Below are positions 1 to 41,445 of a stretch of DNA of 41,445 nucleotides, one piece after another. The stretch covers positions 1-41,445 of the forward strand of contig NZ_NYVD01000117.1 of NCBI RefSeq assembly GCF_002684405.1. The letters run 5' to 3'. The stretch's first letter is position 1. Every line of letters starts with the position of its first letter. The DNA comes from Parvibaculum sp. (GTDB lineage Bacteria > Pseudomonadota > Alphaproteobacteria > Parvibaculales > Parvibaculaceae). The translations under genes were made by a program, and so were the position numbers. The notes beneath the pieces are model-generated. The model was not told the DNA's origin. It saw only the letters and a program-made list of their open reading frames with translations, and searched no databases.

Positions 1-962
1 GCGACGCGGAGCTGCCATTCGACGAGGTCCTGCCCGGTGATCGCTTCCGTTACGGGATGCTCCACCTGAAGCCGTGTATTCATCTCCATGAAGAAGAAAC
101 GATCCCTGGAGAGACCGTTGGAGCCGTCCGCGATGAACTCGATCGTTCCCGCCCCACGGTAGCCGATGGCAAGCGCGGCCTTCACCGCCGCATCGCTCAT
201 CGCATCGCGCATGTCGGACGGCATGCCTGGCGCGGGCGCCTCCTCGATCACCTTCTGGTGGCGGCGCTGAAGCGAGCAGTCGCGCTCCCAGAGCGACACC
301 GCATTGCCGTGACCGTCCGCGAAGACCTGCACCTCGATATGGCGCGGGCTCGTCACGAATTTCTCGATCAGCACACGTTCATCACTAAACGCGGAACTCG
401 CCTCGCGCTGTGCGGACTTCAAAGCCTTGGCGAAATCGTCGGCTGCATCCACGCGGCGCATGCCCTTGCCGCCGCCACCCGCAACCGCCTTGATAAGCAC
501 CGGATAGCCGATGCGCTCCGCTTCGCCCGCGAGAAATTCCGGGTCCTGATTGTCGCCGTGATAGCCGGGCACGACAGGCACGTCCGCCTTTTCCATCAGC
601 GCCTTGGCAGCGTCCTTGAGCCCCATGGCGCGGATCGCCTCCGCCGGCGGCCCGACGAAGATAATGCCCGCTTCCACACAAGCCTCGGCAAAGGCTGCGT
701 TCTCCGACAGGAAACCGTAGCCCGGATGGATCGCCTCCGCGCCGGTGAGCTTCGCCGCCTCGATGATCTTTTCAGGACGAAGGTAGCTTTCCGCCGCCGC
801 TGCCGGACCGATATGCACGGCCTCGTCGGCTTCCGCCACATGATAGGCATTCGCGTCGGCATCCGAATAGACCGCGATGGTGCGCAGGCCCATCGCCCGC
901 GCGGTGCGGATGACACGGACAGCGATTTCGCCGCGATTGGCGATGAGAAGAGAGTTGAACAT
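1..962 (-). CDS. mccA: Methylcrotonyl-CoA carboxylase biotin-carboxylase (alpha) subunit, 3' part beyond window
   Basis: This is the N-terminal ~320 residues of a biotin-dependent acyl-CoA carboxylase alpha subunit (family length about 660). Visible features are the [10 protein letters not shown]-terminal motif (residues 9-17), the GYGFLSEN motif, the ATP-grasp glycine loop GGGGKGMR (about 160-167) and the [14 protein letters not shown] active-site segment near the window edge. The biotinyl domain lies outside. The first ATG (960-962) is the natural start for the family. It follows the carboxyltransferase gene by 11 bp and isovaleryl-CoA dehydrogenase is upstream, so the substrate is inferred to be 3-methylcrotonyl-CoA in leucine breakdown. 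By sequence alone it could be another acyl-CoA carboxylase alpha subunit; context decides. Confidence 0.9.
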
Positions 963-973
963 GGATCGCTGCC

Positions 974-2566
974 TCACATCCTGAAGACGCCGAACTTCGT
1001 GTCCGGCACGGGCGCATTGAGCGTGGCTGAGAAGGCGAGCGCCAGCACGCGGCGCGTCTCGGAAGGCGCGATGATGCCATCATCCCAGAGCCGCGCTGTC
1101 GCGAAATAGGGATGTCCCTCTTCCTCATACTTCTCACGGATCGGCGCCTTGAAGGCTTCCGCCTCTTCCTCCGTCCATTTCTCGGCATCGCGATGCACGG
1201 TTGCCAGCACGCTGGCCGCCTGTTCACCGCCCATGACGGAGATGCGTGCATTCGGCCAGGTGAAGAGGAAACGCGGGGAATAGGCGCGTCCGCACATGCC
1301 GTAATTGCCCGCGCCATAGGAACCGCCGATCACCAGCGTGATCTTCGGCACATTGGCGCACGCCACGGCGGTCACGAGCTTCGCGCCATCCTTGGCAATG
1401 CCGCCCGTTTCGTATTCGCGGCCGACCATGAAGCCCGCAATGTTCTGCAGGAAGAGAAGCGGGATTTTCCGCTGCGCGCAAAGCTCGATGAAATGCGCGC
1501 CCTTGAGCGCCGATTCCGAAAACAGGATGCCGTTATTCGCGACGATCCCGACCGGAATGCCGTGCAGATGCGCAAAGCCGCAAACCAGCGTCGTGCCGTA
1601 GAGCTTCTTGAACTCGTCGAAGGCCGAGCCGTCCACCAGCCGCGCAATCACCTCGCGCACATCATATTGCACGGAGAGCGAGGACGGCACCACGCCGTCG
1701 AGTTCCGCCATGTCGTAAAGCGGGGCTACCGGCTCTTTCAGCGGAATGTCGATGGACTTCTTGCGGTTGAGCGTGGACGCGATCTGCCGGGCAAGCGCCA
1801 GCGCATGCGCATCGTCCACCGCGTAGTGGTCCGTAACGCCTGACTTGCGCGAATGCACATCCGCGCCGCCCAGATCTTCGGCGGTCACGATTTCGCCCGT
1901 CGCCGCCTTCACCAGCGGCGGACCGCCCAGAAAAATCGTGCCCTGATTGCGCACGATGATCGTCTCGTCGGACATGGCCGGCACATAGGCCCCACCCGCC
2001 GTACAGGACCCCATGACGACCGCGACCTGCGGAATGCCCGCAGCGGACATGCGCGCCTGATTGTAGAAGATGCGGCCGAAATGCTCGCGGTCGGGGAAGA
2101 TGTCGGCCTGGTTCGGCAGGTTCGCCCCGCCTGAATCCACGAGGTAGAAGCAAGGCAGATTGTTTTCCAGCGCCACTTCCTGCGCGCGTAGATGCTTCTT
2201 CACCGTGACCGGGTAATAGGTGCCGCCCTTGATCGTCGCATCATTGCAGACGATGACGCATTCCTGCCCCGCCACACGGCCGATACCGGTGATGATGCCC
2301 GCCGCATTGATGTCCTCTCCATAAAGGCCATGCGCGGCCATGGGCGAGAGTTCCAGAAACGGCGTGCCCGGATCGATGAGCCCGTACACCCGTTCGCGCG
2401 GCAGCATCTTGCCGCGCTTCACATGCCGCTCGCGCGAACGCTCATCGCCGCCCAGCGCTGCCTTTTCGCGCTGCGCGTTGAGATCGGCGGTGAGCGCCGC
2501 CATCGCCTCGGCATTCGCCTTGAACTTGTCGTCGCGCGTGGAGACGCCGCTTTGCAGGATGGACAT
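974..2566 (-). CDS. mccB: Methylcrotonyl-CoA carboxylase carboxyltransferase (beta) subunit
   Basis: A complete 530-residue carboxyltransferase of the crotonase-like biotin carboxylase family. It carries carboxyl group from biotin to 3-methylcrotonyl-CoA, giving 3-methylglutaconyl-CoA. Signature segments typical of the MCC-beta branch are [11 protein letters not shown] (about residue 190), [18 protein letters not shown], and the C-terminal-half [13 protein letters not shown] and [16 protein letters not shown] (oxyanion-hole glycines). The PCC-beta branch differs at these sites, as seen in pccB of this same window. It sits 12 bp after ivd and 11 bp before mccA, all leftward, giving an ivd-mccB-mccA operon. 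The enzyme is a cytoplasmic alpha6beta6 complex in the known family. Confidence 0.95.
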
Positions 2567-2578
2567 GGCCCGCCTCCC

Positions 2579-3751
2579 TTACGCCGTCTCGTTGAAGAGT
2601 TCGCGACCGATCAGCATGCGGCGGATTTCGCTCGTACCCGCGCCGATCTCGTAAAGCTTCGCGTCGCGCAGCAGCCGGCCCGTCGGGTAATCGTTGATAT
2701 AGCCGTTACCGCCCAGCGTCTGGATCGCTTCGAGCGCCATCCAGGTCGCTTTCTCGGCGGCATAAAGGATCGCACCCGCCGCGTCCTTGCGCGTGGTCTG
2801 ACCGCGGTCGCAGGCCTTGGCGACGGCATAGACATAGGCCCGGCAGGCATTCATGGTCGAATACATATCGGCGAGTTTGCCCTGCATGAGCTGGAAATTG
2901 CCGATGGGCTCACCGAACTGCTTGCGCTCATGCACATAAGGGATCACCGCGTCCATGCAGGCCTGCATGATGCCGAGCGGCCCGGCGGAAAGCACGGCGC
3001 GCTCATAGTCGAGACCGGACATCAGCACGCGCACGCCTTCATTAAGCTTGCCGACGATATTCTCCTCCGGCACCTCGCAATCCTCGAAAACGAGTTCGGC
3101 GGTGCTGGAGCCGCGCATACCGAGCTTGTCGAGCTTCTGCGCCGGGCTGAACCCCTTCATCCCCTTTTCGATGATGAAGGGCGTAATGCCGCGCGGGCCG
3201 CCTTGCGGATCGGTCTTGGCATAGACGATCAGCACCTCGGCGTCCGGGCCGTTGGTGATCCACATCTTGTTGCCATTGAGGATGTAGCGGTCGCCCTTCT
3301 TCTCCGCCTTGAGCTTCATGGAGACGACATCGGACCCCGCCCCCGGCTCCGACATGGCGAGCGCGCCGACATGCTCGCCGGTCATCAGCTTTGGCAGATA
3401 TTTGCGCTTCTGCGCATCCGAGCCGCAGCGGCGGAGCTGGTTCACGCAGAGATTGGAATGCGCGCCATAGGAAAGGCCGACGCTCGCCGAGCCGCGGCTG
3501 ATCTCCTCCATCGCCACGACATGCTCCAGATAGCCGAGCCCCGTGCCGCCATATTCCTCTTCCACCGTCATGCCCAGAAGGCCCAGCTCGCCCATCTGCG
3601 GCCAGAGATCGCGCGGGAATTCGTTCGTCTTGTCGATCTCGTCGGCGCGAGGGGTGATCTTGTCGGCCGTAAAGGCGCGCACCGTGTCGCGGATCGCGTC
3701 GGCCGTCTCGCCGAGGTCGAAATCGAGCGAGGGGTATTCATTGGGCAGCAT
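2579..3751 (-). CDS. ivd: Isovaleryl-CoA dehydrogenase
   Basis: A 390-residue FAD-dependent acyl-CoA dehydrogenase that oxidises isovaleryl-CoA to 3-methylcrotonyl-CoA, passing electrons to ETF. Conserved motifs are [13 protein letters not shown] (133-145), [10 protein letters not shown] (159-168), and the C-terminal [13 protein letters not shown]. The catalytic base is Glu250 in the DYERAVL helix; placement of the glutamate in this helix is characteristic of isovaleryl/long-chain enzymes rather than medium- or short-chain ones. The ATG has a strong GAGGAGAGG ribosome-binding site. It is the first gene of the leftward leucine operon, and its promoter region contains the palindrome at 3843-3854. 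Confidence 0.93.
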
Positions 3752-3831
3752 GGAAGCCTCTCCTCACAGAATGCCGGATCGACCGCGGCGGTCGGCGGGA
3801 TTACGCATTTGACCGGCAGCCATCATTCCTT

Positions 3832-3860
3832 ATTATAAAAACGAACATACGTTCTTTTAT
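3832..3860 (-). promoter_or_regulatory. Candidate promoter and TetR operator for the ivd-mcc operon
   Basis: On the minus strand a perfect TATAAT (plus 3832-3837) lies about 80 bp before ivd. Immediately upstream is GAACATACGTTC (3843-3854), which lies within a wider AT-flanked imperfect palindrome of about 24 bp. It sits in the spacer between the -10 box and a weak -35 region, where bound repressor would block RNA polymerase. The adjacent divergent TetR gene is the obvious candidate ligand-responsive repressor. The palindrome and -10 box are seen; the binding protein is inferred. Confidence 0.55.
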
Positions 3861-3890
3861 TTTTCGCCGCAAGCGGGGAACCCGTCCGAA

Positions 3891-4487
3891 ATGTCCAGAA
3901 CCGCCGGCTCATCTGGCGCCAAGACGCTGGCCGCGATCCGCGAGGCCGGGCTCCAGCTTATCTACGAACATGGCTATGAAGCGATGACACTGCGCCGCCT
4001 CGCCCGGAAGGTCGGGCTGCAGCCGGGGTCGCTCTACAATCACATCGCGACCAAGCAGGAGCTGCTGTTCGACCTCATCCACAATCACATGATTACCCTC
4101 ATGGAGAGCCTGGACAAGGCGCTGGAAGGCCATACGAACCCTGTGGAGAGCCTCAAGGCGTTCACCGCCTTCCACCTCACCTATCACATCGAGAGAAAGC
4201 GGGAGGTCTTCATCGGCTCGGCGGAGCTGAGAAGCCTCGACCCGGAAAACCGCGAGATCATCGTCGGCCTGCGCCGAACCTATGAAGACCGTCTCTGCGC
4301 CATTCTGGAGGCAGGTGTCGCCTCGGGCGACTTCATCGCGGAAGACGTTCGGGTGGCCGCCTATGCCATACTCGCCATGCTGACCGGCATCTGCACATGG
4401 TACGATCCGGGCGGCCGCATCGACCGGAAAGCGCTGATCCGCATCCATGAGCAACTGGTGCTCGACGGCGTGACAAAAAACAGGTGA
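3891..4487 (+). CDS. TetR family transcriptional regulator, probable local acyl-CoA catabolism repressor
   Basis: A 198-residue TetR-type regulator. The N-terminal helix-turn-helix spans roughly residues 10-55, with the typical GYEAMTLRRLARKVGLQPGS segment followed by LYNHIATKQELL. The C-terminal ligand domain resembles the TetR C-terminal families found with acyl-CoA genes, but its ligand cannot be read from sequence. It starts 139 bp from ivd on the opposite strand, with the palindrome at 3843-3854 between them. That suggests it controls the leucine/isovalerate operon and itself. It is followed after 7 bp by a SnoaL-like gene, so the two are probably cotranscribed. Confidence 0.88.
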   Translation: MSRTAGSSGAKTLAAIREAGLQLIYEHGYEAMTLRRLARKVGLQPGSLYNHIATKQELLFDLIHNHMITLMESLDKALEGHTNPVESLKAFTAFHLTYHIERKREVFIGSAELRSLDPENREIIVGLRRTYEDRLCAILEAGVASGDFIAEDVRVAAYAILAMLTGICTWYDPGGRIDRKALIRIHEQLVLDGVTKNR

Positions 4488-4494
4488 GGACCCC

Positions 4495-4896
4495 ATGTCG
4501 AAAAGCCCCGCAGCCGAGAAGTTTCTCAGCCTCTGGTATGCCTATATCGAAAACCACGATCCGGCCCTGCTGGACAAACTCGTGGCGGAAAAGACCGGCA
4601 TCTCCTCCCCCGCCTTCTTCGCGCCGAAATACGACCGCCCCTATGTGATGGCGATCCTGCGCGCCGTGGCCGAAGGATTACAGGACTTCGAATACACGAA
4701 GGAATGGTTCGACGGGAACGAGATGATCCTGGAATTCGAGGGCCGTCTCGGCGACACGAAGCTCAAGGGCATCGACCGCATCACTGTGAACGAAAACGGG
4801 CAGATGGAACATATCGAGGTTCTCATCCGCCCGTTGAACGGTTTGGTCGCACTGGCCGAGCATGTGAAGGCCGCACTGACGAAAGCGGCCTCCTAG
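4495..4896 (+). CDS. SnoaL/NTF2-like small protein
   Basis: A 133-residue cytoplasmic protein with the alpha+beta cone-fold pattern of the nuclear transport factor 2 / SnoaL superfamily: an N-terminal helix with [13 protein letters not shown], a middle [18 protein letters not shown] segment, and paired C-terminal strands around [25 protein letters not shown]. Members are often isomerases, hydrolases or ligand-binding proteins, but function cannot be assigned without the pocket residues being characterised. The start ATG has a GAGGA ribosome site overlapping the TetR stop region. Cotranscription with the regulator suggests a role tied to the same pathway. It ends 3 bp from the convergent thiolase gene. 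Confidence 0.75.
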
Positions 4897-4899
4897 ACC

Positions 4900-6090
4900 T
4901 CAGAGACGTTCGACCGCCAGAGCCGTCGCTTCACCGCCGCCAATGCAGAGCGAGGCGACGCCCTTCTTCGCATCTTTCTGCTTCATCGCATTGAGCAGCG
5001 TCACGATGATGCGCGCGCCCGACGCACCGATCGGGTGGCCCAGCGCACAGGCACCGCCATAGACGTTCATATTGTCGTGGCGAATATCGAGTTCGCGCAT
5101 CGCCGCCATGGCGACCACGGCAAAGGCCTCGTTGATTTCCCACAGATCGACATCGCCGGTTTTCCACCCGGTCTTTTCCATCAGCGTTTCGATGGCGCCC
5201 ACCGGCGCGGTGGTGAACCATTCCGGCGCGCGGGCGTGGGAAGCATGGCCGCGAATGACGGCGAGCGGTTTCAGCCCGCGCCGTTCCGCCTCCGACATCT
5301 TCATCATGACGAGCGCCGCCGCGCCGTCCGAGATCGATGACGAGTTCGCCGCCGTCACCGACCCACCTGCCGCAAAGGCCGGCTTCAGTGTCGGGATCTT
5401 GGCTGGATCGGACTTGTCCGGCTGCTCGTCGCCCGTCACCTCCACCGAGCCCTTTTTCGACTTCACTTCCACCGGCACGATTTCATGGGAAAAGGAGCCG
5501 TCGTGATTGGCCTCACGCGCCCGCTTCAGCGATTCGATGGAATAGGCGTCCTGCATCTCGCGGTTGAACTGATAGTGCTTTGCCGTCTCCTCGGCGAAAT
5601 GGCCCATCAGATAGCCGTCATAGGCGTTTTCCAGCCCATCGAGGAACATATGATCCTTCACTTCCGCATGGCCGAGCCGCATGCCGCCGCGCGCCTTGGG
5701 CAGGAGATACGGTGCGTTGGACATGCTCTCCATGCCGCCGGCCACGATCACCGCGCCATTGCCCAGCGCCAGCGCGTCATGCGCCTGCATCACGGCTTTC
5801 ATGCCGGAGCCGCACACCTTGCTCACCGTGGTGCAGGGTGTGCTTTCATCGAGCTTCGCGCCCAGCGCCGCTTGGCGCGCCGGAGCCTGACCGACGCCCG
5901 CCGTCAGCACGCAGCCCATCAGCACCTCGTCCACCGCCGTATGGCTGAGACCGGCCTTCTCGCAGGCCGCCTCGATCGCTGTCGCGCCGAGTTCCGGCGC
6001 CTTGAAACTCGAGAGCGCGCCCTGAAAACCGCCCATGGGCGTGCGCGCAGCGCTGACGATGACGATGGGATCCTTGCTCGCGTCTGACAT
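4900..6090 (-). CDS. Acetyl-CoA acetyltransferase (thiolase II family)
   Basis: A full-length 396-residue thiolase. The nucleophilic Cys93 lies in [19 protein letters not shown] is present in the C-terminal half, His352 is in the [14 protein letters not shown] motif, and the second catalytic Cys382 is in CIGGGEATA. The last motif deviates from the usual CIGGGQG but keeps the cysteine and glycines. The enzyme either condenses two acetyl-CoA to acetoacetyl-CoA or cleaves the latter. Next to leucine catabolism, whose end products are acetoacetate and acetyl-CoA, the degradative direction is plausible. A role in polyhydroxybutyrate synthesis is also possible, although no phaB or phaC is nearby. 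Confidence 0.9.
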
Positions 6091-6180
6091 TTCCGCTTCC
6101 CGTGTTTATTATGGCCGCCGGGCTCCCGGCGATGATTGTTCGCCGGGGAGGATAGGAGAGATGGGGAGAGAGAAAAAGCC

Positions 6181-7089
6181 TTGTACAGCATTCTTCACGA
6201 TATGAACTGGGTCCTTCCGCTGCGGAACGACCTCGCGACAAACATATTTTACGGCTTCACCTTTCTCGGCTACGCCCCCTTCTTCCTCATCTTCCTGCCC
6301 ATCGGCTATTGGCTATGGGACCGGGATATGTTCACCCGCCTCGTCGTCCTGATCGGCCTGACTGCGGTTCTCAATGGCTGGTTGAAGGATTTCTGGCAGG
6401 ACCCGCGCCCGGCAGCCCGGTTTCAGCTCGATGCCGACCGCGTCGCGGATTCCTACGGGCGCCCGTCGGGCCATGCCCAGGTTGCCGTCGCCATGTGGTT
6501 CTGGCTTGCCTGGGAAATGCGACGCCCATGGGCGTGGGCCGCAGCGGCCTTCATTGCCTCCGGCGTCATTTTCAGCCGCCTCTATCTCGGCGTGCACGAC
6601 ATCGACGACGTGCTGGCCGGCACCATCCTCGGCTTCATCACGCTCGGTATCTTCGCCTGGCTGGTCAGCGAGCGCGTCATCGCCTTCATCCGCAGTCTGC
6701 CCGCGGGCTTTGAATTCGCCGTCATCATCGTCTCGATCCCGGCCCTCTGGATCATCTGGCCCAATGGCGAAAATCCCGCACCGATCGCCAGCGTTCTCTT
6801 CCTGTTGCTGGGCTGGTTCGCCGGCGCGGCGCTGGACAAAAAGGCCGCCCCGCATAAGCCGGTCCTTCCCGCCTGGTGGCTCCAGATCGTCATGGCTATC
6901 GGCGGCACGCTGGGTCTCTTTGCGCTGCGTGCCGGTGCGACGAAACTGGTGGTGGCAACAGACCTCGGCCACCCCGTCGCGGGGCTGGCGGTATCGGCCC
7001 TGCTCGGTTTCTACGCCACCGGCATCGCACCCTGGATATTCCGCAAGCTCGGCCTGATGAAACCGGGCGCATCTCACGCCAAGGCATAG
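6181..7089 (+). CDS. PAP2-family membrane phosphatase
   Basis: An integral membrane protein of the type 2 phosphatidic acid phosphatase superfamily. All three catalytic signatures are visible: K-x6-RP in KDFWQDPRP, PSGH in RPSGHAQV, and SR-x5-H-x3-D in SRLYLGVHDIDD. Further hydrophobic segments extend to the C terminus, about eight in all. The substrate (lipid phosphate or undecaprenyl pyrophosphate) cannot be told. The start is uncertain: a TTG at 6181 (302 aa) has GGGGAGAG upstream; an ATG at 6202 begins MNWVLP; the frame also opens at a TTG at 6136. It is divergent from the thiolase gene and convergent with the Kelch gene. Confidence 0.85.
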   Translation: MYSILHDMNWVLPLRNDLATNIFYGFTFLGYAPFFLIFLPIGYWLWDRDMFTRLVVLIGLTAVLNGWLKDFWQDPRPAARFQLDADRVADSYGRPSGHAQVAVAMWFWLAWEMRRPWAWAAAAFIASGVIFSRLYLGVHDIDDVLAGTILGFITLGIFAWLVSERVIAFIRSLPAGFEFAVIIVSIPALWIIWPNGENPAPIASVLFLLLGWFAGAALDKKAAPHKPVLPAWWLQIVMAIGGTLGLFALRAGATKLVVATDLGHPVAGLAVSALLGFYATGIAPWIFRKLGLMKPGASHAKA

Positions 7090-7128
7090 GGCGGCACGGC
7101 GGCGGCCTTCACCTTTCCGGCTTTCGGA

Positions 7129-8118
7129 TTACTTGGCCGTGGAGAAAATTTCCACGACATCGCTCTCGGTGAACACCGAATAGAAACCGGCGCCGGGGCT
7201 GCCGCCCGCAACGACGAGTTTGCCGTCATCAGCTGCCGCGACCGCGCCATGACGTGGCGTCGGCAGCGCGACGGACTTGCGCCAGCCCGCCTGCCCGTCC
7301 AGGTCCATCACATAATGGTCGCCATGCGTTTTGGGCGGATCGCGCTGTTCGCCGCCCAATACGTGAATGGCATTGCCGAGAACGACCGCGACATGGCCCG
7401 CGCGGGGCGACGGCAGGTCGGGACCGCGCGACCAGCTTCCCTTGTCGACATCGAAAATATCGACACGCGACATGGCGTTGCCCGAGGCGGAAAGCCCGCC
7501 AATGACATAGATGCGGTTGCCCACCGCCACATAAGCGGCCTCCACCCTCGGTGCGGGAATAGCGGCACCCGTATTCGACCATTTGTTTTCAGCCGGATCG
7601 TAAGCGGTGACACGGGCCGCATCGGGTCCCTTGCCGCCAATCGCGTAAAGCTTGTCATCGACCGCGACGAGACCATGCCCCACACGCGGCGCGGGCATCG
7701 ACGCACCATCCACCCAGGTGCCGATACGCGGATTGAAAATCCACAAGGACCGGCTCGGACCGCCCGACTTTTCGGGATGCGCCTTGTTCGACTTGTAGCC
7801 GCCGGACACATAGACGCGACCGTCAAGCGCCGCCGCCGCGGCCTGCTGCACGCCCGCGGGCATTGCCGAGGTCGATCGCCAGAAATTACCTTTGAGGTCG
7901 AAGATTGTCGTATCCGAACGCGGGCCTGCGATCGCATCGCCGCCCAGCACATAAAGCTCGTCGCCCAGCAACGCACTGGCGGCCATGACGCGGCCATTGA
8001 GCATGGGCGCGCCTTCCGTCCAGCCGTCGGCATTGGCCTGCATACCGGTAGCGGCCAAAAGGACAAACGCCGTAATCCCGCTCGACACCAAACGAGCGAT
8101 ACGCCGGATCCGGGTCAT
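7129..8118 (-). CDS. Exported Kelch-repeat protein
   Basis: A 329-residue protein with an N-terminal signal peptide (MTRIRR, then a hydrophobic stretch ending near ATGMQANA) followed by about six Kelch motifs. These have the repeated pattern of hydrophobic strand, double glycine (VLGGDA, VSGGYK, AIGGKG, VIGGLS, VLGGEQ, VAGGSP), then tyrosine/tryptophan-bearing strands. It should fold as a secreted or periplasmic beta-propeller. Relatives include N-acetylneuraminate epimerase and galactose-oxidase-like proteins, but no catalytic residues can be assigned. The chosen ATG has an AAGGAGAA ribosome site 3-4 bp away; an in-frame upstream ATG at 8196 would bury the signal peptide. It lies 93 bp downstream of mgtE. 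Confidence 0.85.
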   Translation of the reverse strand: MTRIRRIARLVSSGITAFVLLAATGMQANADGWTEGAPMLNGRVMAASALLGDELYVLGGDAIAGPRSDTTIFDLKGNFWRSTSAMPAGVQQAAAAALDGRVYVSGGYKSNKAHPEKSGGPSRSLWIFNPRIGTWVDGASMPAPRVGHGLVAVDDKLYAIGGKGPDAARVTAYDPAENKWSNTGAAIPAPRVEAAYVAVGNRIYVIGGLSASGNAMSRVDIFDVDKGSWSRGPDLPSPRAGHVAVVLGNAIHVLGGEQRDPPKTHGDHYVMDLDGQAGWRKSVALPTPRHGAVAAADDGKLVVAGGSPGAGFYSVFTESDVVEIFSTAK

Positions 8119-8211
8119 CTTTTCTCCTTCCCCTGCCTCACAATTGCCGGAACGCCCGAACCGCTCTCCCCCCAAAAGAAATGCAATATCCGGCATCCGC
8201 GCCCCGCAAGC

Positions 8212-9594
8212 CTAGTTGAAGAGGAACAGGGCTGCGAGCCCCAGAAAGGCAAAAAACCCGACCACATCTGTCACCGTCGTCAGGAAAACGGCGGAAGACA
8301 CAGCCGGGTCCACTCCTATCTTGTCGAGACCTATCGGGATCAGGATGCCGGCGAGCCCCGCCGCCACGAGATTGATGATCATCGCCGCTGCGATAATCAT
8401 CCCCAGCGCAGGGTTCTCGAACCAGAGCCCGCCAATGCCCCCCATCAGCAGCGCGAACATGATGCCGTTCAGAAAACCGACCATCACTTCGCGCGTCACG
8501 ATACGCGACGCATTGAAGGGCACGAGATCCTTCGTCGCCAATGCGCGCACCGCCACCGTCATCGTCTGCGTGCCTGCATTGCCTCCCATGGAGGCGACGA
8601 TGGGCATCAACACGGCCAGCGCAACCATCTGCGAAATCGTACCGTCGAAAAGCCCGATGACCGCCGAGGCCAGAATGGCCGTCAGCAGATTGAGGAACAG
8701 CCATGAGAAACGGCTGCGCGTCGTCTGAATGACCGTATCGGAAATCGCTTCCTCGCCGACACCGCCGAGACGCCGAATATCTTCCGTCGCCTCCTCGGTG
8801 ATGACTTCAACGATGTCGTCCACCGTGATCACACCGACAAGGCGCTCGTCCTCATCCACCACGGCAGCCGAGATAAGGTCGTATTTGCTGAACAGCAGCG
8901 CCACATCTTCCTGGTCCATCGCGACCGGAATGAGCGTCTGTTCTTCCTCCATGACTTCCGACATCTTGACGGGACGCCTGGTGCGCATGACGCGCGACAA
9001 GGGCACCGTCCCCACCGGCTTGTAGCCGGGATCGACGACGAAGATTTCGTAGAACTCATCGGGAAGCTGCTCAGCCTCGCGCAGATAGTCGATCGTCTGG
9101 CCGATGTCCCAGAACGGCGGCACAGCGACCAGCTCGCGCTGCATGAGACGGCCGGCGGAGTATTCGGGATATTCCAGCGACTTTTCCAGAACCGCCCTGT
9201 CGGTCGCCGGGAGCTGTTCGAGAATTTCGCGCTGGTCGTGCGCATCCATGTCCTCGAGCAGATAGACCGCATCGTCGGAATCCATTTCGGCGACGGCCGA
9301 TGCGATCACACTCGGATCGAGCATCTCCATCACGTCGTCGCGGACGGATTCGTCGAGTTCGTGAAGCGTTTCCGGGTTGAGGTCGGAGCCGAGCATCTCG
9401 ACAAGCGCATGACGCTCGTCCTGACGCACCAGTTCCAGCAACTCGGCAAGGTCGGCCGGTCTGAGTTCGAGAACCAGCGAGCGCACCTTCTCCTTATCGG
9501 CGCGATCGATCGCATCGACCACCGCGCGGACAAAGGCCGGGCTCAAAAGATCGTCTGGTTCTTCCGTATCAGTCCTGGTCGCCAGATCTGCCAA
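8212..9594 (-). CDS. mgtE: Magnesium transporter MgtE
   Basis: A 460-residue MgtE-type Mg2+ channel. An N-terminal cytosolic helical superhelix domain is followed by a CBS pair (roughly residues 135-260, including VVDEDERLVGVITVDDIVEVI) and a C-terminal five-helix membrane domain beginning near residue 285. The pore signature P-x4-GGNAGTQ is present in PIVASMGGNAGTQT. In the known family the N and CBS domains sense Mg2+ and gate the pore. The start is TTG (9592-9594), supported by a perfect AGGAGG 7 nt upstream; no ATG is suitably placed. No Mg-sensing leader is evident in the short upstream region, which contains a tRNA gene. Confidence 0.93.
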   Translation of the reverse strand: MADLATRTDTEEPDDLLSPAFVRAVVDAIDRADKEKVRSLVLELRPADLAELLELVRQDERHALVEMLGSDLNPETLHELDESVRDDVMEMLDPSVIASAVAEMDSDDAVYLLEDMDAHDQREILEQLPATDRAVLEKSLEYPEYSAGRLMQRELVAVPPFWDIGQTIDYLREAEQLPDEFYEIFVVDPGYKPVGTVPLSRVMRTRRPVKMSEVMEEEQTLIPVAMDQEDVALLFSKYDLISAAVVDEDERLVGVITVDDIVEVITEEATEDIRRLGGVGEEAISDTVIQTTRSRFSWLFLNLLTAILASAVIGLFDGTISQMVALAVLMPIVASMGGNAGTQTMTVAVRALATKDLVPFNASRIVTREVMVGFLNGIMFALLMGGIGGLWFENPALGMIIAAAMIINLVAAGLAGILIPIGLDKIGVDPAVSSAVFLTTVTDVVGFFAFLGLAALFLFN

Positions 9595-9754
9595 GCGGGC
9601 ACCTCCTGATCACTCAAACACGGGCGCGGACGCGGCAAAGCGAATCCGACGCATAAGCGTGCAGAGTGTGCGCTATTTGGCGATTGCCTGCCAGCCGGTA
9701 GGCGCCGGCGGCGAATAGAAGGGAGGACCGGAAATCCGACAGGTCCGAAGGACA

Positions 9755-9841
9755 TGGTGCGGTCGAGAAGACTCGAACTTCCACGGGTTTTACCCCACAG
9801 CGACCTCAACGCTGCGCGTCTACCAATTCCGCCACGACCGC
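9755..9841 (-). tRNA. tRNA-Leu(GAG)
   Basis: An 87-nt class II tRNA with the 3' CCA encoded. The acceptor arms GCGGTCG/CGACCGC pair perfectly. The anticodon stem CAGCG/CGCTG encloses the loop TTGAGGT, giving anticodon GAG. A long variable arm and the T-loop segment TTCGAGTC are visible. The D-arm has the AATTGGTAGA sequence typical of leucine tRNAs. It lies between cysH and mgtE on the same strand. Confidence 0.95.
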
Positions 9842-9883
9842 GCACGCATGTCCCAGACCAGATTCCGTTCTGGAGAGCCGCCC

Positions 9884-9911
9884 ATGTAACAAATCCCTGA
9901 CGGCTACTCAA
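9884..9911 (-). promoter_or_regulatory. Weak candidate promoter for tRNA-Leu
   Basis: On the minus strand TTGAGT (plus 9906-9911) is separated by 16 bp from TTACAT (plus 9884-9889), about 40 bp before the mature tRNA 5' end. The match to sigma-70 consensus is modest, so this is a suggestion only. Confidence 0.3.
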
Positions 9912-9944
9912 GCGGCAAAATGCATCCGAACGCACAAGTTGGGA

Positions 9945-10778
9945 TTAAATGCCGTCGCCGTCGGTATTGGTGACCGGAAGATGGATACCGCACTCGTCCT
10001 TGTCCTGCCCGGCCCAGCGCCCGTCGCGATAGGACCCGCCCTCGGGCACACGTTCCGTGCAGGGCATGCAGCCGATGGACAGATAGCCGTCCTTCACCAG
10101 CGGATGGCGCGGCAGCCGGTATTCGTCCAGATAGGCCTCCAGCTTCTCCTGGTCCCAATCCGCCAGCGGATTGAGCTTGAAGCGGGTGCCCAGCACGGCC
10201 GATTTGGCCTCTCCCGGCGCGCCAGTACCCCGGATCGCCTCTTCCTCGATCTTGTGCATGGCGGAGCGGGCGCTTGTCTGGAAGCGCTTCCGGCCCGTGA
10301 TCGACATATCCACGCCCTTGAGGGCGCGCTCCAGCGGCAGCACCTTGCGGATATGGCAGCACTGGTCCGGATTGGCGTTCCACAGACCGCCCTGGGGGTC
10401 ATCGGCCTTCAGGTCGTCGGGATGCGGGCCAATGGCGCGCAAATCCGCAAGCCCCAGCTTTTCCTGCAGCCGGTCGCGATAGCGCAGCGTCTCGCCGAAG
10501 AGCTTTCCCGTATTGAGAAAGATGACCGGCGTCGTCGGGTCGATCTGCGAAATCATGTGGAGCAGCACGGCCGATTCCGCCCCGAAGGAGGATACGGCGG
10601 CAATACGGCCCTGAAACTCGCGCTGGATCATAACCTCGAGAAGCTCCTGCGGCGCAAGACTCTCATAGGCGTCGCGCAATGCGCGCAGACGTTCCGACGT
10701 GACAGGCTCGGCATCCATCACCGCGGCCTGCCGGTCGGTCAGCCCCGTGCTTTTTCTCGTAAGGTCGAGTGCGGTCAT
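9945..10778 (-). CDS. cysH: Assimilatory phosphoadenylyl/adenylyl-sulfate reductase, Fe-S type
   Basis: A 277-residue CysH reductase that makes sulfite from activated sulfate using thioredoxin electrons. The PP-loop-like AVSSFGAESAVLLH (61-74) binds nucleotide, and the C-terminal Cys263 in ECGIHLP is the catalytic cysteine. A CC pair (140-141) and CxxC (237-240) are present. In the family these four cysteines hold a [4Fe-4S] cluster and mark adenylyl-sulfate (APS) reductases. Their presence suggests APS rather than PAPS as substrate. The ATG overlaps the stop of the upstream siroheme gene as ATGA, implying translational coupling; an upstream in-frame opening (to 10898) is not family-like. Confidence 0.92.
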   Translation of the reverse strand: MTALDLTRKSTGLTDRQAAVMDAEPVTSERLRALRDAYESLAPQELLEVMIQREFQGRIAAVSSFGAESAVLLHMISQIDPTTPVIFLNTGKLFGETLRYRDRLQEKLGLADLRAIGPHPDDLKADDPQGGLWNANPDQCCHIRKVLPLERALKGVDMSITGRKRFQTSARSAMHKIEEEAIRGTGAPGEAKSAVLGTRFKLNPLADWDQEKLEAYLDEYRLPRHPLVKDGYLSIGCMPCTERVPEGGSYRDGRWAGQDKDECGIHLPVTNTDGDGI

Positions 10779-11335
10779 GACAACCAGCCTTTCTCGTCGA
10801 TAAGGGCGTCGGTCCGGCGTCCGAGTTCGGCAATGCCTGTTCCTTCGTCCCGCCACATCTCTCGCTGGCGGGCCAGTTCGTCGAGCCGCCCGCCCCACTC
10901 TGGCCCGAATTTTTCAGCCAGATAGCGCTTCAGCCGGCGTGCCAGACCCGGCGACTTGCCGCCCGTCGAAACGGTGAGCGTAAGATCGCCACGCCGCAGC
11001 ATGGAGGGCACATGAAAATCGCAGAGCGCCCGGCGGTCTTCCGTATTCACAAGGGCGCCTGCCTCCCGCGCCGCTCTGGCCAGTTTCGCAGACTCGTCTT
11101 CCTCGAGACCCGCAATGAAAACCACGCCCGCCGTCTTCAGCGCCTCCGCCGAGGGCCGCCCGCCACGCAACCTGTCGCCAATCGCCTCGGCATAGTCCGG
11201 CGCCGGATCGCGTGCATAAACATCCAGCCGCACCGCACCGGCGTCATCCAGCAGGCGCAGCCGGCGTTGGGCATCCTCGCCCTCTCCGATCAGCACGATC
11301 TTCACGCTGGCGGTATCGATCAGGATCGGAAACAT
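10775..11335 (-). CDS. Precorrin-2 dehydrogenase / sirohydrochlorin ferrochelatase (CysG N-terminal type)
   Basis: A 186-residue protein equivalent to the N-terminal module of siroheme synthase: an NAD-binding Rossmann segment (residues 1-110, with VLIGEGEDAQRRLRLL), then the SMLRRGDLTLTVSTGGKSPGLARRLK segment typical of Met8p/CysG-N. It oxidises precorrin-2 and chelates iron to make siroheme, the cofactor of assimilatory sulfite reductase. No uroporphyrinogen methyltransferase domain is attached. The chosen ATG (MFPILIDTA) has AGGAGG 10 nt upstream; an upstream in-frame ATG at 11401 adds non-family residues. It is fused in an operon with cysH, consistent with a sulfate-assimilation function. 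Sulfite reductase is not in this window. Confidence 0.88.
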   Translation of the reverse strand: MFPILIDTASVKIVLIGEGEDAQRRLRLLDDAGAVRLDVYARDPAPDYAEAIGDRLRGGRPSAEALKTAGVVFIAGLEEDESAKLARAAREAGALVNTEDRRALCDFHVPSMLRRGDLTLTVSTGGKSPGLARRLKRYLAEKFGPEWGGRLDELARQREMWRDEGTGIAELGRRTDALIDEKGWLS

Positions 11336-11411
11336 GGACGCCCGGCCTCCTGCTAAACTCCAATTCCCCAAAGAGATATGGAACCGGAGAAAATAATTCA
11401 AGAAGATAACG

Positions 11412-11444
11412 TATTATACAAATAATAACATAAATATTATGTTC
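11412..11444 (-). promoter_or_regulatory. AT-rich promoter with palindromic operator upstream of siroheme gene-cysH
   Basis: In an otherwise GC-rich genome the 171-bp gap before the siroheme gene contains a strongly AT-rich patch. On the minus strand a perfect TATAAT (plus 11414-11419) is preceded by a perfect inverted repeat, AACATAA-ATA-TTATGTT (plus 11428-11444), which covers the expected -35 region. No good -35 hexamer is present, as is common for activator-dependent promoters. The palindrome is seen directly; a sulfur-status regulator binding there is an inference. Confidence 0.55.
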
Positions 11445-11455
11445 TTTTTGCGCGC

Positions 11456-11481
11456 AAAAAAGGGCCGCGCCCGGCCCTTCC
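11456..11481 (-). terminator. Intrinsic terminator after the FliN-like gene
   Basis: On the minus strand AAGGGCCG-GGCG-CGGCCCTT forms a GC-rich hairpin immediately followed by a run of T residues. It lies 26 bp beyond the stop of the leftward FliN-like gene and separates it from the siroheme-cysH promoter. Confidence 0.85.
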
Positions 11482-11506
11482 ACTCGAATCCGGGGCGTTT
11501 AGCGCC

Positions 11507-11755
11507 CTAATCGGCTTGCTGGCTGATCAGTTCCGTGACCGAAATGGCGATCCGCTCGCCCTCCACGACGATCTGGCCCCTCGCAATCGGGATATTGTTG
11601 GCGAGGAGGAGGACATCGTCCTCATGGCGTGTATTGAGTTCGATCACCGCGCCGCGGCCCATCTTCAGCAATTGCTGAATTGGCAAGGTGGTCTTGCCAA
11701 GTACCACCGATAGTTCGACAAAGACCTTGTTGACGGAGTTCATTTTCGCGCCCAT
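11507..11755 (-). CDS. Stand-alone FliN/SpoA-domain protein
   Basis: A short protein of about 82 residues that is essentially one SpoA (surface presentation of antigens / FliN C-terminal) domain: VELSVVLGKTTLPIQQLLKMGRGAVIEL then VLLLANNIPIARGQIVVEGERIAISVTEL. In flagella FliN forms the C-ring switch with FliM and FliG; SpoA proteins also occur in type III secretion. It lacks the N-terminal region of typical FliN (about 100-140 aa). The start is uncertain among in-frame ATGs at 11794, 11755 and 11743, none with a strong ribosome site. No other flagellar gene is in the window. It is divergent from lipB and followed by its own terminator. Confidence 0.75.
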   Translation of the reverse strand: MGAKMNSVNKVFVELSVVLGKTTLPIQQLLKMGRGAVIELNTRHEDDVLLLANNIPIARGQIVVEGERIAISVTELISQQAD

Positions 11756-11818
11756 TAGCTTATCTGCCCCGTAGAGGAGCACCACCCGGAGCACAAATTC
11801 GCATGGCGGAGTTACCTC

Positions 11819-12514
11819 GTGGTTAACCAGACGAACAGCCAGACCCTTTCAGCCGACACACCATCCGAAGTGGAATGGCGCGTATCGGACACGCCCGTGC
11901 CCTATGAAGAGGCCGTCGCCGTCATGGAAGAGCGCGCGGCAGCCATTGCCGCCGGCGAGGCGCCGGAGCTGGTCTGGCTGCGGGAGCATCCGCCGCTCTA
12001 CACCGCCGGCACCAGCGCCGATGAGCGCGACCTGCTGACGCCCGGCCGCTTCCCGGTCTTCAAGACGGGCCGTGGCGGCCAGTACACCTATCACGGTCCC
12101 GGCCAGCGCGTGGCTTACGTCATGCTGGATCTGAAACGCCGCAAGCCGGATGTCCGCGCCTATGTGCAGGATCTGGAGCGATGGCTCATCGCCGCGCTGG
12201 AACGGTTCAACGTGAAGGGCGAAATCCGCGAGGATCGCGTCGGCGTCTGGGTCCGCCGCCCTGAAAAGGGACCGGGCCGCGAAGACAAGATCGCCGCCAT
12301 TGGCGTACGCCTGCGCCGCTGGGTGACGTTTCACGGCATCAGCCTGAACGTCGATCCCGATCTCGATCACTTCACCGGTATCGTGCCCTGCGGCATCAGC
12401 CAGCATGGCGTGACGAGCCTCGCCGATCTCGGGCATCTCGTCTCGATCCCGGAAGTCGACATGGTGCTGCGAGAGACCTTCGATGAGGTTTTCGGCGATA
12501 ACGAGAACGCCTAA
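11819..12514 (+). CDS. lipB: Octanoyl-[acyl carrier protein]:protein octanoyltransferase
   Basis: A 231-residue LipB, which moves octanoyl groups from ACP to lipoyl domains of 2-oxoacid dehydrogenases and the glycine cleavage H protein, the first step of lipoate synthesis. Motifs are [12 protein letters not shown] (85-96), the catalytic Lys157 in KIAAIGVR, and the catalytic Cys191 in [11 protein letters not shown]. The start is GTG at 11819 with GGAG upstream; the upstream ATG at 11803 is out of frame and stops after seven codons. The 3' end overlaps the convergent bactofilin-like gene by 4 bp. Confidence 0.94.
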
Positions 12515-13542
12515 GGCAAATCCGCCTGCTTCATCCCCAGCACGATAGACCCGATCCCCGCGGTCACGATAGCAAGCCAGAAAAGGCCGCCCGCAATCGG
12601 CATGGAAAGCGCCACCCAGAACACGAATGTTGCAATGGCAACGCCGATAATGCGACCCAGCGCGCCCTCGCCCACCGCACCGAGCTTCGACCAGACAAAG
12701 GCGCCAGCCGCGACGATCGAAGTGATGAACCCTGCGATCACGCCGAGCGGCCACAACAGGATCAGAATGAAAGCCGCCGGAATGCCGACAATCGTCAACG
12801 CAACGGCGACTGCAAGAACCGGCACGCCGATGATCCAGGCCAGGCCGAAGAGAAAGGCGAGCAGCGGGTTGTCGCTAAACCCGTCGCACAGACGCGCGCT
12901 CCCCTCCGGTGACAGCAGGGCGAAGATCGCCGCGAGAATGCCGAATATGACCGCGCCGCCTGCCGAGACGCGATAGCCCGGCGCGGACCATTCCGACCGG
13001 CTCCGCTCTTCCCATTCGCGCGGCAGTTGCCGGTCACCCGGTATGGCCCGCGGGGCGGGACGCGGTTCGGCCTCCTCGGACGACCAGGCGTTTTCGCTCA
13101 CTTTGCCGGAAACTTCCGCCCCCGGATCGATTTCAGCCCGCGAGGCAGCGTAATAGTTCACATCTCCGCCGATCTTCGCATCCGGTCCGAGCGTCAGCTT
13201 GCTGCCATAGAATGTGACATTGCCGTTGACCACACCGTTGATGAGCGCATCCTGCGAGCGGATGGAAACATCGCCATCGACCCTGCCGCTCATCGCGACG
13301 CGCCGCGCGGCAACCCAGACGTTCCCGTCGATAACGGCATCCGGCGTCAAAATCACGGTCTCGGCCAGCACATTGAGATCGCGGTCCGTCTTGCGCGAGA
13401 AGGTCACTTCCTGCCCGGTCAGGAACAGAGCGTCGTCCGTTCCCCATTCATAGCCTTTCTGGGCCGCATGAGCAGCACCGCCCGGCAAGGCGGACAGAAC
13501 CGGCAGGATCATCAGCAACAGGGCCAGCAGAAACGCGCGCAT
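12511..13542 (-). CDS. Exported bactofilin-like beta-helix protein with C-terminal membrane domain
   Basis: A 343-residue protein with a signal peptide (hydrophobic stretch ending near AAHAAQ). Next come short repeated strands with alternating valine, aspartate and glycine ([55 protein letters not shown]), typical of the polymer-forming/bactofilin right-handed beta-helix. A proline/arginine-rich linker leads to a C-terminal part with about four transmembrane segments. Classical bactofilins are cytoplasmic and lack both signal and membrane parts; this architecture puts the helix outside the cytoplasm. ATG 13540-13542 has AAAGGA upstream; a longer frame from 13587 would precede the signal. Precise function unknown. 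Confidence 0.75.
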
Positions 13543-13601
13543 CGTCGGTCCTTTCAGCTCGTGACGCTCAACCCGAACTATAGGCACAAGCGCCGCATAT
13601 G

Positions 13602-13630
13602 AAAAAGGGCGCCCGAAAGCGCCCTTTTTT
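13602..13630 (-). terminator. Intrinsic terminator of the pcc operon
   Basis: GGGCGC-TTTCGG-GCGCCC on the minus strand, flanked on both sides by A/T runs, lies 20 bp beyond the pccA stop. The flanking A run and T run make it potentially bidirectional. It also sits upstream of the next leftward gene, separating the two transcription units. Confidence 0.88.
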
Positions 13631-13650
13631 GTGCTTCTCGAACGGAAAAC

Positions 13651-15666
13651 CTATTCGAATTCCATGATGACGGCGTCGACTGCCAGGCTGTCGCCCTCTT
13701 CGCAATTGATGCTCTTCACCACCGCATCCACTTCGGCGCGGAGAATATTTTCCATCTTCATGGCTTCGACCACGGCAAGCGCCTCGCCCGCCTGCACTTC
13801 CTGGCCGACCTCCGCATGAAGCTTCTTCACAAGGCCCGGCATGGGGCAGAGAAGCATCTTGGACGTGTCGGCGACCTTGAGCTCGGGCATCAGCGCTGCG
13901 AGCGCATAGCCGCGCACCGTATGCACGATGGCATTGGCCGTCGCACCGCGATAACGCAGCAGATAGCCCTGCTTGGCGCGGTCCGTCTCGACGACATATT
14001 CCTTGCCGTCGATCTTGCCCTTCCAGACAGCCTGTCCCGGCGTCCAGTCCGACCGCACCAGATGCTCGGAAAGCCGCTTGCCGTTCTCGTCGAGGAAGAA
14101 GACCTCCAGCCCCGCCGCCACATCCGTCGCTGAAACGCGCTGGTTCCACTCGTCCAGCGATACGATCCACTCCGTCGGCAGCACGCGCGGCCTGTTGGGC
14201 AACTGACCCGAAATCTGCACCGCGCGGTCCGCATGCATCTTGTTCATGTGAACCGCGATGACGGCGAGCATGACGGCGCGCTCATCGGCCAGATCCACAC
14301 CCTTGAACCCGTCCGGATACTCTTCGGGAATGAAGTTGGTCGTCAGGCGGCCTTCGCGGAACCGCGGATGCTCCATGATCGCTGCAAGGAACGGAATATT
14401 GTGCCCGATCCCCTTGATATGGAAACTGTCCAGCGCTTTCGACATATGCTTGATCGCCGAGAGCCGGTCCGGCCCGTGCGTGCAGAGCTTGGCGATCATC
14501 GGATCGTAGAACAGCGAAATCTCGCCGCCCTCGAACACACCGGTATCGTTGCGGATGGTGAGGCCCTTCTCTGTCCCCTCCTGCGGCGGCTGGTAGCGCA
14601 CCAGACGGCCGGTGGACGGCAGGAAGTTCCTGTACGGATCTTCCGCATAGATGCGGCTCTCCATGGCCCAACCGTTGATCTTCACATCCGACTGCTTGAT
14701 CTTCAGCTCTTCGCCATTGGCGACGCGGATCATCTGCTCCACCAGGTCGATACCGGTGATGAGCTCGGTCACCGGATGCTCCACCTGCAGGCGGGTATTC
14801 ATTTCGAGGAAGTAGAAGTTCTTGTCCTTGTCGACGATGAACTCCACCGTGCCCGCGCTCTCATAGTTCACGGCCTTGGCAAGCGCCACGGCCTGCTCGC
14901 CCATGGCCTTGCGGGTTTCCTCATCGAGGAAGGGCGACGGCGCTTCCTCGATCACCTTCTGGTTGCGGCGCTGGATCGAGCATTCGCGCTCCACCACATA
15001 GATCGCATTGCCCTTCTTGTCGGCCAGCACCTGAATTTCGATATGACGCGGCTGCGTCACGAACTTTTCGATGAAGACGCGGTCGTCGCCGAAGCTCGAC
15101 TTGGCTTCCGACATGGACGAGGCAAAGCCGTCGGCCACTTCGGATTCCGACCAGGCGATACGCATGCCCTTGCCGCCGCCGCCGGCAGACGCCTTGATCA
15201 TCACCGGATAGCCGATGTCGTTGGCGATCTTCACGGCCTCTTCCGCCGTCTCGATCACGCCGAGATAACCCGGCACCGTGTTGACCTTGGCTTCGTTGGC
15301 GAACTTCTTGGACTCGATCTTGTCGCCCATCACCTCGATGGCCCTGATGTTCGGCCCGATGAAGGCAATGCCGTTATCGGCCAGCGCCTGAGCAAATTTC
15401 GCGTTCTCCGACAGGAAGCCATAGCCGGGATGAACGGCCTCGGCGCCCGTCTCCTTACAGGCCGCGATGATCTTGTCCGCGATCAGATAGGATTCCGATG
15501 CGGGCGGCGGGCCGATAAACACGTGCTCGTCCGCCATCTCGACGTGAAGTGCGTCGGCATCCGCCTCGGAATAGACGGCCACCGTCTTGATGCCCATGGC
15601 GCGCGCCGTCTTGATGACGCGGCAGGCAATTTCGCCTCGGTTGGCGATCAGGATTTTCTTGAACAT
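13651..15666 (-). CDS. pccA: Propionyl-CoA carboxylase biotin-carrying (alpha) subunit
   Basis: A complete 671-residue alpha subunit. Domains in order are biotin carboxylase (1 to about 450, with [17 protein letters not shown] and [14 protein letters not shown]), the PCC-type BT linker domain, and a C-terminal biotinyl domain with biotin-accepting Lys637 in EAMKMEN. It carboxylates biotin with bicarbonate and ATP; with PccB it converts propionyl-CoA to methylmalonyl-CoA. Length and pairing with pccB distinguish it from the methylcrotonyl-CoA paralogue at the left end. Its ATG directly abuts the stop codon of the upstream DUF4393 gene, so its ribosome-binding site (GAGGGGA) is made from that gene's last codons. 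Confidence 0.95.
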   Translation of the reverse strand: MFKKILIANRGEIACRVIKTARAMGIKTVAVYSEADADALHVEMADEHVFIGPPPASESYLIADKIIAACKETGAEAVHPGYGFLSENAKFAQALADNGIAFIGPNIRAIEVMGDKIESKKFANEAKVNTVPGYLGVIETAEEAVKIANDIGYPVMIKASAGGGGKGMRIAWSESEVADGFASSMSEAKSSFGDDRVFIEKFVTQPRHIEIQVLADKKGNAIYVVERECSIQRRNQKVIEEAPSPFLDEETRKAMGEQAVALAKAVNYESAGTVEFIVDKDKNFYFLEMNTRLQVEHPVTELITGIDLVEQMIRVANGEELKIKQSDVKINGWAMESRIYAEDPYRNFLPSTGRLVRYQPPQEGTEKGLTIRNDTGVFEGGEISLFYDPMIAKLCTHGPDRLSAIKHMSKALDSFHIKGIGHNIPFLAAIMEHPRFREGRLTTNFIPEEYPDGFKGVDLADERAVMLAVIAVHMNKMHADRAVQISGQLPNRPRVLPTEWIVSLDEWNQRVSATDVAAGLEVFFLDENGKRLSEHLVRSDWTPGQAVWKGKIDGKEYVVETDRAKQGYLLRYRGATANAIVHTVRGYALAALMPELKVADTSKMLLCPMPGLVKKLHAEVGQEVQAGEALAVVEAMKMENILRAEVDAVVKSINCEEGDSLAVDAVIMEFE

Positions 15667-16440
15667 CTAGTCTTCGTCCCCTCGACAGGCAGCTACAAAT
15701 TCATACCCCAAAGGCATGAGTCTGACATTCAACAGGAAATGACGTTTCCCATGATTGATAAACGAGGCCGAATTTACCGTTACCAATCCTAGCGATTCCA
15801 AGTGCAGCAACGAAGCGCCCTCCGGAACCCCATAAAGAGAAAATTCATTCGTATTCGGAATATCGTCATTGTGAAAAAACAAATTGTACCCGCCAAAAGC
15901 CTCTACAGCCTCGACCAACTTGCTTTCATCACACACCTCTAGACCTTGAACGAAGCCAACAAAATCTTGCTCAGAATGCCTGAAGGTAAATCCATCCGGA
16001 CGAAAAAAATCTTCCTGATGCTTACCGCACGCTAACGTATCCAGCAGCCTTGCCTGCCAAGCGTCTATTGCCGAAAGACACTCAACACACCACTTGTAGT
16101 TAACCCCTGTATACGTCCCCGCTGTCACTAACAAGTTCGCCCATTTTTCATTCAGCTCGCTATCTTCAGCTTCTAGGGAAGCTTCCTCGATAAAAGGCAC
16201 CAGAAATTTAAGCTCAACAGGTGACAACTCCCTATTGCGTTCACCGGCAAGAACAGACGCCCTCTCAACAACTCGCAGCGCTGTTTTCCAACGATGGAAT
16301 CTAATTCTGTCGGACAACACATCGGTAATGTCTGCAACAGGACCAATCAGCCGAGTCAGAAGATGCATAGCTTCCCGACTTACATCAGCCGGGATATCTA
16401 TGTTCGCCTTCAGCATTTTGTCATCGGCCTCTTCGGACAT
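15667..16440 (-). CDS. DUF4393 / Abi-alpha (abortive-infection-like) protein inserted in the pcc operon
   Basis: A 257-residue protein resembling the DUF4393 (Abi_alpha) family. The diagnostic layout is visible: an N-terminal LLTRLIGPVADITDVLSDRIRFHRWK helix, then LVERASVL-type helix, then the conserved FLVPFIEEASLEAEDSELNEKWANLLV motif near residues 80-105. The C-terminal ~100 residues include a LLHLESLGLV winged-helix-like segment. No signal peptide or transmembrane helix is apparent. Abi-alpha proteins are annotated as phage abortive-infection components, but mechanism is unknown. The gene is markedly more AT-rich than its neighbours (about 42% GC in a sampled line versus about 60%). It starts 11 bp after pccB and its TAG abuts pccA ATG. 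Confidence 0.8.
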   Translation of the reverse strand: MSEEADDKMLKANIDIPADVSREAMHLLTRLIGPVADITDVLSDRIRFHRWKTALRVVERASVLAGERNRELSPVELKFLVPFIEEASLEAEDSELNEKWANLLVTAGTYTGVNYKWCVECLSAIDAWQARLLDTLACGKHQEDFFRPDGFTFRHSEQDFVGFVQGLEVCDESKLVEAVEAFGGYNLFFHNDDIPNTNEFSLYGVPEGASLLHLESLGLVTVNSASFINHGKRHFLLNVRLMPLGYEFVAACRGDED

Positions 16441-16451
16441 GGAGATCGCCC

Positions 16452-17984
<1,533 letters not shown>

Positions 17985-18137
17985 GCCGCCCCCTTATTTG
18001 CTGGCTGGCTTCCCGCCGCTGGAAAACAGGCGGGCTGTGGCCGGGCGTGATGACATTATCCGGCGCCGGAAACCGCCTGCCCTCTCCCGATCGGAGACGC
18101 AGGCCGGCTGCGAACGCCTTCCCTGTGCGAGGCGCTT

Positions 18138-18167
18138 TCAATAGCACCCTGCACGAAAAATTGCCAA
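18138..18167 (-). promoter_or_regulatory. Candidate promoter of the pcc operon
   Basis: In the 247-bp gap between the ATP12 stop and pccB, the minus strand has TTGGCA (plus 18162-18167) followed after 18 bp by TATTGA (plus 18138-18143). The match is moderate. No PccR-type TTTGCAA pair was seen in the gap. Confidence 0.35.
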
Positions 18168-18231
18168 TGGTACGCGCGGTTTACGGCGGTTTTCCGGGGG
18201 CATGGGCCATGCCCGGCGCGCCGACGCTGCG

Positions 18232-19041
18232 TCAGACCGGTTCTCGGTCCAGCAGGGCCAGAAACCGCGCCGTGTCGGCGATCTCCGAGCGGCGGGTTTC
18301 AAGGCGGATTCGCTCCTCCTCATCCTCCCCGCAAAGCTGTTCCGCCCAGGCTTCCTCCACATGGGCCGCCTGGTGGACCGCCTCCGCATCCATCCTGCCC
18401 CGCACCAGCGCCAGCGCGATCAGGGCAGAGCCCGTCAGCGTGGTCATATTGTGGAGCGCTGCGACCCGGAAGGCATCGAGCCCCGTTACGGCGCGGCGCA
18501 GCCGGTCCAGCGCATCGGCATCCTGCGGCACCTGAATGAGGCCGCTGGTCGTGACGAAGGCGGCCCCGAGTTCGTCCCGCGCCCAGTTCAGTACCGGGTC
18601 CCAATGCGCAGCCTGCAGGGCCACGAGCCCCTCGGGATATTCCGCCCGGTAGCAGGTGAGGTCCGAGCCGCCGAATTTGACGATTTCCTCCGCCACGGTG
18701 TCATGGCGCGGCTCCACCAAATCGAGTGCGGTATTGGCAAGCCGTGTGAGCCACATGACACGCGGATCGATTTCCTCGGTCTGCGCCTCCCATTCCTCGG
18801 CCATGGCGCGGGCCAGCGCCTCGCTGGGCACGACAAGCGCCCGGCGCGAAGGGGTCTTCACGCCCTTGCCGTCCAGCAGCACCGTATGCCCGTCCTCCAG
18901 CGGCGCGGCCTCCGCTTTCTTGTAGAAGCGTTTGGGCAGCTTTCTGAGCTTCTGTCCGCCGGGATGGGCGGCCTGCTCGTCGCCTTCTTTTCGTTCGGCG
19001 AGATCGAAAATGCCGCCGCTCTTGTCGCTATCGTCCTGCAT
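18232..19041 (-). CDS. ATP12-family F1-ATPase assembly chaperone
   Basis: A 269-residue protein of the ATP12 chaperone family, which in mitochondria and alphaproteobacteria holds the F1 alpha subunit before hexamer assembly. Family signatures seen are RFYKKAEAAPLEDGHTVLLDGK near residue 40, LARAMAEEWEAQTEEIDP, MWLTRLANTALDLV, and DLTCYRAEYPEGLVALQAAHWDPVLNWA, which is highly typical. A charged N-terminal ~35 residues precedes the conserved domain. It is cytoplasmic. It starts about 20 bp beyond the AsmA stop and ends the rarA-led run. The only bacterial lineage where this family is common is Alphaproteobacteria. Confidence 0.92.
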   Translation of the reverse strand: MQDDSDKSGGIFDLAERKEGDEQAAHPGGQKLRKLPKRFYKKAEAAPLEDGHTVLLDGKGVKTPSRRALVVPSEALARAMAEEWEAQTEEIDPRVMWLTRLANTALDLVEPRHDTVAEEIVKFGGSDLTCYRAEYPEGLVALQAAHWDPVLNWARDELGAAFVTTSGLIQVPQDADALDRLRRAVTGLDAFRVAALHNMTTLTGSALIALALVRGRMDAEAVHQAAHVEEAWAEQLCGEDEEERIRLETRRSEIADTARFLALLDREPV

Positions 19042-19061
19042 GAAATCCTTACTCGAAATCC

Positions 19062-20870
19062 TTACTTGCCGAATAGATTGCCGATGCCCTTGCCGACATC
19101 CTCAAGCGCGCCGCCGACGCCTTCCGCCGCGCCCTTGGCAGCACCGCCAACGGTCTCGCCGACGCCCTTCACGAGGCCCGTCATGCCGCCATCCTTCGCC
19201 GCCGTCGCGGCAAGCGCGGCACAACCGCCGGAGCTTGCGACCGACCGATCGCCGGTACTCATCAGCGGCAGGAGCGCGCCCACACCGCCCGTCAGCGCGG
19301 TACCGGCCACCGCCGTTGCCACGCCGGTGACCACGCCCGTCCTGTCGAGACCGGCAGAGGGCGATGCCAGCGGCCCGGACAGGCGCACCGGAAAGGCAAG
19401 GCTGACAAGCGACGGGTTCTTGGGCTTGGGCTTCAGCAACAGGTCGACATATTCCGACCCGAGATTGACCGTGCCGCTACCCGTAGTGACGAGGCTGTCC
19501 GTCTCCAGCGCCAGCGCCTTCGACGTGCCGACGCCATTCTTGAAATCGAACCGGCTCAGCGCGCAAACAAGCTTTGCGCGGTCGCCCTTCTCGCCATTGG
19601 GAATGAGGACATTCACCAGATCGTCCGACACCATCGCGAAGGCGCGTGAATTGATACTGCCCTCACCCAGCGCAAAATTGGTCTGGCCGTTCGCACTGGC
19701 CGCGATCGCATGGAGCGAAGCGCCGCGCCCTCGAAGTTCCGCGCCGAAATCGGCCTCGGCACTCAGAAGGTCGGTCACATCCGCATCGCTCAGGAGACGG
19801 CCGAAATCCAGGGCGGAAGACTTCGCATCGAGGCTCACCGACTTTGCCTTGCCGTTGACGCCGATATCCGCCGTGATGGGACGGTCGCGATATCGCACAC
19901 TCAAAGGCAGGTCGAGGTTGCCGTTGCCGATTTTGAGCGGCGCCTTGAAATCCGTGAGCGTCACTCCGCCGTAAACAAGCTTGTCGATGGAAAGGTCGAG
20001 ATCGACATCTACCGTTTCGAGCGCATCGAAAGGAAGCGGATCGCTGCTGAAAAGTTTGCCGCCCGACTTTCCGCCGGAAGAACCGGTCTTGCCGCCTTTC
20101 AGCAGCGGCGTCACATCGAGTTCCGGGCTCGTGAATGCACCTTTCAGCGTCAGCTGCTTGTTCGCGCCACGCTGCAACGAAAGATCGCCGCTGACGCTGG
20201 TATCGCCGATGGTCAGCGCCGTCCCCTTGAGCGACAGGTCGGAGGCATCGCCGGAAACGACCGAGTCGAATGAAATCTCGGTGCCGTTCACCTCGCCCTT
20301 CACTCTGACATCGGTGGAGTTGAACCCCGGATCGAGCCGCACCTCGTCGAAGCTGGCTTCATTCACCTTGCCCGTCACGCCATCGCGATAGGTGATGGCG
20401 AGATCGGTGATTTTCACATCGGGGATGCTCGCCAGGCTGGGACCGCCCGAATTGTCTTCCGGTTTGGTAGGCTCGGGTGCGGCGCCGGTCGACAGCTCCC
20501 AGTTCCCCACGCCCTTCCTGTTCGTCTCCAGATAGATATCCGCGCCGTCGATCTCCACCGAGCGCGCATCGATCTTCCCGCTCAGCAACGGCAGAAGGGC
20601 GACCTGAATGCCGAGCTTCTTCGCAGTGAGCATGTTGGGCCGCGAACCCCAATCGGCATTGGCGAAGCTCACATTCTCCGCAACGACCGTGGGCACCAGC
20701 GAAACACCGATATGGAGCGGCCCCGAAATCTTGAGCTCACGCCCCGTGGCCTCTTTCGCCGCCTGCTCGATCTGCGGCGCGAAGCGCCCGAGATCGACGA
20801 AACTGAGCGCGACCAGCGCGCCACCCAAAACGAGGACGAGAACGACGAGAACCTTCAGCAGACCCTTCAT
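19062..20870 (-). CDS. AsmA-family envelope protein
   Basis: A 602-residue AsmA protein. One N-terminal transmembrane helix (MKGLLKVLVVLVLVLGGALVALSF) anchors a long periplasmic beta-rich body with the family hallmarks: GRELKISGPLHIGVSLVPTVVAENVSFANADWGSRPNM (about 40-85) and the C-terminal EADFGAELRGRG...GQTNFALGEGSIN segment near residues 380-420. AsmA-like proteins form bridge-like grooves that carry phospholipid between inner and outer membranes. The C-terminal ~70 residues are unusually glycine/alanine rich (GLVKGVGETVGGAAKGAAEGVGGA), perhaps amphipathic. The ATG at 20870 has AGAGGTAG upstream; it follows the HAD gene by 11 bp. Confidence 0.9.
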   Translation of the reverse strand: MKGLLKVLVVLVLVLGGALVALSFVDLGRFAPQIEQAAKEATGRELKISGPLHIGVSLVPTVVAENVSFANADWGSRPNMLTAKKLGIQVALLPLLSGKIDARSVEIDGADIYLETNRKGVGNWELSTGAAPEPTKPEDNSGGPSLASIPDVKITDLAITYRDGVTGKVNEASFDEVRLDPGFNSTDVRVKGEVNGTEISFDSVVSGDASDLSLKGTALTIGDTSVSGDLSLQRGANKQLTLKGAFTSPELDVTPLLKGGKTGSSGGKSGGKLFSSDPLPFDALETVDVDLDLSIDKLVYGGVTLTDFKAPLKIGNGNLDLPLSVRYRDRPITADIGVNGKAKSVSLDAKSSALDFGRLLSDADVTDLLSAEADFGAELRGRGASLHAIAASANGQTNFALGEGSINSRAFAMVSDDLVNVLIPNGEKGDRAKLVCALSRFDFKNGVGTSKALALETDSLVTTGSGTVNLGSEYVDLLLKPKPKNPSLVSLAFPVRLSGPLASPSAGLDRTGVVTGVATAVAGTALTGGVGALLPLMSTGDRSVASSGGCAALAATAAKDGGMTGLVKGVGETVGGAAKGAAEGVGGALEDVGKGIGNLFGK

Positions 20871-20881
20871 GTCACTACCTC

Positions 20882-21574
20882 TTATCCTGTTGGCGTTTCC
20901 GCCGCCCATAAGCGATCCAGTGCCGGCAGAAGCTCGTCGAAATGGGTAAGCACCTTCCCGGCGCCGGCACGCCTCAGCGTGTCCACTTCATGATAGCCCC
21001 AATCGACACCCAGCGCATATGCGCCCGCGGCACGGGCCATCTCCATGTCATAGGTCGTATCGCCCACAAGCACCGTGTCGGCGGGCTCCACCCCCGCCTC
21101 CCTGATGGCGCGGCGCAGCATTTCCGGATGCGGCTTGGACGGCGCATCGTCCGCCGTCTGAAGGGTCATGAAATAGCGCCCGAGCCCATGCGCCTCCAGC
21201 GCATGCCGGAGCCCCCGCTGCGACTTGCCCGTCGCGACGCCCATCAGCACATGGTCGATGGCATAGAGCCCTTCCAGCGCGGCCCGCGCGCCCTCAAACA
21301 ATGGCTCCACCAGATCGGCCCGTTTGCGCAGTTCGAAAAACGCATCCTTATAGGCGAGCGTCAGCTCGTCCCGCTTCGGCGCTTCCACATGCGGCACCAG
21401 CGTCGCGATCGCCTCGTCCAGCGACAACCCGACAATCGACAACACCTGCTCGCGCGGCAGCGGCTCCATCTCATGCTTGGTGAAGGCATGAGACATGGCA
21501 GCGGCGATCATGTGCTGGCTGTCGATCAGCGTGCCGTCGCAATCGAAAACCACAAGTTTCAGGCGATCGCTCAA
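20882..21574 (-). CDS. HAD-superfamily phosphatase, phosphoglycolate phosphatase-like
   Basis: A 230-residue HAD hydrolase. Motif I is FDCDGTLID (nucleophile Asp11, acid/base Asp13), motif II is GVATGKSQ, motif III includes Lys147 in SKPHPEML, and motif IV is VGDTTYDMEMA (Asp172, Asp176). The helical C1 cap lies at about residues 20-90. The Gph-like family removes phosphate from small sugars such as 2-phosphoglycolate, but substrate cannot be fixed from sequence. Its start appears to be TTG within the overlap TTGA with the pseudouridine synthase stop, implying translational coupling. Confidence 0.86.
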   Translation of the reverse strand: MSDRLKLVVFDCDGTLIDSQHMIAAAMSHAFTKHEMEPLPREQVLSIVGLSLDEAIATLVPHVEAPKRDELTLAYKDAFFELRKRADLVEPLFEGARAALEGLYAIDHVLMGVATGKSQRGLRHALEAHGLGRYFMTLQTADDAPSKPHPEMLRRAIREAGVEPADTVLVGDTTYDMEMARAAGAYALGVDWGYHEVDTLRRAGAGKVLTHFDELLPALDRLWAAETPTG

Positions 21575-22569
21575 AGCTCCAGCTCCTCGAAGGGGTTCTC
21601 GTCGTCTTCCAGGTCGAAGGCGAGCAGCTTCCAGCTCTTCTGCATATGCGGCGGCAAAGGCGCGACAAGATGCAGACGTTTGCCCTTACCCGCCGGATGC
21701 GCAATGTCGAGCGAGCGCGCATGCAGATGAAGCTGGCGCGGAATCTCGCCGCCCGGGTGGGCATTAACGCCGCCATATTTCCCATCGCCCACGATAGGCG
21801 TTTCGATGGCCGCCGCATGGGCGCGGATCTGATGGGTACGCCCTGTCATCGGCATGAAAGCGACCCAGGCAAGTTTGTAGGACGCCGTGCCGACAACCGC
21901 ATAATGCGTCTCGGCATATTTGCCGTCGGGATCGCCTTTGGCGGCGGGGAACACGCGCTCAGCCCGCGGCCCGCCCTGCTTGGAGAGCGCCAGCTTGATG
22001 GTCCCGCGATGCGGCATCGGCACGCCCACCACCAGCGCCCAGTAAACCTTGCGGGCATCCTTCTGCTTGAAGGCTCGAGCAAGCTCCGTCGCGGCCCTGG
22101 TATTGCGCGCCAGAACGAGCACGCCGGACGTATCGCGGTCCAGCCGGTGCACAAGCTTGGGCCGTTCGCTCGCATCGAATGTGAGTGCGTCGAGCATCCC
22201 GTCCAAATGGCGCTCGGTCTTCGTTCCGCCCTGCACGGCAAGTCCCGCCGGTTTGTTGATCGCAATCACATCATCGTCGCGATAGATGACAAGCGAACGA
22301 ACAAAGTCTGCATCTTCATCGGAGAGCTTCTGTTCCTTTTTCGGCGCAGGCTTTTCGATATCGTCGCCCATCGGCGGCACGCGCACGGTCTGCCCGGCCT
22401 CAAGCCGCAGATTGGCCTTCGCCCGCGCGCCATCCACACGAACCTGCCCGGTGCGCAGAAGCTTTTCGAGACGGCCATGCGTCAACGCCGGGTAACGGCG
22501 TTTGAACCAGCGATCAAGCCGCGTCCCGTCTTCAGCCTGCGAAACCTCGATCTGCTCGACAGCGCTCAT
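21571..22569 (-). CDS. RluA/RluC-family 23S rRNA or tRNA pseudouridine synthase
   Basis: A 332-residue pseudouridine synthase. An N-terminal S4 RNA-binding domain (about 15-65, GTRLDRWFKRRYPALTHGRLEKLL) precedes the RluA-type catalytic domain, with the catalytic Asp144 in LVHRLDRDTSGVLVLARN and the conserved GRTHQIRAHAA segment. The S4 domain and length favour RluC or RluD over RluA, and the exact uridine targets are not assignable. The ATG overlaps the crcB stop by 4 nt (ATGA), and its own stop overlaps the next start. Confidence 0.9.
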   Translation of the reverse strand: MSAVEQIEVSQAEDGTRLDRWFKRRYPALTHGRLEKLLRTGQVRVDGARAKANLRLEAGQTVRVPPMGDDIEKPAPKKEQKLSDEDADFVRSLVIYRDDDVIAINKPAGLAVQGGTKTERHLDGMLDALTFDASERPKLVHRLDRDTSGVLVLARNTRAATELARAFKQKDARKVYWALVVGVPMPHRGTIKLALSKQGGPRAERVFPAAKGDPDGKYAETHYAVVGTASYKLAWVAFMPMTGRTHQIRAHAAAIETPIVGDGKYGGVNAHPGGEIPRQLHLHARSLDIAHPAGKGKRLHLVAPLPPHMQKSWKLLAFDLEDDENPFEELEL

Positions 22570-22946
22570 ACAAGAACCAATCGTACGAAATAAAGCCCGG
22601 CGAAGAGAGCCGCGATCGCGCCTATCACCGAGCCGCCCACATAGAGCAAGGAAAGAAGCCCATCACCGCGCTCCATCATATTGGCCGCATCGAGAGAGAA
22701 AGCGGAGAAGGTCGTGAACCCGCCAAGAAGGCCCGTCATGACGAAGCTGCGCATTTCAGGAGAGAGGTGGAACTTCAGCGCCAGCCCCTCTGCGACAAAA
22801 CCCATAATGAAAGAGCCGATCAGGTTCGCACTGAAAGTGCCCCACGGAAAACTGGAACCGAACCAATGCAGCATCTGCGCGCTAAGCAAGTATCGTCCAC
22901 TCGCGCCGACGGCGCCGCCAATTGCCACTGCGAAAAGTCCGTTCAC
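22566..22946 (-). CDS. crcB: Fluoride exporter CrcB/Fluc
   Basis: A 126-residue four-helix membrane protein of the Fluc fluoride channel family. Signatures are GGAVGASGRYLLS at the N terminus, PWGTFSANLIGSF, and the pore segment GLLGGFTTFSAFS that carries the phenylalanine-box and central Na+ region. The family works as an antiparallel dimer exporting fluoride. The start is taken as GTG at 22944-22946, overlapping the rarA stop as GTGA, with AGGAGAAGGG directly upstream. A longer frame from TTG 22976 would start inside rarA. No fluoride riboswitch is seen; it is expressed within the rarA operon. Confidence 0.92.
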   Translation of the reverse strand: MNGLFAVAIGGAVGASGRYLLSAQMLHWFGSSFPWGTFSANLIGSFIMGFVAEGLALKFHLSPEMRSFVMTGLLGGFTTFSAFSLDAANMMERGDGLLSLLYVGGSVIGAIAALFAGLYFVRLVLV

Positions 22947-24247
22947 TGACCCTTCTCCTGTCTGAGTTTCTGCCAATAAGCCAGCCGCTTTGCGATCTCG
23001 CGCTCGAAACCGCGATCCACCGGCGAATAGAATTTCTGGCGCGTCATCTCCTCGGGGAAATAATCCTGCCCCGAAAATGCGTTCGGCGCGTCATGGTCGT
23101 ATTCATAGCCTGCGCCATAGCCGAGATCTTCCATCAGCCGCGTCGGCGCATTGAGGATATGGGCGGGCGGCGAGACGGAGCCCGTCTCCTTGGCCGCGCG
23201 CTTCGAGGCGCCGAAGGCCTTGTACCCAGCATTCGATTTCGGCGCCGTGGCGAGATAGATCGTCGCCTGCGCCAGTGCCAGATCGCCCTCCGGCGAGCCC
23301 AGGAAATCGAAAACCTCCTTGGCCGCCAGCGCCTGGTGTACCGCTTGCGGATCGGCCAGACCGATATCCTCGATTGCCGCGCGCACCAGCCGTCTGGCAA
23401 TGAAGAGCGGATCTTCGCCGCCGACAAGCATGCGCGCCAGCCAATAGAGCGCCGCATCGCAATCGGAGCCGCGAATGGATTTATGGAGCGCAGAGACGAG
23501 GTTGTAGTGCCCCTCCCGTCCCTTGTCGTAAAGCGGCGCCCGTCGCTGAATGGCGGCAATCAGATCGGCGGTTTCGAACGGCTCGTCCGGCGCCAGCGCA
23601 TAAACCTCTTCGGCCAGGTTCAGCGCATAGCGCCCGTCGCCATCGGCCATGGCGCGGAGGCTTGCCCGCGCCTCGTCGGTCAGCGGCAGCGGGCGGCCCT
23701 TATGCGCCTCGGCGCGCGCCAGCAGTTCCTCCAGCGCGGCATCGTCCAGCCGGTTCAGCACCAGCACCTGCGCACGGGAGAGAAGCGCGGCATTGAGCTC
23801 GAAAGACGGGTTCTCTGTCGTCGCGCCCACCACCGTCACCGTCCCGTCCTCCATGACCGGCAGGAAGCTGTCCTGCTGGGTCCGGTTGAAGCGGTGGATC
23901 TCGTCCACGAAAAGCAGCGTCCCCTGCCCCGTCTGACGGCGCGCCCGGGCGGCGTCGAACACCTTCTTGAGGTCCGCCACACCGCTGAAGATCGCCGACA
24001 TGGGCGCGAAATGGAGCCCCACCCGGTTCGCCAGCAGCCGGGCGATGGTCGTCTTGCCCGTGCCGGGCGGCCCCCAGAGGATGATCGAGGAGAGATGCCC
24101 CGACGCCAGCATCCGCGCAAGCGGCCCCTTCTCGCCCAGCAGATGCGACTGGCCGACCACCTCTTCCAGCGTCTGCGGGCGCAGCTTGTCGGCGAGCGGG
24201 CGCGGCGCCCCCTCATCCATTCCGGCTGCTTCGAAAAGATTACTCAT
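22943..24247 (-). CDS. rarA: Replication-associated recombination protein RarA/MgsA
   Basis: A 434-residue AAA+ ATPase of the RarA/MgsA/WRNIP1 family, related to clamp-loader proteins and acting at stalled forks. Walker A is GPPGTGKTT (59-67), Walker B is [10 protein letters not shown] with Asp114-Glu115, and sensor-1 follows in [14 protein letters not shown]. The MgsA C-terminal signature includes [28 protein letters not shown]. It is the first gene of a six-gene leftward chain. The region upstream is shared with the divergent bfd-bfr genes. Confidence 0.94.
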
Positions 24248-24325
24248 GCGCGGGATTTATCACGTTTGCCGGGCGTACTCACCAGCGCCCGGGAAGGCCG
24301 GTGCAAAAAACTGGGTGTGCGACAA

Positions 24326-24350
24326 TTTGCAATTGCGAATGCCTTGCAAT
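24326..24350 (+). promoter_or_regulatory. TTGCAA-type repeat, candidate iron-responsive operator for bfd-bfr
   Basis: Three near-identical 7-bp units are packed here: TTTGCAA (24326-24332), TTGCGAA (24333-24339) and TTGCAAT (24344-24350). They also form overlapping imperfect inverted repeats, including a 19-bp element starting ATTGC (24332) and ending GCAAT (24350). Fur-like boxes in some alphaproteobacteria contain such TTGC/GCAA arms, from general knowledge. The repeats lie 69-93 bp before the bfd start and within the divergent rarA region. Function is inferred from the iron genes downstream. Confidence 0.45.
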
Positions 24351-24418
24351 AACGGTTCGACCATGGCATATTGTCAGTGAAATCGGGATAAAGCCCGACC
24401 GAAGGGAAGGCCATCAGC

Positions 24419-24625
24419 ATGATCGTCTGCGTCTGCAATGCCATCAGCGACCGTTCCGTGAAGCAAACGCTCGCGACCGCGCCGCATATTGCAACGCCGG
24501 CCGCCCTGCACCGCGCCCATGGTTGCAAGGCCCAATGCGGCCGCTGCCTGCCAAGCTTGGCCGAGCTGATCGCCGAAGCGAAGCTCGAAACCGCCCTCGC
24601 CTCCTCCGTTCAGGCCGCCGATTAA
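24419..24625 (+). CDS. bfd: Bacterioferritin-associated ferredoxin
   Basis: A 68-residue Bfd/(2Fe-2S)-binding domain protein. Cys4 and Cys6 (MIVCVCNAIS) and Cys40 and Cys43 (CGRC) match the Bfd cluster ligand spacing; Cys36 is an additional cysteine. Bfd donates electrons to bacterioferritin to release stored iron. The ATG is preceded by GGGAAGG. It lies 92 bp upstream of bfr on the same strand, the standard pairing. Conventional regulation is iron-dependent; TTGC-type repeats are seen upstream. Confidence 0.9.
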   Translation: MIVCVCNAISDRSVKQTLATAPHIATPAALHRAHGCKAQCGRCLPSLAELIAEAKLETALASSVQAAD

Positions 24626-24717
24626 TCCACAAATCGGTTCCTTTCATCGTTTGACCCCGTTCGCCTGAAGGGGGACGATGGGCGTGAGATTCCCCCGCGC
24701 GATCCAAGAGGCACCCC

Positions 24718-25200
24718 ATGAAAGGCGACACCAAGGTCATCGAGTATCTGAACCGGGCGCTGAAGATGGAACTGACCGCCATCAACCAGTATTTCCTGCA
24801 TGCCCGCATGTTCAAGGACTGGGGCTTCAAGCGGATCGCGGACAAGGAATACGAAGAATCCATCGATGAGATGAAGCATGCCGACAAGCTCATCGAACGG
24901 ATCCTGTTCCTGGAAGGCCTGCCCAACCTGCAGGATCTCGGCAAAATCTATATCGGCGAAGACGTCGTCGAGTGCCTCGAATGCGACCTGAAGCTGGAGA
25001 TGGAAGCGCAAGCCTTCTATCGCGAGGCCGTCGCCTTCTGCGAGGGCGCCAAGGATTATGTCACCCGCGAGCTCTTCGAGGACATTCTCGAAGGCGAGGA
25101 AGACCATATCGACTTCCTCGAAACCCAGCTCGACCTGGCGAAGAAGGTCGGCAGCGAAAACTATCTTCAGACCCAGATCGGCGAAGGCGGAGAAGGCTGA
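24718..25200 (+). CDS. bfr: Bacterioferritin
   Basis: A 160-residue ferritin-like four-helix protein. The ferroxidase diiron ligands Glu18, Glu51, His54, Glu94, Glu127 and His130 are all present at the E. coli positions, and the haem-ligating Met52 is present, marking true bacterioferritin rather than non-haem ferritin. It forms a 24-mer iron-storage shell in the cytoplasm. The last 10 residues are glycine rich. It is preceded by bfd and ends 6 bp from the convergent protease gene, with no obvious terminator between. Confidence 0.96.
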
Positions 25201-25206
25201 GGCGCC

Positions 25207-26670
25207 TTACCCGCTTACCGTCGCACTGAAGACCCGGTCGCCCCGGCGCACCGAGAAATCCCATTGCGCACGGCTCGTGCCGACAAGACCGGTAAGGTCC
25301 TTCACTCGCTCGATCTTGCGCCGGTTGACCTCCAGGATCACATCGCCGCGCTGGAACTTGATGCGCGACGCGGGCGAGCCCTGCTCCACGTCGAGCACAA
25401 CCACGCCGCCCTGCCCGCCCATCACCGACAGGCCGAGACGGTCGGCAATGGCCGGCGAGAGATTGGCGACACGCATGCCCGAAAACGGATTGCGTCCGTC
25501 GATGCTGGTTTCATGCGCGGGCGGATCTTCCGGCGGCGCCACAAGCATGACACGCGCCGTGTGCACATCGCCGTCACGCATATAGGAAACATCCGCCTTG
25601 CCGCCGAGCCCCTTCGTGGCGAATCGGTAGCGCACCGCGGCCGGATCGATGACGTCATGCCCGTCCACGGCGCGGATCACATCGCCGACCTTCAGGCCGG
25701 CCTTCGCGGCAGGCCCGTTCGGATAGATGTCGCGAATAATGCCGCCGCCAGGCCGGTCGAGCCCGAGCGAACCTGCCATCTCCTTGTCGACCGCCTGAAG
25801 CTGCGCGCCGAGCCAGGGCCGCTTGATGTGACCGCCATCGCGCGCGCCGTCCACGATGAGGCGCACCATATTGGCCGGAATGGCAAAACCGATCCCGACA
25901 CTGCCGCCTGATTGCGAGAAGATCGCCGTGTTGATGCCGGCAAGCTTGCCATCCATGGTGACGAGCGCCCCGCCGGAATTGCCCGGATTGATTGCCGCGT
26001 CGGTCTGGATGAAGAACTGATAGTCGGAAACGCCCACATGCGTGCGCGCAAGAGCCGACACGATGCCCGTGGTCACCGTCTGTCCCACGCCGAACGGATT
26101 GCCGACGGCAAGCACCAGGTCCCCGACTTCGAGCGTATCTGAATCCCGGAACTTCAGATAAGGCAGATCTTTGCCCTTCGTATCGATCTTCAGCACGGCG
26201 AGGTCGGTGCGCTTGTCCGCAAGCACCACCTTCGCATCGAATTCGCGCCGGTCCGTCAGCGCGATAGTGAGCTGTTGCGCGCCGTCGATCACATGATTGT
26301 TGGTGACGATAAGCCCGTCTTTGGAAACGATCACGCCCGAGCCGAGCGATTGCGCCACCCGCTCGCGCGAGGAGCCGCCCGGAACCTGACCGCCGAAAAA
26401 CCGCTGGAAAAAGGGATCGTTGAAGAGCGGTGAGGCCCGCTCCTTCACCACGCGCCGCGCATAGACATTCACGACGGCAGGCGCGACACGCTTCACGACG
26501 GGCGCATAGGAAAGCTGTATCTGCTCGCGGCTCTGCGGCACCTGCGCGGCGGCGCGCGCCTTGCCGGAGGTCCACGGAAAAAGCGCCAGCGTGACGCTGA
26601 GCACGACTGCCGTGACCAGCATCAGCACCACGCTTCCAAATGACGATTGCGACATGATCTCCACCAACAT
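25207..26670 (-). CDS. Do/DegQ-type periplasmic serine protease with two PDZ domains
   Basis: A 487-residue HtrA-family protease with an N-terminal signal or anchor (about residues 11-31), then a trypsin-like domain with His126 (TNNHVIDG), Asp156 (RTDLAVL) and Ser232 (NPGNSGGALV). PDZ1 follows (about 290-380) and a second PDZ at the C terminus (about 400-487). It acts in envelope protein quality control. Start is either ATG 26670 (with GGGGGGCGAG upstream) or ATG 26655 (GGTGGAG very close); both give the same mature protein. No envelope-stress sigma gene is nearby. Confidence 0.92.
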   Translation of the reverse strand: MLVEIMSQSSFGSVVLMLVTAVVLSVTLALFPWTSGKARAAAQVPQSREQIQLSYAPVVKRVAPAVVNVYARRVVKERASPLFNDPFFQRFFGGQVPGGSSRERVAQSLGSGVIVSKDGLIVTNNHVIDGAQQLTIALTDRREFDAKVVLADKRTDLAVLKIDTKGKDLPYLKFRDSDTLEVGDLVLAVGNPFGVGQTVTTGIVSALARTHVGVSDYQFFIQTDAAINPGNSGGALVTMDGKLAGINTAIFSQSGGSVGIGFAIPANMVRLIVDGARDGGHIKRPWLGAQLQAVDKEMAGSLGLDRPGGGIIRDIYPNGPAAKAGLKVGDVIRAVDGHDVIDPAAVRYRFATKGLGGKADVSYMRDGDVHTARVMLVAPPEDPPAHETSIDGRNPFSGMRVANLSPAIADRLGLSVMGGQGGVVVLDVEQGSPASRIKFQRGDVILEVNRRKIERVKDLTGLVGTSRAQWDFSVRRGDRVFSATVSG

Positions 26671-26783
26671 ACGGCTCGCCCCCCGGCAGAAACCGACAGG
26701 TGGCCCATGGCCTCACATTCCACCCGTCCATTCCGACCGCCGCGAACCGATTTTCCGGGTTCGTCTCATCGCTTTCAAGCGCC

Positions 26784-26811
26784 GATATACGACCTGACCG
26801 AATTGTCACAA
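26784..26811 (-). promoter_or_regulatory. Candidate sigma-70 promoter of the protease gene
   Basis: On the minus strand TTGTGA (plus 26806-26811) and TATATC (plus 26784-26789) are separated by 16 bp, about 114 bp before the protease start. It begins directly beyond the rplQ terminator. Confidence 0.4.
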
Positions 26812-26815
26812 AGCA

Positions 26816-26848
26816 AAAGGGGCGGCTGCCCAAAGCAACCGCCCCTTT
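26816..26848 (-). terminator. Intrinsic terminator at the end of the ribosomal super-operon
   Basis: AAAGGGGCGG and CCGCCCCTTT (plus 26816-26825 and 26839-26848) pair perfectly over 10 bp around a 13-nt loop, followed on the minus strand by TTTTGC then TTT. It lies 25-57 bp after the rplQ stop. Confidence 0.88.
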
Positions 26849-26872
26849 GAAATCTCTGTTCGCTCTGAAGGA

Positions 26873-27304
26873 TCAGGCGTTTTCGAGCGCCGCTTCCTGC
26901 TCACCCTCGACATAGACCGGACCGGAATCCTGTCCGCGGGCCGTCTCGTCGCGGTCGACGAACTCGATCACGGCCATCGGCGCGCTGTCGCCATGGCGGA
27001 AGCCGGCTTTCAGAACGCGGGTGTAGCCGCCATTGCGCTCTGCATAGCGCGGGCCGAGCACGTCGAACAGCTTCGCTGCCCACTCCTTGTCCGGCAGGGC
27101 CGAATAGGCCTGACGGCGGGCATGGAGGTCGCCACGCTTGCCGAGCGTCACCAGCTTCTCCACATAGGGACGAAGCTCCTTCGCCTTGGGCAGCGTCGTA
27201 ACGATCTGCTCATGTTTGATCAGCGCGACAGCCATATTGGCGAGCATCGCCTTGCGATGGCTTGCCGTCCTGTTGAGCTTGCGGCCGGAATTTCCGTGAC
27301 GCAT
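26873..27304 (-). CDS. rplQ: 50S ribosomal protein L17
   Basis: A 143-residue L17. The conserved N terminus [29 protein letters not shown] is diagnostic, and [24 protein letters not shown] follows. The C-terminal ~30 residues after RPG-type core ([30 protein letters not shown]) form an acidic extension compared with the 127-residue E. coli protein. It is the last gene of the alpha operon, 68 bp after rpoA. Confidence 0.97.
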
Positions 27305-27372
27305 GACCCGTCTCCTTGTCTATTGCGGCGTCTCCCAGACGCTGCGGTCAACTCAAACGCCCGATTGGGCAA

Positions 27373-28389
27373 TCAATACTGGTCTTCGTAGCGCTTGGCC
27401 AGCTCTTCGATATTCTCCGGCGGCCAGTTCGGCACTTCCATACCGAGATGGAGCCCCATCTGCGCCAACACTTCCTTGATCTCGTTCAGCGACTTGCGGC
27501 CGAAATTCGGCGTACGGAGCATTTCGCTCTCGGTCTTCTGAATGAGGTCGCCGATATAGACGATGTTGTCGTTCTTCAGGCAGTTCGCCGAACGGACCGA
27601 CAATTCCAGCTCGTCCACCTTCTTGAGAAGGGCGGCATTGAACTCGAGTTCCGGGCGGGTCTCTTCGACCTGCTTCTGCTCGGGCTCTTCGAAATTCACG
27701 AAGGTCTGGAGCTGATCCTGCAGGATACGCGCGGCATAGGCGACCGCGTCATCCGGCGAAATCGCGCCATTGGTCTCGACCTGCATGGTGAGCTTGTCAT
27801 AGTCAAGGATCTGGCCTTCGCGCGTGTTTTCCACCTTGTAGGAAACGCGCTTCACCGGGCTGTAAAGGCTGTCGATCGGGATCAGGCCAATCGGCGCATC
27901 TTCAGGCCGGTTGCGGTCCGAAGCCACATAGCCCTTGCCCTGCGAGACGCTAAATTCCATGCGCATCTCGGCACCTTCATCGAGCGTGCAAATCACCAGC
28001 TCCGGGTTCAGCACTTCGATGTCCGCCGGCGCAGTGATATCGGCGGCGGTCACGATGCCGGGACCGGTCTTGGTCAGCGTCATGCGCTTGGTGCCTTCCG
28101 CATGCATGCGGAGCGCCAGCTGCTTGATGTTCAGAATGATGTCCGTCACATCCTCGCGGACGCCCGCGATGGAGGAGAACTCATGCAGCACACCGTCGAT
28201 CTGCACCGCGGTCACCGCCGCACCCTGCAGCGAGGACATCAGCACACGCCGCAGCGCATTACCGAGCGTCAGACCGAAACCGCGCTCGAGCGGCTCGGCA
28301 ACCACGGTCGCGAAACGCTGGGCATCATGGCCCGGATTGATCTCAAGCTTGTTCGGCTTGATCAGCTCTTCCCAGTTCTTCTGGATCAC
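27373..28389 (-). CDS. rpoA: RNA polymerase alpha subunit
   Basis: A 338-residue alpha subunit: N-terminal dimerisation domain (about 1-235, with [22 protein letters not shown] near residue 31) and C-terminal DNA-binding domain (about 255-330, with [46 protein letters not shown], including the conserved Arg of the UP-element contact region). The start codon is GTG (28387-28389), with GAGG 9 nt upstream. Three small hairpins lie in the preceding 60 bp. Confidence 0.98.
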
Positions 28390-28404
28390 GTCTTGAACCT
28401 CGTG

Positions 28405-28446
28405 CCGTTAACGGATGCCGTTGGCATCCGGGCGGGCTAACCCGCC
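28405..28446 (-). repeat. Three tandem hairpins between rpsK and rpoA
   Basis: The 154-bp gap holds consecutive inverted repeats: CCGTTAACGG (28405-28414, a perfect palindrome), GGATGCC-GTT-GGCATCC (28413-28429) and GGCGGG-CTAA-CCCGCC (28431-28446). None is followed by a T run on the minus strand, so they look like mRNA stabilising, processing or translational-control elements rather than terminators. Confidence 0.6.
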
Positions 28447-28543
28447 ATCTGAGCTGTTTAACGTCCCCTCCACCATTCATTCGTGCGAGCGGACGTGACG
28501 AACCCGGTGCCGGCATGCAACGGGCTCTGTCAGATAGGTCGTG

Positions 28544-28933
28544 TCAGACGCGGCGACGCTTCGGAGGGCGGCAGCCATTATGCGGGATCGGCGTCACGTC
28601 GCGGATCGACGTCACGGTGAACCCGACGGACTGCAGCGCGCGAAGCGCGGATTCACGGCCGGCGCCCGGACCGCAAACTTCGACCTCAAGGGTCTTCATG
28701 CCATGTTCCTGGGCCTTCTTGCCCGCATCTTCGGCAGCCATCTGCGCGGCGAAGGGAGTGGACTTACGGCTCCCCTTGAAGCCCATCATCCCGGCCGAAG
28801 ACCAGGAGATCGCATTCCCCTGCGCGTCGGCGATGGTGATCATGGTGTTGTTGAACGTCGAATTCACGTGAGCAACGCCCGACGAGATATTCTTACGTTC
28901 CTTGCGCTTCACGCGCGCCTTTTCCTTGGCCAT
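28544..28933 (-). CDS. rpsK: 30S ribosomal protein S11
   Basis: A 129-residue S11 starting [22 protein letters not shown], with the conserved [31 protein letters not shown] and the C-terminal [15 protein letters not shown]. It sits on the 30S platform and contacts the 3' end of 16S rRNA. It is followed by a 154-bp gap before rpoA, unusual for a compact operon where rpsD often lies. Confidence 0.98.
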
Positions 28934-28993
28934 GCGTCTCTAAACCTCTTGTGCCGCGCGCAACAAGCATCCGCGGCTGAAAACCTTCAAAAC

Positions 28994-29362
28994 TTACTTC
29001 TTCTTACCGGCAATCGCCTTGGCCGGCCCCTTGCGGGTGCGCGCATTGGTATGCGTGCGCTGCCCGCGAACCGGAAGCCCGCGACGATGGCGCAGACCGC
29101 GATAGCAGCCCAGATCCATCAGACGCTTGATGTTCATCGCGACGTCGCGGCGAAGATCGCCTTCCACGAGATAGTCGCGGTCGATCGATTCGCGGATCTG
29201 AATGACCTCGGCATCTGTCAGTTCATTGACGCGACGCTCGGCCGGAATGCCGACCTGATCACAAATCTCTTTCGACTTGGCATCACCGATGCCGTGAATA
29301 TAGGTCAGTGCGATGACAACCCGTTTGTTGGTCGGGATGTTGACGCCAGCGATACGAGCCAA
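28994..29362 (-). CDS. rpsM: 30S ribosomal protein S13
   Basis: A 122-residue S13 with [23 protein letters not shown] and the C-terminal [29 protein letters not shown]. It lies in the head of the small subunit and bridges to the large subunit. The start codon is TTG (29360-29362), supported by AGGAG 6 nt upstream and the family N terminus MARIAGVN; no ATG fits. First gene of the alpha operon, with its own promoter about 245 bp upstream. Confidence 0.97.
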
Positions 29363-29381
29363 TGTTTTCTCCTGCTCACCC

Positions 29382-29495
29382 AGAGCGTTTTCGGCGAAAA
29401 CGCTCTAACTCTTATGGTTAGATCGCCTTTCCGGAAAATCGCCCCTGTCTTCACGAGGGAGGCACTTTTCCTTAAAGCGACCTGGAATCGCTTAC
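29382..29495. repeat. Mosaic of palindromes in the rpsM leader, RIME-like intergenic element
   Basis: The 334-bp gene-free gap between adk and rpsM contains, near rpsM, a perfect 25-nt palindrome AGAGCGTTTTCG-G-CGAAAACGCTCT (about 29382-29406), an imperfect palindrome centred on TTTCCGGAAAA (about 29422-29442), and AAGCGA/TCGCTT arms (about 29477-29495). The order and sequence style resemble rhizobial intergenic mosaic elements as I remember them. The inverted repeats are seen; the family name is an inference. Confidence 0.5.
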
Positions 29496-29606
29496 ACGGC
29501 GCCTGCACGAAAAACCGGTTGTTCAGCTCCGGAAAAACCGCGGAAACCCGCCAATTTTTCGGACCCAACCGGAATCTACATCATCGGAGCCGTCGCGAAG
29601 GCCGGG

Positions 29607-29634
29607 ATTATAGGATTTACCCCACCCCAGTCAA
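29607..29634 (-). promoter_or_regulatory. Strong sigma-70 promoter for rpsM-rpsK-rpoA-rplQ
   Basis: On the minus strand TTGACT (plus 29629-29634) and a perfect TATAAT (plus 29607-29612) are separated by 16 bp. It is the best promoter match in the window and lies in the 334-bp gap between adk and rpsM, giving a leader of about 235 nt. Confidence 0.8.
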
Positions 29635-29674
29635 CCGCGTTAAGCGAGATTCCTCTTTGTTTTTCAACGTCCAA

Positions 29675-29689
29675 CCGGCTTACAGCCGG
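29675..29689 (-). terminator. Weak hairpin just after adk
   Basis: CCGGCT-TAC-AGCCGG lies 8 bp past the adk stop. No T run follows on the minus strand, so termination would be partial at best. Confidence 0.3.
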
Positions 29690-29696
29690 AAAATCC

Positions 29697-30269
29697 TTAA
29701 ACTCCGAGAGCCGCCTCGATCTGGCGGGTCACCTCGTCGATATCTTTCATGCCGTCCACGGTCTTGAGCTGACCCTTGCCCGCGTAATAGGCGGAGAGAG
29801 GCGCCGTCTGCTCATGATAGACCTTGAGGCGCTTCGCCAGCGCCTCTGCATTGTCGTCTGCGCGCGGGCCGCCTTCGGTTTCCGCCGCGCGGCCTTCGAT
29901 ACGCGCCAGAAGCGCATTGTCGTCGACCTTAAGTTCAACCACAGCATCGAGCTGGGTGCCGTTACGGGCCAGCATCGCGTCCAACGCCTCGGCCTGGGCC
30001 ACATTGCGCGGAAAACCGTCCAGGATATAGCCCTTGGCGCAATCCGGCTCGGCAATGCGATCCTCGATGATGCCGACCACAAGCTCGTTCGGCACAAGCT
30101 CGCCGGCTTCCATCAGCTTTTCGGCCTTCTTGCCGACTTCCGTCCCGGCCTTCACCGCGGCGCGCAGCATGTCGCCGGTGGAAAGCTGGGTGAAGCCATA
30201 CCGCTCTTCCAGCCGTTTTGCCTGGGTTCCCTTACCCGCCCCGGGCGGACCAAGAAGAATGAGTTTCAT
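29697..30269 (-). CDS. adk: Adenylate kinase, short-LID form
   Basis: A 190-residue adenylate kinase that interconverts AMP+ATP and 2 ADP. The P-loop [10 protein letters not shown] is at residues 7-16, the AMP-binding LSTGDMLR and [10 protein letters not shown] (81-90) follow, and the NMP region is normal. The LID is short (no four-cysteine zinc insert, [17 protein letters not shown]), accounting for the length versus 214 aa in E. coli. The ATG overlaps the secY stop as ATGA. Confidence 0.96.
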
Positions 30270-31597
30270 CGGCGCTGCCCCCGCAGTTTCGACTTCTTGA
30301 TGAGTCCTTCATACTGGTGAGCCAGCAAATGGCTCTGGATCTGCGAGACCGTATCCATGGTCACGCTGACGACGATCAGCAGCGACGTACCGCCGAAATA
30401 GAACGGCACCTTGTACTGCGAAATCAGCACTTCCGGCAGCAGGCAGACGGCGACGAGATAGATCGCGCCAACAAGGGTAAGCCGCGTCAGTACGTAGTCG
30501 ATATATTCCGCCGTGCGGGTGCCCGGACGGATGCCCGGAATGAAGCCGCCATACTTCTTCAGATTGTCGGCCGTCTCCTGAGGATTGAAGACGATCGCCG
30601 TGTAGAAGAAGGCGAAGAAGATGATACCGGCAGCATAAAGCAGCATGTAGAGCGGCTGACCATGCGCTAGCAGGGCCGTCATCGTGTTCAGCCATTCCGG
30701 CCCCTGCCCGCCGCTGAAATTGGCAGCCGTCACCGGCAGCAGCAGCAGCGAAGAGGCGAAGATCGGCGGAATCACACCGGCGGTGTTCAGCTTCAGCGGA
30801 AGATGCGAGCTGTCGCCGCCATACATCTTGTTCCCGACCTGTCGCTTTGGATACTGCACGATCAGTTTTCGCTGCGCGCGCTCCATGAAGACGATCGCCA
30901 TAATGACCGCGACGATCATGACGACGAGGAACAGAATCACGAAGGTGGACAGCGCCCCTTCCCGGCCGAGTTCCAGCGTGCCGACGATCGCATGGGGCAG
31001 CTGCGCCACAATGCCGGAGAAGATGATGAGCGAGATACCGTTACCGACGCCGCGCGAGGTGATCTGCTCGCCAAGCCACATCAGAAACACGGTACCGCCC
31101 ACAAGCGTGATGGTCGTCGTCGCCCTGAAGAAGAGCCCCGGATCCATCACCACGTTCTGGGCGCCTTCAAGGCCGATCGCGATGCCATACCCCTGGATCG
31201 CCGCCAGGAACACCGTGCCGTAACGCGTGTACTGGTTGATCTGCTTGCGTCCCTGCTCGCCTTCCTTCTTGAGCTGCTCAAGATGGGGCGAAACGCTCGT
31301 CATCAGCTGGATGATAATCGACGCGGAAATATAGGGCATGATCGCCAGCGCGAAGATCGCCATGCGACCGACCGCACCGCCCGCGAACATATCGAACACG
31401 CCGAGCAGGCCCGACTGCTGCTGGTTGAAAACACGCGCCAGCGCCGCCGGGTCGATGCCGGGCAGCGGAATATAGGTGCCCAGCCGGTAAACGATGAGCG
31501 CACCCAGTGTGAACCAGATGCGCTTTTTCAGCTCTTCCGCCTTCGCAAACGCGGAGAAATTAAGATTCGCTGCAAGCTGTTCCGCCGCTGATGCCAT
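30266..31597 (-). CDS. secY: Preprotein translocase subunit SecY
   Basis: A 443-residue, ten-helix SecY channel protein. Family features are the N-terminal [26 protein letters not shown], the plug region [39 protein letters not shown], and the cytoplasmic loop [20 protein letters not shown], where the conserved Arg-rich SecA/ribosome contact lies. With SecE and SecG it forms the inner-membrane export channel. It sits between rplO and adk as in the spc operon of many bacteria. Confidence 0.98.
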
Positions 31598-31670
31598 TCA
31601 ACTCACCTCTGCGCCGATCGCCTGGCGCCCCTTGAGAAATGCGAATCCCGTTTAACTCACGCGCCGCCGA

Positions 31671-32159
31671 TTACTCGGCAGCAGCTTTCGCCTTGGCTTT
31701 CGGCTCGACAACCGTCACCGAACCGCCGGCCTTCTCGACCGCGGCCTTGGCGGCTTCGGACACGCCCGCAACCTGGAAGTTGAGTTTGGCCTTGAGCTCG
31801 CCCTTGTTGAGCAGGCGCACGCCATCCTTCACCCGGCGAAGGACACCGGCCTCGACCAGCGCAGCCGCATCGACCGTCGCGCCATCGGCAAGCTTGCCGG
31901 CGTCGACCGCCTGCTGCACACGGCCGAGATTGACCGTGTTGTAGTCCAGCCGGAACGGATTCTTGAAGCCGCGCTTGGGCAGGCGCATGTGGATCGGCAT
32001 CTGGCCGCCCTCATAGCCCTTGATCGCCACGCCGCTGCGGGACTTCTGGCCCTTCACACCGCGACCGCCGGTCTTGCCCTTGCCGGAACCGATACCGCGG
32101 CCCACGCGCATGCGCGACTTGCGGGCGCCTTCATTGTCGGCGATTTCATTGAGTTTCAT
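31671..32159 (-). CDS. rplO: 50S ribosomal protein L15
   Basis: A 162-residue L15 with [43 protein letters not shown] as N-terminal signature (given here in part). The start is taken as the ATG at 32157-32159, the family N terminus; an upstream GTG at 32180 would add seven residues. The C terminus is alanine/lysine rich ([11 protein letters not shown]). Confidence 0.96.
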
Positions 32160-32190
32160 TGGCTTTGCCTCTGCAACCACTTGAGCCCGA

Positions 32191-32391
32191 TTAGCCTTCG
32201 TCCACGATGCGAACGAGGTGGGGCAGCTTATTGATCATGCCGCGAACCGCCGGCGTATCGGCAAGGGTCCGCGTCTTGTGCATCTTGTTCAGTCCAAGAC
32301 CCACCAGCGTGGCACGCTGGTCCGCCTTGCGGCGGATCGGGCTTCCGATCTGCTGAACCGTGATGGTCTTCGCCGACTTCTTGGCAGCCAT
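32191..32391 (-). CDS. rpmD: 50S ribosomal protein L30
   Basis: A 66-residue L30 with the typical [32 protein letters not shown] core and the C-terminal [14 protein letters not shown]. It carries a short basic N-terminal extension (MAAKKSAKT). Located between rpsE and rplO. Confidence 0.97.
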
Positions 32392-32411
32392 TGTCCGTTA
32401 CCTCTCCGCGC

Positions 32412-32966
32412 TTACTCGAGGCCGCTTTCGGCGGCGGCATCGGAACGACGGCCAACGATGTCGCTGACCTTCTTCCCGCGGCGCGCCGCAACCATACGCG
32501 GGCTCTGCTCGTTCTTCAGCGCGTCAAACGTCGCGCGAACCATGTTGTAGGGATTGGAGGTGCCGAGCGACTTCGCCACGACATCCTGCACACCCAGCGT
32601 CTCGAAAACGGCGCGCATCGGACCGCCGGCGATGATGCCGGTGCCGGGAGGCGCAGCGCGAAGCACAACGCGGCCCGCGCCATGACGGCCATCGACATCG
32701 TGATGCAGCGTACGCCCTTCACGAAGCGGAACCCGGATCATCGAGCGCTTGGCGGCCTCGGTCGCCTTGCGGATCGCTTCCGGCACTTCGCGCGCCTTGC
32801 CGTGACCAAAGCCGACACGGCCCTTCTGGTCGCCGACAACGACGAGCGCGGCAAAGCCGAAACGACGGCCGCCCTTCACCACCTTGGCGACGCGATTGAT
32901 GTGGACCAGCTTGTCCACGAATTCGCTGTCGCGATCTTCCCGTTCACGATTGTCTTTACGTGCCAC
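32412..32966 (-). CDS. rpsE: 30S ribosomal protein S5
   Basis: A 184-residue S5. After an acidic/basic head ([14 protein letters not shown]) come [31 protein letters not shown] and the [20 protein letters not shown] segment. The start is taken as GTG at 32964-32966, 7 nt from AAGGGAA; a TTG at 32972 sits too near that ribosome site. S5 takes part in decoding accuracy. Confidence 0.95.
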
Positions 32967-32978
32967 GTTCAAATTCCC

Positions 32979-33332
32979 TTAGAAGTTGAGTCCGCCCTCG
33001 CGCGCACCGTCCGCGAGCGCCTTGACCCGACCGTGATAGATATAGCCGCCGCGGTCGAACACCACTTCGGTGACGCCCGCATCCTTGGCACGCTTTGCCA
33101 GCAGTTCGCCGACCTTGCTCGCCGCATCGACATTGCCGCCGGCCTTAATGCCGAGATCCGGATCGAGCGATGAGGCGTGGGCAAGCGTCTTGCCCTCCTT
33201 ATCATCGATCACCTGGGCATAGATATGCTTGGACGAACGGAACACCGAGAGCCTCGGGCGCCCATTCGCGTTTTTCGCGAGCCGCGAGCGGTTGCGCATT
33301 GCGCGCCGCTGGGAAAGGGTCATGTTCTTCAT
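32979..33332 (-). CDS. rplR: 50S ribosomal protein L18
   Basis: A 117-residue L18, binding 5S r[39 protein letters not shown] and the C-terminal [28 protein letters not shown] are family hallmarks. An alternative ATG three codons in (33323) is possible. Between rplF and rpsE. Confidence 0.97.
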
Positions 33333-33344
33333 GGATACACCCGA

Positions 33345-33878
33345 TTACTTCTTCTTGCCTTCCTTGCGGAAGATGTACTCGCCGGCATATTTCACGCCCT
33401 TGCCCTTATAGGGCTCCGGAGCGCGATAGGCGCGGATTTCCGCCGCCACCTGACCGACGCGCTGCTTGTCGATACCGCTCACTTCGATCTCGGTCGGCTT
33501 CGCACACTTGATCTCGATGCCGTCCGGGATCGGATACTTCACGTCATGGCTGAAGCCGAGATTGAGCTGGAGCGCCTTACCCTGCACTGCTGCACGGTAA
33601 CCGACACCGTTGATCTCGAGCTTCTTGGTGAAGCCTTCGGTCACGCCCGTCACCAGGTTCTGCACCAGCGTACGGCTCAGGCCCCACATGGCACGGCCAC
33701 GCGGCGCGCCTTCGCGCGGCTGCACGGAGATGCCTTCGTCGCCCATCTCCACTGTGACGTCGTCAACCAGCGTCAGTTCCAGGGTCCCTTTAGGGCCCTT
33801 TACCGACACCTTCTGGCCGTCGATCTTCGTTTCGACGCCCTTCGGAACCTCAATGGGTCTTTTGCCAATTCGAGACAT
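33345..33878 (-). CDS. rplF: 50S ribosomal protein L6
   Basis: A 177-residue L6 with two tandem related domains: [19 protein letters not shown]...[12 protein letters not shown] first, then the C-terminal [33 protein letters not shown], which contacts the sarcin-ricin loop region. It sits 12 bp before rplR and 47 bp after rpsH. Confidence 0.98.
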
Positions 33879-33925
33879 GGTCTCTGCTTCCTGTCGTCAA
33901 CTCGTTGCAGCCGGTCTGACGCGTC

Positions 33926-34324
33926 TTAGAAGACGCGGCACAGGACTTCGCCACCTACATTCTGTTCCCTCGCCGCCGCGTCGGACATAATGCCCTTTGG
34001 CGTGGAGAGGATCGAAATGCCGAGCCCGTTATGGACCGTCGGCATCGTCTTGACCGAAGAGTACACCCGGCGGCCCGGCGTCGAGACACGCTCGATCTCC
34101 CGGATGACCGGCTCACCCTCGGTATATTTCAGTTCGATCTCGAACTCGCTTTTGCCGTCGGCATATTCGGTCTTCGAATAGCCGCGGATAAAGCCTTCTT
34201 CAGCGAGAACGTCGAGCACCCAGCCACGAAGCTTGGAAGCCGGCGTAACCACCTTGGATTTGCCGCGCGTCTGCGCGTTGCGAATCCGGGTGAGCATATC
34301 GCCAAGAGGATCGGACATTGTCAT
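33926..34324 (-). CDS. rpsH: 30S ribosomal protein S8
   Basis: A 132-residue S8 starting [18 protein letters not shown], with the C-terminal [33 protein letters not shown]. The first ATG has AAGGAGA 8 nt upstream and is preferred over the ATG two codons later. In E. coli S8 is the translational repressor of the spc operon through the rplE leader; whether this holds here is not shown by sequence. Confidence 0.98.
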
Positions 34325-34337
34325 GCGCGTAGTCTCC

Positions 34338-34643
34338 TTACCAGCTCGACTTCACCATGCCGGGAATCTGCCCCTTGGACGCGAGGTCCCGGAGCGCGAT
34401 ACGCGACATGCGCAGCTTGCGGTAGTACGCCTTGGGACGACCGGTGACTTCACACCGGTTATGAAGACGCGTCTTGGACGAATTGCGCGGCAGCTCGTTG
34501 AGCTTGAGCTGCGCCTGGAAACGCTCTTCCATCGAAAGAGACCCGTCCTTAGTCATCGCCTTCAGCTTGGCGCGCTTTTCGGCATACTGCGCAACAAGCT
34601 TGCGGCGCTTTTGATCCCGGTTGATGGCGCTTTTCTTAGCCAT
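34338..34643 (-). CDS. rpsN: 30S ribosomal protein S14, zinc-independent type
   Basis: A 101-residue S14 of the long form (E. coli-like), with [20 protein letters not shown] and the C-terminal [46 protein letters not shown]. Only one cysteine is present in the region where the short form has a CxxC-x12-CxxC zinc motif, so it is the zinc-free version. Between rplE and rpsH. Confidence 0.98.
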
Positions 34644-34685
34644 TCCTACCTCCGTCGGGTCCGCCCCATGCGGACCGTGAGAAAC

Positions 34686-35246
34686 TTACTTCGTGAACGG
34701 GAAGTTGAACTTCCGAAGCAGCTCGCGCGCTTCGTCGTTCGTGTCCGCCGTGGTGCACACGATGATGTCCATACCCCAGACCTGATCGACCTTGTCGTAT
34801 TCGATCTCGGGGAAAACGATGTGTTCTTTGAGTCCCATCGCAAAGTTGCCGCGCCCGTCGAAGCTCTTCGGGTTCAGGCCGCGGAAGTCACGCACGCGCG
34901 GCAGCGCGATAGTGATCAGCCGGTCGAGAAACTCATACATGCGGTCGCGGCGCAGCGTAACTTTTACGCCGATCGGCATGTCTTCGCGGAGCTTGAAGCC
35001 CGCGATCGAGGTCTTGGCCTTGGTGATGACCGGCTTCTGACCGGTAATCGCCTGCAGGTCTTCAAAGGCGGACTTGATCTTCTTGGAATCGCCGACAGCT
35101 TCGCCGACACCCATGTTGATCACGACCTTGTCGATCCGCGGGATCTGAAGCAGGTTCGCATAGTTGAACTGCTCCTTCATCTCGCCACGGATGGCCTCGT
35201 TATACTGTGCGCGCAGACGCGGCGCGTAGCTCTGTGCTTCAGCCAT
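34686..35246 (-). CDS. rplE: 50S ribosomal protein L5
   Basis: A 186-residue L5, binding 5S r[31 protein letters not shown], the [22 protein letters not shown] segment and [26 protein letters not shown] are clear. Its start overlaps the end of rplX by 8 bp. Confidence 0.98.
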
Positions 35247-35556
35247 CGATCACATCTCCCGACGCCTTGGCGAACCGGACCTTGCGGCCGTCGTCCAGCG
35301 TCTTGAAACCAACTCGCGTCGCCTTGCCGGAAGCCGGATCGGCAATGGCGAGATTCGACAGGTGAATGGACGCCTCGCGGGTCGAAATACCACCGGCCGA
35401 CACCTGGGACGGCTTCTCGTGGCGCTTCACCATGTTCACGCCCTGAACGAGAGCGCGGGATTCTTTCGGGAGCACGGCGAGAACTTCGCCGGTCCTGCCC
35501 TTGTCCTTGCCCGTCAGGACAACGACCTTGTCACCCTTTTTGATCTTCTGGGCCAT
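35239..35556 (-). CDS. rplX: 50S ribosomal protein L24
   Basis: A 105-residue L24 with the N-terminal KOW motif [25 protein letters not shown] and [13 protein letters not shown]. It initiates 50S assembly in E. coli. Its ATG overlaps the rplN stop by 1 nt (TGATG). Confidence 0.98.
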
Positions 35557-35924
35557 CAGAGCACCTCCGGGGCCAGCGAGACGATCTTCATGTGGTTCTT
35601 CGCGCGAAGTTCGCGGGTCACCGGACCGAAGATACGGGTGCCGATCGGCTCGCCCTGGTTATTCACAAGCACCGCCGCATTGCGGTCGAAACGGATGACG
35701 CTTCCATCTGCGCGGCGGATATCCTTCGCGGTGCGAACGATCACGGCCTTGACCACATCGCCCTTCTTCACCTTGCCGCGCGGAATGGCTTCCTTCACGC
35801 TGACGACAATGATGTCGCCCACGGAAGCGTATTTCCGCTTGGAACCACCCAGAACCTTGATGCACATCACGCGACGCGCACCAGAGTTGTCGGCGACCTC
35901 CAGGTTTGTTTCCTGCTGAATCAT
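35556..35924 (-). CDS. rplN: 50S ribosomal protein L14
   Basis: A 122-residue L14 starting [46 protein letters not shown], with [36 protein letters not shown]. It starts the spc part of the cluster, 44 bp after rpsQ; no clear separate promoter is visible in that gap. Confidence 0.98.
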
Positions 35925-35968
35925 AACTTCATCCGCCTTCGCTCGGACCGAACCTCACCCCTACGGGA

Positions 35969-36205
35969 TCAGGACTCGTCCGTAATGACTTCCCATCGCT
36001 TGCTACGAGAGTGCGGGCGGCATTCCTGGATCTTCACGATCTGGCCGACCTTCGCCTGATTGCTCTCGTCATGAGCGTGATACTTCTTGGTGCGGCGCAC
36101 GATCTTCTTCAGGAGCGGGTCCTTGAAGCGGCGCTCGATATTCACTGTCACCGTCTTTTCGTTCTTGTCGCTGACAACGACACCCTGGAGGATTCTCTTC
36201 GGCAT
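35969..36205 (-). CDS. rpsQ: 30S ribosomal protein S17
   Basis: A 78-residue S17, an OB-fold 16S rRNA binder: [47 protein letters not shown] and [21 protein letters not shown] are typical. Last gene of the classical S10 operon; 11 bp after rpmC. Confidence 0.98.
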
Positions 36206-36216
36206 TGCTTTCGTCC

Positions 36217-36423
36217 TCAGCCCTTATTCTGTTCAGCCGGCGCACTCTGCCGCTGCATGGTCTTGATCCGCGCAATATCGCGGCGGATCTGACGGAAGCG
36301 TGCAGTCTTCTCCAGCTGGCCGCTCGCCTGCTGGAAGCGAAGGTTGAACTGTTCCTTCTTCAGCTTCACCAGCTCGTCGTCGAGCTGATCCGGCGTCATA
36401 TCTCTCACTTCACTGGCCTTCAT
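36217..36423 (-). CDS. rpmC: 50S ribosomal protein L29
   Basis: A 68-residue two-helix L29: [55 protein letters not shown]. It lies at the exit tunnel next to L23 and is part of the site used by trigger factor and SRP. A 63-bp gap separates it from rplP. Confidence 0.97.
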
Positions 36424-36486
36424 GGCCCGACCCTTTCATTTCGTCGCCGCCGCACGGCGGGAAATTTGCCTTAACCGACCTCAAGC

Positions 36487-36906
36487 TCAACCGTGCTCAC
36501 CGGGACGCGACACGAAGCGCGTCTTGACCGGAAGCTTGGCCGCACCGAGACGCAGCGCCTCTTCGGCGATTGCATGCGGAACACCGTCGATCTCGAACAT
36601 GATCCGGCCCGGCTTTACCTTGGCCGCCCAATATTCCGGCGTACCCTTACCCTTACCCATACGGACTTCGGTCGGCTTCTGGGAAACCGGGACATCCGGG
36701 AAGATGCGGATCCACACACGGCCCGCACGCTTCATGTGACGCGTGATCGCACGGCGTGCCGCCTCGATCTGGCGCGCGGTCACTCGAGCCGGCTCCTGGG
36801 CCTTGAGGCCATAGGCGCCGAAATCCAGATTCGTTCCGCCTTTGGCAGCGCCGTGAATACGGCCCTTGTGTTGCTTGCGGAACTTTGTGCGCTTCGGTTG
36901 CAGCAT
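36487..36906 (-). CDS. rplP: 50S ribosomal protein L16
   Basis: A 139-residue L16 starting [19 protein letters not shown], with the [40 protein letters not shown] segment near the A-site tRNA elbow. Between rpsC and rpmC. Confidence 0.98.
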
Positions 36907-36971
36907 CGTCGTTACTCTCTATCGCTCGATCGCGGGAATGTTTTCGTCCCGCCGATTGTGCTTAAGCCCAT

Positions 36972-37682
36972 TTAGCCGTTCTGGTGCTCACGGCGCTGAC
37001 GCTGGCCACTGCCATCGCCTTCCAGCGCGCGGCGTTCGGACGCCATCGGATCGTGCTCAAGGATTTCGCCCTTGTAGATCCAGACCTTTACGCCGCAGGT
37101 GCCGTAAGCGGTCTTCGCCGTCGCAACGCCGTAGTCGATGTCGGCGCGCAGCGTGTGAAGCGGCACACGGCCTTCGCGGTACCATTCCGTGCGCGCGATT
37201 TCCGCGCCGCCCAGACGGCCCGAGCAGGTGATGCGGATGCCGCCCGCGCCGAGACGCATGGCCGACTGCACCGCCCGCTTCATCGCGCGGCGGAACGCCA
37301 CACGGCGCTCGAGCTGCTGCGCGATATTCTCCGCGACCAGCGTCGCATCGATCTCGGGCTTGCGGACTTCGACGATATTCAGATGAACTTCCGAATTCGT
37401 CATCTTGCTGATCTTGCGGCGAAGGACTTCGATGTCCTGGCCCTTCTTGCCGATCACCACACCCGGACGCGCCGTGTGGATGGAGACGCGGCACTTCTTG
37501 TGCGGGCGCTCGATCACGATGCGCGAAACGCCGGCCTGCTTGACTTCCTTGGCCAGGAACTCGCGGATCTTCAGATCCTCATGCAGCAGCTTGCCGTATT
37601 CGTGACGGCCGGCGTACCAGCGGGAGTCCCAGGTGCGGTTGATACCCAGCCGCAGACCGATCGGATTAACTTTATGACCCAT
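36972..37682 (-). CDS. rpsC: 30S ribosomal protein S3
   Basis: A 236-residue S3. The N-terminal [25 protein letters not shown] is diagnostic, followed by a KH domain ([21 protein letters not shown]) and the C-terminal [25 protein letters not shown] segment at the mRNA entry site. The start ATG overlaps the rplV stop by 1 nt (TGATG). A longer frame to 37775 has no family support. Confidence 0.98.
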
Positions 37683-38062
37683 CAGGCCGTCTCCTCGACT
37701 TGGCGAACGACGATCGTGAGCTGGCTGAACGGCTTCTCGATGCGACCCACGCGACCACGCGCACGGGCATGCCACCGCTTCATAACCAGATTCTTGCCCA
37801 CATAGGCCTCGGAGACGACGAGATCGTCGACATCGAGGTCGTGGTTGTTTTCCGCATTCGCAATCGCGCTCTGCAGAATCTTCTTCACGTCCTTCGCGAT
37901 ACGCTTGCGCGAGAAGGTCAGGTCGGCCAGAGCCGTCTCCACCTTCTTGCCGCGAATGGTCTGCGCGACGAGGTTCAGCTTCTGCGGGCTGATGCGGATC
38001 ATGCGACCCACGGCCTGCGCCTCATTCTCAGGCAGACGCCTTTTTGCTGCAGGTTTGCCCAT
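37682..38062 (-). CDS. rplV: 50S ribosomal protein L22
   Basis: A 126-residue L22 with [58 protein letters not shown]. The C-terminal beta hairpin that lines the exit tunnel is in [27 protein letters not shown]. Abuts rpsC downstream. Confidence 0.98.
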
Positions 38063-38065
38063 GGC

Positions 38066-38341
38066 TTACCTCTTCGCTTTCTTGTCGGCCGTGTGGCCGT
38101 AATAGGTCCGCGACGGCGAGAACTCGCCGAGCTTATGGCCCACCATGTCTTCCGTGACCAGGACCGGCACATGCTTCTTGCCGTTATGCACACCGAAGGT
38201 CAGGCCGACGAATTGCGGCAGGATGACCGAGCGGCGGCTCCAGGTCTTGATGACTTCCTTGCGTCCCGAAGAACCCGACTTCTCTGCCTTCTTCAGCAGA
38301 TACCCGTCGACGAAGGGGCCTTTTTTGACTGAACGAGCCAT
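38066..38341 (-). CDS. rpsS: 30S ribosomal protein S19
   Basis: A 91-residue S19: [22 protein letters not shown], then [58 protein letters not shown]. It forms the head of 30S with S13. 3 bp gap to rplV. Confidence 0.98.
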
Positions 38342-38352
38342 AGTTAGTTCCC

Positions 38353-39186
38353 TTAACCCTTACGCTTGTGACGGCTACGGACGATATACTTGTCGGTCGC
38401 CTTGTTGCTGCGCGTGCGCTTGCCCTTGGTCGGCTTGCCCCACGGCGTCACCGGATGACGGCCGCCCGAAGTACGTCCTTCACCACCGCCATGCGGATGG
38501 TCGACCGGGTTCATAACCACGCCGCGAACATGCGGGCGCTTGCCCATCCAGCGCTTGCGGCCGGCTTTCGCGATCGTGATGTTCATGTGGTCCGGATTGG
38601 ACACCGCGCCGATCGACGCCATGCACTCACCCGAAACCATGCGCGTCTCACCGGAAGAAAGGCGAAGCAGCGCGTAACCCTGGTCGCGGCCGACGAGCTG
38701 CACATAGGCACCCGCGGACCGTGCGATCTGACCACCCTTGCCCGGCTTCATCTCCACATTGTGGACGATGGTGCCGACCGGAATGTTCTTCAGCGGCATC
38801 GCATTGCCCGGCTTCACGTCAACGCGCTCGCCCGAAACCACCTTGTCGCCAGCCTGCAGACGCTGCGGCGCCAGAATGTAGCTCAGCTCGCCATCGTCAT
38901 ACTTGATGAGAGCGATGAACGCGGTCCGGTTCGGATCGTATTCGAGGCGTTCCACCGTCGCAGAGACGTCGGCCTTGCGGCGCTTGAAGTCCACAAGACG
39001 ATAGCTGCGCTTGTGCCCGCCACCGCGGAAGCGTGTCGTCACGCGGCCCTTGTTGTTACGGCCACCCGACTTGGTGAGGCCTTCCGTCAAGGTCTTCACG
39101 GGCTTGCCCTTGTGAAGACCCGACCGGTCCACGATCACCAGGCCGCGTTGCGCCGGGCTTGTCGGTTTGTACTTTTTAAGTGCCAT
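38353..39186 (-). CDS. rplB: 50S ribosomal protein L2
   Basis: A 277-residue L2. The RNA-binding [24 protein letters not shown] near residue 40 and the C-terminal peptidyl-transferase-proximal [35 protein letters not shown] with its conserved histidine are present. Confidence 0.98.
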
Positions 39187-39229
39187 AGCTTTAAGCTTCT
39201 TACCTTGGCGGCCCTAGCGGACCAATTCC

Positions 39230-39520
39230 TCAAAGACCCGTCGTGATGTCGATCGAATGGCCCTCTTCGAGGGTCACGACCGCCTTCTTGACGTCGCTCT
39301 GCTTACCCTTGATGCCGCGGAAACGCTTCGTCTTGCCCTTCCGGTTCAGCGTGTTAACCGCTTTCACCTTCACCTTGAAGAGAGCTTCGACCGCTTCCTT
39401 CACCTGAGGCTTCGTCGCGCTATCGACAACCTTGAAAACCACCTGGTTGTTCTCGGCCGCGAAGGTCGACTTCTCGGTGATGATCGGCGCCACGATGATG
39501 TCGTAATGCGTCTCGCTCAT
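39230..39520 (-). CDS. rplW: 50S ribosomal protein L23
   Basis: A 96-residue L23 with [64 protein letters not shown]. It sits at the exit-tunnel rim. Its start overlaps the rplD stop by 4 bp. Confidence 0.98.
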
Positions 39521-40140
39521 TTGAAGCGCGCCTCCAGGCTCTCGACTGCGGCCTTGGTCAGCACGAGCTTCTCGCGCCGCAGAATGTCGTACACATTGAT
39601 GCCCTGCACCGGCAGCACATCCACATTCGGGATGTTGCTCGCGGCCTTGGCGAAATTCGAGTCGAGCTCCGCACCGTCGATGATGAGCGCATTGCTCAGC
39701 CCCAGCTTCGCGAAGGCCTCCTTGGCGGCCTTGGTCTTCGGCTCTGTGAGCTTCGCCTCGTCGATGATGACGAGATTGTCGCTCTTGGCCTTGCTCGAAA
39801 GAGCATGGCGCAGCGCAAGCGCGCGAACCTTCTTGGGCAGGTCGATCGTATGGCTGCGCACAACCGGACCAAACGCCTTGCCGCCACCACGGAACTGCGG
39901 CGCCTTGCGGTCACCGTGACGCGCACCGCCAGAACCCTTCTGACGCACGAACTTCTTGCCCGTGGCCGCGATCTCGCTGCGGCCCTTCGTCTTGTGCGTG
40001 CCGGCCTGACGCTTGGCGAGCTGATAGCTGACCATGCGATGCAGGATGTCCGCGCGGGGTTCCAGCGCAAACACTTCGTCGAGAAGCTCGACAGAGCCCG
40101 CCTTGCCGGCGTCGAGCGTGGTTACGTCCGCCTTCATCAC
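39517..40140 (-). CDS. rplD: 50S ribosomal protein L4
   Basis: A 207-residue L4. The exit-tunnel loop [49 protein letters not shown] is clear. In E. coli L4 autoregulates the S10 operon; no test of that here. The ATG overlaps the rplC stop by 4 bp. Confidence 0.98.
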
Positions 40141-40931
40141 GCACCTTCCTTGTCGGCGCCTTCGGCACCATTCGTCTCTTCAGCCGGCGCTTCGGCGGGA
40201 GCGTCTTCGGCAGCCACTTCCGCAGCTTCCTCGGCAGGCTTCGCAAGCTCTTCGCCAGCCCGGCGGAACGCACCCGGCATCGGGGCTTCGTCGGGAAGCT
40301 TGGACTTCACCGCGTCGCGAAGCATGATCCAGCCGCCCTTGGAGCCCGGCACCGCGCCGCGCACCATGATGAGGCCGCGCTCCGGATCGGTCTGCACCAC
40401 TTCCAGGTTCTGCGTCGTCACACGACGCGCACCCATGTGGCCGGCCATTTTCTTGCCCTTGAACACCTTGCCGGGGTCCTGGCACTGACCGGTCGAGCCG
40501 TGGCTGCGGTGGCTGATCGACACGCCATGCGTTGCACGCAGGCCGCCGAAATTGTGCCGCTTCATCGCACCCTGAAAGCCCTTACCGATCGACGTGCCGC
40601 AGGCATCGACGAGCTGGCCGGCGACGAAATGATCCGCCGTCAGTTCCACGCCCACGTCGAGCAGGTTTTCCGGGGTCACGCGGAACTCCACGATCTCCCT
40701 CTTCGGCTCGACGCTCGCCACGGCAAACTGGCCGCGCTGCGATCTGGACACGTTCTTCGCCTTGGCAAGCCCGGCACCGAGCTGAACGGCGGTGTAGCCG
40801 TTCTTTTCCTCGGTACGCTGGCTGACAACCTGGCAATTATCCAGCTTCAGCACCGTCACTGGTACATGCCGCCCGTCTTCGGTGAACAGGCGGGTCATGC
40901 CCATCTTTTTGACAATCACACCGGAACGCAT
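40137..40931 (-). CDS. rplC: 50S ribosomal protein L3 with acidic C-terminal tail
   Basis: A 264-residue L3 (E. coli 209). The start ATG (40929-40931) gives [32 protein letters not shown]. The core contains the [44 protein letters not shown] region near the peptidyl-transferase centre. After the core is an extension of about 50 residues rich in Ala and Glu ([26 protein letters not shown]), which should be disordered or a simple acidic helix. A longer frame to 40994 lacks family support. Confidence 0.97.
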
Positions 40932-40968
40932 GGTCCCATTCCTCGTCTTGATCCAGAAAACAAGCTGC

Positions 40969-41277
40969 TTAGAGCTTGATTTCCACGTCCACACCGGCCG
41001 CCAGGTCGAGCTTCATAAGAGCGTCTACCGTCTGGGGCGTGGGGTCCACGATGTCGAGCACACGCTTGTGCGTCCGAATTTCGAATTGCTCACGGCTCTT
41101 CTTGTCGATATGCGGGCCGCGAAGCACCGTAAATTTTTCAAGCCGCGTCGGCAGCGGGATAGGACCCAGAACCTGGGCGCCCGTACGCTTCGCCGTGTTC
41201 ACGATTTCCCGCGTGGACACGTCCAGCACACGGTGGTCGAAACCCTTGAGCCTGATGCGGATCTTCTGCTGTTGCAT
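40969..41277 (-). CDS. rpsJ: 30S ribosomal protein S10
   Basis: A 102-residue S10: [26 protein letters not shown] with [67 protein letters not shown]. It also works with NusB in antitermination in E. coli. First complete ribosomal gene of the cluster, 70 bp after tuf. Confidence 0.98.
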
Positions 41278-41308
41278 CTTCAATCCTTGCCTGTAATCGG
41301 CTTGGGCG

Positions 41309-41331
41309 GGGCGCGCCGCCAAGGCGCGCCC
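41309..41331 (-). repeat. GC-rich hairpin between tuf and rpsJ
   Basis: GGGCGCGCC-GCCAA-GGCGCGCCC is a perfect 9-bp stem in the 70-bp gap. On the minus strand it is followed by CGCCCAAG, not a T run, so it may be an attenuator, processing or stabilising structure rather than a terminator. Confidence 0.6.
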
Positions 41332-41347
41332 TCACCTGTTTCTTACA

Positions 41348-41445
41348 TCACTCGATGATCTTGGAGACGACGCCGGCGCCGACGGTACGACCGCCTTCGC
41401 GGATGGCGAAGCGCAGCTTCTCTTCCATCGCGATCGGCGCGATCA
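41348..41445 (-). CDS. tuf: Elongation factor Tu, C-terminal end (partial)
   Basis: The last 31 codons or so of EF-Tu, reading [18 protein letters not shown] and then [13 protein letters not shown] before TGA at 41348-41350. This is the invariant C terminus of bacterial EF-Tu domain 3. The rest lies beyond the window. It precedes rpsJ as in the str-S10 arrangement. Confidence 0.95.

Follow-up and report, generated by a model that had tools for sequence, protein, structure and literature searches.

An Abi_alpha family gene fitted between pccB and pccA in the propionyl-CoA carboxylase operon of a Parvibaculum genome, with relatives after pccB in other families and on phage contigs

Abi-alpha (EF2833), carried by prophage 6 of Enterococcus faecalis V583, is the one member of its family for which we found a tested activity; it brings about abortive infection with early lysis, by a mechanism that the study leaves open (PMC6356687). 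The gene described here lies in a stretch of 41,445 nucleotides from a Parvibaculum sp. (hereafter the window), and we liken it to EF2833 by family and size. Both genes belong to PF14337, formerly DUF4393, both have relatives on phage genomes, and their products are of 272 aa in Enterococcus (PMC6356687) and 257 aa in the window; whereas EF2833 is part of prophage 6, the window gene sits in a core metabolic operon and in no prophage.

Islands, prophages and plasmids are the usual hunting grounds for defence genes. Like the defence genes of islands and hotspots, the window gene is patchily present or absent at a fixed chromosomal place; unlike them, it is a single ORF fitted at an operon start codon, and the ten surrounding ORFs are of housekeeping type or unmatched. 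Phage morons and superinfection-exclusion genes offer a second comparison, as two phage-borne relatives of the window gene (on contigs L196 and L198) resemble them in lying amid or next to phage genes for replication and structure, with a GC content below that of their surroundings, while the window copy differs in not being on a phage and in having no promoter-like site by a consensus scan. An Abi family that recurs at one place of a core metabolic operon, fitted to the start codon and related to phage genes, would be another way of carrying and expressing defence, and such an arrangement would escape island-based searches. In the open-licence PMC literature we found nothing that joins propionyl-CoA carboxylase (PCC) with abortive infection, nothing on the insertion of defence genes into operons, and no title in which abortive infection is tied to translational coupling or operons. 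The reading that we favour, and hold to be reasonably probable, is that of a phage-derived abortive-infection gene, present or absent among genomes of the genus, which uses the pccA initiation site and hands ribosomes on to pccA.

The gene, its junctions and its surroundings

An earlier note on this DNA, made from the letters alone, had placed an Abi-alpha family gene between pccB and pccA, with a start 11 bp past pccB, a ribosome site overlapping the pccB stop, and a TAG abutting the ATG of pccA. The family search agreed and the coordinates proved exact; the ribosome site is a Shine-Dalgarno (SD)-like TGAGGG. All three genes run in one direction, on the minus strand of the window (Table 1), and the TAG (15667-15669) is followed by the ATG (15664-15666) with no base between them. 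The Pfam profile PF14337 (Abi_alpha) scored 43.3 bits against the protein, above its curated cut-off of 29, with a match that covers residues 68-252 of the protein and positions 20-196 of the 196 in the profile. At an E value of 1 PADLOC-DB returned no family for the protein; NCBIfam gave no match, and the single match in PHROGs had an E value of 0.55. A sub-threshold match of PF22127 (NtdA_N) to residues 21-73 was also seen (20.5 bits, cut-off 27; gene 15670-16440, minus strand).

Table 1. Features of the pccB-pccA region in the window
Feature	Position	Strand	Basis
pccB, propionyl-CoA carboxylase beta (carboxyltransferase) subunit	16452..17984	-	PF01039 Carboxyl_trans, 643 bits; orthologues in relatives
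11-nt intercistronic stretch	16441..16451	-	letters identical in the empty site of the nearest relative (G019)
257-aa Abi_alpha gene (PF14337), in the start-codon position of pccA	15667..16440	-	Pfam score; missing from the otherwise aligned G019 locus
N-terminal module, residues 1-104, ending in a W-A/S-x-L-L motif	16129..16440	-	segment comparison and alignments
C-terminal module, residues 105-257	15670..16128	-	conservation good with G015 alone; winged-helix-like model for residues 126-257
TAGATG junction, Abi stop followed directly by pccA start	15664..15669	-	sequence
pccA, propionyl-CoA carboxylase alpha (biotin carboxylase and carrier) subunit	13651..15666	-	PF02786, PF00289, PF02785, PF18140, PF00364

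The same note had described the gene as richer in AT than both neighbours and as free of any recombination scar, repeat or mobile gene beside it, and both descriptions held. Its GC content is 47% against 61-62% (0.474, with 0.617 in pccB and 0.609 in pccA), its GC3 is 0.477 against 0.82-0.83, and its codon score is -0.37 where ten other window genes range from 0.20 to 0.39. A GC content of 0.47-0.48 is common to the Abi copies of the window genome (G000), of two other genomes in which the gene follows pccB (G015, G166) and of phage contig L196; in G165, the remaining genome with such a copy, the gap is smaller (0.605 against 0.675 for its own pccB). Since a phage copy is also low in GC, this composition gives no date for arrival. 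At the borders of the insert only short, imperfect, chance-like repeat matches were found, and the start codon is the sole sequence repeated there, with no target duplication beyond it. Neither pccA and pccB nor ten other ORFs of the window, lying around the operon (9945 to 24247; E up to 1e-10), matched a mobile-element Pfam family; nine of the ten match housekeeping-type families and one matches none at E 1e-10. PADLOC matches among the ten were weak (20-26 bits) and confined to two genes of housekeeping type. The insert thus has neither the terminal repeats or duplication nor the adjoining recombinase of a mobile element insertion, and its setting, flanked by pccB and pccA with housekeeping-type genes around them, is not that of a phage moron.

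Empty and filled sites, and recurrence after pccB

Thirty loci of the family, among them that of the window, were read across the slot between pccB and pccA. In 22 of these the gap is 9-13 bp, in six it is 168-246 bp with no recognised gene, and in two (the window and the congener G015) it holds an Abi gene. The genus is represented by 27 genomes, and two of the 22 slots read in it are filled. A clean empty site is seen in G019, the nearest relative (PccB 98% identical), where the slot reads CTCTGAGGGCGATCTCC-ATGTTCA; the window agrees with it letter for letter as far as the ATG and then continues with the Abi gene, as if a bare ORF had been gained, or lost, exactly at the pccA start codon. 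The low frequency, the empty site and the foreign composition bear out the suggestion that the gene was acquired (or recently lost in relatives), and the spacing in relatives together with the codon score sets it apart from ordinary members of the pcc operon.

When the window flanks are joined and compared with G019, the 187 bp around the junction are free of differences; elsewhere in pccB and pccA, differences in blocks of 250 bp amount to 1.6-10%. The run is the third longest of its kind in about 20 kb and so gives no proof of recent exchange. Imported flanks, which would mark a homologous transfer, were not seen, as the flanks match the empty relative at least as closely as the remaining sequence does. 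The longest difference-free run in those 20 kb lies at window positions 17788-18025, where pccB starts, and takes in the bases immediately upstream.

In G015 (PccB 91% identical) a homologue of 266 aa, 40-41% identical to the window protein, occupies the same slot; it also takes the pccA start position, ending TAAG-ATG. A search of genome contigs with query A1 returned one locus, again that of G015 (contig CAISYL010000096.1). Among 24 other loci the closest to G015 over 1,200 bp of pccB and pccA is G004, the slot of which is empty.

The slot inserts of 168-246 bp in six congeners (L009, L010, L015, L016, L017, L031) appear by eye to be rich in inverted repeats. Selection for coupling across the whole slot was considered for them, since they keep a frame open with a TGA overlapping the pccA ATG (TGATG), and was rejected; with shuffled inserts a frame of this kind stays open in 32-62% of trials, and the open frame is therefore not significant.

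In the class Alphaproteobacteria pccB was matched in 220 of 385 genomes. Among the matches listed, 100 loci had pccA within 100 bp (45), at 100-400 bp (13), further away (25) or not within the fetched stretch (17), and in 25 other loci of the same search it lay within 61 bp in 15 and not within 1.5 kb in 10. By eye, the larger inserts carry ordinary-looking genes. The slot is permissive, and the exact fit to the start codon seems particular to the Abi gene among its inserts. A site-specific element at the 3' end of pccB was also considered and is unsupported, as a regular-expression search, which is a weak test, found no tyrosine-recombinase motif in 125 slot loci of other genomes.

PF14337 was found in four of the 27 genus genomes and in eight of the 385 class genomes (nine genes). 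Twelve different Abi_alpha genes were collected in all, four of which (G000, G015, G165 and G166, from three families) lie directly after pccB, a count biased by seeding from the window (three of nine in the class draw alone, two of eight without the window); the fetched loci of the other eight hold no pccB. The recurrence next to pccB in other families, like the occurrence of relatives on phage contigs, was not part of the earlier note. The PF14337 cut-off is also passed by the other three copies linked to pccB and by the two phage copies. In the three operon copies that could be compared with relatives lacking the gene (G000, G015, G166), the Abi gene takes the start-codon position of the next gene. 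In G166 its start is a GTG overlapping the pccB TGA, where congeners, by eye, begin their next gene; seven congener loci that were read have no Abi gene, and in the order of G166 one of 23 genomes has it. The copy of G165, the single genome representing its order, begins 41 bp past pccB and runs by TGATG into the next ORF. A search of the phylum (query A2, 398 genomes) gave, besides the window, two weak matches, neither with a pccB in its locus. Together, the relatives beside pccB and those on phage contigs suggest that the operon has been used more than once to carry phage defence.

The gene might instead be a tolerated passenger, a phage-derived ORF without present function in a permissive intercistronic slot, harmless to the expression of pccA. 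This would accord with its rarity in the genus and with the other genes and repeats that the slot takes in other genomes, but the 257-aa frame is intact with conserved motifs, the G015 homologue is intact in the same slot in spite of its divergence, which suggests selection on the protein, and the gene recurs after pccB in other families. We therefore regard a mere passenger as unlikely.

Phage-borne relatives and the origin of the operon copies

Profile scans of IMG/VR identified two contigs with members of the window Abi subfamily. On L196 a helicase/primase gene and the terminase flank a copy of 308 aa, and a major head protein is encoded further on; on L198 a copy cut by the contig end lies beside baseplate genes. 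Other searches were less productive: tblastn against plasmid and phage record collections gave no match at 1e-5, query A1 had no match in the viral contigs, and query P0002 matched only its own contig there. Five other Abi_alpha proteins used as queries against the viral contigs gave five further loci, which served only as rows of the structure alignment. A second Abi_alpha gene of G032 shares its stretch with portal and terminase genes and is probably part of a prophage (L046 6417-7265, 8560-11381, minus strand).

The trees are unrooted, with few rows and long branches, and do not give the direction between phage and host; rows G401 and G032a were excluded as long-branched from both trees with phage rows. 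In the tree with one phage row the operon and phage copies form one group (98/95), and in a later tree eight other rows fall on the opposite side of that group (98/98), within which G015 joins the phage copies (98/96). In this small tree the phage copies nest among the operon copies. The AU test disfavours a group made up of the four operon copies alone (p 0.011; 0.055 in the tree with one phage row) but does not reject G000 and G015 as sisters (p 0.083 in the later tree), so that a single older insertion followed by losses within the genus is conceivable.

These trees bear on an explanation that concerns origin only and is compatible with the others, namely one ancient arrival of the gene behind pccB, in an alphaproteobacterial ancestor, with later loss from most lineages by recombination with empty alleles and with the phage copies derived from it. 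All four operon copies follow pccB, and in a tree without phage rows they group together (82/89). The operon-only group is nevertheless disfavoured once phage rows are present, the gene that comes next is not always the same, being pccA in G000 and G015 but a pair of small 2TM-like ORFs in G166 and, in G165, an ORF that matches no Pfam family, and one of 23 genomes in the order of G166 has the Abi gene. Such an origin appears doubtful, and seeding from phages remains our preferred account of the source.

The N-terminal module of the protein is common to the phage-borne and the other pccB-linked relatives, and the C-terminal part is far more variable, as was seen in a segment comparison. A first structure model was useless (pLDDT 39.8). 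The modelled C-terminal part resembles MarR/PadR winged helices, with a best PDB hit by Foldseek at E 0.11 and a best viral hit at 1.6e-3 to an unnamed protein of 229 aa; a single PDB sequence match at E 0.48 was taken as chance.

Expression from the operon and possible function

In the window the pccB TGA and the GGG of the 11-nt stretch form an SD-like GAGGG before the Abi gene, which in the empty site of G019 stands before pccA; the duplex energy is -6.1 in both. The promoter-like sites sought in 15000-18300 by the consensus scan numbered none (shuffle mean 1.1), and the one terminator-like site there lies inside pccB (shuffle mean 3.4). As the gene stands behind the SD that serves pccA in G019, touches pccA stop to start and has no promoter-like site, we infer a phage-derived abortive-infection protein that is expressed with the pcc operon, probably from a transcript shared with pccB. 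The proposal that the ribosome site of pccA is built from the last codons of the Abi gene fared less evenly. An SD-like CGAGGGGAC does lie near its 3' end, 9 nt ahead of the pccA ATG, and is a fair SD (energy -6.7), but its strength is ordinary, being equalled by 28 of 250 internal 25-mers of the gene; the 3'-end SD of the other copies is likewise equalled by 95 of 259 in G015 and 45 of 295 in G166. The TAGATG contact fits termination and reinitiation, since ribosomes that end at the Abi stop can restart on the touching pccA ATG, and it provides a natural test of how stop-start contact keeps PccA and PccB in step. In the earlier note such a fit would tie translation of pccA to the gene, and loss of the gene or its disturbance by a phage might then alter propionyl-CoA metabolism.

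A course of events can be proposed from these data. An Abi-alpha gene of phage origin would have been taken up, as an ORF with nothing else attached, exactly where pccA starts. There it would use the ribosome-binding site and the ATG position from which relatives translate pccA; it would be co-transcribed with pccB, and ribosomes restarting on pccA would leave the operon working. After an original seeding from phages, the presence/absence variant may move between strains by exchange through pccB and pccA homology. In an infected cell the protein would act like its counterpart of Enterococcus prophage 6, killing the cell or lysing it prematurely, before phages are released, and its variable, winged-helix-like C-terminal part would be a recognition or regulatory element, possibly a sensor. 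The start-codon fit may have arisen by selection for continued pccA translation, by exchange between operon alleles or by a start-codon-specific process.

A bolder form of this proposal, which we consider rather improbable, makes the place after pccB a recurrent docking site for bare phage-derived Abi-alpha ORFs with exchangeable C-terminal modules, landing at the next start codon by an undescribed start-codon-specific or homology-guided process; PccA translation would then be a trip-wire, in that phage disturbance of pccB and Abi translation would lower PccA and loss of PCC would be part of the abortive response. It is just as improbable that the protein is a PCC-linked regulator or sensor, binding PCC, biotin or propionyl-CoA or regulating the operon through its winged-helix-like part, although four of the twelve sampled genes directly follow pccB and the C-terminal model is of the MarR/PadR kind. 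No pcc-specific feature was found, and a metabolic role is unlikely.

Two further Abi_alpha genes have neighbours of another kind. One in G032 immediately follows der (EngA), a core GTPase gene, on the same strand (L053 1489-2415, 2484-3689, minus strand), and one in G004 is arranged tail to tail with a neighbouring ORF, by eye of SIR2 type (L045 5823-7814).
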